A stretch of 64,000 bases of DNA from Blautia hansenii DSM 20583 (lineage in GTDB: Bacteria; Bacillota; Clostridia; Lachnospirales; Lachnospiraceae): contig NZ_CP022413.2 of the NCBI RefSeq assembly GCF_002222595.2, positions 1,380,001 through 1,444,000 on the forward strand. Direction: 5' to 3'. Of the stretch, positions 1 through 64,000 are shown piece after piece (position 1 is the first letter of the stretch; every line of letters starts with the position of its first letter). Position numbers and translations under genes: made by a program. The notes beneath the pieces were generated by a model, which saw only the letters and a list, made by a program, of their open reading frames with translations, made no database searches and was not told the DNA's origin.

Positions 1-316
1 GTTCTGCGTAAAGGTCTGCGGTGATTTTTGCGCCCATGGGATAACCGCAGAAAATCCCCATACATAATGCGTAAGCGCCGGATGGAGACAGGGCAAAGGC
101 TTTTTTCCAAAATTTTTTCGGGGCTTCAAAAAGTTTGTCCAGCAGCCCTGTTTTGATGCAGATATTGGATAAAATCATAAAAGGCAAAAGCGAAGGCAAA
201 AGGGTATAAAACCACAACATAAGCCCTGCCTTGGCATAGGAAAACGCCTGAGAGGGAAATAATAAAAGAAAAAATAAAAAGAATAGTAGGGCAAAAGGAA
301 GAAGAATTTTTTTCAT
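1..316 (-). CDS. ylbJ: YlbJ-like sporulation integral membrane protein (N-terminal part, runs off the window)
   Basis: Reading the minus strand from the ATG at 316 gives 105 residues without a stop before the window edge. The protein opens with a hydrophobic segment (about residues 3-25), then a second membrane stretch containing MLWFYTLLPSLLPFMI, and later the motif FCGYPMGAKI. This LLPF plus GYPMGAK combination is characteristic of the nucleoside-recognition/YlbJ family, membrane proteins needed for spore cortex formation in Bacillus. It is divergent from pepD, so the 317-447 gap should hold both promoters. The C-terminal two thirds are missing because of the window edge, not because of a mutation. 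A general nucleoside-recognition (Gate) domain protein is the alternative name. Confidence 0.85.
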   Translation of the reverse strand, partial: MKKILLPFALLFFLFFLLLFPSQAFSYAKAGLMLWFYTLLPSLLPFMILSNICIKTGLLDKLFEAPKKFWKKAFALSPSGAYALCMGIFCGYPMGAKITADLYAE

Positions 317-447
317 GATAAAATCCCGAGGTTTTTATCTAAAATATATGTGAGAAGAAATAGAATATTCAAGTTTTTCCGGAAAGCTTGCTATTTTTTT
401 CAATCTGTGTAAGAATGAAGAAAGAAAAGAAACAGGAGGAAACAAAA

Positions 448-1899
448 ATGGCAGTATTAGAACATTTACAGCCTGAAAGGGTATTTTATTATTTTGAGGA
501 AATCAGTAAAATTCCTCGCGGCTCAGGAAATACAAAGGAAATCAGTGATTATCTGGTAAGCTTTGCAAATTCTCATAATTTACGCTGTATTCAGGATGAT
601 GATAATAATGTAATTATTTTTAAAGAGGCTTCCGAGGGTTATGAAAATGCGCCTGTGGTTATGCTTCAGGGACACATGGATATGGTTTGCGAAAAAACAG
701 CAGACAGTACACATGATTTTACAAAGGACCCGCTGCAGCTTCGGATAGAGGGTGATTTTGTTTCTGCAACCAACACAACCTTAGGCGGAGATAACGGAAT
801 TGCCGTTGCTTACGGACTGGCAATTATGGAAGATACCACCCTTTCCCATCCGGCGCTGGAGCTGGTTATTACCGTAGATGAGGAAATCGGACTTTTGGGA
901 GCAGCCTCTGTTGACACAACGCCTTTAAAGGCAAAATATTTAATCAATCTGGACTCAGAAGAGGAAGGATATATTTGTGCAGGCTGTGCAGGAGGAATGA
1001 CAGCGGTTTCCGAAATTCCTGTTCGCTATCAGGAATATACGGATTATAAATGGAGAGTAAAAGTATCCGGACTTTTAGGTGGTCACTCCGGTGCAGAAAT
1101 CGATAAGAACAGAGCAAATGCCACATTGCTTTTGGCACGTTTTCTGCATGAAGGAAAAGAACTTGCAGAGTATTCCGTTTCAGAGCTTTTCGGAGGACAA
1201 AAAGACAATGCCATTCCGAGAGAGGCAGAGGCATTAGTGCTGGCATCCAAGGAAGACGGAGAAAAGCTTTCTGCTTATGCGGCAGCCTATACAGAAGCCC
1301 TGAGAAAAGAATATACAGGAAGTGACGAAGAGATTACTGTTACCGTAGAGGAGGAAGGACAGGGCACAGAGCCGGTGCTTCATCCGGTAAGTCAGGAAAA
1401 AGCGCTGTTTTTCCTTTTGAATTATCCAAACGGCATTCAGAAGATGTGTGGGTTTATTGACGGTCTGGTAGAGACCTCCTGTAACGTGGGAATTACAAAA
1501 CTGACTCCTGCTGTATTGAGCTGCTCTGCCAGTGTGAGAAGCTCTGTGGGAACGGCAAAGAAAGCGCTGGCTGATAAAATCGGATATCTGACAGAATTTT
1601 TAGGCGGTACTTTCACCATAGAAGGGGAATATCCTGCATGGGAATTCAAACAGGACTCTAAGCTTCGTCAGGTGTTGGTGGATGTATATGAGGAAATGTA
1701 TCAGAAAGAGCCTGTTGTGAATGTTATTCACGCCGGCCTGGAATGTGGTTTATTCTACGAGAAAATTGCAGGACTGGACTGTGTATCTATCGGCCCTGAC
1801 ATGCAGGATATTCATACTTCCGAGGAGAAGCTTTCTATCTCCTCCGTAGAGCGTGTATGGAACTATTTATTAGAGGTTTTAAAAAGAATAAAGGAATAA
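448..1899 (+). CDS. pepD: Aminoacyl-histidine dipeptidase (M20C family, PepD)
   Basis: A cytosolic Zn-dependent dipeptidase that cleaves Xaa-His and related dipeptides. The 483-residue product has the M20 metal ligands in order: GHMDMV (75-80), GGDNG (113-117), DEEIG (144-148) and a C-terminal PDMQDIHTSEE segment. The lid-domain signature LLGGHSGAEIDKNRANA is also present. The reading frame is open upstream to 388, but the ATG at 448 has an AGGAGG at about 434-439 and starts at the usual family N-terminus (MAVLEHLQPERVF). Length matches the family. It stands alone before a hairpin at 1911-1990 that could end its transcript. Confidence 0.95.
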   Translation: MAVLEHLQPERVFYYFEEISKIPRGSGNTKEISDYLVSFANSHNLRCIQDDDNNVIIFKEASEGYENAPVVMLQGHMDMVCEKTADSTHDFTKDPLQLRIEGDFVSATNTTLGGDNGIAVAYGLAIMEDTTLSHPALELVITVDEEIGLLGAASVDTTPLKAKYLINLDSEEEGYICAGCAGGMTAVSEIPVRYQEYTDYKWRVKVSGLLGGHSGAEIDKNRANATLLLARFLHEGKELAEYSVSELFGGQKDNAIPREAEALVLASKEDGEKLSAYAAAYTEALRKEYTGSDEEITVTVEEEGQGTEPVLHPVSQEKALFFLLNYPNGIQKMCGFIDGLVETSCNVGITKLTPAVLSCSASVRSSVGTAKKALADKIGYLTEFLGGTFTIEGEYPAWEFKQDSKLRQVLVDVYEEMYQKEPVVNVIHAGLECGLFYEKIAGLDCVSIGPDMQDIHTSEEKLSISSVERVWNYLLEVLKRIKE

Positions 1900-1910
1900 T
1901 GTCATAATTG

Positions 1911-1989
1911 CCTTCGTCTGCACATAGAATGATATGTAATGGTAAGCGTGTAGTTACCGGAGTATCTTGTGTGCAGACGGAGGTTTTTT
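1911..1989 (+). terminator. Long hairpin with T-tract after pepD; its 3' arm carries the next gene's ribosome site
   Basis: CCTTCGTCTGCACA near 1911 pairs (with G-U pairs) with TGTGCAGACGGAGG ending near 1984, followed directly by TTTTTT. Inside the loop GGTAA/TTACC and GATAT/GTATC can also pair, so the whole segment folds as one long interrupted hairpin. The CGGAGG of the 3' arm is also the Shine-Dalgarno of the M23 peptidase gene that starts at 1990, so the structure could both end pepD transcripts and hide the downstream start. Confidence 0.6.
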
Positions 1990-2658
1990 GTGCTGAAAAG
2001 ACTGCTGTTTTTATGTGTGATTTTGTTTTTGAATGTAAATCTTACAGGAGAATTAAAGGAAAAGGCTTCTTTGGAAGAGTTGAGGCAGAAAGGACTTCCT
2101 GTAAAAAGCATGGAAAATGCAGGGATTTCCAAAGAGGACATGGAAAAATATCTGGTTTTTTGGGAGGATTTAAAATGTTTTCCTGTTGCAGGGAGAATTA
2201 ACGCAAGGACGGAGACTTTTTCTTATGAAAACAGCTGGCATGAAAAAAGGCACTATGGAGGGGAACGATTTCATGAGGGCTGTGATATTTTTCCCAAGGA
2301 GTCAAAAACAGATTATTATCCGATTTTAAGCATGACAGAGGGCAGAGTGGAGAAAATCGGCTGGCTTCCTCTGGGCGGATATCGCATTGGGATTCGAAGT
2401 CCGGGAGGCGGGTATTTTTATTATGCACATTTATCCTCTTATGCAGAAGACTTTTCGGAAGGCGACAAGGTAAAGGCAGGAGAAATTTTAGGATTTTTGG
2501 GAGATACCGGATATGGAGAAGAAGGGACGAGAGGGAAATTTCCGCCCCATCTTCATCTGGGAATTTACATAGCAGAAAAAGAAAGAGAAGAATATCCTTT
2601 AAATCCTTATCCGGTACTGCAGTTCTTACAGGAGAGGCAGAAAAATTTTTTCTATTAA
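1990..2658 (+). CDS. Secreted M23-family metallopeptidase
   Basis: A probable cell-wall endopeptidase or LytM-like regulator acting outside the membrane. The product is about 222 residues with an N-terminal signal or anchor helix (LKRLLFLCVILFLNVNL). The M23 zinc motif is visible as HEGCDIF mid-protein, and a later HLHLGIYI supplies the HxH of the family. I chose the GTG at 1990 because CGGAGG ends five bases upstream; an in-frame GTG at 1969 is a worse start. Upstream is the hairpin at 1911-1989. The expected glycine-rich beta core (GGYFYYAHLSSY) is complete, so the enzyme looks catalytically intact rather than a degenerate LytM. Confidence 0.85.
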   Translation: MLKRLLFLCVILFLNVNLTGELKEKASLEELRQKGLPVKSMENAGISKEDMEKYLVFWEDLKCFPVAGRINARTETFSYENSWHEKRHYGGERFHEGCDIFPKESKTDYYPILSMTEGRVEKIGWLPLGGYRIGIRSPGGGYFYYAHLSSYAEDFSEGDKVKAGEILGFLGDTGYGEEGTRGKFPPHLHLGIYIAEKEREEYPLNPYPVLQFLQERQKNFFY

Positions 2659-2708
2659 AAAGAAAAGAAGTATGCTATACTTTAATGATAGTTAAGGAGT
2701 CATGTTTT

Positions 2709-3524
2709 ATGGAAATACGTTTATGGCGTGAATTGCTCATTCCTTATGAACTGGCAGTGAAGGATTTAGTGATGAAATTCAAGCTGCTGCAAAAAGAACA
2801 CAGGGAGAAAAACCTTTATTCTCCCATTGAACAGGTAACCGGTCGTGTTAAGTCTATTAACAGTATTCTGGAAAAAATGCAGGCGAAGCATGTTTCCTGG
2901 GAGGAGCTGGAGGAGAAGATTGAGGACATTGCCGGTGTGCGGATTATCTGCCAGTTTTGCGAAGACATTGAAAAGGTGGCGGCTTTAATTCGAAACCGCA
3001 GCGATATGAGGGTACTGGAGGAAAAGGATTACGTGACACAGGGAAAAGACAGCGGTTATCGAAGCTATCATATGATTGTGTCCTACTGTGCAGAAACCTT
3101 AGCCGGAAAAAAGGAAATTCATGCAGAAATTCAAATTCGGACCTTGGCAATGAATTTCTGGGCAACCATAGAACACTCTTTGCAGTATAAATATAAGGGA
3201 AATGTGCCGGCAGACCTTGCAGGCAGATTGACGGAGGCTGCAAATTCTGTGTTAAAGCTGGATGAAGAAATGTCTCTGGTGCGCAGCGAGGTGATGGATG
3301 CACAAAAATCCATGCTCCATCAGTCTAATCTGGTAGCAGATATTTTGAATAATATAGAAAATCTCTATTATTACGCAAACAGAAGGGAAACAGGTAAAAT
3401 ATTGGAAGAATTTTATCGTGTATATGAGGAGAAAAATCCTCAAAAGCTGGAAAGCTTTTACAAAGAATTGGATTTTATTGCAGAAGGATGCCGTGCACAG
3501 GCGTTGACATACGAAGATATATAG
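2709..3524 (+). CDS. Small alarmone synthetase, RelQ/YjbM-type GTP pyrophosphokinase family
   Basis: Synthesises (p)ppGpp from ATP and GTP/GDP in the cytosol. The 271-residue protein has the RelA/SpoT synthetase domain without the HD hydrolase or the TGS/ACT regulatory domains. Visible motifs are GRVKSINSILEKM, IEDIAGVRIICQF, KDSGYRSYHMIV and EIQIRTLAMNFWATIEHSLQYKYKG, all typical of the RelQ/YjbM branch. The ATG at 2709 has TAAGGAG nine bases upstream; an upstream in-frame ATG at 2685 lacks such a site. A TATACT at 2676-2681 may be its -10 box. It is followed 19 bp later by the RsmF-like gene, with which it may be transcribed. Confidence 0.92.
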   Translation: MEIRLWRELLIPYELAVKDLVMKFKLLQKEHREKNLYSPIEQVTGRVKSINSILEKMQAKHVSWEELEEKIEDIAGVRIICQFCEDIEKVAALIRNRSDMRVLEEKDYVTQGKDSGYRSYHMIVSYCAETLAGKKEIHAEIQIRTLAMNFWATIEHSLQYKYKGNVPADLAGRLTEAANSVLKLDEEMSLVRSEVMDAQKSMLHQSNLVADILNNIENLYYYANRRETGKILEEFYRVYEEKNPQKLESFYKELDFIAEGCRAQALTYEDI

Positions 3525-3543
3525 AATAAAGGACAGAGAAAGT

Positions 3544-4935
3544 ATGATAAATTTACCGGAAGAATACGAAAAGGAAATGCGCAGCCTGCTGGGGGCAGAG
3601 TTTGAGGAATATAAGAAAATCTATGAACAGCCTGTCCGACAGGGACTGCGTTTTAATCCCTACAAGCTGACAAAGCCTGTATGGGAAGAAATCATGCCTT
3701 TTGAAAAAGAAGAAATTCCGTGGGTAGAAAACGGATATTATATTCACGGAGGGGAAGGAAATCCTGCAAGACATCCCTATTATTTTGCAGGTCTTTATTA
3801 CCTTCAGGAGCCCAGCGCCATGACGCCTGCAAGCCGTCTGGAGATTCAGCCGTATGATAAGGTACTGGATTTGTGTGCGGCTCCGGGAGGAAAGGCTACG
3901 GAGCTGGTAGGGAGATTACAGGGAAAAGGTTTTTTGCTGGCAAATGATTTAAGCAACAGCAGGGCAAAGGCTCTTTTGAAAAATCTGGAGCTTACCGGTG
4001 CGCCGAATTTTTATGTCACCAGCGAAGAACCGGCAAAACTGGTAAAAAGCTTTCCGGAATTTTTTGATAAAATCTTGATTGACGCACCCTGCTCCGGTGA
4101 GGGAATGTTCCATAAAGAACCGAAAATGGCAGAGTATTGGCTGGAGAAATCACCGGACTATTATGCAGAAATTCAAAAGGAGCTGATTGTGCAGGGAGCG
4201 CAGATGTTAAAGCCGGGAGGGAAAATGCTTTATTCTACCTGTACGTTTTCCAAAAAGGAGAATGAGGAGACCATTGCCTATCTGCTGGAACAGTGCGAAG
4301 ACATGGAGGTGCTTGCTCCTTTGGGCTATGGGGGCTTTTCGGAAGGCTTTCCTTTGGAAGGGAAAAGTGAGGAAATGTGTAGCCAACTGAAAAAATGTGT
4401 GCGAATTTTTCCACATAAAATGGCAGGGGAAGGACATTTTCTGGCTCTGTTACAGAAAAAAGGAAACGGAGAAAAAAGTGTGCCGAGAAAAACAGTGGCT
4501 GCAAAAAAGGATGAAAAACCAGATGCTTGTGTGGAAGAGTTTTTAAAACTGGTGTCCTTTGATTTCTCTGAGGGAAAGCTGAAAAAGGAAAAGGATAAGG
4601 TATATTTTTTACCGGGAGACGGAAATATGCCAAAGCTTCGGTATCTGCGTACCGGTCTTTATCTGGGAGAGATACGAAAAAATCGTTTTGAGCCCAGTCA
4701 GGCTTTGGCAATGGCATTGTCACCGAAGACCTTTGCTTCCTGCGTTCTGCTTTCCTCCAAGGATATTCGTACTGTGAAATATTTAAAGGGAGAAACCATT
4801 GATGTGGCAGACTTAAAGCCTGCAAAGGAAAAGGGCTGGCAGCTTGTGTGTGTAGACGGTTTTTCTCTGGGCTTTGGAAAGTTGGACAGAGGAATTTTGA
4901 AAAATAAATATTATCCGGGCTGGAGAATGCAGTAA
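3544..4935 (+). CDS. RsmF/RsmB-type rRNA m5C methyltransferase (NOL1/NOP2/Sun family)
   Basis: A SAM-dependent 16S rRNA cytosine-5 methyltransferase. The 463-residue protein has the SAM-binding loop CAAPGGK (111-117), the catalytic DAPCSGEG (180-187) and the second cysteine in STCTFS (231-236), which is the TC/PC two-cysteine arrangement of RNA m5C enzymes. A C-terminal RNA-binding extension of about 150 residues containing a Lys-rich linker resembles the RsmF PUA-like tail. The stop overlaps the next ATG by one base (TAATG), so it is translationally coupled to the pseudouridine synthase. The exact target base cannot be told from sequence. Confidence 0.93.
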   Translation: MINLPEEYEKEMRSLLGAEFEEYKKIYEQPVRQGLRFNPYKLTKPVWEEIMPFEKEEIPWVENGYYIHGGEGNPARHPYYFAGLYYLQEPSAMTPASRLEIQPYDKVLDLCAAPGGKATELVGRLQGKGFLLANDLSNSRAKALLKNLELTGAPNFYVTSEEPAKLVKSFPEFFDKILIDAPCSGEGMFHKEPKMAEYWLEKSPDYYAEIQKELIVQGAQMLKPGGKMLYSTCTFSKKENEETIAYLLEQCEDMEVLAPLGYGGFSEGFPLEGKSEEMCSQLKKCVRIFPHKMAGEGHFLALLQKKGNGEKSVPRKTVAAKKDEKPDACVEEFLKLVSFDFSEGKLKKEKDKVYFLPGDGNMPKLRYLRTGLYLGEIRKNRFEPSQALAMALSPKTFASCVLLSSKDIRTVKYLKGETIDVADLKPAKEKGWQLVCVDGFSLGFGKLDRGILKNKYYPGWRMQ

Positions 4936-5651
4936 TGGGAAAAATAAGATTAGATAAATATCTGGCAGATATGGGACTGGGTACAAGAACAGAAGTAAAA
5001 AGGGATATCAAAAAGGGCAGGATTTCCGTAAACGGAGAAATTGTCAAAAGTCCCGAATATAAAATAGATATACAGACAGACGTGGTTTTGGCAGACGGAA
5101 AAGAGATTGCTTATGAGGAGCTGGTTTATTATATGTTAAATAAGCCTCAGGGCGTGGTGTCTGCCACAGAAGACAGACGGGATAAGACGGTGCTGGATTT
5201 GATTTCTGAGAAAAAAAGAAAAGATTTGTTTCCGGTAGGGCGTCTGGATAAGGATACAGAAGGGCTGCTGCTGATTACCAATGACGGCGAGCTGGCGCAT
5301 AATCTATTGTCTCCGAAAAAACATGTAGATAAAAAGTATTTTGTCCGTTTAAGGGATGCGCTGTCAGAGGAAGATAAAAAGCATTTGGAAGAAGGCGTTG
5401 ATATCGGAGAAGACAAGCTTACCCTGCCTTCTCATGTTTTTGTTTTAAATGAGAAAAGAGATGAGGCAGAGATTGTTATTCGGGAAGGAAAGTTTCATCA
5501 GATAAAGAGAATGTTTCACGCAGTGGGAAATGAAGTGGTGTTTTTAAAACGGCTGTCTATGGGAAGTCTGACATTGGATGAAGCTCTTTTAACAGGAGAA
5601 TATCGTTTGCTGACACCACAGGAGATTGAGAGGTTGAAGGAAAATGCTTGA
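4935..5651 (+). CDS. RsuA/RluB/E/F-family pseudouridine synthase
   Basis: Converts uridine to pseudouridine in rRNA. An N-terminal S4 RNA-binding domain (residues 3-60, RLDKYLADMGLGTRTEVKRD) is followed by the catalytic domain with VGRLDKDTEGLLLITNDGEL; D105 is the expected nucleophile. FHQIKRMFHAVG near the C-terminus is the family's second motif. At 238 residues it is normal length. The start overlaps the stop of the methyltransferase by one base and the stop overlaps the HAD gene by eight bases, which fits an operon of RNA-modification genes. Whether it acts on 16S or 23S rRNA is not decided by the sequence. Confidence 0.93.
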   Translation: MGKIRLDKYLADMGLGTRTEVKRDIKKGRISVNGEIVKSPEYKIDIQTDVVLADGKEIAYEELVYYMLNKPQGVVSATEDRRDKTVLDLISEKKRKDLFPVGRLDKDTEGLLLITNDGELAHNLLSPKKHVDKKYFVRLRDALSEEDKKHLEEGVDIGEDKLTLPSHVFVLNEKRDEAEIVIREGKFHQIKRMFHAVGNEVVFLKRLSMGSLTLDEALLTGEYRLLTPQEIERLKENA

Positions 5652-6303
5652 AAATATAAAAGCAGTGATTTTTGATTTAGACGGGACATTGGTAGACTCT
5701 ATGTGGATGTGGAAATCCATTGATGTGGAGTATTTGGGAAGAAAAGGAATAGCCGTACCTGAGGATATTCAGGCATTTCAGGAAGAGCTGGAGGGTATGG
5801 GATTTACAGAAACCGCTGTTTTCTTTAAGAACAGATTTCAGATTGAAGACTCCTTAGAAGAAATCAAAAAAACATGGATTTTCATGGCGGAGGAAAAATA
5901 CTGTAATGAAGTTCCCTTAAAAGCGGGAGTAAGAGAATTTTTAGAAGAGCTGAGAAACAGAAATATCCGTATTGGAATTAGCTCCAGCAACAGCAGAGAA
6001 TTAATTCAGGTAGTTTTAAAAGCCCATGGAATTGCAGAATATTTTGACTGTATCACTACCTGCTGTGAAGTACCAAACAGCAAACCGGCGCCGGACGTCT
6101 ATTTAAAGACTGCCGAGGGATTACAGGTTGAGCCAAAGGACTGCCTTGTCTTTGAAGACGTTCCTATGGGAATTATGGCAGGAAAGAATGCAGGCATGCA
6201 GGTGTGTGCTGTGGAGGATGCTTACAGCAAAAGACAGGAGGCAGAAAAACGCAGACTTGCGGACTATTACATAGAGGATTATTATGAGGTATTAAATTTA
6301 TGA
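5644..6303 (+). CDS. HAD-superfamily phosphatase, beta-phosphoglucomutase-like
   Basis: A cytosolic hydrolase of the HAD superfamily, subfamily IA. Motif I is IFDLDGTLVDS with D11 and D13, motif II is GISSSNS, motif III is the lysine in NSKPAPDVYL, and motif IV is VFEDVPMGI. The alpha-helical cap lies between motifs I and II, as in beta-phosphoglucomutase and small sugar-phosphate phosphatases. The substrate cannot be named. It overlaps both neighbours (eight bases upstream, four bases ATGA downstream), so it belongs to the same operon. Confidence 0.9.
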   Translation: MLENIKAVIFDLDGTLVDSMWMWKSIDVEYLGRKGIAVPEDIQAFQEELEGMGFTETAVFFKNRFQIEDSLEEIKKTWIFMAEEKYCNEVPLKAGVREFLEELRNRNIRIGISSSNSRELIQVVLKAHGIAEYFDCITTCCEVPNSKPAPDVYLKTAEGLQVEPKDCLVFEDVPMGIMAGKNAGMQVCAVEDAYSKRQEAEKRRLADYYIEDYYEVLNL

Positions 6304-8171
6304 ATACAAAATTTTTGCCTGTGACAAAAGAGGAGATGGAAGCAAGAGGCATTTGGCAGCCGGATTTCGTCTATATTTGCGGTGATGCTTATGTAGACCA
6401 TCCCTCTTTTGGCGCAGCCATTATTACCAGACTTTTGGAAAGTCGTGGATATTCTGTGGGAATGATTGCACAGCCGGACTGGAGAAAAAAGGAAAGTATT
6501 GCTGTTTTCGGAGAGCCCAGACTGGGATTTCTGGTCTCGGCGGGAAATATGGACTCTATGGTTAATCATTACACCGTAGCCCAAAAGCATCGAAAACAGG
6601 ATGCCTATTCTCCGGGAGGAAAAATGGGACTACGTCCGGACAGAGCCGTAACGGTATACAGCAATTTAATCCGTCAGACGTATAAGCATACGCCGATTAT
6701 TTTGGGCGGTATTGAGGCTTCCCTTCGAAGGCTGGCACATTATGATTATTGGTCAGACGGAATGAAACGTTCTGTTTTAATGGATGCAGGTGCAGATTTG
6801 ATTTCTTACGGAATGGGAGAACACAGTATTCTGGAAATTGCGGAAGCATTGGACAAGGGATTTCCTGTAAGTTCCATTACGTTTATTCCGGGAACGGTTT
6901 ATAAGACAAAAGAAATGCCAAAAGGAGAACTGCTGCCCTCTTATGAACAGCTTTGTGAAAATAAAAAGGCCTATGCAGACAGTTTTCGTATACAGTATGA
7001 AAACACAGATGCGTTTTCCGGCAAGGTTCTGATAGAGGATTACGGAAACAGAGGCTATGTGGTACAAAATCCTCCTGCCAAGCCATTGAGTCAGAAGGAA
7101 ATGGATGAGGTTTATGCTTTGCCTTATGCAAGAACCTACCATCCCATGTATGAAAAGCAGGGAAAAATTCCCGCAATCGAAGAAATCAAGTTCAGTATTA
7201 CCAGTAACAGAGGCTGCTTTGGCGGATGTAATTTCTGTGCACTAACCTTTCATCAGGGCCGAATTGTACAGACCAGAAGCCATGCCTCTATTATAGAAGA
7301 GGCAAAATCTTATGTGACGGAAAAGGATTTTAAAGGATATATTCATGACGTGGGAGGACCTACGGCAGATTTTCGTCATCCTGCCTGCAAAAAGCAGGAG
7401 ACAAAAGGGGTGTGTACCAATAGGCAGTGTCTGTTTCCAAAGCCCTGCAAAAATCTGAATACAGACCACAAGGATTATCTGGAGCTTCTTCGGAAGCTGC
7501 GAAATATATCCGGTGTAAAAAAGGTCTTTATACGCTCCGGTATTCGTTTTGACTATGTAAATGCAGATACTTCTTCTGCATTTTTGGATGAACTGGCAAA
7601 ATATCATGTCAGCGGACAGCTTCGTGTAGCGCCGGAGCATGTATCTGACGAAGTGCTGTATTATATGGGAAAACCGGAGCATGCAGTTTATCAGCAGTTT
7701 TTAAAAAAATTTGAAAAGGCAAATGCAAGGTCAGGGAAAAAGCAGTATGTAGTTCCGTATCTTATGTCTTCCCATCCGGGGTGTACTATAACAGAAGCCG
7801 TGAAGCTGGCAGAGTATGTGCGGGATATGGGATTTATGCCGGAGCAGGTACAGGATTTTTATCCTACGCCGTCTACGATGTCTACCTGTATGTATTACAC
7901 AGGGATAGACCCAAGAACAGGAAAGAAGGTTTATGTACCGAAAACCTTCAAAGAAAAAGCCATGCAGAGGGCTTTGCTTCAATATAAAAATCCGGAAAAT
8001 TATGAGCTGGTAAAAGAAGCTCTGCTGCTGGCAGGAAGAAAAGATTTAATCGGTTTTGACAAGAAATGTCTGATACGTCCGAGAGGAGCAGGGAAGAAAG
8101 AGCAGCGCAGAAATAAGCCTGTGGAAAAGAAAAAGAAATCCATTCGAAACGTACATAAAAGAAAGGGTTAG
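6300..8171 (+). CDS. YgiQ family radical SAM protein
   Basis: A large radical-SAM protein of unknown reaction, 623 residues, matching the conserved bacterial YgiQ/UPF0313 family. An N-terminal domain (DFVYICGDAYVDHPSFG) precedes the radical SAM core, in which CFGGCNFC (about residue 306-313) supplies the CxxxCxxC ligands of the 4Fe-4S cluster. The C-terminal half has APEHVSDEVLYYMGKP and the PYLMSSHPGCT motif. The C-terminus is Arg/Lys-rich (EKKKKSIRNVHKRKG), suggesting nucleic-acid contact. It begins with an ATGA overlap on the HAD gene and ends 3 bp before the SDR gene. Confidence 0.92.
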   Translation: MNTKFLPVTKEEMEARGIWQPDFVYICGDAYVDHPSFGAAIITRLLESRGYSVGMIAQPDWRKKESIAVFGEPRLGFLVSAGNMDSMVNHYTVAQKHRKQDAYSPGGKMGLRPDRAVTVYSNLIRQTYKHTPIILGGIEASLRRLAHYDYWSDGMKRSVLMDAGADLISYGMGEHSILEIAEALDKGFPVSSITFIPGTVYKTKEMPKGELLPSYEQLCENKKAYADSFRIQYENTDAFSGKVLIEDYGNRGYVVQNPPAKPLSQKEMDEVYALPYARTYHPMYEKQGKIPAIEEIKFSITSNRGCFGGCNFCALTFHQGRIVQTRSHASIIEEAKSYVTEKDFKGYIHDVGGPTADFRHPACKKQETKGVCTNRQCLFPKPCKNLNTDHKDYLELLRKLRNISGVKKVFIRSGIRFDYVNADTSSAFLDELAKYHVSGQLRVAPEHVSDEVLYYMGKPEHAVYQQFLKKFEKANARSGKKQYVVPYLMSSHPGCTITEAVKLAEYVRDMGFMPEQVQDFYPTPSTMSTCMYYTGIDPRTGKKVYVPKTFKEKAMQRALLQYKNPENYELVKEALLLAGRKDLIGFDKKCLIRPRGAGKKEQRRNKPVEKKKKSIRNVHKRKG

Positions 8172-8174
8172 CTT

Positions 8175-8918
8175 ATGAAAATCGCAGTGATTACAGGGGC
8201 TTCCTCCGGCATGGGAAAGGCTTTTACAAAGCAGATTGACGAAAAATATCAAGAGCTGGATGAAATCTGGGTAATTGCCAGAAAAAAAGAAGGCTTAGAA
8301 GGATTAAAAAAGGAAATTTCCAAATTGCGTATTTTGCCTATGGATTTAACAGACAGACAGGCTTTGGAGGAATTTTCCACACTTTTAAAAAGAGAAAAGC
8401 CGTGTATTCAAATTTTGGTGGAAAGTGCGGGAATGGGAATTCAGAAAAAAATAGAAGATACTGCTGTGGATGACCTGCGTAGGATGACAGAATTAAATTG
8501 TACGGCGCTGACAGCATTTGTGGCTATGTGTCTTCCTTATTGCGAAAAGGGCAGCCGTATTTTATGTCTTGCAAGTGGTGCTGCTTTTGTGCCACAGCCG
8601 AGTTTTGCGGTGTATGCTGCTTCAAAGTCTTATGTGCTTTCTTTTGCAAGGGCTCTGGGAGCAGAGCAAAAGGGCAGAATTGTGGTTACAGCCGTATGTC
8701 CGGGACCGGTAGATACCCCATTTTTAGAGAAAATGGGCGGAAAAGAAAATATGCCTTTTTATAAGAAGCCTTTTATAGCCGATGCAGAAGCAGTGGTGAA
8801 AAAGGCGTTAAAAGACAGCGAAAGAGGACGGGAGATTTCCGTGTATGGTTTTGCAATGAAAGCCTTGCGGGCAGTCTGTAAAATAGTACCCATAAGGCTT
8901 CTGATGCGTTTTATGTAA
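8175..8918 (+). CDS. SDR-family NAD(P)-dependent oxidoreductase
   Basis: A classical short-chain dehydrogenase of 247 residues. The N-terminal Rossmann glycine motif is TGASSGMGKAF, the NAG-like segment is SAGMG, and the catalytic Ser plus YxxxK are in CLASGAAFVPQPSFAVYAASK. The C-terminal tail (KALRAVCKIVPIRLLMRF) is hydrophobic and basic, as in SDRs that associate with membranes. The substrate is unknown. It follows ygiQ after three bases and precedes the unknown membrane gene by 26 bp, with AAGGAGCG upstream of the latter. Confidence 0.9.
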   Translation: MKIAVITGASSGMGKAFTKQIDEKYQELDEIWVIARKKEGLEGLKKEISKLRILPMDLTDRQALEEFSTLLKREKPCIQILVESAGMGIQKKIEDTAVDDLRRMTELNCTALTAFVAMCLPYCEKGSRILCLASGAAFVPQPSFAVYAASKSYVLSFARALGAEQKGRIVVTAVCPGPVDTPFLEKMGGKENMPFYKKPFIADAEAVVKKALKDSERGREISVYGFAMKALRAVCKIVPIRLLMRFM

Positions 8919-8944
8919 AAAGAAATCCCTAAGGAGCGATAAAA

Positions 8945-9562
8945 ATGAAAAATACAAAGAAAAAAATAGAAAAAGGCGAATTTGGTTATATTAAAAATCA
9001 GCAAAAAAGGCGTGTGATTTATACAGTGCTTGCCTTTATACCGCCTTTACTGATTTTTCTGGCAGGACTTGCCATATATGGAAAAAGAGAAAATGTATTT
9101 ACTGCGTTTGCGGCAGTGGCATGTCTGCCTGCCTGTAAGTTTGCTGTTGGCATGATTATGATGTTTATGCAAAAGCCCATGAAAGAAGAAGATTATCAGG
9201 AAATTGAAAAGCACAGACACGGATTGGTATGTGGATATGAATTTGTAGTTTCCGCTTATGAAAAACAGTCTTTTTTAGACTCCGTTGCAATCTGCGGAAA
9301 TACTGTGGTAGGCTATACCAGCAGAGAAAAAACAGATACAGCTTTTGTAGAAAAACACATACAGGATATTTTAAGGCAGAATGGATTTTATGTCAGTGTG
9401 AAAATCTTCAGAAAGCTGGGAGATTATACCAAACGACTGGAAACTATGTGGGAGCATCGGGAAGCGTTGGAAAAGGATATTAAATTCAAGCCGGATCCGG
9501 ACGAACCGGAGCTTACAAGAAATGAAAAAATAAAAAGGGTAATTGGTGCAATTTCCCTTTAG
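8945..9562 (+). CDS. Unrecognised two-helix membrane protein
   Basis: I do not recognise this 205-residue protein. After a basic start (MKNTKKKIEKGEFGY) there are two hydrophobic segments, roughly residues 27-45 and 51-76. The remaining 125 residues form a soluble domain with alternating strands and helices (KHRHGLVCGYEFVVSAYEKQSF, ICGNTVVGYTS) and an acidic tail (KFKPDPDEPELTRNEK). No catalytic motif is evident. It has a good ribosome site and sits between an SDR and a pseudouridine synthase in a same-direction cluster, so it is very likely expressed. The soluble part may face the cytosol if both ends are inside. Confidence 0.7.
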   Translation: MKNTKKKIEKGEFGYIKNQQKRRVIYTVLAFIPPLLIFLAGLAIYGKRENVFTAFAAVACLPACKFAVGMIMMFMQKPMKEEDYQEIEKHRHGLVCGYEFVVSAYEKQSFLDSVAICGNTVVGYTSREKTDTAFVEKHIQDILRQNGFYVSVKIFRKLGDYTKRLETMWEHREALEKDIKFKPDPDEPELTRNEKIKRVIGAISL

Positions 9563-9570
9563 GAGAAGCC

Positions 9571-10584
9571 ATGAAACAATTAGTAGTCAAAGAAATAGAA
9601 AGCGGTCAAAGACTTGACAAATTTCTGGGGAAATATTTAAAAGAAGCGCCGAAAAGCTTTCTTTACAAAATGCTTCGAAAGAAAAATATTACGTTAAATG
9701 GAAAAAAAGCCACAGGAAATGAAAAGTTGCAGCCCAATGATGAAATCAAGCTGTTTTTATCCGATGACACATTGGAAAAATTCTGCGGGGAAGAAAAGAG
9801 CAGCAGTCGGACAGAGTTGGACATTGTATACGAGAACAATCATGTGCTGTTTGTGAATAAGCCGGTAGGAATGTTGTCCCAGAAGGCGGAAAAAGAGGAT
9901 GTATCTTTGGTGGAATACATCACAGGCTATTTATTAGAAGAAAAATTTTTGACAAAGGAAGATTTAAGAACCTTTCGACCGGGAGTATGCAACCGTTTAG
10001 ACAGAAATACCAGCGGTATTGTGGCAGCAGGAAAAACGGTTCAGGGCTTGCAGGAGATGTCTCAGTGGTTTAAGGAAAGAAATCTCCATAAATATTACCT
10101 GACACTGGTAAAAGGAAAGGTAGAGCGACCTGCCCATGTAAAGGGATATCTCTGGAAAGACGAAAAGAAAAATAAGGTAGCTGTATTTCAGGAAAAGAGG
10201 GAGGGGAGCCTTCCCATCGAAACGAAATATGAGCCCTTGGGTATTTCCAAAAACGGAGATACACTTTTAAAAGTAGAGCTTTTAACAGGGCGTTCTCACC
10301 AGATAAGAAGCCATCTGGCAGGATTGGGACATCCGGTTATCGGAGATTGGAAATACGGAAGCAAGGAGAAGAATGAAAACTTTCGGAAAAAATACGGAAT
10401 TGAATTTCAGTTGCTTCATGCGTGGAAATTGAGCTTTCCCAAAACAGAAGGGATTTTGAAAGAACTGTCATTAAAAACAATTACGGCTGATGTACCTGAA
10501 AAGTTTCAAAAAGCTTTAAAAGGGGAGGGGCTTTTGGAATTTACATCAGAGAAAAATAAGGGAGATGTTAAAAAACATGAGTAA
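9571..10584 (+). CDS. RluA/RluD-family pseudouridine synthase
   Basis: Makes pseudouridine in rRNA or tRNA. An S4 domain occupies residues 10-62 (GQRLDKFLGKYLKEAPKSF), and the catalytic domain has NRLDRNTSGIVAAGKT with D144 as the expected nucleophile, plus LLTGRSHQIRSHLAGLGHP. This R-L-D plus GRxHQIR pattern is the RluA/C/D group. At 337 residues it is complete. It overlaps the signal peptidase gene by eight bases. The neighbouring RsuA- and RsmF-like genes make this region a cluster of RNA-modifying enzymes. The target uridine is not predictable. Confidence 0.92.
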   Translation: MKQLVVKEIESGQRLDKFLGKYLKEAPKSFLYKMLRKKNITLNGKKATGNEKLQPNDEIKLFLSDDTLEKFCGEEKSSSRTELDIVYENNHVLFVNKPVGMLSQKAEKEDVSLVEYITGYLLEEKFLTKEDLRTFRPGVCNRLDRNTSGIVAAGKTVQGLQEMSQWFKERNLHKYYLTLVKGKVERPAHVKGYLWKDEKKNKVAVFQEKREGSLPIETKYEPLGISKNGDTLLKVELLTGRSHQIRSHLAGLGHPVIGDWKYGSKEKNENFRKKYGIEFQLLHAWKLSFPKTEGILKELSLKTITADVPEKFQKALKGEGLLEFTSEKNKGDVKKHE

Positions 10585-11116
10585 ACCAGATGTAAAAAAT
10601 TCAATATGGAAAGAGCTGTGGGAATATATCAAGATGATTATTTTTGTGGTAGTTGTGGTATTGATTGTGAATAATTTTTTGCTGATTAATGCCAGAGTGC
10701 CATCGGAGTCCATGGAAAAAACCATTATGACAGGCGACCGTTTCTTTGGAAATCGTCTGGCATATTTATTTGATGACCCGGAGCGCTTTGATATTGTGGT
10801 TTTTAAATATCCGGATGATGAGAGCCAGCTGTTTGTGAAAAGAGTAATCGGACTGCCGGGGGAAACAGTAGAGATTAAAGACGGAAAGGTCTATATCAAC
10901 GGCTCCGAGACATCTTTGGACGACAGCTTTACACCGGAGACACCTACGGGAGATTATGGCCCTTATGTTGTGCCGGAGGGCAGCTATTTTATGTTGGGAG
11001 ATAACCGTAATCATTCCGGAGACTCCCGTTTCTGGAAACAGCCTTATGTAGAAAAAGAGAAAATCGTAGGAAAAGCCATTTTTCGGTATTTTCCAGGTGT
11101 TAAGATACTGAAATAG
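10577..11116 (+). CDS. lepB: Type I signal peptidase
   Basis: Membrane-bound enzyme that cleaves signal peptides on the outer face of the membrane. The single N-terminal helix (MIIFVVVVVLIVNNFLL, about 20-36) is followed by PSESMEKT with the catalytic serine at 45, and KRVIGLPGE with the catalytic lysine at 88. The last boxes YFMLGDNRNHSGDSR and VGKAIFRYFPG are present. I chose the ATG at 10577 rather than 10565, since the GGGAG at 10560-10564 would touch the earlier codon. It overlaps the pseudouridine synthase by eight bases and is followed 10 bp later by recU. Confidence 0.95.
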   Translation: MSKPDVKNSIWKELWEYIKMIIFVVVVVLIVNNFLLINARVPSESMEKTIMTGDRFFGNRLAYLFDDPERFDIVVFKYPDDESQLFVKRVIGLPGETVEIKDGKVYINGSETSLDDSFTPETPTGDYGPYVVPEGSYFMLGDNRNHSGDSRFWKQPYVEKEKIVGKAIFRYFPGVKILK

Positions 11117-11126
11117 GAGAAAGGAT

Positions 11127-11657
11127 ATGGCAACTTGGAATTCCAGAGGGCTTCGAGGCTCTACCTTAGAGGAATTTATTAACAGAACCTGCGAGCAATA
11201 TCGGGAAAAGGGACTGGCGCTTATTCAGAAAGTGCCCACTCCCATTACGCCGGTGCGTATTGACCAGCAAAGCCGGCATATTACTCTGGCATATTTCGAC
11301 CAGAAAAGTACCGTGGACTATATTGGTGCTGTGCAGGGAATACCGGTATGCTTTGATGCAAAAGAGTGCAGCACCGATAATTTTCCTCTGCAAAATATCC
11401 ACGCACATCAGGTGGAATTTATGAGGGATTTTGAAAGACAGCAGGGAATTGCATTTTTGATTTTATATTTTTCCCACAGGGATGAAATTTACTATATGCC
11501 TTTTGCACAGGTGTTAAAATTCTGGGAACGAGGCAGAAACGGCGGCTTAAAGCATTTTAAATACACAGAGCTGGAGCCACAGTGGTTTTTAAGAAAAACG
11601 GGAAATATTCTGGTGCCTTTTTTAGAAGGAGTGCAAAGAGATTTGGAACAAAGATAG
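11127..11657 (+). CDS. recU: Holliday junction resolvase RecU
   Basis: Resolves Holliday junctions in Gram-positive recombination and chromosome segregation. The 176-residue product begins WNSRGLRGSTLEEFINRTCEQY, a typical RecU N-terminus, and has the nuclease-fold residues in STVDYIGAVQGIPVCFDAKECS followed by LQNIHAHQVEFM. The C-terminal portion (FLILYFSHRDEIYYMPF) fits the family. In Bacillus it is usually beside a penicillin-binding protein; here it is the last gene of the lepB run and is followed by a terminator. Confidence 0.92.
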   Translation: MATWNSRGLRGSTLEEFINRTCEQYREKGLALIQKVPTPITPVRIDQQSRHITLAYFDQKSTVDYIGAVQGIPVCFDAKECSTDNFPLQNIHAHQVEFMRDFERQQGIAFLILYFSHRDEIYYMPFAQVLKFWERGRNGGLKHFKYTELEPQWFLRKTGNILVPFLEGVQRDLEQR

Positions 11658-11697
11658 AGAGTGATTGCATCATGCAGTTGCTCTTTTTGTTTTTTTC
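11657..11697 (+). terminator. Rho-independent terminator after recU
   Basis: AGAGAGTGATTGCA and TGCAGTTGCTCTTT pair around a three-base loop (with some G-U or mismatched positions), followed by TTTTTGTTTTTTT. It lies directly after the recU stop and before the ldh promoter. Confidence 0.8.
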
Positions 11698-11711
11698 CTA
11701 ATACAAAAGCG

Positions 11712-11740
11712 TTGACAGAAAATAAGGATTGTGGTAAAAT
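11712..11740 (+). promoter_or_regulatory. Vegetative promoter of ldh
   Basis: TTGACA at 11712-11717 and TAAAAT at 11735-11740 with an exact 17-bp spacer. The ldh start codon is at 11831, so the leader is about 85 nt. It is the strongest sigma-70-type match upstream of the ldh/malic-enzyme pair. Confidence 0.75.
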
Positions 11741-11830
11741 TCAGAGGAAAAGTGAAATTTTTAACGAATTTCCTTGCTGATTTAAAGTGATATTTCTATA
11801 CTACGAAAAACAACAGGAGTGATACGTAAA

Positions 11831-12778
11831 ATGAAGAACACACACAGAGATAAGATTGTAGTTATTGGTGCCGGAAATGTAGGAGAAGCCATTGCTTACA
11901 CATTGATGGTGAGAAAACAGGCAAATGATATTGTGTTAATTGATGTAAATGAAGACAGAGCAAAGGGCGCTGCCATTGATATTGCACACGGAACCAGCTT
12001 CCATAAGCAGGTATGGGTAAGACAGGGCGGCTATGAAGAATGTAAGGATGCACAGATGATTATCATCACAGCAGGAATTGCAAGAAAACCGGGACAGACT
12101 CGTCTGGAGCTTGCAAAGACCAATGTATCCATTGTTCGCAGTATCACAGAAAACATTATGAAATATGCGGAAAATCCACTTCTTTTGGTTGTTTCCAATC
12201 CGGCGGATATTATTACAAAAGCCGTTCAGGAAACCTCAGGACTTCCTGGAAACCGTGTAATCGGTACAGGTACTTCCTTAGACACAGCAAGATTTCGTTA
12301 TAATATAAGTACAAAGCTTCATGTAAACGTAGAAGATATTCAGGCTTACGTAGTAGGCGAGCACGGAGACAGCCAGGTTGCCGTATGGAGCTCTGCTATG
12401 GTAGGCGGTTTCCCATTGGAAGATTATGCAAAACAGGTGGGAGTGACACTTGACAAAAAGGAAATTGCAGAACATACTAAGAATGGCGGTGCAGAGGTTA
12501 TCGGATTAAAAGGTGCAACCTTCTACGGAATTGCCATGTCTGTTTCCAACATTGTAGAAGCAATTATGAAGGATGACAGTGCAATTCTTCCGGCTGCATG
12601 TGTTCTGGATGAAAGCTTTGGTGAATGGGCAGGCGTTGCCGTTTCTTTACCATGCCGTATCGGATGGGAAGGAATTGAAACCTGTCTGAGAATACCGATG
12701 AATGAGGAAGAACAGGCAGCTATGAACAAATCCGTAGCAATTTTAAAAGATTTCTGGGCACAGGTAAAAGAACAGTAG
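11831..12778 (+). CDS. ldh: L-lactate dehydrogenase
   Basis: Reduces pyruvate to L-lactate with NADH in the cytosol. The 315-residue protein has the nucleotide loop GAGNVG (13-18), the ARKPGQTR loop carrying the substrate-stabilising arginine, GTGTSLDTARFR and the active-site histidine in GEHGDSQ (H178). RKPGQTR with Gln at the discriminating position favours lactate over malate dehydrogenase. The ATG at 11831 follows CAGGAG at 11814-11819; the in-frame GTG at 11819 overlaps that site and is rejected. A malic-enzyme gene follows after 18 bp and the two are probably co-transcribed. Confidence 0.95.
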   Translation: MKNTHRDKIVVIGAGNVGEAIAYTLMVRKQANDIVLIDVNEDRAKGAAIDIAHGTSFHKQVWVRQGGYEECKDAQMIIITAGIARKPGQTRLELAKTNVSIVRSITENIMKYAENPLLLVVSNPADIITKAVQETSGLPGNRVIGTGTSLDTARFRYNISTKLHVNVEDIQAYVVGEHGDSQVAVWSSAMVGGFPLEDYAKQVGVTLDKKEIAEHTKNGGAEVIGLKGATFYGIAMSVSNIVEAIMKDDSAILPAACVLDESFGEWAGVAVSLPCRIGWEGIETCLRIPMNEEEQAAMNKSVAILKDFWAQVKEQ

Positions 12779-12796
12779 AAAAAGGAGATTATGACA

Positions 12797-13969
12797 ATGG
12801 ACAAAAAAGAATTTGCATTAAAACAGCATGAAGACTGGAAAGGAAAAATCGAGGTTATCAGCAGAGCAAAAATCCAGACACCGGAAGAATTGGCAGTTGC
12901 TTATACACCGGGCGTTGCTGAACCATGTCTGAAAATTTCAGAAGATGTAGATTTGTCTTATAAATATACACGTCGTGGCAACATGGTAGCCGTAGTGACA
13001 GACGGAACTGCTGTTCTTGGTCTTGGTGATATCGGACCGGAAGCAGGTATGCCTGTAATGGAAGGAAAATGTGCATTATTTAAAACATTCGCAGATGTAG
13101 ACGCATTTCCGTTATGTGTACGCTCTAAAGATGTAGATGACATTGTAAAAACAGTCAGCTTATTAGCAGGAAGCTTTGGAGGAGTAAACTTAGAAGATAT
13201 TTCTGCTCCAAGATGTTTTGAAATCGAAAGAAAATTAAAAGAATGCTGTGATATTCCGATTTTCCATGATGACCAGCACGGAACAGCAGTTGTAACAGCA
13301 GCAGCTTTAATCAATGCTTTAAAATTAGTTGGCAAAAATCTGGAAGATATTAAAGTAGTTACTTCCGGTGCAGGTGCAGCAGGTATTGCCATCATTAAAC
13401 TTTTAGTAAGTCTGGGACTGAAAAATGTAGTAATGTGTGACCGTCAGGGCGCTATCTATAAAGGAAGAGAAAACTTAAACGCAGAAAAGATGGAAATGGC
13501 TGAAATCTGTAACCAGAACATGGAAAAAGGTACTTTAGAAGAAGTATTAAAAGGCGCAGACGTATTTATCGGTGTATCTGCACCAGGTACTGTTACAGAA
13601 GAAATGGTAAAGAACATGGCTGAAAAACCAATTCTTTTCCCAATGGCAAACCCAGTTCCTGAAATTATGCCGGAGCTGGCAAAAAATGCAGGAGCAGCCG
13701 TAGTAGGTACAGGAAGAAGCGATTTCCCAAATCAGATTAACAACGTTTTGGCATTCCCGGGAATTTTCCGTGGAGCATTAGACGTTCGTGCAAAAGATAT
13801 CAATGATGAAATGAAGGTTGCAGCAGCTTATGCCATTGCAAACTTAATCGAAGAAGATAAATTAAATCCGGATTACATCATTCCAAATCCTTTTGATGAA
13901 CGTGTAGCGCCGGCAGTAGCAAAAGCAGTAGCAGAAGCAGCCAGAAAAACAGGCGTAGCCAGAATTTAA
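12797..13969 (+). CDS. NAD(P)-dependent malic enzyme
   Basis: Oxidatively decarboxylates malate to pyruvate and CO2. The 390-residue protein is the short bacterial form without the phosphotransacetylase tail. Motifs are AVAYTPGVAEPC (catalytic Tyr near 36), VTDGTAVLGLGDIGP, FHDDQHGTAVVTAA, the Rossmann GAGAAG and PNQINNVLAFPGIFRG. I prefer the ATG at 12797, nine bases after GGAG; the ATG at 12791 lies only three bases after it. Codon use (TTA, GTA, GCA rich) suggests high expression. With ldh it would route malate through pyruvate to lactate. Confidence 0.94.
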   Translation: MDKKEFALKQHEDWKGKIEVISRAKIQTPEELAVAYTPGVAEPCLKISEDVDLSYKYTRRGNMVAVVTDGTAVLGLGDIGPEAGMPVMEGKCALFKTFADVDAFPLCVRSKDVDDIVKTVSLLAGSFGGVNLEDISAPRCFEIERKLKECCDIPIFHDDQHGTAVVTAAALINALKLVGKNLEDIKVVTSGAGAAGIAIIKLLVSLGLKNVVMCDRQGAIYKGRENLNAEKMEMAEICNQNMEKGTLEEVLKGADVFIGVSAPGTVTEEMVKNMAEKPILFPMANPVPEIMPELAKNAGAAVVGTGRSDFPNQINNVLAFPGIFRGALDVRAKDINDEMKVAAAYAIANLIEEDKLNPDYIIPNPFDERVAPAVAKAVAEAARKTGVARI

Positions 13970-13984
13970 TTTTTAATTTCACAG

Positions 13985-14047
13985 TAAAACAGGACAGGAG
14001 TCATTATATGAAACGTGAGCTGTTTCATGTAACGGCTCCTGTTTTAT
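13985..14047 (+). terminator. Terminator after the malic enzyme gene
   Basis: CAGGAGTCATTATATGAAAC pairs with GTTTCATGTAACGGCTCCTG around a short loop, ending in TTTTATTTG. AAAACAGG upstream can also pair with the final CCTGTTTT, giving a long stem. Confidence 0.85.
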
Positions 14048-14076
14048 TTGAGTATTATTTCTGTTTGTGATAAAAT
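14048..14076 (+). promoter_or_regulatory. Promoter of the MFS carrier gene
   Basis: TTGAGT at 14048-14053 and TAAAAT at 14071-14076 with a 17-bp spacer, about 40 bp ahead of the ATG at 14118. It directly follows the upstream terminator. Confidence 0.7.
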
Positions 14077-14117
14077 GATTCTAGAAACAGGCTGAGCCTG
14101 ACTTGAGGAGGAAGAGA

Positions 14118-15404
14118 ATGGAAAAACTGAATTACAGGAGAACCTTTTTTATTGGACTTGCATTTTTGTCCATCTGTGCATTTTGGCAGATGTATGATAA
14201 TGTTATTCCATTAATTTTGCAAAACACGTTTCATTTAAATGAAACTTTTACGGGAGCTGTTATGGCAGCAGACAATATTTTAGCAGTTTTTCTGCTTCCA
14301 TTCTTTGGAACCTTGTCGGATAAGGCAAATACCCGCCTTGGTAAAAGAACGCCTTTTATTATTACGGGAACTTGTGTTTCGGTTTTGTTTTTAATGCTGC
14401 TGCCTTTTGCAGATAAAAATCAGAATTTTATCATGTTCGTGGCATGTCTGGCGGTTTTACTTGTAGCTATGGGATTTTACCGCTCTCCGGCAGTGGCGCT
14501 GATGCCGGATTTAACACCGAAGCCATTGCGAAGCAAGGCAAATGCCGTAATAAATCTGATGGGAGCGATTGGAGGCGTTTATACCCTTCTTCTCATTCGT
14601 TTTCTGGTAAAGGGAGGAGCAAGACCGGATTACATAGCCGTTTTTACAGGTGTGGCATTTCTTATGGCAGCAGCCGTAATTTTATTAGTGCTTACAGTAA
14701 AGGAAAAGAAAATTGCGGCAGAAATTGAAAAAGAGGAAATCCAAGAAGAGGAGCTTGCAGGGGAGGCAATAGCTGAAAATACAAAAGAACTGCCGAAACC
14801 GGTGAAGAAGAGTCTCTATATGATTTTACTTTCGATTTTCTTTTGGTTTGCGGCTTATAATGCAGTTACCACAGCCTTTTCCAGATATGCGGTAAAAGTA
14901 TGGGGACTGGAAGGCGGCGGATTTGCAGACTGCTTAATGGTCGCTACGGTGGCTGCAATTTTCAGTTATATTCCTATTGGAATGATTTCGGAAAAATTCG
15001 GAAGAAAGAAATGTATACAGGGCGGTCTTTTGCTTTTGCTTATCAGCTATCTGTCCGCTGCATTTTTTCCGGTTTATCATCCGGCAATTAACATCGGATT
15101 TATCCTAATCGGTATTGGCTGGGCGTCTATCAGCGTCAATTCACTGCCTATGGTAGTGGAAATTTGTTCTCTGGGAGATGTGGGAAAATACACGGGAGTG
15201 TACTATACCTTTTCTATGGCAGCGCAGATTTTCACACCGATTTTTTCCGGATTTTTAATGCAGCATATTTCTTATCGTGTATTATTCCCGTATGCCTGTG
15301 TCTTCACAATTTTGGCAATGATTACCATGTGCATGGTAAAACACGGAGACAGCAAGCCTCAGGCAAAGAAAAAGGTATGGGAACATTTTGATGTGGAGGA
15401 TTAA
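14118..15404 (+). CDS. MFS transporter, GPH/sugar-symporter-like
   Basis: A 12-helix major facilitator of 428 residues in the cytoplasmic membrane. Helix 1 is FIGLAFLSICAFWQMYDNVI. After helix 2 comes GTLSDKANTRLGKRTPFII, a cytoplasmic loop of the kind seen in the glycoside-pentoside-hexuronide and SLC45-like carriers, where R-LG-RRTP-I is conserved. A charged loop of about 45 residues (KEKKIAAEIEKEEIQEEEL) separates the two halves. ATG 14118 follows GAGGAGG. The substrate is unknown; the glycerophosphodiesterase gene begins 3 bp downstream, which might hint at a glycerol-related substrate but is not proof. Confidence 0.85.
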   Translation: MEKLNYRRTFFIGLAFLSICAFWQMYDNVIPLILQNTFHLNETFTGAVMAADNILAVFLLPFFGTLSDKANTRLGKRTPFIITGTCVSVLFLMLLPFADKNQNFIMFVACLAVLLVAMGFYRSPAVALMPDLTPKPLRSKANAVINLMGAIGGVYTLLLIRFLVKGGARPDYIAVFTGVAFLMAAAVILLVLTVKEKKIAAEIEKEEIQEEELAGEAIAENTKELPKPVKKSLYMILLSIFFWFAAYNAVTTAFSRYAVKVWGLEGGGFADCLMVATVAAIFSYIPIGMISEKFGRKKCIQGGLLLLLISYLSAAFFPVYHPAINIGFILIGIGWASISVNSLPMVVEICSLGDVGKYTGVYYTFSMAAQIFTPIFSGFLMQHISYRVLFPYACVFTILAMITMCMVKHGDSKPQAKKKVWEHFDVED

Positions 15405-15407
15405 GGT

Positions 15408-16205
15408 ATGAAAATGAAAACAGCAGCAGCAATTACCGGTGTTTCTTATTTAGGACTTGTAATGCCGAGGATGTTTCAAAGACCAAAGCAGGGGAAAAAG
15501 ATTTATTACGCGCACAGAGGCCTGCATTATAATGCAGGAAATGCCCCGGAAAACACTATGGCGGCTTTTGAAAGAGCAGTAAAAGCAGGATATGGGATTG
15601 AGCTGGATGTACAGCTTACAAAAGACGGACAGGTTGTGGTTACCCATGATTTTCATCTGCGGAGGAACTGTGGGATTGATAAAGAGGTGGATGAATGTAC
15701 TTATGAGGAGCTTTGTCAGTATCCTGTATTTTTCTCAAAGGAGAGAATTCCGCTGTTTACAGATGTGCTGAAGCTGGTAGACGGAAAAGTGCCTTTGATT
15801 GTGGAATTAAAATATAAGGACGGAAGTAAAATCTGCGAAAAAGCAGATGAAATTTTGCAGAATTATGAAGGGGAATACTGTATTGAGTCCTTTCATCCGC
15901 AGGTTTTGCTCTGGTATAAGAAGAACAGACCTTGGATTTGCAGAGGACAGCTTTCTATGAATTATCAGAAGGAAGAAGGCTGGCATCATCCTCAATATTA
16001 TATTATGCGGCATCTATTGCTGAATTTTTTGACAAAACCGGATTTCATTGCTTATGACTGGAAAGCAAGAAAAGGGATTTCTCTGTGGATATGCAGAAAT
16101 CTTTTCCGATGTCCTGTCTATGCGTGGACAATTAAAAGCAAAGAACAGTTAAAAGCGGCAGAAAAATATTTTGATTATTTTATATTTGAAGGTTTCAGAC
16201 CTTAG
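15408..16205 (+). CDS. Glycerophosphodiester phosphodiesterase
   Basis: Hydrolyses glycerophosphodiesters to glycerol-3-phosphate and an alcohol. The GDPD signature is clear: YYAHRGLHYN (about 33-42), PENTMAAFERAVKAGYGIELDVQLTKDGQVVVTHD and later VELKYKDG. The 265-residue protein starts with a short hydrophobic segment (AAAITGVSYLGLVMP), which could anchor it to the membrane. It is coupled to the MFS carrier gene (three-base gap), consistent with uptake and cleavage of one compound or simply with a housekeeping operon. Confidence 0.9.
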   Translation: MKMKTAAAITGVSYLGLVMPRMFQRPKQGKKIYYAHRGLHYNAGNAPENTMAAFERAVKAGYGIELDVQLTKDGQVVVTHDFHLRRNCGIDKEVDECTYEELCQYPVFFSKERIPLFTDVLKLVDGKVPLIVELKYKDGSKICEKADEILQNYEGEYCIESFHPQVLLWYKKNRPWICRGQLSMNYQKEEGWHHPQYYIMRHLLLNFLTKPDFIAYDWKARKGISLWICRNLFRCPVYAWTIKSKEQLKAAEKYFDYFIFEGFRP

Positions 16206-16222
16206 AAGGATTTGGAGAATTT

Positions 16223-16822
16223 ATGGCAAAAAAAGTATATGCAGTAAAAAAAGGAAAGAAAACAGGAATTTTCGCCACTTGGGCAGAATGTAAGGCAAAT
16301 GTTGACGGTTATTCGGGGGCGCAGTTTAAAAGCTTTGCCACAAAAGCAGAAGCGGAGGCATATTTGGGGAATATTTCTAAAGAAGACAATCCATCGGAGA
16401 CAGATGCAGATGCCTGTATTGCTTATGTGGACGGAAGCTTTGATGCAGCACAAAAGGCATATTCCTATGGCTGTATCCTTCTTTATCAGGAACAGAGAAC
16501 AGAGCTTAGTAAAGCTTTTTACAATACAGAAGATGTGAGTATGAGAAATGTGGCAGGGGAATTGGAGGGCGCAATGGCTGCCATGGAATATTGTGAAAAG
16601 AACCACATTTCCAAACTGCATCTGTATTATGATTATCAGGGAATTGAGTCCTGGGCAACAGGAGAATGGAAACGGAATAAGCCGGGAACCATTCGTTATA
16701 AAGCTTTTTTTGATACCCTGCAAAATGTGCAGGTGATTTTTCATAAAGTAAAAGGTCACAGCGGAGTGGAGCTAAACGAAGCTGTGGATCGTTTAGCAAA
16801 AGCCGCACTGGGAATTGGATAA
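16223..16822 (+). CDS. rnhA: Ribonuclease HI with N-terminal viroplasmin (hybrid-binding) domain
   Basis: Degrades RNA in RNA-DNA hybrids. Residues 3-48 (KVYAVKKGKKTGIFATWAEC) are the caulimovirus-viroplasmin/hybrid-binding domain, and the RNase H fold follows from about residue 64. Catalytic acids are visible: D70 in AYVDGS, a Glu in AGELEG (113-115), D137 in YYDYQG and D189 in EAVDRLA, plus H179 in KGHSG. The last 30 bases overlap the 3' end of pabC on the opposite strand. Confidence 0.93.
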   Translation: MAKKVYAVKKGKKTGIFATWAECKANVDGYSGAQFKSFATKAEAEAYLGNISKEDNPSETDADACIAYVDGSFDAAQKAYSYGCILLYQEQRTELSKAFYNTEDVSMRNVAGELEGAMAAMEYCEKNHISKLHLYYDYQGIESWATGEWKRNKPGTIRYKAFFDTLQNVQVIFHKVKGHSGVELNEAVDRLAKAALGIG

Positions 16823-17530
16823 TTCCTGTAACAGTTTTCTTCCGATGTTCATGCCGGAAAATGCGTGGATTCCGAGTCTGGCAACAGGCATAATACCCAG
16901 AAGAGAGTTTGTGAGAAACATTTCGTCAAACTCTCCGATGTCTTCCGGCAGAATGATTTGTTCTTTTATGGTGTAGGCATCATAAAGGTATTCTCTTATA
17001 ATACCGGGGAGCATCCCACAAGACAGGGGAGGCGCTACAATTTCTTCATCTTTTACAAAGAAGACATTGGTGGTAGCGCCTTCTGCGATTTCTCCTCTTG
17101 TGTTTAGAAAAATAGGTTCTTGAATACCCATTTCTTTTGCACGGCGTTTTTCCATAATACAATCCCCATAATTTAAAGTTTTATGATAAGTAAAAGGAGA
17201 AGTTTCATTTCTTCTTACATTGGAAATGGCAGTGGCAAAGCCTTTTTCATAATCTTCTTTTTGATAAGTATTTGTCCGTGTGGTTACGAAAATATTTTCT
17301 TCGGAAACTGTAATTTTTAAGACTTTTCTTCCTTCCTGCATTTCTTTTTCTGCAAGGGTCATGTTTACTTTTTCTTCGATTTCAGAAAAATCAATATTCA
17401 GATTTAAAAATTTCAGCGCCAAAAGAAGCCTCTTATAGTGTTGGGGTAAAAATTGAGGAAAACCGTTTTCAACAGCAATGGTTTCAAAAGCGCCTAATCC
17501 AAAATAATATCCTTCATCCGGTATAAACAT
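16793..17530 (-). CDS. pabC: Aminodeoxychorismate lyase (PLP fold type IV)
   Basis: Converts aminodeoxychorismate to p-aminobenzoate and pyruvate. The 245-residue protein belongs to the branched-chain aminotransferase/PabC fold: the catalytic PLP lysine is K117 in YHKTLNYGD, followed by NTRGEIAEGATTNVFF and GIMPVARLG. Starting at 17530 gives MFIPDEGYYFGLGAFETI, the normal N-terminus with GLGxFET, and a GGGAGG precedes it. Its ATG overlaps the pabB stop by one base (TAATG). D-amino acid aminotransferase is the alternative family, but position after pabB makes PabC much more likely. Confidence 0.92.
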   Translation of the reverse strand: MFIPDEGYYFGLGAFETIAVENGFPQFLPQHYKRLLLALKFLNLNIDFSEIEEKVNMTLAEKEMQEGRKVLKITVSEENIFVTTRTNTYQKEDYEKGFATAISNVRRNETSPFTYHKTLNYGDCIMEKRRAKEMGIQEPIFLNTRGEIAEGATTNVFFVKDEEIVAPPLSCGMLPGIIREYLYDAYTIKEQIILPEDIGEFDEMFLTNSLLGIMPVARLGIHAFSGMNIGRKLLQELSNSQCGFC

Positions 17531-18888
17531 TATTTTTCCTCCCATAAAGCTTCTAAAAGAGCTTTTGCTTTTTGCAGTGTTTCTTCGTATTCAAATTCTA
17601 AATCAGACTCACAGGTAATTCCTCCGCCAACGCCCAGATGATATTGATTATCCTGATGAACGGCAGTGCGGATAATAATATTAAAATCGCAATTCCCATC
17701 AAGAGAGAAGTATCCCATAGAGCCGGTATACAGGTTACGCCTGTCATGCTCCAGCTCATCAATAATTTCCATGGCACGTATCTTCGGCGCTCCGGTAATT
17801 GAACCGCCCGGAAAGGCAGCTTTGATTAAATCGGAGGCAGGAAGCTTCTCCTTCAATTTGCCTATAATCGTAGTAACCAAATGAAAAACAGTGGAATATG
17901 TTTCTACTGCAAAATGCTCGGTTACTTTGACACTTCCCGGTTCACAGACATGGTTTAAGTCATTTCTTTCCAAATCTACAATCATTAAAAGCTCACTGCG
18001 GTCTTTGGAGGAGTTTTTCAGTTCCTCCTTCAATATTTTATCTTCCACAGGAGTTTCTCCCCGTTTTCTCGTGCCTTTGATGGGGCGTGTTTCAATACAG
18101 CGGTCTTTCACTTTCAAAAAACGCTCCGGTGAAGCACATACAACCTGAAAAGTATTGCATTGGAAAAATCCCCCAAAAGGAGAAGGGTTATGAGTGCGTA
18201 GATAACGGTATACTTCATAGGGAGGTTTTTGACTCTCTATGGTGAGCTGCTGTGTCATATTTGCAATATAAATATCGCCTTCTATGATGTAAGAAATCAT
18301 TTTGTCAATGGCTTTTTTATAATCTTCTTTTGTAAAATTAGGTGTAAATGGGGCAAGGGCAGAATGTTTTTTCGGCCTTTTATAAGAAGTACATTCTTTG
18401 ATTTCCTGTTCCAAATCGGCGATTGCCACATCTTGATTTTTTGTTTTTCCTCGTGCAGTAATATAGAGAGTTTTTTCGATTTTGTCATCAATAATCAGAA
18501 GGTCATAAAAAACAAATAAGGCATCGGGAACAGAAAGCTTTTTGGGATGACGGCTGGAAATCTGTTCAAACTTTCGTCCATAATCATAGGAAAAATACCC
18601 CAACGCACCCGCAATAAGAGGAAGGCTTGTAGGATTTTCTTCTTTTTGTTTTTCAAGATATTTCTGCATACCTTCTTCAAAGGTTATCTCTTGAGGAACA
18701 TCATTTTCATAGAAAATGCCGTCACACTCTTTTAAAATAAGATAGGGATTTAGGCCGATAACAGAGTATTGACCCATGGCATTTTCTAAGGAAGAGTCTA
18801 AAAAAATTGCCATATTTTCGTCTTTATATTTTTCAAAGATGTCTTCGGATTTTTTGTAAAAATCCAGTTTTTTAACTTTTGTAGCCAT
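17530..18888 (-). CDS. pabB: Aminodeoxychorismate synthase component I
   Basis: Aminates chorismate to aminodeoxychorismate using ammonia from PabA. The 452-residue protein has the chorismate-binding domain with ETRPIKGTRKRGE; the lysine in PIKGT is the PabB marker, where anthranilate synthase has PIAGT. GSITGAPKIRAMEIIDELE and the glycine-rich GVGGGITCESD follow. It overlaps pabA by 17 bases and pabC by one, so the three genes form one minus-strand operon supplying the PABA needed by FolP encoded on the other side of the divergent promoter. Confidence 0.93.
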   Translation of the reverse strand: MATKVKKLDFYKKSEDIFEKYKDENMAIFLDSSLENAMGQYSVIGLNPYLILKECDGIFYENDVPQEITFEEGMQKYLEKQKEENPTSLPLIAGALGYFSYDYGRKFEQISSRHPKKLSVPDALFVFYDLLIIDDKIEKTLYITARGKTKNQDVAIADLEQEIKECTSYKRPKKHSALAPFTPNFTKEDYKKAIDKMISYIIEGDIYIANMTQQLTIESQKPPYEVYRYLRTHNPSPFGGFFQCNTFQVVCASPERFLKVKDRCIETRPIKGTRKRGETPVEDKILKEELKNSSKDRSELLMIVDLERNDLNHVCEPGSVKVTEHFAVETYSTVFHLVTTIIGKLKEKLPASDLIKAAFPGGSITGAPKIRAMEIIDELEHDRRNLYTGSMGYFSLDGNCDFNIIIRTAVHQDNQYHLGVGGGITCESDLEFEYEETLQKAKALLEALWEEK

Positions 18889-19483
18889 TATTTTCTCTCC
18901 ATTTCTTACATATTTTTGTGAAATTTTTCAGCAGCTCATGGCCGTATTTGGTAAGCACTGCTTCGGGATGAAACTGCACTCCGTAGATAGGAAAGGTTTT
19001 ATGATGCAGCGCCATAATTACGCCGTCTTCAGAAAGCGCATCAATTTTCAGGCAACCCGGAAAATCGTATCCGGAAACAATAAGGGAGTGGTATCTGGTT
19101 ACAGAATAAATTTTGGGAAGATCTTCAAAAAGTCCTGTCTGATTATTGCGTATTTCTGTAACTTTCCCGTGCATGGGTTTTGCACCTTTCTGCACGGATG
19201 CGCCGAAGACTTCTCCGATAATCTGATGCCCCAGACAAACACCTAAAACAGGAACTTTTCCTGCGGTTTTTTCCAGAATTTCTTTACAATTTCCACAGTC
19301 TTTGGGGCTTTTGGGACCGGGAGATATAATCAGTCCTTCTAAATATTCATCAGCTAGCAGCCTTTCTATTTCCGACAGAGTGATTTTATCATTTCTTATC
19401 AGAAGAACCTTTTCTCCACATTCTTCCAGATAGCATGCCAGATTGTAGACGAAAGAGTCGTAATTATCAATCATTAAATACAT
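18872..19483 (-). CDS. pabA: Aminodeoxychorismate synthase component II (glutamine amidotransferase)
   Basis: Class I glutaminase that delivers ammonia to PabB. The 203-residue protein starts MYLMIDNYDSFVYNLACYLE and has the nucleophile C83 in LGVCLGHQIIG plus the His-Glu pair in QFHPEAVLT. I took the ATG at 19483 because TAAGGAGG lies just upstream and the product starts exactly as the family does; the frame stays open a further 44 codons through the leader. Trp-type component II is nearly identical in sequence; the PABA role comes from its partner pabB. The leader contains a terminator-like hairpin. Confidence 0.93.
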   Translation of the reverse strand: MYLMIDNYDSFVYNLACYLEECGEKVLLIRNDKITLSEIERLLADEYLEGLIISPGPKSPKDCGNCKEILEKTAGKVPVLGVCLGHQIIGEVFGASVQKGAKPMHGKVTEIRNNQTGLFEDLPKIYSVTRYHSLIVSGYDFPGCLKIDALSEDGVIMALHHKTFPIYGVQFHPEAVLTKYGHELLKNFTKICKKWRENNGYKS

Positions 19484-19503
19484 GGTTTCCTCCTTACAGA
19501 GTG

Positions 19504-19556
19504 CAAAAAAGACTGCCAAAAACAGGCTCCTTTTCAGAACCTCTTTTGGCAGTCTT
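19504..19556 (-). terminator. Terminator-like hairpin in the pab operon leader (candidate attenuator)
   Basis: On the minus strand AAGACTGCCAAAA pairs with TTTTTGGCAGTCTT, followed directly by TTTTTT; an inner GGTTC/GAGCC pair extends the fold. It lies between the minus-strand promoter at 19593-19621 and pabA, so read-through would be needed for pab expression. Confidence 0.7.
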
Positions 19557-19592
19557 CCATAAATGGGCACACCTGATATTTTTATTTTTCTT

Positions 19593-19621
19593 ATTGTAGC
19601 ATGGTTTTTTCTCACTGTCTA
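19593..19621 (-). promoter_or_regulatory. Promoter of the pabABC operon
   Basis: On the minus strand TAGACA (19621-19616) and TACAAT (19598-19593) are separated by exactly 17 bp. Transcription would start about 100 nt upstream of pabA and pass through the leader hairpin. Confidence 0.75.
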
Positions 19622-19662
19622 TTTGTTTTCATGGCAAAATAATTGTAAAATTGAAAAAAATG

Positions 19663-19691
19663 TTGAGATTACTGTGAAAGAGGTCTATAAT
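19663..19691 (+). promoter_or_regulatory. Promoter of the folC operon
   Basis: TTGAGA at 19663-19668 and TATAAT at 19686-19691 with a 17-bp spacer, 38 bp before folC. It is divergent from the pab promoter about 40 bp away, so one regulator could act on both. Confidence 0.8.
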
Positions 19692-19729
19692 GAGTCGTAA
19701 AAAAGAGAATATCTCAGATAGGAGCAGAC

Positions 19730-21028
19730 ATGAATTACGAAGAAGCAAGAGTATATTTGGATGAAACCTCCAAATACGGAAGTGTACTTGGCTTGGAGAA
19801 TATGAAAGCACTGTTAGACAGACTTGATAATCCCCAGGAAAGTTTAAAATTTATTCACATTTCCGGAACAAATGGCAAGGGAACGGTGCTGGCATATCTG
19901 TCCACGATTTTGCGCAAAGCAGGGTATCGGACAGGGCGATATATATCTCCCACACTGTTTTCTTATCGAGAGAGAATTCAGGTGAATGAAGAAAAAATTG
20001 AAAAAGAAGCTTTGGCGCAACATGTAACAGCTATTGCAGCTGCGGTAGCTGATATGAAGGAAAAGAAAGCAGGGACTCCCACTGCTTTTGAGATTGAGAC
20101 AGCCTTGGCTTTTTTATATTTTAAGGAAAAAAATTGTGATATTGTAGTTCTGGAAACAGGACTGGGAGGGGCTTTAGACGCTACAAATATTATTCAGACC
20201 ACACAACTAGAGGTAATTGCGCCAATCAGCATGGATCATACCGATGTGCTGGGAAAAACATTAAAAGAAATTGCCGCTCAGAAGGCAGGAATTATTAAGC
20301 CGCATACTACAATGGTAACTGCTGTTCAGGAGGAAGAAGCGAAAGAGGTGCTTCAAAAGGTTTGCAAAGAAAAGGAAAGCCGTTTTTGTGAAGTGGAAAA
20401 AGATGAAATCAGCGATATACAATACGGGTATATTCGACAGAGCTTTTCCTATAAGAACTGGAAAAACGTAGAGATTTCTCTGGCCGGAGAATTTCAGATA
20501 CAAAACGGAGCATTGGCTTTGGAAGCCGTAAACCAGCTTCGCAAGCTTGGACTTTCTTTGCCGAATGAAGCAGTATATGCAGGTATGAAAGAGGCAAAAT
20601 GGGTCGGAAGATTTACGGTAATGTCTCAAAACCCGCTGGTTATTTTAGACGGAGCGCACAATCCGCAAGCAGCGGAAGCTTTAAGAAAATCTTTGGAATT
20701 ATATTTTAAAGGGAAAAAGCTGTATTATGTTTTTGGGGTTTTTCAGGATAAGGACTATAAGAAAATTATTGAGCTTACCGCACCTCTTGCAGAACATATT
20801 ATTACGGTGGAGACACCGGATAATCCTCGTGCCCTTCCGGCAGAGGAGTTGAAAAAACAGGTGGAGAAGATAAATGCTTCAGTGGAAACAGGTGAGAGTA
20901 TAGAAGCAGCAATCGAGAAAAATTTAAGCTATATGGGAGCCGAGGATGTGTTGGTTGTTTTTGGTTCTTTATCTTTTCTTGGTATAGCAGCCAAGGTATT
21001 ACAGGGCGGAGGAAGAAAAAATGGATAA
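19730..21028 (+). CDS. folC: Bifunctional dihydrofolate synthase/folylpolyglutamate synthase
   Basis: Adds glutamate to dihydropteroate and extends folate polyglutamate tails. The 432-residue Mur-ligase-type protein has the P-loop SGTNGKGT (45-52), [14 protein letters not shown], the SMDHTDVLG metal/folate motif and [25 protein letters not shown] precedes the ATG at 19730. It is first in the folC-folE-HD-folP-folBK operon and overlaps folE by eight bases. Confidence 0.95.
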
Positions 21029-21578
21029 GAAAAAAATTGAAGAAGGCGTAAGATTAATTTTAGAAGGTATCGGAGAAGACATAAACCGAGAAGGACTTTT
21101 GGAAACACCGGACCGCATTGCCAGAATGTACGAGGAGCTGGCAGCAGGTTACACAGATAATGCGTCAGAGCATTTAAAAAAGAGATTTCATGTAGATAAT
21201 AATGATATGGTAATGGAAAAAGATATTCCTTTTTATTCTTTTTGTGAACACCATATGCTTCCGTTTTATGGGAAAGCAGCGGTTGCTTATATTCCCAACG
21301 GAGAAGTTGTGGGGCTGAGCAAAATTGCCAGAACATTAGAAGTTTTTGCAAAGCGTTTTCAGCTTCAGGAACGTCTGACCGCACAGATTGCAGATGTGTT
21401 TATGGAAGAATTAAAGCCTTATGGTGTTATGGTTTTAATTGAGGCAGAGCACATGTGTATGACAATGCGTGGAATTAAAAAGCCGGGAGCAAAGACAGTG
21501 ACAGTTGTTACAAGAGGCGTTTTTAATGAGGATGAAAAGCTTCAAAACCAATTTTACAGAATGTTGGAGTCAAGATAA
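21021..21578 (+). CDS. folE: GTP cyclohydrolase I
   Basis: First committed step of folate synthesis: GTP to 7,8-dihydroneopterin triphosphate. The 185-residue protein has FCEHHMLPF (zinc ligand C75 and catalytic histidines), [25 protein letters not shown] and [15 protein letters not shown] with the second cysteine ligand. It overlaps folC by eight bases, and its stop is one base before the HD gene. Confidence 0.96.
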
Positions 21579-21579
21579 T

Positions 21580-22062
21580 ATGGAGCGTATTGATAAAATT
21601 TCGGACCATCCTTTATGGAAATGGCACATGGCACAGCTAAAGGAAGCAGAAAAGGATAGAATTTTCTGCAAACATGGGATTGAGCATTTGCTGGATGTGG
21701 CAAGAATTGCATACATAGAAAATCTGGAGCAGAATTGCGGTGTCTCTAAGGAATGGATTTATACCGCAGCATTGCTTCACGATATCGGAAGATTTTTACA
21801 GTATTCCAAGGGAATATCTCACGAAGAAGCAGGGGCAGAGCTCGCAGAAGAAATATTAAAGGACTGCGGATTTAAGCAAGAGGAAAAAAAGGAAATTCTT
21901 TTGGCAATTACAGCTCACAGAAATATGGAAACGAGACAGGATAAGAGCCTTGCAGGGCTGATTTATCGGGCGGATAAACAGTCCAGAATGTGTAAATTTT
22001 GTCCGGCTTTTTCCGAATGTAACTGGTCGGCAGAGAAGAAAAATAACAAGATAGAAATATAA
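21580..22062 (+). CDS. HD-domain phosphohydrolase-like protein inside the folate operon
   Basis: A 160-residue HD-fold protein. The metal-binding pattern is visible as GIEHLLDVAR (H36), AALLHDIGRF (H67, D68), then SHEEAGAELAEEIL and AITAHRNME. The C-terminus contains CKFCPAFSECNW, a small cysteine cluster. The ATG at 21580 begins one base after the folE stop; the longer open frame back to 21505 overlaps folE and is not needed. Known family function is phosphohydrolysis of nucleotides or phosphoesters. Its position between folE and folP makes it a candidate for a dihydroneopterin-phosphate dephosphorylation step, which is inference only. Confidence 0.85.
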   Translation: MERIDKISDHPLWKWHMAQLKEAEKDRIFCKHGIEHLLDVARIAYIENLEQNCGVSKEWIYTAALLHDIGRFLQYSKGISHEEAGAELAEEILKDCGFKQEEKKEILLAITAHRNMETRQDKSLAGLIYRADKQSRMCKFCPAFSECNWSAEKKNNKIEI

Positions 22063-22081
22063 AAGCAAAGAGGTAAAAGAA

Positions 22082-22900
22082 ATGATGAAAATCGGAAATC
22101 GCTTTTTTGATGTAGAAAATGACTGTAATATTATGGGAATTTTAAATGTAACACCGGACTCTTTTTCAGATGGCGGAAGATGGAATAATATGGAAAAAGC
22201 AAAACAGCATGTGGCTGATATGATAGAAGAAGGCGCAGGTATTATTGATGTGGGCGGAGAGTCTACCCGTCCAGGACATGTGCAGATTACTATACAGGAA
22301 GAAATCGATCGTGTTGTTCCTGTTATTGAAATGATAAAGGCAAATTTTGATATTCCCGTATCCATTGACAGCTATAAAAGCGAGGTCGTAGAGGCTGCAT
22401 TAAAAGCAGGAGCTGATATGGTAAATGATATTTGGGGTTTAAAATATGACAAAAAAGTTGCTCGGTTAATTGCCAAATATCAGGTTCCTTGTTGTTTGAT
22501 GCACAATCGGGATAACACAGATTATAACAACTTTGTAGAAGATATGTGCGAGGATTTAAGAGAGTCCGTAGCCATTGCAAAGGCGGCAAATATTCCGGAT
22601 GAACACATTATTTTAGACCCCGGTGTAGGCTTTGGCAAAACTTATGAGCAGAACTTAATTGCCATTCATCAGCTGGAAAAATTGAAAGAAATCGGCTATC
22701 CTGTTTTGCTTGCCACTTCCAGAAAATCCGTAATCGGACTGACCTTAGACCTTCCTTCTGATGAGCGTGTGGAGGGAACCATTGTGACTACGGTCATGGG
22801 GGTTGAAAAGGGCGCAGCCTTTGTGCGTGTTCACGATGTGAAGGAAAATTTGCGGGCAATTCGCATGACGCAGGCAATTTTAAGGGAGTGTAAAGCATGA
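22082..22900 (+). CDS. folP: Dihydropteroate synthase
   Basis: Condenses p-aminobenzoate with hydroxymethyl-dihydropterin pyrophosphate; target of sulfonamides. The 272-residue TIM-barrel protein has MGILNVTPDSFSDGG, DVGGESTRPGH, SIDSYKSEVVEAAL, VNDIWGL and DPGVGFGKTYEQN in the right order. Start could be the first or second ATG at 22082/22085; the ribosome site (AAAGAGGT) is modest. It overlaps folBK by four bases (ATGA). Confidence 0.96.
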   Translation: MMKIGNRFFDVENDCNIMGILNVTPDSFSDGGRWNNMEKAKQHVADMIEEGAGIIDVGGESTRPGHVQITIQEEIDRVVPVIEMIKANFDIPVSIDSYKSEVVEAALKAGADMVNDIWGLKYDKKVARLIAKYQVPCCLMHNRDNTDYNNFVEDMCEDLRESVAIAKAANIPDEHIILDPGVGFGKTYEQNLIAIHQLEKLKEIGYPVLLATSRKSVIGLTLDLPSDERVEGTIVTTVMGVEKGAAFVRVHDVKENLRAIRMTQAILRECKA

Positions 22901-23718
22901 TGAAATATGATGAAATCCATATAGAAGATTTGGAAATTTATGCCAGACATGGGGTGTTTCCGGAAGAAACAAAATTAGGACAGCGTTTTATTGTATCTGT
23001 AATATTATACACCAATACCAGAAAAGCAGGAACGACAGATGAATTGGAATGTTCCATTGATTACGGTTCAGTCAGTCATTTTATTACAAGATTTATGCAG
23101 GAGAACACCTATAAATTGATTGAGGCAGCAGCAGAAAATCTGGTAGAAGCGTTATTATTCGAATATCCGTTGCTGGCAGGCGTTACCTTGGAATTAAAGA
23201 AGCCGTGGGCGCCAATCGGTCTGCCGTTAAAGTATGCCTCTGTAAAAATCAGCAGATTTTGGCACAGAGCATATTTGGGCATGGGCTCTAATATGGGAGA
23301 TAAAAAAGCATATTTGGACGGAGCAATTGAAGCTTTAAATAAAATAAAAGGCTGTCAGGTGGAAAAGGTATCCGAATATCTGGTGACAAAGCCTTATGGC
23401 GGAGTAGAACAGGATGATTTTTTAAATGCCTGTGCTCAGATAAAAACACTGCTTTCTCCGGAGGAGCTTTTAGATGTGCTTCATGAAATTGAAAAGGAAG
23501 CCCATAGAGAGCGGATTGTACGTTGGGGACCACGTACACTGGATTTAGATATTTTATTGTATGATGATGTAGTAATGGAAACAGATGATTTGATTATTCC
23601 TCATATTGAAATGGAATTGCGTGATTTTGTTTTAAAGCCTTTAAGTGAAATTGCACCAAATTTACGCCATCCTGTTTCAAAAAAGACAGTGACACAGATG
23701 TTGAAGGAATTGCAGTAA
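22897..23718 (+). CDS. folBK: Fused dihydroneopterin aldolase / hydroxymethyl-dihydropterin pyrophosphokinase
   Basis: Two successive folate enzymes in one 273-residue chain. Residues 1 to about 120 are FolB (DEIHIEDLEIYARHGVFPEE, RLIEAAAENL-like helix, LELKKPWAPIGLPLKYASVKI). From about residue 125 comes FolK (AYLGMGSNMGDKKAYLD, then RIVRWGPRTLDLDILLYDD, the HPPK signature). The fusion is common in Clostridia. Start overlaps the folP stop. With folC, folE and folP in one operon and pabABC divergent, only the dephosphorylation step and dihydrofolate reductase are not accounted for by a clear gene here. Confidence 0.95.
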   Translation: MMKYDEIHIEDLEIYARHGVFPEETKLGQRFIVSVILYTNTRKAGTTDELECSIDYGSVSHFITRFMQENTYKLIEAAAENLVEALLFEYPLLAGVTLELKKPWAPIGLPLKYASVKISRFWHRAYLGMGSNMGDKKAYLDGAIEALNKIKGCQVEKVSEYLVTKPYGGVEQDDFLNACAQIKTLLSPEELLDVLHEIEKEAHRERIVRWGPRTLDLDILLYDDVVMETDDLIIPHIEMELRDFVLKPLSEIAPNLRHPVSKKTVTQMLKELQ

Positions 23719-23743
23719 AAATTTGGAAGGAGAGGGGAAAGAG

Positions 23744-24766
23744 ATGTTATTGACGAACTATGTAAGTGCCATGGAATACTGGAAGGGGCGTGTAGACAGC
23801 ACCACAGATTATGATGCCTTTCGATGGCATCAATGGGTGAAACCTTTAGACTTAAATCAACAGGAAGAGCTGCCGGAAAGTAAGCTGGCCTTTGCCTTTA
23901 TCGGCTTTTGCAGTGAGCAGGGGGTAAAGCGGAATAAAGGACGTGTGGGAACGGCTTTGGCTCCGGATTTTATCAGAGGTCAGATGTCAAATCTTCCGTG
24001 TACTTTTTCGCAGGAGGTAAAATTTTACGATGCAGGAAACATTCTCTGCGATGAAATTTCTATGGAAGAGGGACAAAGACTTTTAGGTCTGGCAGTGGAA
24101 AAGCTTTTGGAAATGAAGATGTTTCCTATTGTACTGGGAGGAGGTCATGAGACCACTTTCGGACATTTTCAGGGACAAATGGCAGATTTAAAAAAGGAAA
24201 ATCATCCATTGGACATGGGAATTATCAATTTTGACGCACATTTTGATTTGAGACCCTATGATAATGGACCGTCCTCCGGTTCTATGTTTCGTCAGATTGC
24301 CGATATTTATAAGAAGGAAAATGCAGAGTACCGCTATTTGCCCCTTGGTATTCAGGAACACAGCAATACAGTGAGTTTGTTTAAATATGCCAAAGCGTTG
24401 GGGGCAAATTATATTTTGGCGAAAGAGATACAAAATTCTAATTTTTCTACGGTATTGGAAAAGGTAGACACTTTTTTGTATAAGTGTAATTCTGCCTATA
24501 TTACCATTTGCACAGACGTATTTTCTTCTGCATTTGCGCCGGGAGTCAGCGCTACACAGGCTTTAGGATTGGATCCGGAGGTGGTGCTTCCTATTATCAA
24601 ACATATTTTACGCACACGTAAAATCCGAGGATTTGATATCTGTGAGATTTCTCCCCGTTTTGATCAGGATAATACTACTGCAAAATTAGGGGCAGTTATT
24701 ATCTTTGCCGTGGTAAATACGTTATGTAAGTTAAATGATTTGTCTTTGGAGATGCTGGATGAATAA
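23744..24766 (+). CDS. Formimidoylglutamase-like ureohydrolase (arginase family)
   Basis: A Mn-dependent ureohydrolase of about 340 residues. Metal motifs are GGGHETTFGHF (around residue 131), NFDAHFDLRP (around 162) and TICTDVFSSAFAPG in place of the more usual SxDxD. The N-terminal part (GFCSEQGVKRNKGRVGTALAPDFIR) and FDICEISPRFDQDNTTAKLG match HutG-like proteins that split N-formimidoyl-L-glutamate. ATG 23744 follows GGAAGGAGAGG; the in-frame TTG at 23723 is rejected. It is 25 bp after folBK and may be co-transcribed, which is sensible since formimino groups enter the folate pool. Agmatinase is a less likely alternative. Confidence 0.8.
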   Translation: MLLTNYVSAMEYWKGRVDSTTDYDAFRWHQWVKPLDLNQQEELPESKLAFAFIGFCSEQGVKRNKGRVGTALAPDFIRGQMSNLPCTFSQEVKFYDAGNILCDEISMEEGQRLLGLAVEKLLEMKMFPIVLGGGHETTFGHFQGQMADLKKENHPLDMGIINFDAHFDLRPYDNGPSSGSMFRQIADIYKKENAEYRYLPLGIQEHSNTVSLFKYAKALGANYILAKEIQNSNFSTVLEKVDTFLYKCNSAYITICTDVFSSAFAPGVSATQALGLDPEVVLPIIKHILRTRKIRGFDICEISPRFDQDNTTAKLGAVIIFAVVNTLCKLNDLSLEMLDE

Positions 24767-24783
24767 TCGGAAGAACATGTCTC

Positions 24784-24812
24784 TTGTATATCCGGATTTC
24801 CTGTGATAAACT
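24784..24812 (+). promoter_or_regulatory. Promoter of the epimerase gene
   Basis: TTGTAT at 24784-24789 and TAAACT at 24807-24812 with a 17-bp spacer, 44 bp before the ATG at 24857. Confidence 0.5.
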
Positions 24813-24856
24813 GAAAGAAATATAAAATTGTAAAAGTAGAAAAAGGAGAGTCAGCT

Positions 24857-25750
24857 ATGTATACAATGGAAAATCAATACTTAAAGGTAAAAGTATGTGA
24901 AAAAGGAGCAGAGCTGCAAAGCATTTTTGATAAAGAGATGGGAAAAGAAATTCTCTGGACAGCAGATGCAAAATTTTGGGCTCGCCGTTCTCCTATCTTA
25001 TTTCCAAATGTAGGACGCCATCATGAAAACCAGTATTTTTATAATGGAAAGGTTTATGAAGCAATTCAGCATGGCTTTGCAAAAGATATGGAGTTTTCCT
25101 GTGTTGAAGAAACAGAGAATACCTTATCTTTTATAATTCAGGACACAGAGGAGACAAAGAAATATTATCCGTTTTCCTTTGCTTTAACTATTACATATAA
25201 AATTCAGGACAGAAAATTGGATGTAATCTGGAAAGTAGAAAATAAGAACACAGAAACCATGTACTTTACTATCGGAGGGCATCCGGGTTTTAATGTTCCG
25301 ATTTTAGAAGATACTTGCCAGACAGATTATAAGCTGTTGTTTAAAAACAAAGGAGAAGTGGAGTATTGTCAGGTATACGGAATGACAGGTACTGCGGATG
25401 AGAAAAAAACATATAAGCTTCCTTTAGAGCCTTACGGTGAATATGAAGGCTGCAACGTTACAGAAACTATGTTTGAAAACGATGCTTTAATCTTTGACAA
25501 TTCCCAGTTATCCTGTGTGGGAATTGGATATCCGGACGGAACACCGTATATTATGATGGACTGTACAGGATTTACAAATTTCGGAATTTGGAGTCTTCCG
25601 GGAGCGCCTTATATTTGTTTAGAGCCTTGGATGGGAAGATGTGATAATTACGGATTTAAAGATGACATTTCTAAAAAGCCGGATATTGTAGCATTGAAGC
25701 CGGAAGAAACCTTCCAGCATGGATACAGTGTAACCATATATAACAAATAA
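24857..25750 (+). CDS. Aldose 1-epimerase family protein (LacX-like)
   Basis: A 297-residue beta-sandwich protein of the galactose-mutarotase superfamily. The sequence shows FPNVGRHHENQYFYNGKVYEAIQHGFAKDMEF, GGHPGFNVPI with the catalytic-type histidine, and a late ICLEPWMGRCD where the general-base glutamate sits. LacX-type members act on sugars or sugar phosphates of unknown identity. AAAAGGAGAG precedes the ATG at 24857. Ferritin follows after 18 bp. Confidence 0.85.
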   Translation: MYTMENQYLKVKVCEKGAELQSIFDKEMGKEILWTADAKFWARRSPILFPNVGRHHENQYFYNGKVYEAIQHGFAKDMEFSCVEETENTLSFIIQDTEETKKYYPFSFALTITYKIQDRKLDVIWKVENKNTETMYFTIGGHPGFNVPILEDTCQTDYKLLFKNKGEVEYCQVYGMTGTADEKKTYKLPLEPYGEYEGCNVTETMFENDALIFDNSQLSCVGIGYPDGTPYIMMDCTGFTNFGIWSLPGAPYICLEPWMGRCDNYGFKDDISKKPDIVALKPEETFQHGYSVTIYNK

Positions 25751-25768
25751 AAGAAAGAAGATGTAAAA

Positions 25769-26281
25769 ATGTTAGACGCAAAAGTAACAGAACTGATCAA
25801 TACACAAATCAATAAAGAATTTTACTCTGCATATCTTTATCTTGATTTTGCAAATTTTTATAAGAGCAAAGGTTTAGACGGATTTTATAATTGGTATATG
25901 GTGCAGACACAGGAAGAAAGAGACCATGCCATGTTGTTTCTGAAATATCTTCAGAACAATAATGCGGAAGTAACTCTGGAAGCGGTTGACAAGCCGCATA
26001 TGACACTGGAAAAGCTGATAGATCCTTTAAAAGCAGGATTGGCTCACGAGGAGTATGTGACAGGACTAATCAATACCATTTATGATGCGGCTCAGAGTGT
26101 AAAGGATTTCAGAACCATGCAGTTTTTGGACTGGTTCATTAAAGAACAGGGAGAGGAAGAAACAAATGCTCATGATTTAATTACAAAGATGGAGTTATTT
26201 GGAACAGATCCAAAGGGACTTTATATGTTGGATAATGAATTGAAAGCCAGAGTGTATACAGCTCCTTCTTTGGTGATATAA
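25769..26281 (+). CDS. Ferritin
   Basis: Cytosolic iron-storage cage protein, 170 residues. The ferroxidase ligands are recognisable in INKEFYSAYLYLDFANFYKS, TQEERDHAMLFLKYL and LDWFIKEQGEEETNAHDLI, matching bacterial non-heme FtnA-type ferritins. The four-helix-bundle length is normal. It is probably in one transcript with the epimerase upstream, although the two functions are unrelated. No Fur-like box was identified with confidence. Confidence 0.94.
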   Translation: MLDAKVTELINTQINKEFYSAYLYLDFANFYKSKGLDGFYNWYMVQTQEERDHAMLFLKYLQNNNAEVTLEAVDKPHMTLEKLIDPLKAGLAHEEYVTGLINTIYDAAQSVKDFRTMQFLDWFIKEQGEEETNAHDLITKMELFGTDPKGLYMLDNELKARVYTAPSLVI

Positions 26282-26314
26282 GTGTCTGTGGAAAGACAAC
26301 AAATGAAGTGAAAA

Positions 26315-26349
26315 AGAAAGGGTGTGACAGAAAAAAGAGCACCCTTTCT
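26315..26349 (-). terminator. Terminator of the minus-strand FadR-type regulator gene
   Basis: AGAAAGGGTG (26315-26324) and CACCCTTTCT (26340-26349) form a perfect 10-bp stem. On the minus strand the stem is followed by TTTTCAC, so it serves the regulator gene ending at 26362; ferritin transcripts may also end here. Confidence 0.8.
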
Positions 26350-26361
26350 AAAACATATAAT

Positions 26362-27045
26362 CTAATGAAAAATTCTTTTGCGGTTGTATACTAAATGCAG
26401 ATACATCGCATCTTTAGCGCCGATGACATCATGGTTTCGAATAGCTTCGGTGATATCCACATGTGTTTCGATTGTTTCCTGTATTAAATTACTGTTTGTC
26501 AGTTGTATAAAAAGAGGAATAGAACTGTTGATAACAGGAATAAGACGGGGAACAACAAGATTTTTGCTGCTCATAGCAATGGCAGTGTGAAATTCAATAT
26601 CTTTTTCTGTATGATTTTTCCCGCTTAGGAGCAATTCTTCGACTTCTTTACACAATTCGGAAATTTTTTCAATATCCTGTTCTGAGGCATTTGCAGCAGC
26701 CATTCCCGCAATGGAGGGTTCTAAAAGAAAACGCACTGCCAGTAAATCCTCTGCAAGTTTCTGCTTATTTTCTATAAATGTAAACCCAAGGGGGTCATTG
26801 ATTACGCCTGGAGAAGAGGCAACATAGGTACCGGAGCCCTGACGAATGGTTACGATATTTCGAGAAGCCAATAATTTCATTGCTTCTCGGATAGAACTGC
26901 GGCCTGCTCCCATTTTTTCAGCGAGTATGGACTCGTTGGGGAGCTTATCATTTGGTTTAAGATGATTATTCAAAATATAAGAAACAATATCATCAGACAG
27001 CTTTTCGGGTAAACTTTTTTCATTATCACTTGTAGAATTCATCAT
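26362..27045 (-). CDS. FadR-type GntR-family transcriptional regulator
   Basis: A 227-residue DNA-binding repressor or activator. An N-terminal winged helix (LSDDIVSYILNNHLKPNDKLPNESILAEKMGAGRSSIREAM, then IVTIRQGSGTYVA) is joined to an all-helical FCD ligand domain (LLAVRFLLEPSIAGMAAANAS, DIEFHTAIA, THVDITEAIRNHD), in which D/H residues normally hold a metal. FCD regulators typically sense organic acids or sugar acids. It is monocistronic, divergent from the two-component system at 27195. Nothing nearby shows which pathway it controls. Confidence 0.9.
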   Translation of the reverse strand: MMNSTSDNEKSLPEKLSDDIVSYILNNHLKPNDKLPNESILAEKMGAGRSSIREAMKLLASRNIVTIRQGSGTYVASSPGVINDPLGFTFIENKQKLAEDLLAVRFLLEPSIAGMAAANASEQDIEKISELCKEVEELLLSGKNHTEKDIEFHTAIAMSSKNLVVPRLIPVINSSIPLFIQLTNSNLIQETIETHVDITEAIRNHDVIGAKDAMYLHLVYNRKRIFH

Positions 27046-27194
27046 ATCATTTTCCTTTCTTTCTGCTTCTGAAAATCTACCATTATAGGATAAAATACAA
27101 AAAAATAAATGTCAAACGGAAATATTTTTAGGTTGGTTTAAAGCTTTTATAGTATAATTTAATCACTATTATAAAAATTTCGGAGGAACAGGAT

Positions 27195-27869
27195 ATGAGA
27201 TTATTACTTGCAGAAGATGAAAAAGCACTCTCAAAAGCGCTTACTGCAATTTTAGAAAGAAATAATTATTCCGTAGATGCTGTTTATGACGGACAGGCGG
27301 CTTTGGAATATCTGGAGGCAGATAATTATGATGGTGTTATTCTTGATATTATGATGCCCAAAATAGATGGAATTACGGTGTTAAAAGAAATCCGAAAGAA
27401 GGGGAATTTAATTCCTGTTTTGTTATTGACAGCAAAATCTGAAGTGGATGATAAGGTAGAAGGCTTAGATGCCGGAGCCAATGATTATCTTGCAAAGCCC
27501 TTTCATTCAAAAGAATTACTGGCACGAATTCGTGCTATGACACGTGTGCAGACAGGACAGACCGGTTCAATTCTTAAAATGGGGAATGTAACCTTAAATC
27601 GTGCAGCTTTTGAGCTTTCTACATCAAAAGGAAGCTTTCGACTGGCAAACAAAGAATTTCAGATGATAGAGCTTATGATGAGCAATCCGGGAGTTTTGAT
27701 TTCAGCAGAACGATTTATGGAAAAAATCTGGGGATATGACAGTGAGGCAGAAATCAATGTAGTATGGGTATATATTTCTTATTTGAGAAAAAAGCTGGCT
27801 GCGTTACAGGCAGATATTCAAATTAAAGTTACCAGAAGTGTAGGATATTCTCTGGAGGAAATAAAATGA
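27195..27869 (+). CDS. OmpR-family response regulator
   Basis: A 224-residue two-component regulator. The receiver domain has the acidic pocket EDE near the N-terminus, the phospho-acceptor Asp in VILDIMMPKIDG, TAKSEVDDKVEGLDAGANDYLAKPF with the conserved Lys, and a C-terminal winged helix (FELSTSKGSFRLANKEFQMIELM, then VVWVYISYLRKKL). CGGAGGAAC precedes the ATG. Its stop overlaps the kinase start (ATGA). A TATAAT lies at 27153-27158, without a clear -35. The surface-gene run VTC-DUF4956-DUF4353 follows the kinase and is its likely target. Confidence 0.95.
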   Translation: MRLLLAEDEKALSKALTAILERNNYSVDAVYDGQAALEYLEADNYDGVILDIMMPKIDGITVLKEIRKKGNLIPVLLLTAKSEVDDKVEGLDAGANDYLAKPFHSKELLARIRAMTRVQTGQTGSILKMGNVTLNRAAFELSTSKGSFRLANKEFQMIELMMSNPGVLISAERFMEKIWGYDSEAEINVVWVYISYLRKKLAALQADIQIKVTRSVGYSLEEIK

Positions 27870-29122
27870 TTGCAAAACTGCGGAAAAAATTGATTTTTGT
27901 GTCTATGGTTTCTCTTTTTATTGTTCTTTTTGTACTTATTCTTTCTATTGGAATTTTAAATTACAGAAAGCTTGTGACAGATGCGGACCATGTACTTTCT
28001 ATTTTGGCAGAAAATAACGGAAAGTTTCCGGAAAGAGAAGAACCGAAGGAACCGCCAAAGCCTGAAAAAAATTTTTCTGAAAAAAACCACCTTCTTTCGC
28101 CGGAATTACCTTATGAGTCAAGATATTTTTCAGCAACTGTAAATAAAGAAGGAGAAGTGCTTTCTGTGGAAGCAGGGAAAATTGTCACGGTAAACGAGGA
28201 AACAATTATCGAATACGTACAGGAGGTTTGGCAGAAGGGAAAGCAAAAAGGCTTTATTGAAAACTATCGTTTTTTATTAAGCCGTAATGACACAGAAATA
28301 CGTATTATTTTTTTAGACTGTGGAAGAAGCTTAAACACTTTTCGAATGTTTCTTTTTATTGCTGCTTTTGTGAGCTTTTTAGGATTTTTAGCAGTGTGTC
28401 TTTTAATGATTTTTTTATCTGCATATATTGTAAAACCGTTTTTAGAAAATTATGAAAAACAAAAGCGGTTTATCACCGATGCCGGACATGAATTGAAAAC
28501 TCCTCTTACAATTATTGACGCAGATGCAGAGGTTTTAGAAATGGATTTCGGAGAAAATGAATGGCTCAGTGATATTCAAAATCAAACAAAAAGGCTGACA
28601 GATTTAACAAACAATTTGATTTTATTGGCACGTATGGAAGAGGAAAGTATGAAGCTTCCTATGGTAGAATTTCCTTTATCAGATGTGGCAGAAGAAGTTA
28701 TAGGAAATTTCCAGACACTGGCAAAAGCTCAAAATAAATTTCTTCACGGAAAAATTCAGCCAATGATTTCTATGAAGGGAGATGAGAAAGCAATTCGCCA
28801 GTTAATCGGGATTTTACTGGATAATGCTGTGAAATATTCAGATGAAAAGGGAGAAATATTGCTGACTGTGGAAGTACAGAGAAATCACATTTTTCTTTCT
28901 GTTTTTAATACGACAGAATTTATAAATAAAAAAGAAATTGCTCATTTATTTGAGCGGTTTTATAGAGCGGATAAGTCTCGAAATTCGCAGACAGGGGGGT
29001 ATGGCATCGGGCTCTCTATTGCCGCTGCCACAGTGCGTGCGAATAAAGGCAAAATTTCTGCAATTACAGAAGATGAAAAATCTCTTAGAATTACAGCGGT
29101 ATTTCCAAATGGAAAAAAATAA
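27866..29122 (+). CDS. Sensor histidine kinase
   Basis: A 418-residue membrane kinase. Helix 1 spans about residues 11-30 (FVSMVSLFIVLFVLILSIGIL), then an extracytoplasmic sensor of about 125 residues with a Pro/Lys/Glu-rich patch (REEPKEPPKPEKNF), then helix 2 (FLFIAAFVSFLGFLAVCLLMI). There is no clear HAMP. The H box is DAGHELKTPLTII, the N box ILLDNAVKYSDEKG and the G box GGYGIGLSIAAATV. It is translationally coupled to the response regulator. Confidence 0.94.
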   Translation: MIAKLRKKLIFVSMVSLFIVLFVLILSIGILNYRKLVTDADHVLSILAENNGKFPEREEPKEPPKPEKNFSEKNHLLSPELPYESRYFSATVNKEGEVLSVEAGKIVTVNEETIIEYVQEVWQKGKQKGFIENYRFLLSRNDTEIRIIFLDCGRSLNTFRMFLFIAAFVSFLGFLAVCLLMIFLSAYIVKPFLENYEKQKRFITDAGHELKTPLTIIDADAEVLEMDFGENEWLSDIQNQTKRLTDLTNNLILLARMEEESMKLPMVEFPLSDVAEEVIGNFQTLAKAQNKFLHGKIQPMISMKGDEKAIRQLIGILLDNAVKYSDEKGEILLTVEVQRNHIFLSVFNTTEFINKKEIAHLFERFYRADKSRNSQTGGYGIGLSIAAATVRANKGKISAITEDEKSLRITAVFPNGKK

Positions 29123-29136
29123 ATTCTATTTTAAGT

Positions 29137-29164
29137 TTGATTAAGGTTTCTTCTTTATACTATG
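29137..29164 (+). promoter_or_regulatory. Possible promoter of the VTC-DUF4956 operon
   Basis: A TTTGAT/TACTAT pair with about 16-17 bp spacing lies in the 76-bp gap between the kinase and the VTC gene. It would allow separate expression of the surface genes; the match is moderate. Confidence 0.35.
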
Positions 29165-29198
29165 TCATGAAGAAAAACAATAGAAACAGGAGGAACTT

Positions 29199-29918
29199 AT
29201 GGCATATCAAGCTACATTTAAAAGATACGAATTAAAGTATTTGCTGTCAAAGAAGGAAAAAGAAAAAGTTCTTGAGGCTATGGCAGCATATATGGAATTA
29301 GACAAATATGGAAGATGCACCATACGAAATATTTATTTGGACACAGATAATTTTCGTTTAATCAGACGTTCTTTGGAAAAACCGGTCTACAAGGAAAAGC
29401 TTAGAATACGCAGTTATCGCAGAGTAGAACCACAAGATACGGTGTTCGTAGAATTAAAAAAGAAATATAAGTCGGTTGTATATAAACGCAGACTGGTGCT
29501 TTCAGAAAAAGAAGTCATGGAAAGCTTTCGAAAGGAAACGCCATTACCGCTCCATTCACAAATCGGAGATGAAATTGAATATTTTCGGGAATATTACGGA
29601 CATTTATATCCGGCTGTTTTCCTTTCTTACGAAAGAGAAGCTTATTTTATGAAAGATGGTTCTGATTTTCGTGTTACCTTTGATGAAAATATCTTGTACC
29701 GCAGAGAAAATTTTTCTCTTGGCAGTTCTGTTTACGGAACACCTCTTTTAGAAGAGGGTCAAACATTAATGGAAATTAAGACATCAGGGGGTATTCCTCT
29801 TTGGATGAGCCAAATTCTTACACAGTGCCATATTTATAAAACTTCATTTTCAAAATATGGACTGGCATATAAAAATATGATAGCCGAGAAAATACAGGGA
29901 GGAATAAAATATGCTTAA
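29199..29918 (+). CDS. VTC-domain protein, candidate polyphosphate polymerase
   Basis: The 239-residue protein is a stand-alone VTC/CYTH-like tunnel domain, the fold that makes polyphosphate from ATP in yeast Vtc4. Tunnel-lining residues are all present: KRYELKYLL, NIYLDTDNF, KLRIRSYRR, FVELKKKYKSVVYKRR, FLSYEREAYF, RVTFDENILY, LMEIKTSGG and SFSKYGLAYKN. No membrane segment is visible. The 3' end overlaps the DUF4956 membrane protein gene by eight bases, so the two are translated together and DUF4956 may be its membrane partner. Catalysis is inferred from conserved residues, not shown. Confidence 0.88.
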   Translation: MAYQATFKRYELKYLLSKKEKEKVLEAMAAYMELDKYGRCTIRNIYLDTDNFRLIRRSLEKPVYKEKLRIRSYRRVEPQDTVFVELKKKYKSVVYKRRLVLSEKEVMESFRKETPLPLHSQIGDEIEYFREYYGHLYPAVFLSYEREAYFMKDGSDFRVTFDENILYRRENFSLGSSVYGTPLLEEGQTLMEIKTSGGIPLWMSQILTQCHIYKTSFSKYGLAYKNMIAEKIQGGIKYA

Positions 29919-30606
29919 TCATTTGTTTAAAGGAATTTTTGATACAAGTACAACGGAGGTAATTGCAGTATCTGATTTTCTTCTGTGTGTGTGTTGTGCC
30001 TTGATAATCGGTCTGTTTCTGGCATTTGCCTATATGTACCGTATCCGCTATACGAAAAGCTTTGTGGCAACCTTAGCTGTGCTGCCTGCTGTTGTATGTG
30101 TAGTAATTATGATGGTAAACGGGAATGTAGGTGCTGGTGTAGCTGTTGCAGGAGCATTTAGTCTGGTGCGGTTTCGTTCTGTGCCCGGCTCAGCAAAGGA
30201 AATCGGAGCAATCTTTCTTGCAATGGGAACCGGTTTAGTAGTAGGAATGGGCTATTTAGGATATGGGATTTTAGTAGCTCTCTTATTGGGCAGTGTCAAT
30301 ATGATTTATAATTGTGTTGGCTTTGGTGCAGGGAAGAAAGCGGAATTATATAAGACATTACATATTACAATTCCGGAGGACTTGGATTATACAGGAGTTT
30401 TTGAGGAGATTTTACAGACATACACCTCTCAATATGAGGTTGTTCGAGTGAAAACCACAAATATGGGAAGCTTATTTAAACTTACTTATAATTTGACTTT
30501 AAAAAACAAAGAACAGGAAAAAGAGTTTATTGACGAATTGCGTTGCCGAAATGGAAATTTGGAAATTACCATGTCAAAGCAGGAAACGGCAATCGGAGAA
30601 TTATAA
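29911..30606 (+). CDS. DUF4956 membrane protein
   Basis: A 231-residue integral membrane protein. About four helices fall in residues 20-135 (FLLCVCCALIIGLFLAFAYM, FVATLAVLPAVVCVVIMMV, the Gly/Ala-rich VAVAGAFSLVRFRSVPGSA, and MGYLGYGILVALLLGSVNMIY). GAFSLVRFRS is the family hallmark. The last 90 residues form a cytosolic alpha-beta domain. The family commonly sits beside VTC proteins and CotH or carbohydrate-binding proteins in Clostridia. Its function is unknown; a channel or scaffold for the VTC product is an inference. Confidence 0.88.
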   Translation: MLNHLFKGIFDTSTTEVIAVSDFLLCVCCALIIGLFLAFAYMYRIRYTKSFVATLAVLPAVVCVVIMMVNGNVGAGVAVAGAFSLVRFRSVPGSAKEIGAIFLAMGTGLVVGMGYLGYGILVALLLGSVNMIYNCVGFGAGKKAELYKTLHITIPEDLDYTGVFEEILQTYTSQYEVVRVKTTNMGSLFKLTYNLTLKNKEQEKEFIDELRCRNGNLEITMSKQETAIGEL

Positions 30607-30618
30607 GGAGAATAATAC

Positions 30619-32106
30619 ATGAAGAAAAAAGTATATATGCTTCTGCTTGCTCTTGGAACGATATTGCTGTGTAGTTGCCAAAATCAACCGGTGTCAGAAA
30701 GCAAGTCTGACGGACAGACGGAAGAAAACAGCGTAGAGATTGACCTTACAGGAAACAGCGCAGAATGCACGTCAAAAGCAGTTGAAGTATCAGAAGGAAA
30801 GGTACGAATTACAGACGAGGGTACTTATACTTTGTCGGGAACATTGGAAGGAAGCGTTATCATTGATGCAAGTAATACCGATAAAGTAGAGTTAATATTA
30901 AAAAATGCGGAAATTAACAGCGCTGACTTTGCCGCTATTTATGTGCTGTCAGCGGATAAGGTTACAATTACGACAGAGGAGGAAACACAAAACAGTCTTT
31001 CGAATAGCGGAGAATATCAAAATATAGATGAAAATCAAGTAGACGGAGTTGTTTTTTCAAAAGCCGATTTAACTCTAAAAGGAGAAGGAATATTAAATAT
31101 TCAGGCTTCTTATGGACACGGAATTGTGTCCAAGGATGAATTGATTTTCAGCAGCGGTACTTACGATATTACTGTAGCATCCCATGGAATTACAGGTAAG
31201 GACTGTGTAGAAATTACAGGTGGAGCTTATAGCATTACAGCAGGGAAAGACGGTATTCATGCAGAAAATAAGGATGACAGCAATTTGGGTTATCTCCATA
31301 TAGGAGACGGAGAGTTTACGATAAATGCAGGAGATGACGGAATACACAGTGCGTCACAGGTTATGATTGCAGGCGGAAAAGTGGATATTACAAACAGCTA
31401 TGAGGGAATAGAGGGACTGAGTATTGATATTACAGGAGGCGATATACAGATTACGGCAAGTGATGATGGAATGAATGCCGCAGGAGGAGCAGACGGCAGC
31501 AGTACAGGAGGAAAAGAGGAGGATATTTTTGCTGTTACAGAAGGCGCTTATATACAGATTTCAGGAGGAACTGTCTCAGTGAATGCTTCCGGAGACGGAT
31601 TGGACTCTAACGGAGATTTGACGATTTCAGGAGGAAAAACTTATGTATCTGGTTCACAGGAGGGAAGTAACGGAGCAGTTGATTATAATGGAAAAGGTAC
31701 AATAACCGGAGGTATTTTTGCTGCCGCAGGAGCATCGGGTATGGCACAGAATTTTCAGGAAGCTTCTACGCAGGGAGCAATATTGATTTCTACGGAACAG
31801 CAGGAAGCGCAAAGCTCTGTGGTTCTTTATGACAGCGAGGGAAAGGAATTGCTTAACTGGCAGCCTTTAAAGGCATATTCCAGTGTTCTTGTCAGTTGTC
31901 CGGAAATCAAGGAAGACGGCACTTATCAGCTAAGTGCAGGCAACAGCAGCAGTGAAATTACCATGACCGGTCTGATTTACGGAACAGAGCAAATGCAGGG
32001 AGGAGCTATGGGAGAAAGGAAAGCTCCTTTCGAGGGAGGACAAATGCCTGAGGGACAACCGGGAGAGCCACCAGAGGGGCAGGATAACAGAATGCCTCCG
32101 GCTTAA
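30619..32106 (+). CDS. Secreted carbohydrate-binding-domain (DUF4353-type) lipoprotein
   Basis: A 495-residue extracellular protein. The signal peptide ends in a lipobox-like LLCSCQ, with the lipidated cysteine near residue 20. The body is a repetitive beta-helix or beta-solenoid with recurring ITGG, ITAGKDGIHAEN, INAGDDGIHSAS, ITASDDGMNAAGG and VNASGDGLDSNGD turns, the DUF4353 pattern. The C-terminus is Gly/Pro/Glu-rich (GGQMPEGQPGEPPEG), like a wall-spanning or flexible tail. It is 12 bp after the DUF4956 gene. Related proteins are associated with CotH-type kinases, but no cotH gene lies in this window. Confidence 0.87.
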   Translation: MKKKVYMLLLALGTILLCSCQNQPVSESKSDGQTEENSVEIDLTGNSAECTSKAVEVSEGKVRITDEGTYTLSGTLEGSVIIDASNTDKVELILKNAEINSADFAAIYVLSADKVTITTEEETQNSLSNSGEYQNIDENQVDGVVFSKADLTLKGEGILNIQASYGHGIVSKDELIFSSGTYDITVASHGITGKDCVEITGGAYSITAGKDGIHAENKDDSNLGYLHIGDGEFTINAGDDGIHSASQVMIAGGKVDITNSYEGIEGLSIDITGGDIQITASDDGMNAAGGADGSSTGGKEEDIFAVTEGAYIQISGGTVSVNASGDGLDSNGDLTISGGKTYVSGSQEGSNGAVDYNGKGTITGGIFAAAGASGMAQNFQEASTQGAILISTEQQEAQSSVVLYDSEGKELLNWQPLKAYSSVLVSCPEIKEDGTYQLSAGNSSSEITMTGLIYGTEQMQGGAMGERKAPFEGGQMPEGQPGEPPEGQDNRMPPA

Positions 32107-32185
32107 ATTTTATAAGATTAAGATAGCAATCAAGTCTGATTTGAAGTATAATAATAACAGAAACGGAAAGGAAGGGAATAGAAGA

Positions 32186-32752
32186 ATGAAAGTATTATTA
32201 TTAAACGGAAGTCCCAGAAAAGAAGGGTGTACTTTTACAGCATTAAATCAGATAGCAGAGTCATTAAACAAACAGGGAATAGAAACAGAAATTTTTCAGG
32301 CGGGAAATGCTGACATGGAAAATGTAAAAGAGGCTGCGAAAAAATTGGAAACAGCCGATGGACTGATTGTAGGTTCACCTGTATATTGGGCTTCTCCCAC
32401 AGGACAGATTATAGAGTTTATGGATAAACTTTCTTCATTGGCAGGAAAGCACATGCTATATAAACCGGCGGCAGCTATCGCATCAGCAAGACGTGCGGGA
32501 ACAACGGCAACCTTGGAGGTTCTTACAAAATATTTCCAATTTTTCCAGATGCCTGTCATTTCATCAAATTATTGGAATATGGTTCATGGAAATACACCGG
32601 AAGAAGTAATGCAGGACGAAGAAGGACTTCAAATTATGAGAACGCTGGGTACCAATATGGCATGGGTTTTAAAGTGTCTGGAAGCAGGAAAAAATGCCGG
32701 TATTAAGAAACCTACACCGGAAGAAAAAATCAAAACGAATTTTATAAGATAA
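32186..32752 (+). CDS. Flavodoxin-like NAD(P)H:FMN reductase
   Basis: A 188-residue flavoprotein. It starts MKVLLLNGSPRKEGCTFTAL, the phosphate-binding loop of the NADPH-dependent FMN reductase/iron-sulfur flavoprotein group, followed by GLIVGSPVYWASPTGQIIEFMDKL and ASARRAGTTATLEVLTKYF. The ATG at 32186 is used since AAGGAAGGG precedes it; the frame is open 45 bases upstream. There is no CxxC cluster motif, so an ordinary FMN reductase or quinone reductase is likely. It is followed by a terminator. Confidence 0.88.
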   Translation: MKVLLLNGSPRKEGCTFTALNQIAESLNKQGIETEIFQAGNADMENVKEAAKKLETADGLIVGSPVYWASPTGQIIEFMDKLSSLAGKHMLYKPAAAIASARRAGTTATLEVLTKYFQFFQMPVISSNYWNMVHGNTPEEVMQDEEGLQIMRTLGTNMAWVLKCLEAGKNAGIKKPTPEEKIKTNFIR

Positions 32753-32758
32753 GGAAAT

Positions 32759-32798
32759 AGGCGAAAGGTTGGAGTAAAATCAGCTTTTCGCCTTTATT
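32759..32798 (+). terminator. Terminator after the flavodoxin-like gene
   Basis: AGGCGAAAG (32759-32767) pairs with CTTTTCGCCT (32784-32793), followed by TTATT. Confidence 0.75.
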
Positions 32799-32808
32799 AT
32801 AGAAATTA

Positions 32809-33015
32809 TTATTCTTCGTATTGAAAAATAAGAGATATGCTCTGTATTTCGCCTGTTCCTCGCATTTCAATGGGAATGTATCCACAAAATTCCCAGCCGT
32901 TTTCTATACGCTCACGGATAATGTCTTCTGCTTTATTAAATCCATAGCTTGTTCCTTTTCCAAAACCAAAACCCCAAAATTCAGCTTTTATTTTTACAAA
33001 ATCAACTTTTTTCAT
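32809..33015 (-). CDS. Small DUF4177-like protein
   Basis: A 68-residue protein starting MKKVDFVKIKAEFWGFGFGK with an AAAAGGAGTGACAG ribosome site upstream. The shape (strand, glycine-rich turn, helix with the sequence IIRERIENGWEFCGYIPIE, final strand ending IFQYEE) resembles the DUF4177 family of tiny alpha-beta proteins. The function is unknown. A second small protein of the same type is encoded at 58285-58485. It stands alone between two terminator/promoter regions. Confidence 0.75.
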   Translation of the reverse strand: MKKVDFVKIKAEFWGFGFGKGTSYGFNKAEDIIRERIENGWEFCGYIPIEMRGTGEIQSISLIFQYEE

Positions 33016-33096
33016 TCTGTCACTCCTTTTTACGAAATTACATAATACATTTTAATTATATCATAAAAAAAGATAAAAGAAAGAAATTTTAAGCAT

Positions 33097-33141
33097 AACA
33101 GTATATAACAGTTGACAAACAGTTATATACTGTTATATACT
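33097..33141 (+). promoter_or_regulatory. Promoter overlapping a 17-bp inverted repeat (candidate YtrA-type operator)
   Basis: AACAGTATATAACAGTT (33097-33113) is the exact reverse complement of AACAGTTATATACTGTT (33118-33134). The TTGACA -35 box (33112-33117) lies in the four-base spacer region and TATACT at 33136-33141 (18-bp spacing) or TATATA at 33134-33139 is the -10. A further ATATACTGTT half copy follows. The layout suggests autorepression by the GntR protein encoded next. Confidence 0.75.
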
Positions 33142-33163
33142 GTTTGTTAACAGGAGGAAAACA

Positions 33164-33547
33164 ATGAAGATTATAATCAATAACTCATCGATGGTACCGA
33201 TTTATGAACAGCTCATGGAGCAGATAAAAACAATGATTTTAAATGAAGAATTAAAAGAAGACGAGATTTTGCCTTCTGTGCGCTCTTTGGCAAAAGAATT
33301 AAAAATAAGCGCTCTTACTGTAAAAAAGGCGTATGACAATTTAGAGCAAGAAGGATTTACCGTTACGGTTCACGGAAAGGGCACTTATGTGGCAGCGGGA
33401 AATAACGCTGCAAAAGCAGAGGAACGAAGAAGGGAACTGGAGACGGACTTGGAAAATATTATTCAAAAAGGAAAAAGATATGGTATTTCCAATGAAGATA
33501 TCCGTTCTATGTTTGAAATGATAATGGAGGATGAAGAAGAATGCTGA
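33164..33547 (+). CDS. YtrA-type GntR-family regulator
   Basis: A 127-residue DNA-binding protein: a GntR winged helix (MVPIYEQLMEQIKTMILNEELKEDEILPSVRSLAKELKISALTVKKAYDNLEQEGF) and only a short helical tail (ETDLENIIQKGKRYGISNEDIRSMFE), the YtrA architecture. YtrA regulators repress adjoining ABC transporter genes. CAGGAGG precedes the ATG, and the 3' end overlaps the ATPase gene by seven bases. Confidence 0.93.
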   Translation: MKIIINNSSMVPIYEQLMEQIKTMILNEELKEDEILPSVRSLAKELKISALTVKKAYDNLEQEGFTVTVHGKGTYVAAGNNAAKAEERRRELETDLENIIQKGKRYGISNEDIRSMFEMIMEDEEEC

Positions 33548-34392
33548 AAATAAAAGATTTGAAAAAATCCTATGATTTATTCCAACTGGACGTGTCTTTT
33601 GAAATCCCAAGAGGCTGTATCACCGGCTTAATTGGGGCAAACGGAGCAGGGAAAAGTACAATTTTCAAAGGGATTTTAGATTTGATTTCCATAGACGGAG
33701 GAACGATTGAAATTTTTGGAAAAGATTATAAAACTCTTTCCAAGAAAGAAAAGGAAAAACTGGGTGTTGTACTGGCTGAGTCAGGATTTAGTGGATTTTT
33801 GACGGTTCAGGATGTGGCAAAGATACTGGAGAATATGTATTCCCAATTTGATAAAGCCATGTTTTTCGATTATTGCAAACGGTATCAATTACCTTTAAAG
33901 AAACAGATAAAAGAATTTTCCACGGGAATGAAAGCAAAGCTGAAAATTTTAACTGCAATTTCTCATAAAGCAGAATTTTTGCTTTTGGATGAACCTACCA
34001 CAGGCTTGGACGTTTTGGCAAGAGAGGACTTGCTTTCCATGCTCAGGGAATACATGGAGGAAAATGAAAACAGAACAATTTTAATCAGCTCACATATTTC
34101 CACAGACTTAGAGGGTTTATGTGATGATTTGTATATGATTGATAATGGAAAAGTAGTGCTCCATGAGGAAATTGACACGCTGCTGGGACAGTATGGATTA
34201 TTGAAGATTTCTTCTGAGCAGTACGACACCTTAGATAAAAACTATTTGCTTCGGAAAAAGAGAGAAAGCTGGGGATATGCCTGTCTGACCAATCAAAAGC
34301 AGTTTTATCTTGAAAATTATCCTTCTTATACAATGGAAAAGGGAAGCATAGATGAGGTAATTACTATGATGATAAAAGGAGAAAAGATATGA
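33541..34392 (+). CDS. ABC transporter ATP-binding protein
   Basis: A 283-residue ATPase. Walker A is GLIGANGAGKST, the signature is EFSTGMKAKLKI (a variant of LSGGQ), Walker B is LLLDEPTTGLD and the H loop is ISSHISTD. This degenerate signature is common in ABC-2-type exporters of the YtrB/BcrA kind. It overlaps ytrA-like by seven bases and the permease by four, so all three form one operon under the regulator. Confidence 0.94.
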   Translation: MLKIKDLKKSYDLFQLDVSFEIPRGCITGLIGANGAGKSTIFKGILDLISIDGGTIEIFGKDYKTLSKKEKEKLGVVLAESGFSGFLTVQDVAKILENMYSQFDKAMFFDYCKRYQLPLKKQIKEFSTGMKAKLKILTAISHKAEFLLLDEPTTGLDVLAREDLLSMLREYMEENENRTILISSHISTDLEGLCDDLYMIDNGKVVLHEEIDTLLGQYGLLKISSEQYDTLDKNYLLRKKRESWGYACLTNQKQFYLENYPSYTMEKGSIDEVITMMIKGEKI

Positions 34393-35045
34393 AAGGATTA
34401 TTTATAAAAGATATTGCTTTGATGAAGCATAATAAAAGATTATTGATGATTATATTTTTGACGGTACTTTTTTTACTTATGTCAGGCATGAACAGCAGTT
34501 TTCTCATGGGATATATGCCATTTATCTGTTGTATTCTGACCATGGGCACTATCAGCTATGACGAATATGAAAACGGACTTCCCTTTCTGTTTACATTGCC
34601 GGTTTCCAGAAAAGAGTATGTAAAAGAGAAGTTCTTACTGGGGTTTTTAACAGGAGGGGCAGGATTTCTCGTGAGTTCGGTAGTAACTACTGTTATGCAG
34701 TGGGTTAAGACACCGGAAATGGAATTTTTGCAGTGGTTTTTATTTTGCGGATGCTTTTTAATATTTCTGGCAATTTTTCTGGGGCTGATGATACCAATTC
34801 AGCTTAAATACGGCAGCGATAAAGGAAAAATCGTTTTTCTGGGAACTTTTTTGATTTTGATTGCTCTGTTTTATCTGATTACAAATATTTCCGAAAAGCT
34901 TTCCTTGGATTTGGGAGGGGTAAAACAGTTCTTGACAGGGATTTCTGACGGACAGTTTTTTGTGGGAGGTATACTGTTAGCGGTTGTTGTTTTAGGTATT
35001 TCTTATTATGTCAGTATTTGTATTATGGAGAAAAAAGAATTTTAG
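34389..35045 (+). CDS. ABC-2-type permease subunit
   Basis: A 218-residue membrane protein with about six hydrophobic segments (LLMIIFLTVLFLLMSGMNS, MPFICCILTMGTISYDEYE, GFLTGGAGFLVSSVVTTVM, WFLFCGCFLIFLAIFLGLMI, IVFLGTFLILIALFYLIT, FVGGILLAVVVLGISYYVS). The SYDEYENGLPFLFTLPVSRKEYVKEK segment is the typical ABC-2 cytoplasmic loop of these small exporters. No third subunit or peptide substrate gene is seen. The substrate may be an antimicrobial or lantibiotic-like stressor, inferred from YtrA relatives. Confidence 0.9.
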   Translation: MKGLFIKDIALMKHNKRLLMIIFLTVLFLLMSGMNSSFLMGYMPFICCILTMGTISYDEYENGLPFLFTLPVSRKEYVKEKFLLGFLTGGAGFLVSSVVTTVMQWVKTPEMEFLQWFLFCGCFLIFLAIFLGLMIPIQLKYGSDKGKIVFLGTFLILIALFYLITNISEKLSLDLGGVKQFLTGISDGQFFVGGILLAVVVLGISYYVSICIMEKKEF

Positions 35046-35054
35046 ATTTTGAAG

Positions 35055-35082
35055 TTGACATTTTTTATTTTGAGGCTATAAT
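35055..35082 (+). promoter_or_regulatory. Promoter of the marR-MATE operon
   Basis: TTGACA at 35055-35060 and TATAAT at 35077-35082 with a 16-bp spacer. The -10 box lies inside the left arm of the inverted repeat at 35075-35121. Confidence 0.8.
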
Positions 35083-35121
35083 AGTTTTAGATAAAACAGT
35101 TTTATTTAGAACTATTATAGC
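35075..35121. promoter_or_regulatory. 47-bp near-perfect inverted repeat, candidate MarR operator
   Basis: Two 23-bp arms (35075-35097 and 35099-35121) are reverse complements except at two positions, separated by one base. The left arm contains the -10 box TATAAT. Length and place fit a double operator for the MarR protein encoded 33 bp downstream. As RNA it would also form a stable stem at the transcript start. Confidence 0.75.
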
Positions 35122-35153
35122 TGTTTTTTTATGGAAGGGGTGTGAAAATATAG

Positions 35154-35594
35154 ATGAAAAATGCGTCCGATATGCTGATGTTGGTTCGTTATATGATGAA
35201 GCTGTATGAAAAATATTTGGAAGATGTACAGATGAAGCACCGGTTGTCCCATATAGAAATTGCCATTATTGGATTTTTGTATAATAATCCGGAGCGAGAC
35301 ACAGCAGCAGATATTGTGGAGAGGCGTATGCTCCCCAAAGGAAATGTATCTGCCGGTGTAGAAACTTTGGTACAAAAGGGGCTTTTAATGCGCAGGCAGG
35401 ACCAGACAGACAGGAGAAAAATTCATTTATCTCTTTTGGAAAAAGCAGTTCCGATTGTTCAGGAAATCGAAGAAATCAATAAAAAATTTCGCCGACAAAT
35501 TTTTAAAAACCTTTCAAATGATGATTTGAAAACTTATGAGAAAACAACGGATTTTATTTTAGAAAATCTAAAAGAGGTTTTAGAAAGGAAATGA
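35154..35594 (+). CDS. MarR-family transcriptional regulator
   Basis: A 146-residue winged-helix protein (residues 24-110, LSHIEIAIIGFLYNNPERDTAADIVERRMLPKGNVSAGVETLVQKGLLMRRQDQTDRRKIHLSL). The wing motif DRRKIHL is the family hallmark (usually DRRxxxL). It is coupled to a MATE efflux gene by a four-base overlap, and the classical MarR role of repressing its own efflux operon is likely. Confidence 0.93.
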   Translation: MKNASDMLMLVRYMMKLYEKYLEDVQMKHRLSHIEIAIIGFLYNNPERDTAADIVERRMLPKGNVSAGVETLVQKGLLMRRQDQTDRRKIHLSLLEKAVPIVQEIEEINKKFRRQIFKNLSNDDLKTYEKTTDFILENLKEVLERK

Positions 35595-36967
35595 GAACCA
35601 TGACAAACCACAAAGATTTTTTAGGGAAAGAGCCGGTAGGTAAATTATTGTTAAAGCTGGCGCTTCCCACAGTAACCGCCCAGATTATCAATATGCTTTA
35701 TAATATTGTAGACCGTATTTATATCGGGCATATTCCGAAGGTAGGGGCTATGGCGCTTACAGGAGTAGGCGTGTGTATGCCGTTAATTCTGATTGTAGCG
35801 GCATTTGCGGCATTAGTCGGAAACGGCGGTGCGCCAAGAGCTTCTATTTTTATGGGAAAAGGCGATACAAAATCAGCAGAAAAAACATTGGGTAACTGTT
35901 TTTCATTACAGATTATCATTTCTGTTTTATTGACGGTTGTCCTGCTGATTTGGAACAGAGATTTTCTTTTGGCATTTGGAGCCAGTGAAAATACCATTGA
36001 ATATGGCGTAAGCTATATGAATATTTATGCGCTGGGTACGTTTTTTGTTCAGCTTACATTAGGAATGAATGCTTTTATTACCGCTCAGGGCTTTGCCAAG
36101 ACAGGTATGCTGTCTGTGTTAATCGGTGCAGTGGCAAATATTGTGTTGGACCCGATTTTTATCTTCGGTCTGGATATGGGAGTAAGAGGCGCTGCTCTGG
36201 CAACCATTATCTCTCAGGCGCTTTCTTGTATCTGGGTGGTATCCTTCCTCTTTGGAAAGAAGACCTTCTTAAAGATTAAAAAGGAAAACCTGAAATTAAA
36301 AAAAGAATTTATTCTTCCGAGCTTGGCGCTGGGTTCTTCTGTGTTTATTATGCAGGCAAGTGAAAGTATTATTTCTGTGTGCTTTAATTCTTCCTTGCTG
36401 AAATACGGAGGAGATATTGCAGTAGGTGCAATGACAATTTTAACCAGTGTTATGCAGTTTGCTATGCTTCCTTTGCAGGGACTGGGGCAGGGAGCACAGC
36501 CGATTATCAGTTATAATTATGGTGCACGTAATGTAAAACGTGTAAAAAAAGCTTTCTGGCTGTTATTAAAAGTAAGTATGGCGTATGCTATTTTATTATG
36601 GGGCGGTGTAATGCTGTTTCCACAGGGCTTTGCAAGCTTGTTTACATCTGATGCGGCGCTTTTGGCATTTACAAAAGACGCATTGAGAATTTATGTGGCA
36701 GCGTTGTTTATTTTCGGAATTCAGATGGCATGCCAGATGACATTTATGTCTATCGGAAATGCAAAGGCTTCTATTATTGTAGCGGTTATGCGTAAATTTA
36801 TTCTTTTAATTCCGCTGATTTACGTGATGCCGGCAATTTTAAAACAAAACCAGACCATGGCAGTTTATATGGCAGAACCTGTGGCTGATGTGATTGCCGT
36901 AACCTTTACCGCAATTTTATTTGCAGTTCAGTTTAAAAAAGCTATGCAGGAAATTTCAAAACAGTAA
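35591..36967 (+). CDS. MATE-family multidrug efflux transporter
   Basis: A 12-helix cation-coupled exporter of 458 residues. The N-terminal motif KLLLKLALPTVTAQIINMLYNIVDRIYIGHI is typical of the MepA/NorM-like bacterial branch, and the mirrored half has LPLQGLGQGAQPIISYNYGARN. Either ATG 35591 (overlapping the marR stop) or ATG 35600 may be used; the AAAGG near 35583 suits the first. Probable substrates are cationic drugs or dyes. A terminator follows. Confidence 0.93.
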   Translation: MRTMTNHKDFLGKEPVGKLLLKLALPTVTAQIINMLYNIVDRIYIGHIPKVGAMALTGVGVCMPLILIVAAFAALVGNGGAPRASIFMGKGDTKSAEKTLGNCFSLQIIISVLLTVVLLIWNRDFLLAFGASENTIEYGVSYMNIYALGTFFVQLTLGMNAFITAQGFAKTGMLSVLIGAVANIVLDPIFIFGLDMGVRGAALATIISQALSCIWVVSFLFGKKTFLKIKKENLKLKKEFILPSLALGSSVFIMQASESIISVCFNSSLLKYGGDIAVGAMTILTSVMQFAMLPLQGLGQGAQPIISYNYGARNVKRVKKAFWLLLKVSMAYAILLWGGVMLFPQGFASLFTSDAALLAFTKDALRIYVAALFIFGIQMACQMTFMSIGNAKASIIVAVMRKFILLIPLIYVMPAILKQNQTMAVYMAEPVADVIAVTFTAILFAVQFKKAMQEISKQ

Positions 36968-36973
36968 AAAGAA

Positions 36974-37022
36974 AGGCAGAAGAGTATAGAGAAATCTATG
37001 CTGTTCTGCCTAAATTATTTTT
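36974..37022 (+). terminator. Terminator after the MATE gene
   Basis: AGGCAGAA (36974-36981) pairs with TTCTGCCT (37004-37011), and an inner TATAGA/TCTATG pairing extends the hairpin; ATTATTTTTC follows. Confidence 0.8.
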
Positions 37023-37107
37023 CGATAATTGTTTTATATGTTAAAATAAAATGAGATATTTTATTGAAAATTCGTAGTATAAAGATGGAGGAGAAAGGAG
37101 GAAGGCT

Positions 37108-37665
37108 TTGGAGGATTTAAAAATTATTGCATTATTTTATCAACGTTCGGAGCAGGCAATTATAGAATTGTCCAATAAATATGGGGCAATTTGCAGGAAA
37201 GTGGCAAATAATATATTAAATAACCGACAGGATACAGAGGAATGTTTAAATGATGCCTATCTGGGAGCATGGAATACTATACCACCGCAAAATCCAAATC
37301 CGCTTTTAACATATATTTGTCGTATTGTTCGGAATTTAGCGATTAAAAGGTATCATGCAAACACTGCGGCGAAACGAAATAGTACCTATGACATTGCGCT
37401 GGATGAATTGGAAAACTGTTTTCCGTCTGCGGATACAGTGGAAACGGAATGGAAAGCCAAGGAAATCACCGAAAGTATTAACCGATTTCTTGCCTGCTTA
37501 GAGCAAGACAATCGTGTTATGTTTGTGCAGCGCTATTGGTATTCCGCTTCTATTACAGAACTTGCAGAGCTTTTTCATACAAGCAATCATAATGTATCTG
37601 TTCGGCTTTCCAGAATACGCACAAAATTGCGAAAACATTTAATGAAGGAAGGGATATTTCTATGA
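37108..37665 (+). CDS. ECF-type RNA polymerase sigma factor
   Basis: A 185-residue sigma-70 family protein. Region 2 is NKYGAICRKVANNILNNRQDTEECLNDAYLGAWNTIPP, and region 4 is YWYSASITELAELFHTSNHNVSVRLSRIRTKLRKHL. The start is a TTG at 37108, with AAAGGAGG six bases upstream; the protein fits no better ATG. The stop overlaps the next gene by four bases (ATGA), the standard sigma/anti-sigma coupling. It should direct transcription of its own operon and perhaps nearby surface genes. Confidence 0.9.
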   Translation: MEDLKIIALFYQRSEQAIIELSNKYGAICRKVANNILNNRQDTEECLNDAYLGAWNTIPPQNPNPLLTYICRIVRNLAIKRYHANTAAKRNSTYDIALDELENCFPSADTVETEWKAKEITESINRFLACLEQDNRVMFVQRYWYSASITELAELFHTSNHNVSVRLSRIRTKLRKHLMKEGIFL

Positions 37666-38342
37666 GAAAAGAGAAAATTTCTGAAATTATCAGTGATATA
37701 AATTCTGAATATATAGAAGAAGCAGCTGTATATAGCGGAAAGAAAAACAGACAGGGGCACTATGCCTGGCTAAAATGGAGTGTTGCTGCTGCAAGTATTG
37801 TATTGATTGTATTTTTAGGGACAGCAATTTTAGGGCGGACATACACCGTTACCTTAGAGAATGGAGATACCATAAAATTTGTAAGAAATAAGTTTTCGGG
37901 AAATCGTGTCGAAGGAAAAATAGAGTGTGATACAAGAGATTTAACAGAAGAAGAAATTCAACAGCTTTTTCATGATTTGCCTGTTAAAGCCTATGGATTG
38001 TTTGATGTTGACAATCATCAATTATTTCTTTTAAGGGGAATGATAGGTGACGTAAGACTTTATGTAACTACGATAGACTCCCTATTCGATGATGCAGAAA
38101 ATATGGGATATACAGATACTTCTGTTATAGAAGGAATTCCTGTCCATGGAGGTTATTCTTATCGCAGAGAAGAAAATCTGGAGGTTGTTTGCAATGCCGG
38201 TTTTACTGTGGGGAATAGTACGGTATATCTGGAATGTACAGAGGAATATAAAAATGCAAAGACAGCCAGAAATCAGATTGCACAAACTGTTTACCATTTG
38301 ATTGAAAACGGAGAAATTAATCTGGAACAAATCATAAAATAG
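37662..38342 (+). CDS. Probable membrane-bound anti-sigma factor
   Basis: A 226-residue single-pass membrane protein. A short cytosolic N-terminus (MRKEKISEIISDINSEYIEEAAVY) is followed by one helix (WLKWSVAAASIVLIVFLGTAIL, about 37-58) and a 165-residue outer domain with two cysteines (IECDTRDL, VCNAGF). No known enzyme motif is seen. Its four-base overlap with the ECF sigma gene and its topology support the anti-sigma role; the sensed signal is unknown. Confidence 0.75.
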   Translation: MRKEKISEIISDINSEYIEEAAVYSGKKNRQGHYAWLKWSVAAASIVLIVFLGTAILGRTYTVTLENGDTIKFVRNKFSGNRVEGKIECDTRDLTEEEIQQLFHDLPVKAYGLFDVDNHQLFLLRGMIGDVRLYVTTIDSLFDDAENMGYTDTSVIEGIPVHGGYSYRREENLEVVCNAGFTVGNSTVYLECTEEYKNAKTARNQIAQTVYHLIENGEINLEQIIK

Positions 38343-38388
38343 TTTTATACTTGGATTAAAGAAATAGTAGAGAAAGATGAGGAAAGAT

Positions 38389-39501
38389 ATGCAGTATAAA
38401 ACATTTAAAGATGAAATTCAATTATCCAGACTGGGCATGGGTGTGATGCGCCTTCCCATAGCAGACGGAAATGATGCACAGATTGATTATGAGAAAGCAG
38501 AGAAGCTTATTGCTCACTGTATGGAGCAAGGAGTTAATTATTATGATACAGCCTACATCTATCATGGGGGCAAGTCTGAAGAATTTCTGGGGAAAGCTTT
38601 GGAAAAATATCCACGGGACAGCTTTTATATAGCAGATAAGTATAATTTTCAGGCGCAGCCGGATTACCGCAAACAGTTTCAGGAACAGCTTGCAAGACTT
38701 GATATGGATAGAATTGATTTTTATCTGCTTCATGGAATTCAGGATACTTTTGCAGAACAAATGATTGGAAACGGTTGTATTTCTTATTTCGACCAGATGA
38801 AAAAGGAAGGGAAAATTAAATATTTGGGATTTTCTTTTCATGGAACAGCAAAGCTTTTGAAAGAGCTTTTAAAACTGTATCCTTGGGATTTTGTACAAAT
38901 TCAGTTAAACTATTATGATTGGTATTTTACAGATGCCAAGGAGCTGTATGAAATTTTAACGCAGGCTCAAATTCCGATTATGGTAATGGAACCTGTTCAT
39001 GGAGGACTTTTGGCAAATCTTACAGAGAAAGCGGCGGATAAATTAAAATCAATAGATACAGACCGTTCTTTGGCATCATGGGCTATGCGATGGGTAATGG
39101 AGCTGGAAAATGTTCAGGTGGTTTTAAGCGGAATGTCTGATGACAGTCAGCTTTATGATAATATCCAAACATTTTCAGAGGCAGCTCCGTTGGCGGTTGA
39201 AGAACAGGAGAAGATTAAGGAAGCAGCAGAAATGCAGAAGGCTACCATTACAGTTCCGTGTACAGAATGCAGATATTGCACGCCGAATTGTCCGCAGGGA
39301 CTGGATATTCCATGTTTGCTGAAACATTATAATACAGCGAAAGTAGGCGGAGCATGGAGAATTCGTGATTTGAAGCAGATGTCGGAAGAAAAGAGTCCGT
39401 CTGCTTGTATCGGATGTAAAGCCTGTACAGAGCATTGTCCGCAGGGATTTGAAATTCCGAAGTACATAAAAGAGTTGGAGGAAATGCTGAATAATTTGTA
39501 A
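38389..39501 (+). CDS. Aldo/keto reductase with C-terminal 4Fe-4S clusters
   Basis: A two-domain oxidoreductase of about 370 residues. The N-terminal AKR barrel starts MQYKTFKDEIQLSRLGMGVMRLP, with catalytic-type YYDTAYIYHGGKSEEFLG. The C-terminal ferredoxin-like part has CTECRYCTPNCPQGLDIPC and CIGCKACTEHCPQGFEIP, two cysteine clusters that usually bind 4Fe-4S centres. This AKR-ferredoxin fusion is widespread in anaerobes; its physiological substrate is not known. I use ATG 38389 (GAGGA five bases upstream) over ATG 38377. Confidence 0.92.
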   Translation: MQYKTFKDEIQLSRLGMGVMRLPIADGNDAQIDYEKAEKLIAHCMEQGVNYYDTAYIYHGGKSEEFLGKALEKYPRDSFYIADKYNFQAQPDYRKQFQEQLARLDMDRIDFYLLHGIQDTFAEQMIGNGCISYFDQMKKEGKIKYLGFSFHGTAKLLKELLKLYPWDFVQIQLNYYDWYFTDAKELYEILTQAQIPIMVMEPVHGGLLANLTEKAADKLKSIDTDRSLASWAMRWVMELENVQVVLSGMSDDSQLYDNIQTFSEAAPLAVEEQEKIKEAAEMQKATITVPCTECRYCTPNCPQGLDIPCLLKHYNTAKVGGAWRIRDLKQMSEEKSPSACIGCKACTEHCPQGFEIPKYIKELEEMLNNL

Positions 39502-39514
39502 AAGCTGTGTATTA

Positions 39515-39640
39515 TCGGTGGGTTGACACCTAAAATCTGATATGTTTTTCGAACGAAGGTGTCGGAGGTTGGCAGACAACAAAAAAATCAACCATGAAAA
39601 GGGAATGTTTCATGCTGCGGCATGAACATTCCCTTTTCTA
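39515..39640 (+). ncRNA. Structured intergenic element followed by a terminator, candidate small RNA
   Basis: GACACCT (about 39524-39530) can pair with AGGTGTC (39556-39563), GTTG with CAAC around GCAGA, and GGTTGA near 39521 with TCAACC near 39588, so several helices could form, followed by the strong hairpin at 39596-39638. I cannot match it to a named RNA family. It might simply be the 3' UTR of the aldo/keto reductase mRNA or a scar of a lost mobile element. Confidence 0.35.
39596..39640 (+). terminator. Strong terminator hairpin
   Basis: GAAAAGGGAATGTT (39596-39609) is perfectly complementary to AACATTCCCTTTTC (39625-39638), with an inner CATG/CATG. The 3' arm itself provides the T-rich end. 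Confidence 0.8.
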
Positions 39641-39740
39641 AATATTACAGGATAAAGATTTTGATTTTTAAAAAATATGAGGGAGCAGTGTAATATTTTA
39701 GGTAATTCCTGTGTCTAAGAAGTGAAAGGAGGAAGATGAA

Positions 39741-40254
39741 ATGTCGGCAGAACAAGTAATAGAAAGATTGATTATGGAATATGGCGATGCAATTCTGCGA
39801 ATGTGCTATCTTTATTTGAAAGATTATCATTTAGCGGAGGACGCAGCACAGGAAACCTTTATAAAAGCGATGAAGCATTATGAAAGCTTTCATCAGAAAT
39901 CCAGTGAAAAGACATGGCTTACAAGGATTGCAATTAACTGCTGCAAAAATATGATGCGGATGAATTGGTTTCGGTTGGGGCGTGGATATCTGGAAGAAGA
40001 CGTACAGGTATCTGCTGCTAATTTAATAGAAAATGTGTTGGAAAGAGATAGTATGACCAGAGCTATTCAAAATATGGAAATTCACGACAGAGAACTCATT
40101 ATTTTATATTACTATCAGGAGTTGTCTATGAAAGAAAGAGGTGGCACAGGTAATTGGAAAATCGGAAAACGTGACAATACAACGTATGAACAGAGCCAGA
40201 AAAAGGCTCAAGAAAATTTTGATGGAGGTAGGTTATGGAACGTAAAGAAATTAA
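39741..40254 (+). pseudogene. ECF-type sigma factor, frameshifted in region 4
   Basis: The first 133 residues are a good ECF sigma: region 2 is LRMCYLYLKDYHLAEDAAQETFIKAMKHYESFHQKSSEKTW and the start of region 4 is ELIILYYYQELSMKE. After SMKE (about 40137) the frame reads RGGTGNWKIGKRDN, which is not sigma-like; shifting by one base restores AQVIGKSENVTIQRMNRARKRLKKILMEVGYGT and a stop near 40254. The normal spacing suggests a net insertion of four bases around 40138-40147. AAAGGAGG precedes the ATG. The gene is therefore broken unless the assembly is wrong. Confidence 0.85.
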
Positions 40255-40976
40255 AAGAATAATAGATACGGAACTTAATGAGATTGTGTTTACAGATATC
40301 ATGAAGAAAAAAAGTTTTTGAAAATTCAAAGAGGCGAATATCTCATCCGATGCTGCGATATGCAGCTATGATTATACTGACTTTTATGATTGGCGGAACG
40401 ACGGTATTCGCAGGTTATTATTTTTTGAATAAAGTAAATGTCAATAAAATAACTCTTCCGGAACTGGATGCAATGCAGATTGTAGAAATTACACCTCTTA
40501 AAGCAGAAAAGGATGAATATGGATATATTCATACAGAGTTTTCTGATTACACTGCGTTGCAGTCAAATATTGGGATTGATTTGCTCGAAAGTAAATACGC
40601 AACGGAACAATCCTATTTGCAGGGAAGTATGGAGACAGACCAGAAAAATTATGCAATTATAAAAATGAAGAACTACATCATAGAAGAGATGTATTATTCG
40701 CCAATATCGCTGTCAATGGATTTAATTTTAAGTCAGGAACAGTTAGAGCAGGGATGGGATACAGACTATTTGGGTTTTTATGAGTATGTGGAAAGCTATA
40801 CATCTAAACAGGGATACAAGGTAAATCTCATTCAGGACACAACAGAAGAAAATGTGGAGAATAACTACGTTTCAGAAAAATGTGCAATTTTTGTGGCTGA
40901 CGGTGTCCGATATACTTTGTGCGGAAGAACTTCCATGGAGACGATAAAAGAGATTGTGGATAGTATGGAATATTAA
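40235..40976 (+). pseudogene. Anti-sigma factor partner, frameshifted in an A-run
   Basis: ATG 40235 gives MERKEIKRIIDTELNEIVFT then DIMKKKSF and a stop at 40321. Removing one A from the seven-A run at 40307-40313 joins it to the frame VFENSKRRISHPMLRYAAMIILTFMIGGTTVFAGYYFL, a membrane helix followed by a 180-residue outer domain ending at 40976. So the product should be a single-pass anti-sigma factor of about 245 residues. Its ATG overlaps the end of the restored sigma frame. The break lies in a homopolymer, so slippage, sequencing error or real decay are all possible. Confidence 0.8.
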
Positions 40977-41058
40977 AATTAAAAAACTATATACAAAAAA
41001 TATTTTATAATATATAATTCCATTATACATTATGAACAAATAAGAGGTTGTGATTTTG

Positions 41059-41628
41059 ATGGGATATGTTAGACTTTACACAGAAACCACGTCTATGAAT
41101 AGTTACTATTATGAAGAATTGAGTGGAGAAATTTTTTTGTTTGAAAATAAAAGAGGTGGAAACGGACTTTGCATGGGAACTATTGCAGGAATTTCACTTG
41201 TGATATTTACGTTTGTAAGAAAAATAGAGAAGTCTATTCCCTTTGATGCCAATCTGTTGTATTGGATTTCCACGTGGATCGGAGTTATTTTAGGTGTATT
41301 TATTTCTGGATATATGTTGAAACGTGCAAAAAGAAAGATTGAAAGAAATGTAAGAATTTATCCTTGTGGATTAGAAGAACTGCGGACAATGGCAAAGCAG
41401 AACCGGAAATGGTTTTTTAAACATATTGTATTGGTTTTGAGCATGGGCGGGATGTGTGCAGTTTCTCATTTTCTAATGATTTGGGTTGTCCCCTCTGTTC
41501 CGATATATGCTTTTTTTAATTTACTAATGTGTCTGATGACGATGTTAATGCTGCTTTCTTTTGCAGGAAGTCATCCGATAAAAGGCTGGAAAATTGCAGG
41601 AAAGATATTAACAAAGAAGGAAAAATAA
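41059..41628 (+). CDS. Unrecognised four-helix membrane protein
   Basis: A protein of about 189 residues with no recognised family. After an N-terminal soluble stretch (GYVRLYTETTSMNSYYYEELSGEIFLFENKRGG) it has membrane segments near MGTIAGISLVIFTF, YWISTWIGVILGVFISGYML, IVLVLSMGGMCAVSHFLMIWVV and YAFFNLLMCLMTMLMLLSF. AAGAGG at 41042 precedes the ATG at 41059. It is in an area of broken genes, directly before another small hydrophobic ORF, so the pair may be two halves of a formerly longer locus or small partners. Confidence 0.6.
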   Translation: MGYVRLYTETTSMNSYYYEELSGEIFLFENKRGGNGLCMGTIAGISLVIFTFVRKIEKSIPFDANLLYWISTWIGVILGVFISGYMLKRAKRKIERNVRIYPCGLEELRTMAKQNRKWFFKHIVLVLSMGGMCAVSHFLMIWVVPSVPIYAFFNLLMCLMTMLMLLSFAGSHPIKGWKIAGKILTKKEK

Positions 41629-41939
41629 TACGATATAAAACAGAAAGAAAATTTTCATTTTCCTTAAAATATCAATTAAGTATTTTGGTAACGCTGTATT
41701 TGGGATATTTATTAAATGCTAAGCTTTATACGGTATTGGCTCAAAATATTTTTTTGAAACATCTTATCATTTGGACCTCAGTTTCTGCGATAATATTGTT
41801 GCTTTTTTACCGGACAAATTTTGTTTTGATTTTAGTAATATTTTTAGCCAGTGTAATTGCTTTATCTGCTATGGCTGCTGCAACAAGACCTGTTTTACGG
41901 GCAAAAACATATAAAAGGTTAGAGAACAGAAAAAAATAA
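41628..41939 (+). pseudogene. Small hydrophobic ORF without a convincing start
   Basis: About 100 residues (RYKTERKFSFSLKYQLSILVTLYLGYLL, then LIIWTSVSAIILLLFY and LVIFLASVIALSAMAAA) with three likely membrane helices. The open frame continues upstream inside the preceding gene in another frame, and no ATG/GTG/TTG with a good ribosome site begins where the homologous-looking sequence starts (near 41630). Either it lost its start or it is fused by a frameshift to the upstream ORF. Its function is unknown. Confidence 0.45.
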
Positions 41940-42394
41940 TCGGAAGTTGATTATGGCAGGGTGATAACGTGATATTCAAGTTTTATATTGATTTAAACAT
42001 GAAAATACCATCTTTATTAAAAAATACATAAATCCGAAGGAGTTTTCAGTAGCTGATATTGTGGAGGTTTTGGTATAAGAGGAAATGACTTCTTAATGGC
42101 TGCAATCGTTATTCCAGTGATTTTCATTCCGGTAAAGAGACACAGAAATACGTGCTGGCGAAATTGTTATTACAGAAGTAAAGATTTACAAAGAGGAAAA
42201 AATTCTTTTTTTTAATAATGGAGAATTAACAGCAACGGATTTTTACGGAAGAAGATAGTAGTATAGGACTCTCTGATAAATTTAAAAAGAAAACGGTTGA
42301 ATTTTATGTTAAGACAAAAAGGGATTAAAAAATGCGTGAGGTTTTATAAATTTGTATTAGGGTAGAGTAAAAGAGAAGAAAAGGAGAAAATAGC
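41940..42394 (+). pseudogene. 455-bp stretch of degenerate coding debris
   Basis: No intact ORF is present. Short protein-like pieces appear in different frames, for example NPKEFSVADIVEVLV ending in a stop near 42078, and EIRAGEIVITEVKIYKEEK near 42150-42210 followed by FFNNGELTATDFYGRR and stops. The mix of frames and several internal stops suggests one small decayed gene. I see no tRNA, repeat or terminator in it. Confidence 0.5.
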
Positions 42395-43174
42395 ATGGAA
42401 CTGAAAAAGGTATGGATGTCCTCGGAAACAAGAAAAAAAAGCCGATATGGGTATCGGACGGTGGGGAAAATATTGGGAATTGTATTTTTAATGACAGCTT
42501 TACTTTTGATAGGAACATTTCTGTCTCTTTCTTTGGGATTGCCACAGCAAAGCTCTTCAATGATTTTGGTGCTTTTGGCTAGTACACTTGGGATTGTGCT
42601 GACTGCAAGGTTGGGACGGCGGGGAATGCAGGATGCCACGATTTTTTTTCTTACAGAAAATGACGGTTTATGGATTATGGATGCCCGCAGCATACCTAAT
42701 TATGGAGATGGATTTTTGGGCTTTGCAGTTGGTGCGATGGAGACGCAGGCGTTTTTGCGTTTGCAGGGCAAAAAGCCATATCTTCCCCAAGGTGCAGATG
42801 AAATCCTGAAAGTATGGGGCATTAAAGAAAATAACAGTCATTATGTTATCCGATGCCAGTCACGTCATCCAAATAAACGTGTGACCCGGCATACATATTT
42901 TCTGGTTAAGGGACTTCAGGATGAAGAAATGCTATTGAAGGAGTTCGAGAGAAGAAAAACCTGGGAAAACACACTGGAGCCGGCTGAAAATCGAAATATG
43001 TGGTATATTCTACTGAGCGGAGTGGGGCTTGCGGTATGTGTTATTATGTGTGTCATGAGTCATCCGGCTGTTGCCAGAATGCCTGGAACGATTTATTTTC
43101 CCTGTATGGGAGCCTCTTTGATAGCATTTTGCTTTTTATTTTACTTTATTATCCGTCAACGCCGAGGGGAATAA
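42395..43174 (+). CDS. Unrecognised membrane protein
   Basis: A 259-residue protein with two helices near the N-terminus (GKILGIVFLMTALLLIGTFL, MILVLLASTLGIVLTARLG), a central soluble domain of about 130 residues (FLTENDGLWIMDARSIPNYGDGFL, SHYVIRCQSRHPNKRVTRHTYFLVKG) and two C-terminal helices (MWYILLSGVGLAVCVIMCVM, GASLIAFCFLFYFII). AAAGGAGAAAAT precedes the ATG. The layout resembles small bacterial PH-domain-like membrane proteins, but I cannot assign a family. It appears intact despite decayed neighbours. Confidence 0.65.
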   Translation: MELKKVWMSSETRKKSRYGYRTVGKILGIVFLMTALLLIGTFLSLSLGLPQQSSSMILVLLASTLGIVLTARLGRRGMQDATIFFLTENDGLWIMDARSIPNYGDGFLGFAVGAMETQAFLRLQGKKPYLPQGADEILKVWGIKENNSHYVIRCQSRHPNKRVTRHTYFLVKGLQDEEMLLKEFERRKTWENTLEPAENRNMWYILLSGVGLAVCVIMCVMSHPAVARMPGTIYFPCMGASLIAFCFLFYFIIRQRRGE

Positions 43175-43264
43175 GCGAGTTAGGTTTCCGCATCTAAAGA
43201 GGATACTATAAAAGAAAAAAGAGAAACACAGGGGGCGTTAAGAGATTGTAAAAGGAGGTGTCAC

Positions 43265-43660
43265 ATGAATTTCACAGACGAAAAAGACTATCTTATGCGT
43301 ATGATTAAGGAAATGGTAAGTGTCTTGTTTTCTCTAATGTTGGGGAAGAAATATACTTCTGTTGAATTAGAAAATGAAGACAAATTTCAGGTGTCAGGGA
43401 GACCACTAAAAGATTTTAAAGCTATGATTGACCGAGGACAGATTAATGAAGCGGAGAATATTCTTTTAGATGAAATGGATTATACCAATCAAGATGATGT
43501 GATAACGGCTGCACTTTTTTATCAGTATTTATGTGAGAAAGAAGAAGGTTTTTTGCAGGAACATCAATATTCAAAAGAGGAGGTACTTTTTGGAGCAAAA
43601 GATTTATTAGAGAAATCAGGATATCATGATTTACTTGAGATTTTGCAGGAAAAAATATAG
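43265..43660 (+). CDS. DUF6483-like helical protein
   Basis: A 131-residue mostly helical soluble protein with an excellent ribosome site (AAAGGAGGTG). It opens NFTDEKDYLMRMIKEMVSVLFSLMLGK and contains DFKAMIDRGQINEAENILLDEMDYTNQ, matching the style of DUF6483 proteins of Clostridia, whose function is unknown. The ending LLEKSGYHDLLEILQEKI is amphipathic. It is monocistronic, ending at a convergent terminator. Confidence 0.7.
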   Translation: MNFTDEKDYLMRMIKEMVSVLFSLMLGKKYTSVELENEDKFQVSGRPLKDFKAMIDRGQINEAENILLDEMDYTNQDDVITAALFYQYLCEKEEGFLQEHQYSKEEVLFGAKDLLEKSGYHDLLEILQEKI

Positions 43661-43670
43661 TTTATCAGTT

Positions 43671-43746
43671 ATGAAAAAGAAGTTGTTACAGTTAAGGGCA
43701 TATCAATGTTTCTGAACAATGCTAAATGTGACAACTTCTTTTTGTG
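43671..43746. terminator. Bidirectional terminator between DUF6483-like gene and the DUF3990 locus
   Basis: AAAAAGAAGTTGT near 43674 pairs with ACAACTTCTTTTTG near 43730-43743, with T-rich ends on both strands. Genes converge on it from both sides. Confidence 0.75.
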
Positions 43747-43749
43747 TAT

Positions 43750-44004
43750 TTAAGGATGCTGCTGAGAATTTAAAATTTCCTGTTCTTCAAAGTAGCGATC
43801 TGCAATAAAACCGGCAGACTCTGCCCAAAGTGTATTTTCAGTGTTTTGCAAAGCTTTGTAAGTCTTAGAGTGGTAAAAAGCTACGGTGGCTTCAGGAAAA
43901 TTCATACCTGTTGTTTCTTGGATAATGTCTATAACATCTCGAATTTGTATACATAAATTCATAGTAATGTCTTTTCCATTGAAAAAATATTTATTACTAA
44001 TCAT
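43750..44004 (-). CDS. Small helical protein, partner of a DUF3990-type gene
   Basis: From the ATG at 44004 (an ATG at 44028 is also in frame) the product is MISNKYFFNGKDITMNLCIQ followed by a helical tail with FYHSKTYKALQNTENTLWAESAGFIADRYFEEQE, about 84 residues. I associate this tail with the DUF3791/DUF3990 gene groups of gut Firmicutes, thought to be toxin-antitoxin-like; that assignment is from memory of the pattern. It overlaps or abuts the DUF3990-like gene upstream. Family function is unproven. Confidence 0.6.
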   Translation of the reverse strand: MISNKYFFNGKDITMNLCIQIRDVIDIIQETTGMNFPEATVAFYHSKTYKALQNTENTLWAESAGFIADRYFEEQEILNSQQHP

Positions 44005-44422
44005 GAGCAATCTCCTTTCGATATTCAAAATATAGATATTCTAAAGCACGTGGTGTGTGGAAAGACACTTGATTGTTAATTTTACTATAACGAAGTCTGT
44101 CTACTGCTTCATGTGATTTTAAAATACCTGACATATAAAGTTGAACGGTTTCCATTGTGTTATCATCGGCCACCGGACCTATGACTATATCATAATTATG
44201 TTGGATGCCGCCATGTAATCGATTGTTTTTGATAAATTCTAACCATTCTGCATCAAGAGTATTAAAATGTTTGATATTCAGTGAATTAGAAGGATGAAAA
44301 ATGTATTGATATACGTATTCGCTGCCAGAAAAAGTTCGCATATATAAACGATGCGCCCATTCTTTAGCTTGAGTTTCTAGTACAGTACAATAAAATCCAC
44401 GACCGAAGTCTCGTCGATTGCG
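43997..44422 (-). pseudogene. DUF3990-type protein, N-terminally truncated
   Basis: In one frame from about 44422 down to 43997 the sequence reads NRRDFGRGFYCTVLETQAKEW, a hallmark of DUF3990 (ADP-ribosyltransferase-like fold), then NIKHFNTLDAEWLEFI and DIVIGPVADDNTMETVQLY. A stop codon (TGA) lies just before NRRDFG, and the usual first 20-25 residues with the H-G-S strand are missing. An internal ATG at 44341 would give only 114 residues. The missing part is explained by a deletion that joins it to the small gene upstream. Confidence 0.75.
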
Positions 44423-44505
44423 TCATTTTCTGATAGATTGTGTATTTTTGCATAATTTTCTAAAGCTTGAATAGATAAAGACTCTACATCTGATTGCATG
44501 CTCAT
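44377..44505 (-). pseudogene. Remnant of the small first gene of the DUF3990 locus
   Basis: From ATG 44505 (GGAGGGG ribosome site) the ORF reads MSMQSDVESLSIQALENYAK, then IHNLSENDAIDE and runs into TSVVDFIVLY, which is the DUF3990 gene read in the wrong frame, and stops at 44377. Such first genes (DUF3791-like) normally continue for about 30 further residues. The junction at about 44410-44420 marks a deletion of roughly the end of this gene and the start of the next. Confidence 0.65.
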
Positions 44506-44651
44506 TTTTTACCCCTCCATTCTAATAACTTTATTATAACAGAATTGTTTTTTATAGCCAATAGCAAAAGTTTATCCTTAAATGATAATGCTTTGCTTTT
44601 GATTTACAATAAATATATTATGCAAACTAAAAAGCGGAAGTGGAAAAAACA

Positions 44652-44681
44652 TTGCTCCATTTTTGCTTTTTCTGTTATAAT
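44652..44681 (+). promoter_or_regulatory. Promoter of the VanRS-like two-component genes
   Basis: TTGCTC at 44652-44657 and TATAAT at 44676-44681 with an 18-bp spacer, 17 bp before the start codon, so the leader would be very short. Confidence 0.45.
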
Positions 44682-44697
44682 GGGCTGGGAGGCAGAT

Positions 44698-45393
44698 ATG
44701 AAAGAAAAAATATTAATTGTAGATGATGAAACAGAAATCGCAGATTTAGTCGAGTTATATTTGCAAAATGAAGATTTTCTCGTATATAAATTTTACGATG
44801 CAGAAGAAGCGTGGAATTTTATGGAGAAGGAAGAGCTGGATTTGGCTCTTTTGGATATTATGATGCCAAAGATTTCAGGCTTAGAGTTGTGTAAAAAAAT
44901 ACGTGAACGATATAATTATCCTATTATTATGCTGACGGCAAAAGGAGCGGAAATTGATAAAATTCAAGGCTTGACTTTAGGAGCGGATGACTATATTACC
45001 AAGCCTTTTCAGCCGCTTGAGGTAGTGGCAAGAGTAAAGGCGCAGCTGCGCAGATATAAGCGTTATAATATGGGAACAGTGAAAGCAGAGGAGATTTTAG
45101 AGCATAAAGGATTGATTTTGAATAAAAAAACGCATGAATGTTTCTTAAATGAACGTTTATTGTCTCTTACACCCACAGAGTTTTCTATTTTAGCTATTTT
45201 GTGCGAACAAAAAGGCAATGTAGTCAGTGCGGAGGAGCTGTTTCATCAGATTTGGAAAGATGAATATTACAGCAAAAGCAATAATACCATCACCGTACAT
45301 ATTCGTCACTTAAGAGAAAAAATGGAGGACTCTTTTGAAAATCCAAAGTATATTAAAACAGTGTGGGGGTGCGGCTATAAAATTGAAAAATGA
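44698..45393 (+). CDS. OmpR-family response regulator, VanR-like
   Basis: A 231-residue regulator: receiver KEKILIVDDETEIADLVELYL with phospho-Asp in LALLDIMMPKISG, TLGADDYITKPFQPLEV, and winged helix LSLTPTEFSILAILCEQKG to KTVWGCGYKIEK. This closely resembles VanR/CseB-type regulators paired with envelope-sensing kinases. ATG 44698 follows GGGAGGCAG; the long frame upstream to 44494 is not used. No vanHAX resistance genes are present, so van resistance should not be inferred. Confidence 0.94.
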   Translation: MKEKILIVDDETEIADLVELYLQNEDFLVYKFYDAEEAWNFMEKEELDLALLDIMMPKISGLELCKKIRERYNYPIIMLTAKGAEIDKIQGLTLGADDYITKPFQPLEVVARVKAQLRRYKRYNMGTVKAEEILEHKGLILNKKTHECFLNERLLSLTPTEFSILAILCEQKGNVVSAEELFHQIWKDEYYSKSNNTITVHIRHLREKMEDSFENPKYIKTVWGCGYKIEK

Positions 45394-46537
45394 GAAGAAA
45401 AATATTTGTAAAATTGTGAAAATTATTCTTTTGATTTTGCTGTTCCTTTTGGGAATTTACGGGGTTTACTATCTATTTGATACGGTTTTTAACGGCATGA
45501 TTTTAGATTGGATTAGCAATCATTTCGTTCATGAGGAACGTACCGGATGGTACGACGGAGAACAAAAGGTTCAATATATTTATGAGCGTGTGGATTGGCA
45601 AGCATTTAAGTATATTGCAGTTGTTTCTTTTGTTTTTTTGGCAGGTATAATTGGAAGCTCTGTATATATTATTTTGCATTTTTCCTTGAAAAAACAACAG
45701 AAAAAATTGATTTCCAGAACAGCGGAAATGATACATGATTACATGAAAAAAGAATGTGATGTATCGGAAATTTTCCCTCAGGAATTTTCAGAAATAAGTA
45801 CACAGTTGGTTCAGATAAAAGCAGATATGGAAAGAAAAGAACAGTATTTGAAAATGGAAACTCAGAAAAAGAATGACTTAATTACTTATCTGGCACATGA
45901 TTTGAAGACACCGCTTACATCGGTTATGGGGTATCTGAATTTACTGGAAGATGCACCGGATATGCCCCTTGCTCAACGCGAAAAATATACTCATATAGCC
46001 AGAAAAAAGGCAGAGCGTTTAGACAGTCTTATTCAGGAATTTTTTGAAATTACCCGTTACAATTTACAGAATATTACGCTGGAAAAAGAGAATATTGATT
46101 TATATTATATGCTTATACAGATGAAAGAAGAATTTTATCCTGTTCTGGCACAGAAGGGAAATACAATAGAATTGAAAGTGCCGGAGGACTTACAGGTTTA
46201 CGGTGACGCAGATAAGCTTGCCAGGGTGTTTAATAATATTATTCGGAATGCCGTTTCTTATAGTTATCCGTCTTCTGTTATTACGATTGAGGGAGAGAAA
46301 AATTCAGACGGAGTGTGCCTTTTCTTCCGAAATAAAGGAAAAACAATTCCAAAGGAAAAGCTTTCCAGAGTATTTCAGAAATTTTTCCGAATTGATGAGG
46401 CACGCAGCTCAGATAGTGCAGGGTCAGGTCTTGGACTTGCTATTGCAAAAGAGATTGTGGAGCTTCACGGGGGAAGTATTTCTGCTATAAGTGAACAGGA
46501 GGAGACGGTTTTTCAGATTGTACTTCCGGAAAAGTAA
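45335..46537 (+). CDS. Sensor histidine kinase, VanS-like
   Basis: A kinase of about 385-400 residues with two helices (IVKIILLILLFLLGIYGVYYLF and YIAVVSFVFLAGIIGSSVYII) and a short outer loop (GMILDWISNHFVHEERTGWYDG). The H box is LAHDLKTPLTSVMGYL, the N box NIIRNAVSYSY and the G box GSGLGLAIAKEIVELHGG. Two TTG starts are possible: 45335 (GGAGGA five bases upstream, overlapping the regulator) and 45383 just before its stop; I list the first. The outer loop is small as in VanS. Confidence 0.9.
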   Translation: MKIQSILKQCGGAAIKLKNEKKNICKIVKIILLILLFLLGIYGVYYLFDTVFNGMILDWISNHFVHEERTGWYDGEQKVQYIYERVDWQAFKYIAVVSFVFLAGIIGSSVYIILHFSLKKQQKKLISRTAEMIHDYMKKECDVSEIFPQEFSEISTQLVQIKADMERKEQYLKMETQKKNDLITYLAHDLKTPLTSVMGYLNLLEDAPDMPLAQREKYTHIARKKAERLDSLIQEFFEITRYNLQNITLEKENIDLYYMLIQMKEEFYPVLAQKGNTIELKVPEDLQVYGDADKLARVFNNIIRNAVSYSYPSSVITIEGEKNSDGVCLFFRNKGKTIPKEKLSRVFQKFFRIDEARSSDSAGSGLGLAIAKEIVELHGGSISAISEQEETVFQIVLPEK

Positions 46538-46570
46538 TGAGTTGCAAGTAAACAAATGGAGGTATTATGT

Positions 46571-46831
46571 ATGGAAAAATTATTTTATCCGGCTATTTTT
46601 CATAAAGCAGAAGAAGGTGGTTTTTGGATTTCATTTCCCGATTTACCGGAATGTTTTACAGAAGGAGATGATATGAAACAGGCTTATGAAATGGCAGTAG
46701 AGGCTCTGGGACTTGCGTTGGTGAACCGAAAAGAGGAGAAAGAGGAAATTCCTATGCCCTCCGAAATAGATAAAATTCAAAATGAGGAAGGTATTGATTT
46801 CAGCTTAGTCTTTCCAGAAAATAATAGGTAG
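46571..46831 (+). CDS. HicB-like antitoxin without a visible HicA
   Basis: An 86-residue protein: EKLFYPAIFHKAEEGGFWISFPDLPECFTEGDDMKQAYEMAVEALGLAL is the RNase-H-like HicB fold, and the tail (PMPSEIDKIQNEEGIDFSLV) is a short extension rather than a clear DNA-binding domain. ATG 46571 has TGGAGG nine bases upstream. No double-stranded-RNA-binding HicA toxin ORF is adjacent on either strand, so it is an orphan, probably a partial or regulatory relic. Confidence 0.85.
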   Translation: MEKLFYPAIFHKAEEGGFWISFPDLPECFTEGDDMKQAYEMAVEALGLALVNRKEEKEEIPMPSEIDKIQNEEGIDFSLVFPENNR

Positions 46832-46901
46832 AATTGAATTAAATTATTAAAAATTATAGAATTACAATATAGAAAAATCAAAATAGAGAAAGGTATAGAA
46901 A

Positions 46902-47324
46902 ATGTATATTGATTTTAAAAAGAATTGTAAAGAATACCTAAAAGAAGCCAAGAAAAAAGGCTATCAAAAATATGGATTTGTAGAATTTCAGGAATTTAGG
47001 GGAATTGTTATTACAAGTTTACAGAAATTAAATAATCCGTTAGAGGAATTATTGTACTATAAATTTGTATATCAAAAAAAGGAGATGAGATTTTATCATA
47101 TTGCAACAGAACTAAAAGAAGTAGCCATATCTGGAATAGCTATTTTGAGTTTTTATATGACAGTGGCTTCTATGTTGGGAGAACATAGTATGAAATATTT
47201 GTCATTCGGGTATGCACTAATAATGTTATATTGTGGAGTGGAGATGTCCATATTTCAGTATAGCAAAATAGACTATTTTCTTTGCGAAATTTTTGCGAGT
47301 ATAAGTGAAAGAGACTTACAATAA
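46902..47324 (+). CDS. Unrecognised small membrane protein
   Basis: A 140-residue protein, Lys-rich at the start (MYIDFKKNCKEYLKEAKKKGYQKYGFVEFQEF), then ITSLQKLNNPLEELLYYKFVYQKKE and two hydrophobic segments (ISGIAILSFYMTVASML, MKYLSFGYALIMLYCGVEM). GAGAAAGG precedes the ATG. It is AT-rich relative to neighbours. No family is recognised; its setting between an orphan HicB and a carboxypeptidase suggests accessory origin. Confidence 0.55.
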   Translation: MYIDFKKNCKEYLKEAKKKGYQKYGFVEFQEFRGIVITSLQKLNNPLEELLYYKFVYQKKEMRFYHIATELKEVAISGIAILSFYMTVASMLGEHSMKYLSFGYALIMLYCGVEMSIFQYSKIDYFLCEIFASISERDLQ

Positions 47325-47415
47325 TTATCCACAAGTCAAATTAAAATCATACATAATTAAAGAATATACCTTTTCAAATCTTAAGGAAATCTTAGGATTT
47401 TAACAACAGAATATT

Positions 47416-47484
47416 AAAACACCTTTTCTTTCTTTTTGGTACAGTAGATTTATAAGAAGTACAAAAGAAAGAAGGGTGTTTTTT
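47416..47484 (+). promoter_or_regulatory. Long inverted repeat in front of the carboxypeptidase gene, masking its ribosome site
   Basis: The arm at 47416-47442 (AAAACACC to GGTAC) is largely complementary to 47459-47482 (GTACAAAAGAAAGAAGGG then TGTTTT), followed by TTTT and the ATG at 47487. The GAAGGG ribosome site is in the 3' arm. It is terminator-like in shape and could also keep the start hidden. If the promoter lies inside the loop (TATAAG at 47451-47456) the left arm would not be transcribed. Confidence 0.45.
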
Positions 47485-47486
47485 AT

Positions 47487-48392
47487 ATGAGTAAACGGAA
47501 ACAAAGAAGAAAGAGAAGAAGAAAAATAGGATTAATTTTCTTGGCAGCAGTGTTGGTTTTCTTGCTTTTGCCAAATAAAAAATCGGAAGTTTTCAGCAAG
47601 GGAAAGGAAGAAATTTCTTTAGGAGAACTTTATAGTGAGGCTGCGATACTGCTGGACGAAGAAGGTCAAATTTTAGGAAGAAAAAATTCAGAAAAGAAAA
47701 TTTATCCGGCTTCGCTTACGAAAATTATGACAGTGCTTTTATCCATAGAAAAGCTGGATAATATACGGGAAATAACTGTTTTAAGAGAGGAAATCTTTCC
47801 TGAATTATATGCACAGGACGCTTCTATGGCAGGATTTTTGCCGGGAGAAAAGGTTACTTACAGAGACCTTTTATACGGAGCGATGCTGCCCTCAGGGGCA
47901 GAATGTTGTGTCGCTTTGGCAGAAGGTTCTTGTGGTTCAGAGAAAGAATTTGTATCAGAAATGAATAAGAAAGCAAAAAAACTGGGAATGAAAAATACAC
48001 ATTTTACAAATACTACCGGCTTACATGATGATAATCATTATACAACAGTTGAGGATTTATCACGCTTACTTTGCTATGCTATGAAAAATCAGGACTTTTC
48101 TAAGATTTTTACTGCATTTTCATATTCTGTGCCTGCGACTAACAAACATCCGGAGGGCTTTACTTTTTTCAGTACATTATCACAGGAGTTGCAAAAAGCA
48201 GGAGTAAAAGATAGCTGTATTTTAGGAGGAAAAACGGGCTATACCTCAAATGCAGGGCTTTGTCTTGCCACAGCAGCAGAAATAAACGGAAAAAAGTATT
48301 TTTTCATTACCGCTCATGCACAAGGCTCGCATAATACAGAACCGTATCACGTGTTAGATGCGCTTTCTGTTTATGGAAAACTGGAGAAATAA
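47487..48392 (+). CDS. D-alanyl-D-alanine carboxypeptidase (S11, PBP5-like)
   Basis: A 301-residue serine carboxypeptidase that trims peptidoglycan side chains. A basic start (MSKRKQRRKRRRKIG) precedes a membrane/signal helix (LIFLAAVLVFLLLP). Active-site motifs are ASLTKIMTVL (SxxK), SGAECCVAL (SGN-like SxA) and KTGYTSNAG (KTG). The family's C-terminal beta domain is absent or very short, so the enzyme is the compact form. A hairpin overlaps its ribosome site. It lies downstream of the VanRS-like kinase genes but is separated by two small genes. Confidence 0.9.
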   Translation: MSKRKQRRKRRRKIGLIFLAAVLVFLLLPNKKSEVFSKGKEEISLGELYSEAAILLDEEGQILGRKNSEKKIYPASLTKIMTVLLSIEKLDNIREITVLREEIFPELYAQDASMAGFLPGEKVTYRDLLYGAMLPSGAECCVALAEGSCGSEKEFVSEMNKKAKKLGMKNTHFTNTTGLHDDNHYTTVEDLSRLLCYAMKNQDFSKIFTAFSYSVPATNKHPEGFTFFSTLSQELQKAGVKDSCILGGKTGYTSNAGLCLATAAEINGKKYFFITAHAQGSHNTEPYHVLDALSVYGKLEK

Positions 48393-48492
48393 TTTTAGCT
48401 GTGTCTTCTTTTCAGTATCTGTGCTATAATTTGCAGTATATACAACGGATTATATAAGCAATTTATAACCCCCACCGGAAAGGATTAAATAT

Positions 48493-51153
48493 ATGAATTT
48501 ATATGATAACATTCTATCTTTTAAAGGCACATGGAGAAGGTATCAGGAGCGTGTCTTGAATTTCTCGGATGCTTATCTCTCCGACAAAAAAATACATATT
48601 GTAGCCGCTCCCGGCGCAGGCAAGACAACCTTAGGCATTGAACTTATCAGGCGGACACAAAAGCCCTGTCTTATCCTTTCACCGAGAATTGTTATTCGGG
48701 AGCAGTGGTTGGAAAGAATAAAAGACGGCTTCTTAAATGAGCGGCTTTCGCCCGAAGATATTCTTTCCAATGACATGAAAAATCCAAAGCTCATTACTTC
48801 GATTACCTATCAGACTTTATTTTGCGGCATGACACGCTATGCCGGAATGACTGAGGAAGAGGAAACAGAAAATCAGGAAGCTATGGATTTTTCTCATTTT
48901 GAGCTTCTCAGAACAGTGAAAGAAGCAGGGATAAAAGTTATATGCTTAGATGAATGTCACCATCTGAAAAACGAATGGTGGAAGGCGTTAGAAGATTTTA
49001 TGAAGGAAATGGGGGAGGTTACGGTAATCTCCCTGACGGCAACACCTCCTTATGATGCAACGCCGGTGCAATGGGAACGTTACTGTAACATGTGCGGACC
49101 TGTGGACGAAGAAATTACAGTTCCTGAGCTGGTAAAGGAGAACAGTCTTTGCCCTCATCAGGATTTTGTGTATTTTAATTATCCCACAGGGGAAGAACAG
49201 GAAAAGGTAGACTTTTTCCGACAAAAGGCAGCTCAAATGATGCAGAAACTCATGGGAGATGCACGTTTAAAGGAAGCTGTGGCATCTCACAAAGGGTTAG
49301 AAGACGTACAGGGATATTTGGAAAAGCTGCTGGAAAATCCTGCATATTTATCTTCTTTGCTGATTTATTGTCAGGAGCAGAATATTCCTTATGCCCGCAG
49401 ATGGCTGAAAATTTTAAATGTCAAAGAGCTTCCGCCTATGTCTGAAAAGTGGATGGAAATTTTGTTACAGGGCTTTTTATATGATGATGTATCGGAGTTT
49501 GTGTGTCAGGAGGAATATCGGGAGGAGCTTATTCGGCAATTAAAAGCTCATGGCTTGATAGAGAGAAAGAAGGTTGCTTTTTTCGTAAATCAAAAGCTGG
49601 AAAAAACTTTGATGAACAGTGCGGGAAAATTAAAAAGTATTTCTGAAATTTGTAAGCTGGAATATTCTTCTGTGGGTAATCAGTTACGACTTTTGATTTT
49701 GACAGATTATATTAAAAAGGAATATGCAAGAAAATTAGGAAAGCCCAATTTCCTGCCGGACAGTCTGGGTGTTCTGCCTATTTTTGAGATGCTGAGAAGG
49801 GAGAATCCGGATTGGAAGTTAGGTGTTTTATGCGGAAGTCTGATTTATATTCCGGATACAGCGCTGGCTGCTCTGAAACGCATTTCCTGTTCTTTTGGTA
49901 TAGAAAAACTTCCTTCAAAAGCATTGTTAAATGAAAATGGAGAATGTTTGGGTTACAGTGAGATTTTGCTTACGGAAAATACCCATTTGTGCACACAGAT
50001 GATTACCATGCTTTTTGAAAAAGGAGAAATCGAAATTTTAATCGGAACAAAATCACTGTTGGGAGAAGGCTGGGACTCTCCCTGTATCAATGCTTTGATT
50101 ATGGCAAGCTCTGTGGGTTCTTATGTGTTGGGTAATCAGATGCGGGGAAGGGCTATCCGTGCAAGTAAGGATAATCCTGACAAAACCAGTAATATTTGGC
50201 ATTTGGTCTGTATGACAGATACGAAGGAGTCCTGCGAAGTGACAGAAGATTTCCGTACACTGCAAAGAAGGATGATGGGATTTTTAGGAGTGAGTTATGA
50301 CGGAACGGTGATTGAAAACGGTATGGAGCGTTTAAATACCATTACTCCTCCTTATACTTACCGACATCTTATGGAAATCAATGAAGACATGAAGCTGCGG
50401 GCGTGTATGCGGGAAGAATTAAAAGCCCAGTGGCAGCAGGCAGTTCATATTCAGGGAAATATGGAAGCCGTAGAAACCTGTAAAATGAAGAAAAAGCTTT
50501 TAAATCCCAGCGCTTCTTTTTTCAATGCTTTGGGTATGATTGCGTTAAGTGTTGCAATTCGAATGAGTCAGGGCATGATACGGGGCGCTTTTCGCAGAAG
50601 CTATGGGCAGCAGGGCATTACAGATTTTATTTTTACCGTGGCAGCAGCCGGAATTTTTCTCTGGGGCGTGTGGCGGCTTGTGCATTTTTCCGGTCCTTTA
50701 AAGCGTTTGCGAGAAATGGCAGAGGGAATGAAAGCGGCTCTTGCAGAGTCTCAAAATATTACGTCTTCCTGTAAAGTCAGTGTGTATGGAGAAAACGGTG
50801 TGGATTATCAGGTGTTTTTAAAGGGCGGAACAACAAGAGAGAAAGAGCTGTTTGCTCAGTGTATGGAAGAATTTTTGGCAGCAGTGGATAATCAGCGTTA
50901 CCTTTTGTATGCGCCGCAGGCATTGGGAGCTATGACGAAATATTATTGTGTGCCCTCTGTTTTTTCTAAGACAAAGCAGGAGGCTCTCTTCTTTCAGAAG
51001 GTTATGTCTTCTCATTTAGGCAAATATCATCTGGTATATACCAGAACACCGGAGGGAAGAGCTGTGTTGCTAAAAGGAAGAGCAGAAGCCTTTGGCAGTC
51101 GAAATGAGCGGATTTTAAAGAGAAAAAAGGAAATAAAAGGAGCTTTGGAGTAG
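48493..51153 (+). CDS. SF2 (DEAH-like) helicase with an apparent C-terminal membrane segment
   Basis: An 886-residue ATPase. Motif I is AAPGAGKTT (38-46), motif II DECHH (153-157), motif III SLTATPP (180-186), motif V IGTKSLLGEGWDSP (517-530) and motif VI QMRGRAIRAS (549-558), all intact. Between the RecA folds there is a winged-helix-like insert (residues 370-420, SISEICKLEYSSVGNQLRLLILTDYI). After the helicase core, residues about 672-690 and 709-733 (FNALGMIALSVAIRM, FIFTVAAAGIFLWGVWRLV) look like two membrane helices, followed by 150 soluble residues. A membrane-linked SF2 helicase is unusual. No nuclease or effector gene is adjacent. Confidence 0.88.
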   Translation: MNLYDNILSFKGTWRRYQERVLNFSDAYLSDKKIHIVAAPGAGKTTLGIELIRRTQKPCLILSPRIVIREQWLERIKDGFLNERLSPEDILSNDMKNPKLITSITYQTLFCGMTRYAGMTEEEETENQEAMDFSHFELLRTVKEAGIKVICLDECHHLKNEWWKALEDFMKEMGEVTVISLTATPPYDATPVQWERYCNMCGPVDEEITVPELVKENSLCPHQDFVYFNYPTGEEQEKVDFFRQKAAQMMQKLMGDARLKEAVASHKGLEDVQGYLEKLLENPAYLSSLLIYCQEQNIPYARRWLKILNVKELPPMSEKWMEILLQGFLYDDVSEFVCQEEYREELIRQLKAHGLIERKKVAFFVNQKLEKTLMNSAGKLKSISEICKLEYSSVGNQLRLLILTDYIKKEYARKLGKPNFLPDSLGVLPIFEMLRRENPDWKLGVLCGSLIYIPDTALAALKRISCSFGIEKLPSKALLNENGECLGYSEILLTENTHLCTQMITMLFEKGEIEILIGTKSLLGEGWDSPCINALIMASSVGSYVLGNQMRGRAIRASKDNPDKTSNIWHLVCMTDTKESCEVTEDFRTLQRRMMGFLGVSYDGTVIENGMERLNTITPPYTYRHLMEINEDMKLRACMREELKAQWQQAVHIQGNMEAVETCKMKKKLLNPSASFFNALGMIALSVAIRMSQGMIRGAFRRSYGQQGITDFIFTVAAAGIFLWGVWRLVHFSGPLKRLREMAEGMKAALAESQNITSSCKVSVYGENGVDYQVFLKGGTTREKELFAQCMEEFLAAVDNQRYLLYAPQALGAMTKYYCVPSVFSKTKQEALFFQKVMSSHLGKYHLVYTRTPEGRAVLLKGRAEAFGSRNERILKRKKEIKGALE

Positions 51154-51164
51154 TTCATCTTTCG

Positions 51165-51193
51165 TTGACAAGTTTTTTCTCTTCCAGTACAAT
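51165..51193 (+). promoter_or_regulatory. Promoter of the rhodanese/PP-loop-larB operon
   Basis: TTGACA at 51165-51170 and TACAAT at 51188-51193 with a 17-bp spacer, the clearest vegetative promoter in this part of the window. Confidence 0.75.
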
Positions 51194-51194
51194 A

Positions 51195-51227
51195 TAAACT
51201 GGTGTGAATTTTACTTTCACCAGTTTA
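51195..51227. promoter_or_regulatory. Inverted repeat at the transcript start of the rhodanese/PP-loop gene
   Basis: TAAACTGGTG (51195-51204) and CACCAGTTTA (51218-51227) are perfect reverse complements, directly after the -10 box. It may be a repressor operator or a 5' stem-loop that stabilises the mRNA. Confidence 0.6.
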
Positions 51228-51245
51228 TAGAGTGGAGATTATAAG

Positions 51246-52406
51246 ATGAACAACACATTAGAAATAAAGATACAGGATTTAAAAAACTTAAACAAAGAGG
51301 AATATCTGCTGGTAGATATTCGGGAAGAAGCAGCCTTTGCCCACGGTTTTATTCCCAATGCAGTGAATATTCCTCTGTCAAGGCTTCGGGAGAAGCCGGA
51401 GCTTCTGCCAAACGACAAAAAGATAATTTTATACTGCGCCAAAGGAATTTTAAGCTATGAGGCAGCAGAGGAATTGGAAGAAAAAGGGTATGATGTCGCA
51501 CATCTTGCAGGTGGATATGGGGCATGGCTTTTAGACAGCTTTTCCACAGAGGAGCGATATCCGGAAATTGAAAAAAGCATTAGAAAGAAATTTCATAAAA
51601 CGATTTTCAGCCGTTTTACAAAAGCCATTAATGAATATGAGCTTGTAAAAGAGGGAGATAAGATTGCCGTGTGCATTTCCGGCGGAAAAGACTCTATGCT
51701 TATGGCAAAGCTGTTTCAGGAGCTGCAAAAGCACCGAAAAGTAAATTTTGATGTGATTTTTCTGGTAATGGATCCGGGATATAACGAAACCAACCGAAAA
51801 GTAATTGAAGAAAATGCGCGGCTTTTAAATATTCCCATTACAATTTTTGAGACAAACATTTTTGAAACGGTGTATGAGATTGAGAAATCCCCCTGCTATC
51901 TGTGTGCTCGTATGCGCAGAGGTTATCTGTACAGTAAAGCAAAAGAGCTGGGCTGTAATAAAATTGCTCTGGGACACCACTATGACGATGTGATTGAAAC
52001 CATTCTCATGGGAATGCTTTACGGAGCACAAATCCAGACCATGATGCCAAAGCTTCACAGCACAAATTTTGAGGGCATGGAGCTTATTCGCCCTATGTAT
52101 TTAATCCGTGAAGATGATATTAAGCATTGGCGAGACTACAACGATTTACACTTTATTCAATGTGCCTGCCGTTTTACAGATACCTGTACCACTTGCAGAG
52201 AAGACGGAAGCACAGGCTCAAAGCGTATGGAAATCAAAGGACTAATTAAAGAGCTAAAGGAAATCAATCCTTTTATCGAAGGAAATATTTTTAAAAGTGT
52301 AGAAAATGTAAATTTAAGCACTGTGATTGCATATAAGGAAAATGGGGTAAAACATCATTTTCTGGAAAATTATGACACCGCAGAAAGGACCGAAGAAAAT
52401 GGATAA
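51246..52406 (+). CDS. Rhodanese domain fused to a TtcA-like PP-loop sulfurtransferase
   Basis: A 386-residue two-domain protein. Residues 1-105 are a rhodanese with active-site ILYCAKG (C64); the ATP-pyrophosphatase domain follows with ISGGKDS (144-150), then PCYLCARMRRGYLY, GHHYDDVIETILMG and a late CACRFTDTCTTC. The paired CxxC motifs match TtcA, which uses a 4Fe-4S cluster to thiolate tRNA cytidine 32. The rhodanese would supply persulfide. It overlaps larB by eight bases, so a role in nickel-pincer cofactor sulfur insertion, normally done by LarE, is an alternative worth testing. Confidence 0.87.
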   Translation: MNNTLEIKIQDLKNLNKEEYLLVDIREEAAFAHGFIPNAVNIPLSRLREKPELLPNDKKIILYCAKGILSYEAAEELEEKGYDVAHLAGGYGAWLLDSFSTEERYPEIEKSIRKKFHKTIFSRFTKAINEYELVKEGDKIAVCISGGKDSMLMAKLFQELQKHRKVNFDVIFLVMDPGYNETNRKVIEENARLLNIPITIFETNIFETVYEIEKSPCYLCARMRRGYLYSKAKELGCNKIALGHHYDDVIETILMGMLYGAQIQTMMPKLHSTNFEGMELIRPMYLIREDDIKHWRDYNDLHFIQCACRFTDTCTTCREDGSTGSKRMEIKGLIKELKEINPFIEGNIFKSVENVNLSTVIAYKENGVKHHFLENYDTAERTEENG

Positions 52407-53160
52407 GAAACAGTTGCAGACACTGCTGGAACAGGTAGCCAACGGAGGCGTGAAACCGGAGGAAGCATTGCTTCAGATTAAAACAGAGCCGTATAAAGAT
52501 ATGGGATTTGCAAAGCTGGATACGCACAGGGGTATTCGTCAGGGAATGGCAGAGGTGATTTACGGCGCAGGGAAGACAAAAGAACAGATTTTAAAAATTG
52601 CACAGGCAATGCTCACAGAACAAGAAAAAACAGTGCTGATTACCAGAATGAGTCAGGAAGCAGCTGATTATGTGAAGCAGTATTTAGATTTAAAATATGA
52701 CGAGATGTCACGTACCGGAAGAATTGGAAAAATTCCAACGCCGGACGGAGCAGGGAAAATCGTCATTGCCACAGGGGGAACCAGCGATATGCCTGTGGCT
52801 GAGGAGGCTGCGCTTACCGCAGAAATATACGGAAATGAGGTAATACGCCTCTATGATGTGGGAGTAGCGGGCATGCACCGTCTGATGGACCATGTAGAGG
52901 AAATCATGAGCGCAAGAGTGATTGTAGCCATTGCCGGTATGGAGGGAGCGCTGGCAAGCGTTATCGGAGGCATGGCAGACTGTCCGGTAATCGCAGTGCC
53001 TACCAGTGTGGGATACGGAGCGAATTTCGGCGGTTTATCAGCGCTGCTGTCCATGCTGAACTCCTGTGCCAGCGGCATCAGCGTGGTAAATATTGACAAT
53101 GGTTTTGGCGCAGGATATTTAGCCAGTATGATTAACCATTTGGACAGCAAGAAAAACTAA
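52399..53160 (+). CDS. larB: Nickel pincer cofactor biosynthesis protein LarB
   Basis: Carboxylates and hydrolyses nicotinic acid adenine dinucleotide to the pyridinium-biscarboxylate precursor of the nickel pincer cofactor of lactate racemase. The 253-residue protein ends with the PurE/AIR-carboxylase-like domain: IVIATGGTSDMPVAEEAA, DVGVAGMHRL, AIAGMEGALASVIGG and PTSVGYGANFGGLSALL. The N-terminal part (AKLDTHRGIRQGMAEVIYG) is typical LarB. Its ATG overlaps the upstream stop. larC and larE are not in this window, so the rest of the pathway must lie elsewhere or the upstream PP-loop protein substitutes. Confidence 0.92.
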   Translation: MDKKQLQTLLEQVANGGVKPEEALLQIKTEPYKDMGFAKLDTHRGIRQGMAEVIYGAGKTKEQILKIAQAMLTEQEKTVLITRMSQEAADYVKQYLDLKYDEMSRTGRIGKIPTPDGAGKIVIATGGTSDMPVAEEAALTAEIYGNEVIRLYDVGVAGMHRLMDHVEEIMSARVIVAIAGMEGALASVIGGMADCPVIAVPTSVGYGANFGGLSALLSMLNSCASGISVVNIDNGFGAGYLASMINHLDSKKN

Positions 53161-53171
53161 GGAGAAAGAAC

Positions 53172-53807
53172 ATGACAAAGCAGGAAAAAGCGTTAGAAGT
53201 CATTGAACGTTTGCGAAAGGAATATCCGGATGCCGGCTGCACACTGGATTATGACGATGCGTGGAAATTGCTGGTCAGTGTGCGTTTGGCTGCACAGTGT
53301 ACCGATGCCAGAGTAAATGTAGTTGTTGAGGATTTATATGCAAAATATCCCGATGTGAATGCTCTGGCAGAAGCGCCCGTAGAAGAAGTAGAGAAAATTG
53401 TACGTCCCTGTGGTTTGGGAAAAAGTAAAGCAAGAGATATTTGTGCCTGTATGAAGATTTTAAAAGAGGAATATCAAGGGAAAGTACCGGATGATTTTCA
53501 GGCTCTTTTAAAGCTTCCGGGAGTGGGAAGAAAGAGCGCAAACCTGATTATGGGGGATGTGTTCGGAAAACCCGCCATTGTAACCGATACGCATTGTATT
53601 CGCCTTGTAAACCGTATCGGATTGGTAGAAAATATCAAAGAGCCGAAAAAGGTAGAAATGGAATTATGGAAAATCATTCCTCCCGAAGAAGGAAGCGATT
53701 TCTGCCACCGCCTTGTATACCATGGCCGGGAAATATGCACTGCCAGAACAACACCTCATTGTGAGAGCTGCTGTCTGGCAGATATCTGTGAGAAAAACGG
53801 AATTTAA
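53172..53807 (+). CDS. nth: Endonuclease III
   Basis: DNA glycosylase/AP lyase that removes oxidised pyrimidines. The 211-residue protein has the helix-hairpin-helix LKLPGVGRKSANL with the catalytic Lys (K121), the catalytic Asp in VTDTHC (D139) and C-terminal cysteines ICTARTTPHCESCCLADIC for the 4Fe-4S cluster. The spacing between the first two cysteines is seven rather than the usual six residues. GGAGAAAGAAC precedes the ATG. It converges on the ABC uptake operon, overlapping its last gene by four bases. Confidence 0.93.
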   Translation: MTKQEKALEVIERLRKEYPDAGCTLDYDDAWKLLVSVRLAAQCTDARVNVVVEDLYAKYPDVNALAEAPVEEVEKIVRPCGLGKSKARDICACMKILKEEYQGKVPDDFQALLKLPGVGRKSANLIMGDVFGKPAIVTDTHCIRLVNRIGLVENIKEPKKVEMELWKIIPPEEGSDFCHRLVYHGREICTARTTPHCESCCLADICEKNGI

Positions 53808-54892
53808 AGAATTTCGTCAAGCTGTTCTTCTGTCAATTCGATATGGTAAAAGAGCTGATAAAATTCAGTTACTTCTTTTCGTATGTCTTCGGTATAGACT
53901 TCCGGATAGACAATGCTTCCAAGCCACGGAATACCGATAAAACGATTAACAGAAGGAGGATTGTTGATATAGCTGTATGGAATATCGGGAATTTGATAAA
54001 CCTGATTATTCTTTACAGCTTCTAAATCCTGCCATGCAGGGTCCTTTAAAAGCTTTTCATAAAGTTCTTTTGTGTCTGCCAAAACAATGTCAGGGTTCCA
54101 AAGGAAAATCTGCTCTAAGGAAACTTCACTTCCGCCGCCCGTAGAGGCTGCGTCAACTCTTGCAGCATTCACAGCGCCGATTTGTTCCACAATATCTCCG
54201 TGAATAGAGCCGGAAGCATTGGTATTTAAGCCTTCATTTCCGGAAGCCAGATAAATGGCTTTTTTTTCATCCTCCGGTATGGAGGCTGCCTTTTTGGAGG
54301 TATCTTCTAAAAGTTCCTTGCAATATTCTGCAAGCTCTTCACATTCTTTTGTATTGCCCAGTAATTCGCCCAGCTTTGTATAAGCGCTTTCCATGGTAGG
54401 CAGAGTGGCTTCAATAAAGACAACAGGAATACCAAGCTGTTCACTTAAAGAGTCTAGCTCTTCTCCTATATTTTCCTTTGGTTCTCCGATATCAATGACA
54501 AGCTCAGGAGAAGCTGCCAAAAGAGCTTCCATATTCAGATTGGCATTTTTCCCGTAAAACTGACCGAAAACAGGGAGGAAATAATAACTGTCGTCAATAT
54601 ATCCTTTTGCTGTTTCGGGAAATTCTCTGGCAAGACCACAGAGCAAATCCGGCGCTGCGGTATATAAGACCAACTGCGCCACAGGACCGGAGGGCGCAAT
54701 TTTTTTCAATTCCTTTGGAATGGTTACGGTTCTTCCGACAGAGTCAGTAAAGGTACGTGTTTCTTCTGTTTCGGTGTTTTCTTGTGTCTGCACTTCTTTT
54801 ACCGGCTCTTTTGCAGGTTCTTCTTTTGCACAGCCGGTAAGACTAAAAAGCAGTGATACAGACAATAAAATAGTAAATAGTTTCTTTTTCAT
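53804..54892 (-). CDS. Fe-siderophore/cobalamin-type ABC substrate-binding lipoprotein
   Basis: A 362-residue FecB/BtuF-like binding protein. The signal peptide MKKKLFTILLSVSLLFSLTGC ends in the lipobox LTGC. The mature part shows two lobes, TRTFTDSVGRTVTIPKELKKIAPSGP and LNMEALLAASPELVIDIG, then NPDIVLADTKELYE. ATG 54892 follows GGAGGAATTT; the frame stays open upstream to 54940 but lacks a better start. Last gene of a minus-strand operon with its ATPase and permease. Ligand is unknown: iron chelate, heme or corrinoid are all possible. Confidence 0.92.
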   Translation of the reverse strand: MKKKLFTILLSVSLLFSLTGCAKEEPAKEPVKEVQTQENTETEETRTFTDSVGRTVTIPKELKKIAPSGPVAQLVLYTAAPDLLCGLAREFPETAKGYIDDSYYFLPVFGQFYGKNANLNMEALLAASPELVIDIGEPKENIGEELDSLSEQLGIPVVFIEATLPTMESAYTKLGELLGNTKECEELAEYCKELLEDTSKKAASIPEDEKKAIYLASGNEGLNTNASGSIHGDIVEQIGAVNAARVDAASTGGGSEVSLEQIFLWNPDIVLADTKELYEKLLKDPAWQDLEAVKNNQVYQIPDIPYSYINNPPSVNRFIGIPWLGSIVYPEVYTEDIRKEVTEFYQLFYHIELTEEQLDEIL

Positions 54893-54921
54893 AAATTCCT
54901 CCATAAGTATAAATTTTAAAA

Positions 54922-55692
54922 TCAGATTTTCGGAATGCACACAGGCTGCGGAACATCAGAAGAAGTATAAAGCTGTATGGGAATATTGTATATTTCTTCT
55001 AATAGAGAGGCTGTGAGTACTTCCTGCGGTTTTCCCGGTGTCATAGCAGTTCCATTATGTAAAACAAGCACCTTGTCTGCAAAAAGAAAAGCATGTTCCG
55101 GATTATGAGTGGAAAGCAGAACAAGATATCCAAGTGCAGAAAGCTGTTTTAACTTCTTTAAAAGACGGATTTGATTTCCATAGTCCAAATTTGAGCATGG
55201 CTCATCCATAATGAGGATTGGCGCTTTTTGAGCAAGGGCTCTGGCAATCAAAACCATTTGTTGTTCCCCGCCGCTTAAATGGGAAAAAGAGCGGGAAGCG
55301 TATTTTTCCATACCCATAAGGTGAAGCGCCTCCATGGCAGCTTCTTTTTGCGCCTCCTTTGGTGTGGAAAAGGGAGAAAGGCTGGCAGCAGTTCCCATGA
55401 GAACCGTATCAAATACGGAAAAAGGAAAGCTCTGCTTATGCAGCTGGGGAATATAGGCAATGGATTTTGCCAGCTCTTTTTCCTTTAAAGCTTTTACATT
55501 CTGTCCGTCAAGAGAAATCATTCCTGTATAATTTTTTTGCAGATTTAAAATACATTGAAACAAGGTGCTTTTTCCGGCACCGTTTTTTCCCAATACACAC
55601 ACAAAGCTTCCTGTATCAAGAGAAAAATCAAGGTCTCTTAACAAGGGAGCTGCTTGGTAGGAAAAATATAGAGAATGTACGGATAAATTCAA
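54922..55692 (-). CDS. FecE/BtuD-type ABC transporter ATPase
   Basis: A 256-residue ATPase. Walker A is LGKNGAGKST, the signature is LSGGEQQMVLIARAL, Walker B is ILIMDEPCSNLD and the H loop is LSTHNPEHA. The start is a TTG (55692) preceded by AAGAGGTGAT. It lies 11 bp downstream of the permease gene. The Q loop YIPQLHKQSFPFSVFDTVLMG is typical of iron-chelate importers. Confidence 0.93.
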   Translation of the reverse strand: MNLSVHSLYFSYQAAPLLRDLDFSLDTGSFVCVLGKNGAGKSTLFQCILNLQKNYTGMISLDGQNVKALKEKELAKSIAYIPQLHKQSFPFSVFDTVLMGTAASLSPFSTPKEAQKEAAMEALHLMGMEKYASRSFSHLSGGEQQMVLIARALAQKAPILIMDEPCSNLDYGNQIRLLKKLKQLSALGYLVLLSTHNPEHAFLFADKVLVLHNGTAMTPGKPQEVLTASLLEEIYNIPIQLYTSSDVPQPVCIPKI

Positions 55693-55703
55693 ATCATCAC
55701 CTC

Positions 55704-56714
55704 TTAAAAATTACTTTCTTTCTTCAAAATCAGATACAAAAAGATAGGCACACCTACAAAGGCAGTTAAAATTCCAATAGGAATTTCATTGGTAGATAAA
55801 AGTCTGGCACAATTATCGGTTACCACAAGGAAGCTTCCTCCTAACAGGAAAGAAGCAGGCAAAAGCTTCTGATAATCGTTTCCTACCAAAATTCTTCCGA
55901 TATGAGGAATAATCAGTCCAATCCAGCCAATCATGCCGCTTACGGATACTGCTGCTGCGGTAATGAGCGTAGCACAGAAGATAACAAGAAACCTCACTTT
56001 TTGAATAGAAACGCCCATACATCTTGCTTCCTCATCACCTAAGGTGGCAATATTCATCTGCCAGCGGAAAAGATAGAGGGGAATAAGTCCCAAAATAATC
56101 AAAGGCGCTGCAAAAAGAACATCGTCGGGACGAATGGATGCAAGGCTTCCCATCAGCCAGTAAGTAATGACAGGCAGAACATTATCTGTATCAGCCACCA
56201 GCTTCACCAAAGAAATAGAGGAGGAAAACAGGGAGCTGATTAAAATGCCTGCCAATACCAGAGCAAGGGTGGGATTGCTTTTTACTCTTCGGCTAATCAA
56301 ATAAACAACAAGCACTGCCAAAAGCCCAAAGAAAAGTGCGGTGGCTGAAACTGCCTGATAGCTAAAGCCTAATAAAAGTCCTAAAGCAGCGCCAAAGCCT
56401 GTTCCGGAAGAAACCCCAAGCACATCGGGAGATACCAGAGGATTTTGAAACATTCCCTGATATACCGCTCCGGCGCAGGACAAGCCTCCGCCTATCAGCA
56501 CTGCCATAAATACTCTGGGAAGTCGTATCTGAAAAAGAACCGTTTCCAACTGAGCTTCCCAAGTAGGTGAAATCGGAAAAATTTTGGAAAGCAGAATTTT
56601 TACCAATTCCAAAGGGGAAATGGGATAGCGTCCCAGAAGAAAAGAAGAAAAAAAGCAAACAAAAAATAACAGAGTGAACCATAAAATCCAATGCTTTTGT
56701 TTTTTCTTTTTCAT
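55704..56714 (-). CDS. FecCD-family ABC permease
   Basis: A 336-residue importer permease with about ten helices, as in BtuC/FhuB. Family motifs are LPRVFMAVLIGGGLSCAGAVYQGMFQNPLVSPDVLGVSSG and, near the end, GWIGLIIPHIGRILVGNDYQKLLPASFLLGG, which includes the coupling helix. ATG 56714 is preceded by TGAGG. It overlaps the NTPase gene by four bases. Only one permease gene is present, so the transporter is a homodimer. Confidence 0.95.
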   Translation of the reverse strand: MKKKKQKHWILWFTLLFFVCFFSSFLLGRYPISPLELVKILLSKIFPISPTWEAQLETVLFQIRLPRVFMAVLIGGGLSCAGAVYQGMFQNPLVSPDVLGVSSGTGFGAALGLLLGFSYQAVSATALFFGLLAVLVVYLISRRVKSNPTLALVLAGILISSLFSSSISLVKLVADTDNVLPVITYWLMGSLASIRPDDVLFAAPLIILGLIPLYLFRWQMNIATLGDEEARCMGVSIQKVRFLVIFCATLITAAAVSVSGMIGWIGLIIPHIGRILVGNDYQKLLPASFLLGGSFLVVTDNCARLLSTNEIPIGILTAFVGVPIFLYLILKKESNF

Positions 56715-57301
56715 GTGCAAACCTCAGTTTTTATAAAATTTTTTAAGGCAAGCTTTACTTCTTCCCGATTAAACGCTGTCAATTCTACAATGACGCTGTG
56801 AAACTGCTGTGTCATATCCTTGTGCAGCTCTTGAAGCTTTATGGCTTCCTGCTTTTTCATTTCAACTCTTGTCATCATAGAAGTCAGATTTTGAGGACTT
56901 TTTATGACACCTACACAGCAGACATCGCTTTCTAGCAAAGCGTAGAGAGCATTTAAAAATTCGGGAACGAGAAGCTCTGTTCCTCCAATTTCGTCCAGAC
57001 ATTTTAACGGTGTCTTTTCATTTAACAGTGTAATTGCAGTTGTCTGAAAAACATGTAAATCTTTTTGCCAGCCTGTGTCCGATTTTTTTATGAACAAATC
57101 GGATGCTTCTGCCTGATATGTGGCAGTAAGAGGATGTTTGCTGCTCCAGGGAAGAAGACGAAAGCCTCCGGTAGTACCATCGGGAAGAAGCTGTCTTTGA
57201 GCAAAAAAACCGGATATAGGAAATTCCATTTCCTGTAAAACCTCCATAAGAAGGGTGGATTTCCCTATACCGGAAGTTCCCGTGAGAAAAAAATGGTGCA
57301 T
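56711..57301 (-). CDS. Nucleoside-triphosphatase, THEP1-like
   Basis: A 196-residue P-loop NTPase. Walker A is TGTSGIGKST at the N-terminus, followed by ISGFFAQRQLLPDGTTGGFRLL (typical of THEP1: a G-F-R-x stretch), and Walker B is CLDEIGGTELLV. Such enzymes hydrolyse nucleotides in vitro; the physiological role is unknown. It is translationally coupled to the FecCD permease (four-base overlap), suggesting a role connected with the imported ligand, perhaps its processing or assembly. Confidence 0.85.
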   Translation of the reverse strand: MHHFFLTGTSGIGKSTLLMEVLQEMEFPISGFFAQRQLLPDGTTGGFRLLPWSSKHPLTATYQAEASDLFIKKSDTGWQKDLHVFQTTAITLLNEKTPLKCLDEIGGTELLVPEFLNALYALLESDVCCVGVIKSPQNLTSMMTRVEMKKQEAIKLQELHKDMTQQFHSVIVELTAFNREEVKLALKNFIKTEVCT

Positions 57302-57328
57302 GTGAAATACCTGCCTTTATCGTCTCGT

Positions 57329-57838
57329 TTATTTTAAATAGGTAACCTTGGAAGGCTCAAAAAATCCTCGTGCATCCGGATTTTGCTCCGGTTTCCCCAC
57401 AGCAACCACAGCCAGAGGGATACTTGTAACCTGAAGCAGCTTCTGTAATTTTTCTACTCTATCCATTACAGGATAAAATCCGCACCAGCAAGTGCCGTAT
57501 CCTAAATCCGTTGCCTGAAGGAGCAGATTTTCAATGGCAGCTCCGCAATCCTGCGGCCAAAAAGCATTGCAAATATTTTCCTGCAAGTCAGGTCTTCCAC
57601 ATACTACAATGGCAAGGCTGGCAGTGTGTAACATGGAAGTATGAGGGCTGATTTCAATAATCTGTTCTTTTATCTTGGGATTTTCAACTACAACAAATTC
57701 CCATGGTCTTGTGTTGCAGGCGCTGGGCGCCATCATGGCAGCTTCCAACATGGTTTCAATATCTTTTTGAGGAATAGCAAAATTTTCTTTATACTTTCGA
57801 ATGCTTCTGCGTGCACGAATAACTTCTGATGTATTCAT
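57329..57838 (-). CDS. Nitroreductase-family flavoprotein
   Basis: A 169-residue FMN protein. It starts MNTSEVIRARRSIRKYKEN, the RRSxR FMN-binding motif, then MMAPSACNTRPWEFVVVEN, and ends with GFYPVMDRVEKLQKLL and LAVVAVGKPEQN. It reduces nitro groups, quinones or flavins, or may act on an imported metal complex. It is first in the minus-strand operon with the NTPase and FecBCD genes. AAAGGAG precedes the ATG, with a TATAAT-like box near 57871-57876 on the minus strand. Confidence 0.92.
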   Translation of the reverse strand: MNTSEVIRARRSIRKYKENFAIPQKDIETMLEAAMMAPSACNTRPWEFVVVENPKIKEQIIEISPHTSMLHTASLAIVVCGRPDLQENICNAFWPQDCGAAIENLLLQATDLGYGTCWCGFYPVMDRVEKLQKLLQVTSIPLAVVAVGKPEQNPDARGFFEPSKVTYLK

Positions 57839-57990
57839 AATTTAAAACTCCTTTCTTTTTTCTATCCTATTATAAAGCTTTTTGGAAAGGAAATAAATCT
57901 ATTTTAGAAATTTATTACTAATTTACTACCATGGCAAGAAGAACGGTAAGGCAAAGATAAAAAAATATTCTGACAGATAACAGGAAAATA

Positions 57991-58019
57991 ATGACTATTC
58001 AATTTTCTTATGGTATACT
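57991..58019 (+). promoter_or_regulatory. Possible promoter of the small-gene string
   Basis: ATGACT at 57991-57996 and TATACT at 58014-58019 with 17-bp spacing, 48 bp upstream of the mini-gene at 58068. The -35 is weak. Confidence 0.35.
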
Positions 58020-58067
58020 AAAAAATAATAATAGACAAATTTAGAAGTCGTAAGAAGGTGAAATACG

Positions 58068-58238
58068 ATGTGGAAATATTTAGCTCCAGTCATTGTGGGG
58101 GTTATTGTAGCACTGTTTTCAGAAGATATAGATAAGATGTTTAACGGGAATAAAAAACTAAAGAAAGTTATATTAGTATTTTGTGGTGGTGTAATTATTA
58201 TTTGTATGATATCTGCGGTTCTTTCTGTTTTGAACTGA
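58068..58238 (+). CDS. Small two-helix membrane protein
   Basis: A 56-residue ORF: MWKYLAPVIVGVIVALFSED, then a Lys/Asn-rich loop (KMFNGNKKLKK) and VILVFCGGVIIICMISAVL. AGAAGGTG lies nine bases before the ATG. Two helices with a positively charged loop between them look like a real hairpin membrane peptide, and the good ribosome site supports expression. No family is recognised; small membrane peptides of this kind can be toxins or regulators, which is speculation here. Confidence 0.6.
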   Translation: MWKYLAPVIVGVIVALFSEDIDKMFNGNKKLKKVILVFCGGVIIICMISAVLSVLN

Positions 58239-58284
58239 TAGCATCCGGTAACAAGAAAAGAGGAAATTGTGGAGGTGCAAGGTT

Positions 58285-58485
58285 ATGAAAAAATATGAAT
58301 ACAAATTTGTTGAAGTAAAGAAACAAATGGGTTTAGCAGGCATTACATTTGAAGAATGTAAAAAAGTAATAATTTCAGAAGCAGAATGCGGCTGGCGATT
58401 GAAACAAATTGTTACGCCAATCAACGAGAAATCAGGGGTTAATACTCCTGTTTGTTATCAAATTATTTTTGAAAGAGAAGTATAA
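58285..58485 (+). CDS. Small DUF4177-like protein
   Basis: A 66-residue protein starting MKKYEYKFVEVKKQMGLAGI and ending CYQIIFEREV, with the central helix CKKVIISEAECGWRLKQIVT. This is the DUF4177 pattern (YEYK strand, helix ending in G-W-x-L, final strand), the same type as the protein at 32809-33015. TGGAGGTG precedes the ATG at 58285; the frame is open from 58267. The function is unknown. Confidence 0.8.
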   Translation: MKKYEYKFVEVKKQMGLAGITFEECKKVIISEAECGWRLKQIVTPINEKSGVNTPVCYQIIFEREV

Positions 58486-58512
58486 ATTAGAAGTTGTGGG
58501 AGAGAACAAGAT

Positions 58513-58977
58513 ATGAATTTAACATATAAGAGAGCAACGCTTGAAGATATAGATATATTGACAGAAACAAGAATAGAGGTGTTAAGAGCAGCTAATAAAC
58601 TTTCTGCCGATACTGATATGAGTGAAGTTGAAAGACAATCTTATAATTATTATCAAAAAGCGCTTTGTGATGGCTCTCATATTGCATATTTGGCTTTTGA
58701 TGAAAATCATTTTGTAGGGGCTGGTGGTGTTAGTTTCTTTCAAGTAATGCCGACTTACCACAATCCAAGTGGAAACAAGGCTTATATCATGAATATGTAT
58801 ACTAATCCTGAATATAGAAGACTGGGAATTGCTTATAAAACATTAGATATGCTGATTAGAGATACTAAAGGCAAGGGGATTACAGCTATTTCATTAGAAG
58901 CAACTGATATGGGGCGACCATTGTATGAAAAGTATGGATTTGTAAAAAAGAATGATGAAATGGAATTACCAGAGTGA
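58513..58977 (+). CDS. GNAT-family N-acetyltransferase
   Basis: A 154-residue acetyltransferase. The acetyl-CoA-binding motif is YTNPEYRRLGIAYKTLDML (R/Q-x-x-G-x-A form), followed by ISLEATDMGRPLYEKYGFVK, the final GNAT strand. The N-terminus LTYKRATLEDIDILTETRI is typical. It acts on an unknown amine or amide. It is followed by the first copy of an imperfect repeat. Confidence 0.9.
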   Translation: MNLTYKRATLEDIDILTETRIEVLRAANKLSADTDMSEVERQSYNYYQKALCDGSHIAYLAFDENHFVGAGGVSFFQVMPTYHNPSGNKAYIMNMYTNPEYRRLGIAYKTLDMLIRDTKGKGITAISLEATDMGRPLYEKYGFVKKNDEMELPE

Positions 58978-58978
58978 T

Positions 58979-59019
58979 AAATCCCAGTTTGTAGTGCAGT
59001 AAATTATGATTTGGAGGTG
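58979..59019 (+). repeat. Imperfect direct repeat, copy 1
   Basis: The segment resembles 59175-59217: both have CCCA, TTTGTAGTG, an AGT-AATT block, TGA and a closing GAGGTG that is the ribosome site of the next gene. The two copies frame the mini-gene at 59025-59189. Confidence 0.6.
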
Positions 59020-59024
59020 CATAT

Positions 59025-59189
59025 ATGAAATGTCCATATTGTAATGAAGATATGGCAAAAGGATATATACAGTGCAGAGATGGTGTTAATTGGACAGAGA
59101 AAAAACAATTCATTGCTGCTTTGTCTGCATTGGGAAAAGGAAGAACATCGCTTGCGAATGGGGGTGCTGAAAATAAACCCAATTTGTAG
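59025..59189 (+). CDS. Truncated small zinc-ribbon-like protein (PF20097-type)
   Basis: A 54-residue ORF: MKCPYCNEDMAKGYIQCRDG, NWTEKKQFIAALSALGKGR and a short tail. The CPYC knuckle plus GYIQ and W-T-E resemble the small DUF6487/PF20097 proteins of Clostridia, which normally end with a second CxxC (such as C-H-H-C-K-K). That second knuckle is missing because the frame ends at TAG in the repeat. So it is probably a 3'-truncated gene or a minimal version. TTGGAGGTG precedes the ATG. Confidence 0.6.
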   Translation: MKCPYCNEDMAKGYIQCRDGVNWTEKKQFIAALSALGKGRTSLANGGAENKPNL

Positions 59190-59217
59190 TGTAGTGAATT
59201 TTGAATTTAACGAGGTG
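59175..59217 (+). repeat. Imperfect direct repeat, copy 2
   Basis: Second copy of the element at 58979-59019, overlapping the end of the PF20097-type gene and supplying the GAGGTG before the HIT gene. By eye about 34 of 40 aligned bases agree. Confidence 0.6.
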
Positions 59218-59224
59218 AATAAAT

Positions 59225-59683
59225 ATGTGTATCATCTGTGATAGAATTAAAATGATTAAGGATGGTGTTAATCCTTATTTTGTGAAAGAATTATCAACGG
59301 GATATGTTGTTATAGGAGATAATCAGCATTTTAAAGGCTATACATTATTTCTCAGTAAAGTTCATAAAACAGAATTATTCGACTTAGATTTTTCAACAAA
59401 AATGAAATTTTTAGAAGAAATGTCTGTTGTTGCAGAAGCAGTTTCAAAAGCATTTAAAGCAGATAAAATAAATTATGAATTGCTGGGTAATGGAGATACA
59501 CATCTTCATTGGCATTTGTTTCCGAGAAAAGCAGGCGATATCGAGAATTATGGGAACAACGGGAAAGGTCCTGTTTGGTGGTATCCAATGGAAAAAATGT
59601 ACGATGACAGTAATCGCCCTTCTCATAAGGAATTAGAAGAAATGAAATCAAAACTATTATTTGAGTTGGATAAGTTAATATAA
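59225..59683 (+). CDS. HIT-family nucleotide hydrolase
   Basis: A 152-residue histidine-triad protein. The HIT motif is HLHWHLFPR with H93, H95 and H97, and a CxxC (MCIICDR) at the N-terminus could bind zinc. Upstream strands GYVVIGDNQHFKGYTLFLSKVH and KINYELLGNGDTHLH are typical of the HINT/Fhit-like family that hydrolyses nucleotide monophosphate esters. GAGGTG (part of the repeat) is the ribosome site. A hairpin follows. Confidence 0.93.
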   Translation: MCIICDRIKMIKDGVNPYFVKELSTGYVVIGDNQHFKGYTLFLSKVHKTELFDLDFSTKMKFLEEMSVVAEAVSKAFKADKINYELLGNGDTHLHWHLFPRKAGDIENYGNNGKGPVWWYPMEKMYDDSNRPSHKELEEMKSKLLFELDKLI

Positions 59684-59697
59684 AATAATTTTCGGTA

Positions 59698-59741
59698 GGA
59701 AGCCTCCCTGCTTAGAGGAGACTTCCTGCGGCAGCCTTTTT
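59698..59741. terminator. Hairpin between convergent HIT and GNAT genes
   Basis: GGAAGCCTCC near 59698 and GGAGACTTCC ending near 59726 pair around a nine-base loop, and GCAGCCTTTTT follows on the plus strand. Probably a shared terminator. Confidence 0.5.
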
Positions 59742-60357
59742 AGATTTCACAATCATAAATAAAAAATGTCATTTTTGAGCGCTGCTGATTAACAGTAAAA
59801 ATATGCTCTTTTTCACATCTTCGTACCATTCCCTGATGTTCATAAAAACCGTAGTTGCAGCTGGTATCGGTATAGAGATAAAAGCTGTCTAAATGCTCCT
59901 TCTTAAGATATTGGAGAAATCGCTGGTATAATTGTTTCCCCACGCCTTTCCCCCGGCAGTCAGGACTAATGACGAAAAGCGCCAGCTCTGCGGGATAAGG
60001 TCTGCATGTGGCAAGTAATTCCTTATCAATACCATTTACACTGCCAAAAATTTCGGAGGCATTTCGCCCTTCTTTTGTCAGGTAAAGGGAGATGAGAGAA
60101 CAAATTTGTTTCCATCTGTATGAAATAGGGCATTTATGAACGGCAATATTTTTTCCAAGAATAATTCCCACAGGTTTGCCGTTTTCCACAGCTACCTGAG
60201 AAAAGGTTTGATTGGCAAGACAACTGCTCAGAAATACTCTGGCAAGCTTTTGGGCTGTTTTTGGACTGGCAAATTTATCATAATTCCAAGTTTGGCGAAT
60301 AATCCCTTCCAATGCAGGGATGTCTTCTTTTCTGAATTCTCTAAATTCCATTTTCAT
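59740..60357 (-). CDS. GNAT-family N-acetyltransferase
   Basis: A protein of about 205 residues. The acetyl-CoA loop is ALFVISPDCRGKGVGKQLYQRFL (R/Q-x-x-G-x-G/A), preceded by strands of the fold and followed by FYLYTDTSCNYGFYEHQGMVRRCE. N-terminal LEGIIRQTWNYDKFASPKTAQKLARVF is less usual. I use ATG 60357 (MKMEFREF); ATG 60375, 60360 and 60351 are also in frame near AGGAAGG, so the start is uncertain. It is divergent from the MerR gene. Confidence 0.85.
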   Translation of the reverse strand: MKMEFREFRKEDIPALEGIIRQTWNYDKFASPKTAQKLARVFLSSCLANQTFSQVAVENGKPVGIILGKNIAVHKCPISYRWKQICSLISLYLTKEGRNASEIFGSVNGIDKELLATCRPYPAELALFVISPDCRGKGVGKQLYQRFLQYLKKEHLDSFYLYTDTSCNYGFYEHQGMVRRCEKEHIFTVNQQRSKMTFFIYDCEI

Positions 60358-60403
60358 CATCCTTCCTGTTTCCATAAAGTTTTTTGTTTTTTTCTTTGCT
60401 GTA

Positions 60404-60423
60404 CTGTATAATAAAGTATACAG
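60404..60423. promoter_or_regulatory. 20-bp palindromic operator in the merR promoter
   Basis: CTGTATA (60404-60410) and TATACAG (60417-60423) are perfect inverted copies around six bases. A TATAAT at 60407-60412 lies inside it, as at MerR-controlled promoters. It sits in the divergent gap between the GNAT and MerR genes and could serve both. Confidence 0.65.
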
Positions 60424-60456
60424 TTAGTGTAGAGTCAATAGGAGATTAAAAAAAGA

Positions 60457-61266
60457 ATGAAAAAAAGTACGAAATTGCTTACCACGGCAGAATTTGCCAA
60501 GCTTCATGACGTAAATAAAAGAACGCTGCATTATTATGACAGTATTGGTTTGTTTTCTCCTGCTAAAAAAGGGGAAAATCAATATCGTTATTATGAAACC
60601 TCACAGAGTATGGAATTTGAATATATTCGGATGCTAAAAGAATTGAATATGAGCATGGAAGAAATCAAGAAATATATAGAGTATCCAAATTCAAAGGATT
60701 TTCTGCAATTAGCAGATGCAAAAATCAGCGAAATTGACAGGCAGATGGAAAAACTCATAAAAACCAGACATATTCTTTCTGAAATGAAAAGTCAAACAGA
60801 AAGCTGCGAGCAATTAAAGGGAGGAGAAATTTTTTTAACGGAGTGCGAGGAGGAGCAATATCTGACTACACCTTATAATTTTGAAGAAGAGTTTTTAGAG
60901 GAAGCATTTGCTCATGTAAAAGAGGTATGGGGAATAGAGCAGTGCCGCATGGGAATAGGAAGCTATCTTTCTGTGGAAAAGGCAGAAAAAGGAGAATTTC
61001 AGGAGTATGACGGGCTTTTTACGCCGGCTTTTGGGAAAGTTCCCAAAGAGGGCGTGCTGATAAAACCAAAGGGTACTTATTTGTGTGCCTATTTGAAAGG
61101 GAGCTGGAATAATTTGCCGAAGCTTTATGAGAAAATATTTACTTATGCAAACAAAGAGAACCTGCGCTTGACAGGCTTTGCCTATGAGTGGGGGATGAAT
61201 GATTTTTCTGTATCAAAAGAGGAAGATTATATTACTCAAATTATGATAAAAGCGGAACAAATGTAA
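60457..61266 (+). CDS. MerR-family regulator with GyrI-like effector domain
   Basis: A 269-residue regulator. Residues 5-75 are a MerR winged helix (LLTTAEFAKLHDVNKRTLHYYDSIGLFSPAKKGENQYRYYE), then a coiled-coil (DRQMEKLIKTRHILSEMKSQTESC) and a C-terminal GyrI/BltR-like effector-binding domain of about 150 residues (GRMGIGSYL-like, LCAYLKGSWNNLPKLYEKI). Such proteins respond to multidrug or small aromatic ligands. The palindrome at 60404-60423 lies in its promoter. A divergent acetyltransferase may share its control. Confidence 0.9.
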   Translation: MKKSTKLLTTAEFAKLHDVNKRTLHYYDSIGLFSPAKKGENQYRYYETSQSMEFEYIRMLKELNMSMEEIKKYIEYPNSKDFLQLADAKISEIDRQMEKLIKTRHILSEMKSQTESCEQLKGGEIFLTECEEEQYLTTPYNFEEEFLEEAFAHVKEVWGIEQCRMGIGSYLSVEKAEKGEFQEYDGLFTPAFGKVPKEGVLIKPKGTYLCAYLKGSWNNLPKLYEKIFTYANKENLRLTGFAYEWGMNDFSVSKEEDYITQIMIKAEQM

Positions 61267-61321
61267 CTTTTCTTGGAATTTCGCATAGAATATCCATAAT
61301 TCGATAATAGAAAGAATTGCT

Positions 61322-61942
61322 ATGAATAACAATCAATATCCTTTTATAAACACACCTTTGCCGTATGATTATCAGGCATTAGAGCCTTATATTGATGCCA
61401 CAACAATGTATTTGCACCATGAGAAGCATTTACAAGCCTATATTGATAAACTGAATAAACTCCTTACCAAAGAGCCAAAGCTGCAAGCATGTACGTTGGA
61501 GGAACTGACACAAATGCCCGGTGATATTGGGAAAAACAGCGGAGGCGTATATAATCACAGGTTTTATTTTGAAGGTCTTCAGCCTCCAAAGAAAGTCCCG
61601 CACAATCCACTGTATGAGGAAATTGAAAGCCAGTTTCAGAGCTTTGAAGCATTTCAGAAAATTTTTAAGCAGACGGCATTGTCTGTATTTGGTTCGGGAT
61701 ATGCGTGGCTGGTATGGGAAAGAGGAATGTTTCGGATTATTACAACTGCAAATCAAGACGTTCCATGCTTGAATAAAATGTCTCCTGTACTTTGTATTGA
61801 CGTGTGGGAGCATGCCTATTATTTGAAGCATTATAATTTAAGAGGGGATTATATTGATAATTGGTTTAAAGTCATAAACTGGGACATAGCGCAAATGCGT
61901 TGGCAGCAGGGTGAACCCTTTAAGGCTTCTGTCATAGAATAA
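61322..61942 (+). CDS. Fe/Mn superoxide dismutase
   Basis: Converts superoxide to peroxide and oxygen. The 206-residue protein shows PFINTPLPYDYQALEPYIDATTMYLHHEKHLQAYIDKLN with the first His ligands, FGSGYAWLVWERG, and DVWEHAYYLKHYNLRGDYIDNWF (Asp and His ligands). N-terminal MNNNQYPFINTPLPYDY is shorter than usual but ligands are complete. Iron or manganese use cannot be told by eye. The hypothetical gene at 61961 follows after 18 bp. Confidence 0.94.
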   Translation: MNNNQYPFINTPLPYDYQALEPYIDATTMYLHHEKHLQAYIDKLNKLLTKEPKLQACTLEELTQMPGDIGKNSGGVYNHRFYFEGLQPPKKVPHNPLYEEIESQFQSFEAFQKIFKQTALSVFGSGYAWLVWERGMFRIITTANQDVPCLNKMSPVLCIDVWEHAYYLKHYNLRGDYIDNWFKVINWDIAQMRWQQGEPFKASVIE

Positions 61943-61960
61943 AGAAAAAAGGATTTTTTT

Positions 61961-62452
61961 ATGGATTATAGTAATTATGAAAAAGTAGTCGGAATTATTG
62001 AGCGTATCACGCATGGAAATTCCTGCTGTACCATGGTGATTTCCCTAAAAGTTGAAAATAAGGAAAACGAAACAATCAATTTTATTCTCACAGGAGATAC
62101 CACAGTTATTCACAATGTACGTTTAAGACCGGGAATGAGGATTGCCGCTTTTTATGACACAAGCTTGCCTGCGCCCGCCATTTTTCCTCCCCAGTATCAG
62201 GCGGAGCTGATTACGGCGCTCAGGCAAAATCAAGAGGTTATGCTGGCTTATTTTGATGAAAACTTAGAAGCGCAGGGGCAGTCTTTAAAGCTGAATTTAA
62301 GTCCTATGACAAATATTTCTACCATTAATGGTCAGAGATATGCCTGTGCGCCTATAAACATGGAGCTTTTGGTGTATTACACTGCTGCAACGAAAAGTAT
62401 TCCTCCACAGACTACACCGCAGAAAATTATTGTGCTGTGTCCTTATGAATAA
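61961..62452 (+). CDS. Unrecognised 163-residue protein downstream of the superoxide dismutase gene
   Basis: A soluble protein with a beta-rich middle (GNSCCTMVISLKVENKENETINFILTGDTTVIHNVRLRPGMRIAAFYDTSLPAP). The sequence RPGMRIAAFYD followed by PQYQAELITAL suggests an OB-fold-like barrel. The C-terminus PQTTPQKIIVLCPYE is short. I recognise no family or metal site, though CC at 22-23 and the C-terminal cysteine could be redox-active. Close spacing behind sod suggests a shared transcript. Confidence 0.6.
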   Translation: MDYSNYEKVVGIIERITHGNSCCTMVISLKVENKENETINFILTGDTTVIHNVRLRPGMRIAAFYDTSLPAPAIFPPQYQAELITALRQNQEVMLAYFDENLEAQGQSLKLNLSPMTNISTINGQRYACAPINMELLVYYTAATKSIPPQTTPQKIIVLCPYE

Positions 62453-62553
62453 GAAAGCTGCCTGTATGACATATTATTTATTGTATGGGAAATGGTGTCC
62501 TGTGCAATAAAAACGCTGTGCAGAGAATGCACTGCGGCGTATAGGAGTAGTTT

Positions 62554-63975
62554 ATGAAATCAATTTGGAGAGAAACCTGTGAAATAGAAGAACGAAAACC
62601 TTTAGATGAGAATATAGAAACAGAGGTTGCAGTGATAGGCGCGGGAATGACGGGAATTTTAGCTGCTTATTATCTGCAAAGAGAAGGAAAAGATGTCGTG
62701 GTTTTGGAGGCAAAGAAAATAGGAAGCGGGCAGACGCAGAATACAACAGCAAAGGTTACGTCCCAGCATGGGTTGATTTATCATTCTTTGTTAAAACAAT
62801 ATGGCAAAGAAAAAGCGCAGCAGTATGCGCTGGCAAATGAAACGGCAATCCGTGAATATCAGAATATCATTACAGATTTGCAGATAGACTGCGATTTCGA
62901 ATATAAAAATTCTTATATTTATTCCAAAAGCCGAAAAGAACTGGAAGCAGAGGCAAAGGCAGCCTGCCTTTTAGGGCTTCCTGCGGCGCTTGCTAAAGAG
63001 GAGCTTCCATTGCCTTTTCCTGTATGGGGCGCAGTGGAGTTTCAAAATCAGGCACAATTTCATCCACTGAAGTTTTTAAAAGCCATCAGTGAAAAAGTGA
63101 AGGTTTATGAGAATACAGAAGTGGAAAGGGTAGAAGGGAATAAGCTTATAACAAAACAGGGAAGTGTGCAGGCAGAAAAAATTATTTTTGCCTGTCATTT
63201 TCCTTTTGTGAATTTTCCCGGAATGTATTTTGCAAGAATACATCAGGAACGTTCTTATGTGCTTGCTCTAAAAGATGCGTCACAGGTAAACGGTATGTAT
63301 ATGGGGGCAGAAAAGGGAGATTATTCTTTCCGTAATTATGGGGAATATTTGCTGCTGGGAGGAATGGGACATCGCACAGGGAAAAATGCAGGGAGCTATG
63401 AAGCGCTGCGAAAGGCAGCAGAGAAATGGTTTCCAAACAGTCAGGAAATTTACCATTGGTCAGCGCAGGACTGCATGACATTAGACAAAATCCCCTATAT
63501 AGGGCAGTATTCCAAAGAAAATCCGGATTGGTATGTTGCCACCGGATTTCAAAAGTGGGGAATGACAACTGCTATGGTGGCGGCGCTTATTTTCCGTGAT
63601 TTGATTTGCGGACAGGAGGTCTTTTACAAAGACGTTTTTTCGCCTTCCAGATTTTCTTTGGGCAATTTACCTGCGCTTTTGGCAGAAACAGGACATTCCA
63701 TAAAAGGACTGGGAAAACGTGTGCTTTTTATACCGGGAAAGGAAGTCGAAGATATCTTGCCGGGACAGGCAGGAGTGGTGCTGTACAAAGGTAAAAAAGC
63801 CGGCGTTTATAAGGACATGGAGGGCAAAATTTATGCCGTGGATATCCGATGTCCTCATTTGGGGTGCCAGCTGGAATGGAATGCAGCAGAATTAAGCTGG
63901 GATTGCCCCTGTCATGGCTCACGGTTTGATTATCGTGGAAACTTATTGAACAATCCGGCTCAGAAAAATATCTGA
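62554..63975 (+). CDS. FAD-dependent oxidoreductase with C-terminal Rieske 2Fe-2S domain
   Basis: A 473-residue two-domain redox protein. The N-terminal DAO-type FAD domain has VAVIGAGMTG (GxGxxG, 29-34), TQNTTAKVTSQHG and VATGFQKWGMT. The C-terminal Rieske domain has RCPHLGC (C433, H435, C438) and DCPCHGS (C451, C453, H454): C433/H435/C451/H454 bind the cluster, and C438/C453 can form the disulfide. Such fusions are annotated as uncharacterised amine oxidases. It has no close gene partner apart from sod upstream; electrons presumably pass from flavin to the Rieske centre. Confidence 0.93.
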   Translation: MKSIWRETCEIEERKPLDENIETEVAVIGAGMTGILAAYYLQREGKDVVVLEAKKIGSGQTQNTTAKVTSQHGLIYHSLLKQYGKEKAQQYALANETAIREYQNIITDLQIDCDFEYKNSYIYSKSRKELEAEAKAACLLGLPAALAKEELPLPFPVWGAVEFQNQAQFHPLKFLKAISEKVKVYENTEVERVEGNKLITKQGSVQAEKIIFACHFPFVNFPGMYFARIHQERSYVLALKDASQVNGMYMGAEKGDYSFRNYGEYLLLGGMGHRTGKNAGSYEALRKAAEKWFPNSQEIYHWSAQDCMTLDKIPYIGQYSKENPDWYVATGFQKWGMTTAMVAALIFRDLICGQEVFYKDVFSPSRFSLGNLPALLAETGHSIKGLGKRVLFIPGKEVEDILPGQAGVVLYKGKKAGVYKDMEGKIYAVDIRCPHLGCQLEWNAAELSWDCPCHGSRFDYRGNLLNNPAQKNI

Positions 63976-64000
63976 CAATATCAATCTTCTAATTTTTCTC

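Follow-up and report, generated by a model that had tools for sequence, protein, structure and literature searches.

What does a locus do in which a two-component system stands directly ahead of a VTC-type enzyme, a membrane protein and a lipoprotein, and do the five genes act together? In the 64-kb window (the whole stretch of Blautia hansenii DNA that was analysed), the ORF list places all five in one direction (+). An OmpR/PhoB-type response regulator gene (27195..27869; Pfam Response_reg 5e-33, Trans_reg_C 9e-19) is overlapped by 4 nt by the gene for a membrane sensor histidine kinase (27866..29122; HisKA 1e-11, HATPase_c 4e-18) of sensor type A, which carries a SPELPYESRYFS segment. There follow the gene for a predicted VTC-type (TTM fold) polyphosphate polymerase of 239 aa (29199..29918; Pfam VTC 1e-42), a DUF4956 membrane protein gene (29911..30606; Pfam DUF4956 4e-14) whose first 8 nt are shared with the end of the VTC gene and, after a gap of 12 nt, the gene for a beta-helix lipoprotein of the Cthe_2159 family, whose tail is rich in Gly, Met and Pro (30619..32106; Pfam Cthe_2159 2e-74). 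The gene order given in the preliminary description, a kinase-regulator pair and then VTC, DUF4956 and lipoprotein, agrees with these coordinates and Pfam matches, and the 8-nt overlap fits its claim of a membrane protein translated with VTC.

The best explanation of the whole, to which we assign a probability of roughly 45%, is a dedicated, two-component-controlled polyphosphate (polyP) cassette. The kinase would sense an envelope signal, and the regulator would bind a TTAAG-N5-TTAAG direct repeat before VTC, and a similar one before its own gene, to activate a VTC promoter with a weak -35. On the inner side of the membrane, VTC would build polyP from the gamma-phosphate of ATP, and DUF4956, as its near-constant and probably co-translated membrane partner, would most likely receive or conduct the anionic chain past an invariant Arg-x-Arg. 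The Cthe_2159 protein would be a surface client working with the product outside, for instance as a polysaccharide-binding and calcium-binding lipoprotein combined with polyP. Computation supports gene linkage, operator, catalytic residues, fold and MgtC homology, whereas binding of the regulator to DNA, activity of the enzyme, passage through the membrane, the role of the lipoprotein and the signal are inferred; the earlier interpretation of a signal-controlled polyphosphate surface system is, as a whole, partly supported. A cassette that worked in this way would bring polyP to the bacterial surface under regulation, supply extracellular CotH kinases with a source of phosphate and give DUF4956 both a role and an ancestry, in a gene set that is common in related bacteria.

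Conservation of the gene set

The window and its 80 closest loci form a closest set of 81, in which VTC, DUF4956 and Cthe_2159 occur together in 72, with a linked kinase or regulator in 53 of those 72; five of the nine loci without the full trio have less than 2.2 kb of sequence downstream. These counts rule out chance adjacency of the cassette genes and support the five genes as a conserved unit. A larger set of 200 loci adds 119 family-wide stretches, what remained of 120 hand-picked in E-value order among the matches listed once one stretch (L231) with no VTC was dropped; four of the 120 were taken for interest (the second VTC locus of the host, G028 and two of G102), and weaker VTC matches are under-represented because picking went down an ordered list. 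ORFs were called by a simple rule and partner classes assigned by in-house profiles within 4.5 kb. Three pairs at least 97% identical in VTC reduce the 200 to 197 distinct loci, with DUF4956 in 192, Cthe_2159 in 118, CotH in 36 and neither of the latter two in 43.

Among 150 genomes of the host's family, 112 have a VTC match, and Cthe_2159 is found in 91 of these 112 versus 9 of the 38 others. Two exceptions indicate that the parts of the cassette are separable: L033 has kept VTC, the two-component system and the operator and has lost DUF4956 and Cthe_2159, and L231 has DUF4956 and Cthe_2159 with no VTC beside them. No description of a VTC-Cthe_2159-two-component unit was found in the open-licence PMC literature.

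The DUF4956 protein and its relation to MgtC

DUF4956 lies 3' of VTC on the same strand in 195 of the 200 loci, overlapping it in 125, and the VTC and DUF4956 distances correlate (r = 0.84 over 68 loci; permuted maximum 0.24). It is present in 108 of the 112 family genomes with VTC versus none of the 38 others, and in 14 control genomes it matches the same three as VTC (a Bacteroides, a Corynebacterium and a Methanosarcina). The protein has five predicted membrane-length helices and a putative C-terminal ferredoxin/ACT-like domain that may resemble 2lqj (structure model pLDDT 82.2), an architecture that would be shared with the MgtC family (PF02308). By hhalign the two families match at 95.7% (E 1e-8) over 209 columns that include the C-terminal domain, with 14% identity. 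PF02308 itself matches 16 of 55 DUF4956 members at E <= 1 (best 1e-6), with no match listed for the window protein at the Pfam cut-off and none in the host genome at E 0.001. The significant profile match places DUF4956 in the MgtC superfamily, with the window protein outside the MgtC family proper. A Foldseek search with the model gave no match at E <= 0.001, the weaker matches listed covering the C-terminal ferredoxin-like part only, and no mention of a DUF4956-MgtC relation was found in the open-licence PMC literature.

This kinship makes a regulatory role possible besides that of a channel, and MgtC proteins are not known to act as polymer channels. DUF4956 might, as MgtC does, bind membrane proteins (a histidine kinase, or a complex that consumes or makes ATP) and tune VTC or the linked kinase; polyP would then remain in the cell to buffer phosphate or energy, and Cthe_2159 would merely be co-regulated. 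The length of the MgtC match speaks for this unlikely alternative, as does the kinase linked to DUF4956 at the window locus, and an MgtC protein is reported (PMC6658541) to bind and activate the PhoR kinase. However, G81, R87, R89 and G108 of DUF4956 are kept in 194 of 195 rows (the remaining row is a gap), its invariant residues differ from those of MgtC, and the columns that are invariant in the MgtC alignment include no Arg pair to match its Arg-x-Arg. Furthermore, DUF4956 occurs without a VTC match in 0 of the 150 genomes and many VTC-DUF4956 loci have no linked two-component system, which favours a VTC-specific role, as in the cassette reading.

The putative VTC-type polymerase

VTC-type polymerases are mostly treated as eukaryotic. 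The window protein scores 146.7 bits against a curated Pfam cut-off of 23, and has the tunnel fold of the Vtc2/3/4 TTM domain. All 11 mapped tunnel residues of Vtc4 are present, as had been noted from the sequence: K200, R264, R266, K281, K294, R361 and R373 correspond to K13, R69, R71, K87, K96, R146 and R158, and E426, K428, S457 and K458 to E192, K194, S218 and K219, these last four through a second stretch of the alignment whose own score is near zero. Across the relatives, eight of the 11 positions are identical in 200 of 200 loci and the other three in 199. Tunnel positions of Vtc4 other than R264, R266 and E426 also matter. Those three were changed to inactivate Vtc4, according to PMC9911596. 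Pfam finds no SPX or membrane domain in the VTC protein, and only VTC, DUF4956 and Cthe_2159 exceed their cut-offs in the three proteins. It is quite unlikely that this TTM-fold enzyme instead serves a different function, for example hydrolysing tripolyphosphate or moving phosphate from a nucleotide onto a cell-wall or lipoprotein acceptor.

VTC need not be the sole source of polyP, since the host genome also encodes PPK1. VTC as a replacement for PPK1 is ruled out, PPK1 being equally common in family genomes with VTC (98 of 112) and without it (32 of 38; p = 0.59).

The two-component system and its probable operator

The predicted operator and promoter of the VTC operon (29129..29164, +) is the best position weight matrix (PWM) match of the window (27.1), with TTAAG repeats at 29131-29135 and 29141-29145 and a -10-like TATACT at 29156-29161. 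A similar direct repeat with a -10-like box precedes the regulator gene (27126..27161, +); it matches the pattern exactly and has the second-best score on both strands of the window (17.9, against a 99% null threshold of 0.74), and the regulator gene is probably autoregulated through it. The exact pattern has only these two matches in the 3.07-Mb genome, both at the cassette, a pattern written after both sites were seen, so that finding those two is not independent evidence. With at most one mismatch it occurs in eight places versus 12 for a reversed control, and the other six have a score of -9 or below where they match. A simple promoter scan of the window was uninformative (22 found versus 18.9 expected), the operator promoter being absent from its list.

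A matrix retrained with the window excluded, using 39 of the 51 closest loci, scores the VTC operator at 28.0, against a 99% null threshold of 2.48. Applied to loci outside the closest set, it exceeds threshold in 18 of 22 loci with Cthe_2159 and a two-component system versus 1 of 31 with CotH and no such system; the remaining groups are Cthe_2159 without (6 of 25), CotH with (2 of 5), and neither partner with (3 of 9) or without (2 of 25) a two-component system. An earlier half-split test found the operator in 29 of 38 loci, the split being by locus and not by kinship, so that near-identical pairs could be shared between halves. Type-A kinase loci have operator 1 in 65 of 74 (absent in nine) and operator 2 in none, and type-B loci have operator 1 in 0 of 8 and operator 2 in 7 of 8; counting distinct loci only, the figures are 63 of 72 for type A with operator 1 and 7 of 8 for type B with operator 2. 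The four type-B loci included in the VTC tree (L061, L143, L156 and L157) form one clade, so that the operator may have switched only once. Conservation of the operator, together with the way it changes with kinase type, speaks for action of the linked regulator before 29199, the place at which the preliminary description proposed to look for its binding. RppA/RppB identity is not indicated, with 214 of 250 and 164 of 400 bits at the NCBIfam equivalog cut-offs.

Linkage of the two-component system is not one frozen arrangement: among 76 loci, the nearest such gene precedes VTC in the same direction in 34 and divergently in 30, and lies downstream in 12. The operator is also present in 17 of the 45 Cthe_2159 loci without a linked system. 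In the closest set, kinase and regulator genes reach a density of 0.54-0.59 per kb immediately before VTC; the value falls to 0.13 in the third kb upstream and to 0-0.07 beyond 3 kb upstream or 5 kb downstream. It is very improbable that two units stand side by side by chance, the two-component system acting on unrelated targets and the VTC operon being controlled otherwise, for although 45 of 121 linked Cthe_2159 loci have no such system within 4.5 kb, its gene density peaks just upstream of VTC, the operator sits before VTC even where the system is downstream or divergent, and kinase type and operator co-vary.

The lipoprotein and CotH as alternative partners

The N-terminus of the lipoprotein, MKKKVYMLLLALGTILLCSC, contains a plausible lipobox, and 103 of 121 linked Cthe_2159 relatives, the window included, pass an in-house lipobox rule. 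With 250.7 bits against Pfam Cthe_2159 and a solved beta-helix relative (PDB 4peu/4phb, 9e-30), the protein fits the secreted beta-solenoid lipoprotein first described here. Binding to cellulose and polygalacturonic acid is reported for the founder, from Clostridium thermocellum and of the same beta-helix family (as cited in PMC6712302); the window member differs in lying in a putative polyP operon.

The absence of CotH noted earlier holds for the whole host genome, which has no PF08757 match, but to call it missing was wrong. In the VTC tree CotH belongs mainly to a different clade, which rules out its loss from this locus, and the window's cassette is complete for its own clade; CotH is an alternative third partner and not a lost part. 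Cthe_2159 has been recruited inside the other clade too, in seven rows nested among CotH rows. A broader and doubtful extension is that bacteria have their own VTC complex, in which a free-standing VTC polymerase would make polyP in the cytosol and feed it for export to an MgtC-superfamily translocon (DUF4956) evolved separately from yeast Vtc1. The surface clients of the exported polymer would be exchangeable. In one VTC clade they would be CotH kinases, perhaps able to take polyP as phosphate donor where ATP is absent; in the other they would be pectin-binding-type Cthe_2159 lipoproteins, under a sensor controlling only this operon.

Comparison with known systems

One precedent comes from a paper on pel accessory genes (Whitfield et al. 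2020, PMC7112168), which describes cotH - polyphosphate polymerase - DUF4956 - DUF4832 accessory genes beside Gram-positive pel operons. Like the window, that set has the polymerase and DUF4956 next to surface-acting genes; it differs in having CotH, whereas the window has a Cthe_2159 lipoprotein and a dedicated two-component system with its own operator. The NELoc-2 cluster of C. perfringens, in the excerpt of PMC2879425, comprises a sigma factor, two VTC proteins, two proteins annotated as tubulin/FtsZ, and CotH. As in the window, a gene for a protein predicted to lie in the cytoplasmic membrane (222-226 aa, about the size of DUF4956) comes after each VTC gene there, but the cluster is CotH-type with a sigma factor, that excerpt names no Cthe_2159, and the cluster is more like the second VTC locus of the host than like the window. 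The eukaryotic VTC complex (Vtc1/Vtc3/Vtc4; PMC9911596) shares the tunnel-fold polymerase with the same catalytic residues, and coupling to a membrane path is presumed here; it differs in its SPX and Vtc1-type membrane domains, neither of which was found in the window proteins, where the membrane partner is MgtC-like.

The host genome has a second VTC locus. It gave the idea of a SigI/RsgI partner, which was rejected as a general rule, a single-sequence search finding a SigI-like gene in one further locus only (L230).

Downstream of the cassette, a flavodoxin-like FMN reductase gene (32183..32752, +; FMN_red 6e-29) may be co-transcribed with it. This gene is outside the conserved unit and occurs only in the window and L033 among the neighbourhoods listed. 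An Rfam search of the window, with gathering scores as the limit, found nothing; 3' of the flavodoxin-like gene, a terminator-like hairpin (32759..32793, +), a consensus match only, has a 14-pair stem and a T-rich tail.

Organization and conservation of the gene set

The five open reading frames of the preliminary description stand on the forward strand at exactly the positions claimed, and all have the expected domains: a regulator (27195-27869), a kinase (27866-29122), a VTC protein (29199-29918), a DUF4956 membrane protein (29911-30606) and a Cthe_2159 lipoprotein (30619-32106). The DUF4956 frame overlaps the end of VTC by 8 nt and has a Shine-Dalgarno-like GGAGG inside VTC; 12 nt separate DUF4956 from the lipoprotein gene. 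The flavodoxin-like reductase gene that follows is placed outside the conserved unit because, among the neighbourhoods listed, only the window and L033, the locus of the closest relative (85% VTC identity), have it at this place. In L033 (L033:9929-10885) the regulator, kinase, operator and VTC are retained, and DUF4956 and Cthe_2159 are absent between VTC and the flavodoxin gene, through natural deletion or an assembly effect. The source genome is a single contig of 3.07 Mb (G000:C1), of which the window covers positions 1380001-1444000; the best-matching named record for its VTC protein is from Blautia sp. Marseille-P3201T (85% identity).

Conservation was assessed in the 80 closest loci, taken from species genomes with flanks up to 10 kb, and in 120 further stretches from same-family genomes; with the window, the closest and family-wide sets comprise 200 VTC loci, 197 of them distinct (three near-identical pairs in common). 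VTC, DUF4956 and Cthe_2159 occur together at 72 of 81 loci (the window and the 80 closest), and at 53 of these a kinase or regulator gene lies no more than 4.5 kb away; at five of the nine without the full cassette the downstream sequence is shorter than 2.2 kb. Among 119 family-wide VTC loci, DUF4956 is present at 116, and the third partner is Cthe_2159 at 49, the surface kinase CotH at 36, neither at 34 and both at none. Two-component genes are found near 23 of these 49 Cthe_2159 loci versus 5 of the 36 CotH loci (Fisher p = 0.002). Across 150 genomes, tallied by hand from genome rows and then tested statistically, DUF4956 occurs in 108 of 112 with VTC and 0 of 38 without, Cthe_2159 in 91 and 9, CotH in 70 and 4, and PPK1 in 98 and 32, respectively. 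The four VTC genomes lacking a Pfam DUF4956 match are G118, G025, G126 and G133, and G118 has the protein by a home-made profile (L219).

Within the genus VTC is patchy, with some match in 16 of 20 genomes and a window-like one (at least 47% identity over most of the query) in nine. One genome (G162) carries an additional short N-terminal VTC fragment elsewhere. At L231:6118-9005 a DUF4956-Cthe_2159 pair has no VTC match alongside, the sole VTC match of that genome (G102) lying elsewhere with CotH.

Polymerase-DUF4956-CotH sets have been published beside pel operons (PMC7112168), and C. perfringens has a published CotH cluster of similar make-up (PMC2879425). The window set is a Cthe_2159 variant with a dedicated two-component system and operator. 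A literature search of open-licence papers found no report of this variant with its sensor pair and operator, of CotH/Cthe_2159 exclusion at VTC loci, or of a DUF4956-MgtC relation.

A predicted operator linked to the sensor pair

In the closest set, kinase and regulator genes are densest immediately upstream of VTC (0.54-0.59 per kb), compared with 0.13-0.17 per kb where downstream ones sit and 0-0.07 farther out. At 76 Cthe_2159 loci the nearest such gene is upstream in line in 34, upstream divergent in 30, downstream in line in 11 and downstream opposite in one. In a tree of 79 kinases, 70 of 73 VTC-linked kinases of Cthe_2159 loci fall in one clade, which contains none of six distant controls (a small control).

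Side-by-side comparison of upstream regions revealed a repeated block resembling TTTTAAGTTnnnnTTAAGGTT with a -10-like box after it; in the window this arrangement stands before VTC (29129-29164) and before the regulator (27126-27161). A matrix of 36 positions was trained on 38 Cthe_2159 loci with a two-component system (32 used), and its threshold was set so that 99% of 4000 random stretches of 300 nt score below it. Scores passed this threshold at 29 of 38 held-out loci of that kind and 17 of 45 Cthe_2159 loci without a linked system; for loci with neither partner the counts with and without a system were 5/14 and 3/29, and for CotH loci 2/5 and 1/31. A stricter matrix, for which 51 closest loci without the window served as training set (39 used) and family loci not belonging to that set as test, gave 18/22 and 6/25 for Cthe_2159, 3/9 and 2/25 for neither, and 2/5 and 1/31 for CotH, and scored the window site at 28.0 against a threshold of 2.48. 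On both strands of the window, the first matrix scored highest before VTC (27.1), then before the regulator (17.9), with the third score at 4.6. Exact pattern matches in the whole genome number two, both in this cassette, and as the pattern was composed after both sites were known, their recovery is not independent.

The repeat follows the sensor type of the kinase. A kinase lies nearby at 92 loci, and its sensor is of type A (as in the window) at 74, of type B at 8 and of another type at 10; the operator is present in 65, 0 and 3 of these, and a second repeat, TTCAAT-spacer-TTCAAT, in 0, 7 and 0. The p-values for these associations overstate independence because related sequences share ancestry. 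Among the 108 loci that have no kinase nearby, the second repeat recurs in two, each of them a Cthe_2159 locus. Type-B loci in the VTC tree (L061, L143, L156, L157) form a single clade nested among type-A loci. Sensor pair and operator may thus have been replaced together in a single event, which would fit binding of the linked regulator to the predicted operator. The operator also precedes the regulator gene in 15 of 35 type-A loci with the system upstream in line. This evidence supports a putative pathway in which a signal would pass through kinase and regulator to the operator.

DUF4956 as a probable partner of the polymerase

Residues and fold make it likely that VTC synthesizes polyphosphate. 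The predicted DUF4956 model (pLDDT 82.2) has five membrane-length helices (residues 20-42, 49-68, 73-90, 95-112 and 116-136) and a C-terminal ferredoxin/ACT-like domain. When the DUF4956 profile was compared with one of eight MgtC-family proteins, the match had a probability of 95.7% (E 1e-8, 209 columns aligned). At an E-value of 1 or lower, Pfam MgtC (PF02308) matches 16 of the 55 DUF4956 members (best 1e-6), the window protein not among them. Four sub-cut-off MgtC matches in relatives (L242-L245) resemble DUF4956: L245 matches the home-made profile at 1.5e-15, and L242-L244, inspected by eye, show the RFR segment of DUF4956, with an adjoining VTC-like frame in L243 and L244 and a CotH-like one in L242. 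Some annotations may thus name DUF4956 proteins MgtC.

Four DUF4956 residues, G81, R87, R89 and G108, are shared by 194 of 195 rows (the last row has a gap), and the invariant columns of the MgtC alignment hold no comparable arginine pair. By the positive-inside rule, the pair would sit where helix 3 ends on the cytosolic side, and it could act there like the basic residues that line the yeast VTC channel (PMC9911596). That DUF4956 is instead a regulator seems less likely to us, but this reading is kept alive by an MgtC protein on record as binding a histidine kinase (PMC6658541). Near-constant pairing with VTC, gene overlap, correlated pairwise distances (r = 0.84) and the invariant arginine pair suggest that DUF4956 couples or conducts polyphosphate.

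VTC clades and candidate surface partners

A tree of 140 VTC proteins separates into clades of 46 and 94 (support 100/100), the former with 34 CotH, 7 Cthe_2159 and 5 neither, the latter, which includes the window, with 61 Cthe_2159, 31 neither and 2 CotH; at one of these two, L131, the CotH gene is ~2.8 kb off on the opposite strand. The seven Cthe_2159 loci nested within the CotH clade imply that Cthe_2159 joined VTC-DUF4956 more than once.

The window lipoprotein belongs to the Cthe_2159 family (PF14262), and its sequence relates it to 4peu/4phb; the family founder is reported to bind cellulose and polygalacturonic acid (PMC6712302). A home-made lipobox rule is passed by 103 of 121 linked members, and a hydrophobic stretch at the C-terminus is present in 8. 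Linkage, repeated recruitment and predicted extracellular location point to Cthe_2159 as a candidate surface client of the system.

The second VTC of the genome (G000:C1:972404) lies on a long branch in the CotH-rich clade. Its locus (G000:C1:972404-977000; L229:7369-11515) encodes VTC, DUF4956, an MBL-fold lipoprotein-like protein and a second DUF4956, together with an RsgI_N-type anti-sigma factor and a sigma factor that we read as SigI-like from a Sigma70_r2 match adjoining RsgI_N; two ABC transporter genes precede. At loci with neither partner, other genes take the third-gene position or the one next to it, for example a GT2 glycosyltransferase at L203 and, at L116, an aldose epimerase together with a GGDEF-EAL protein, so that other client types are possible.
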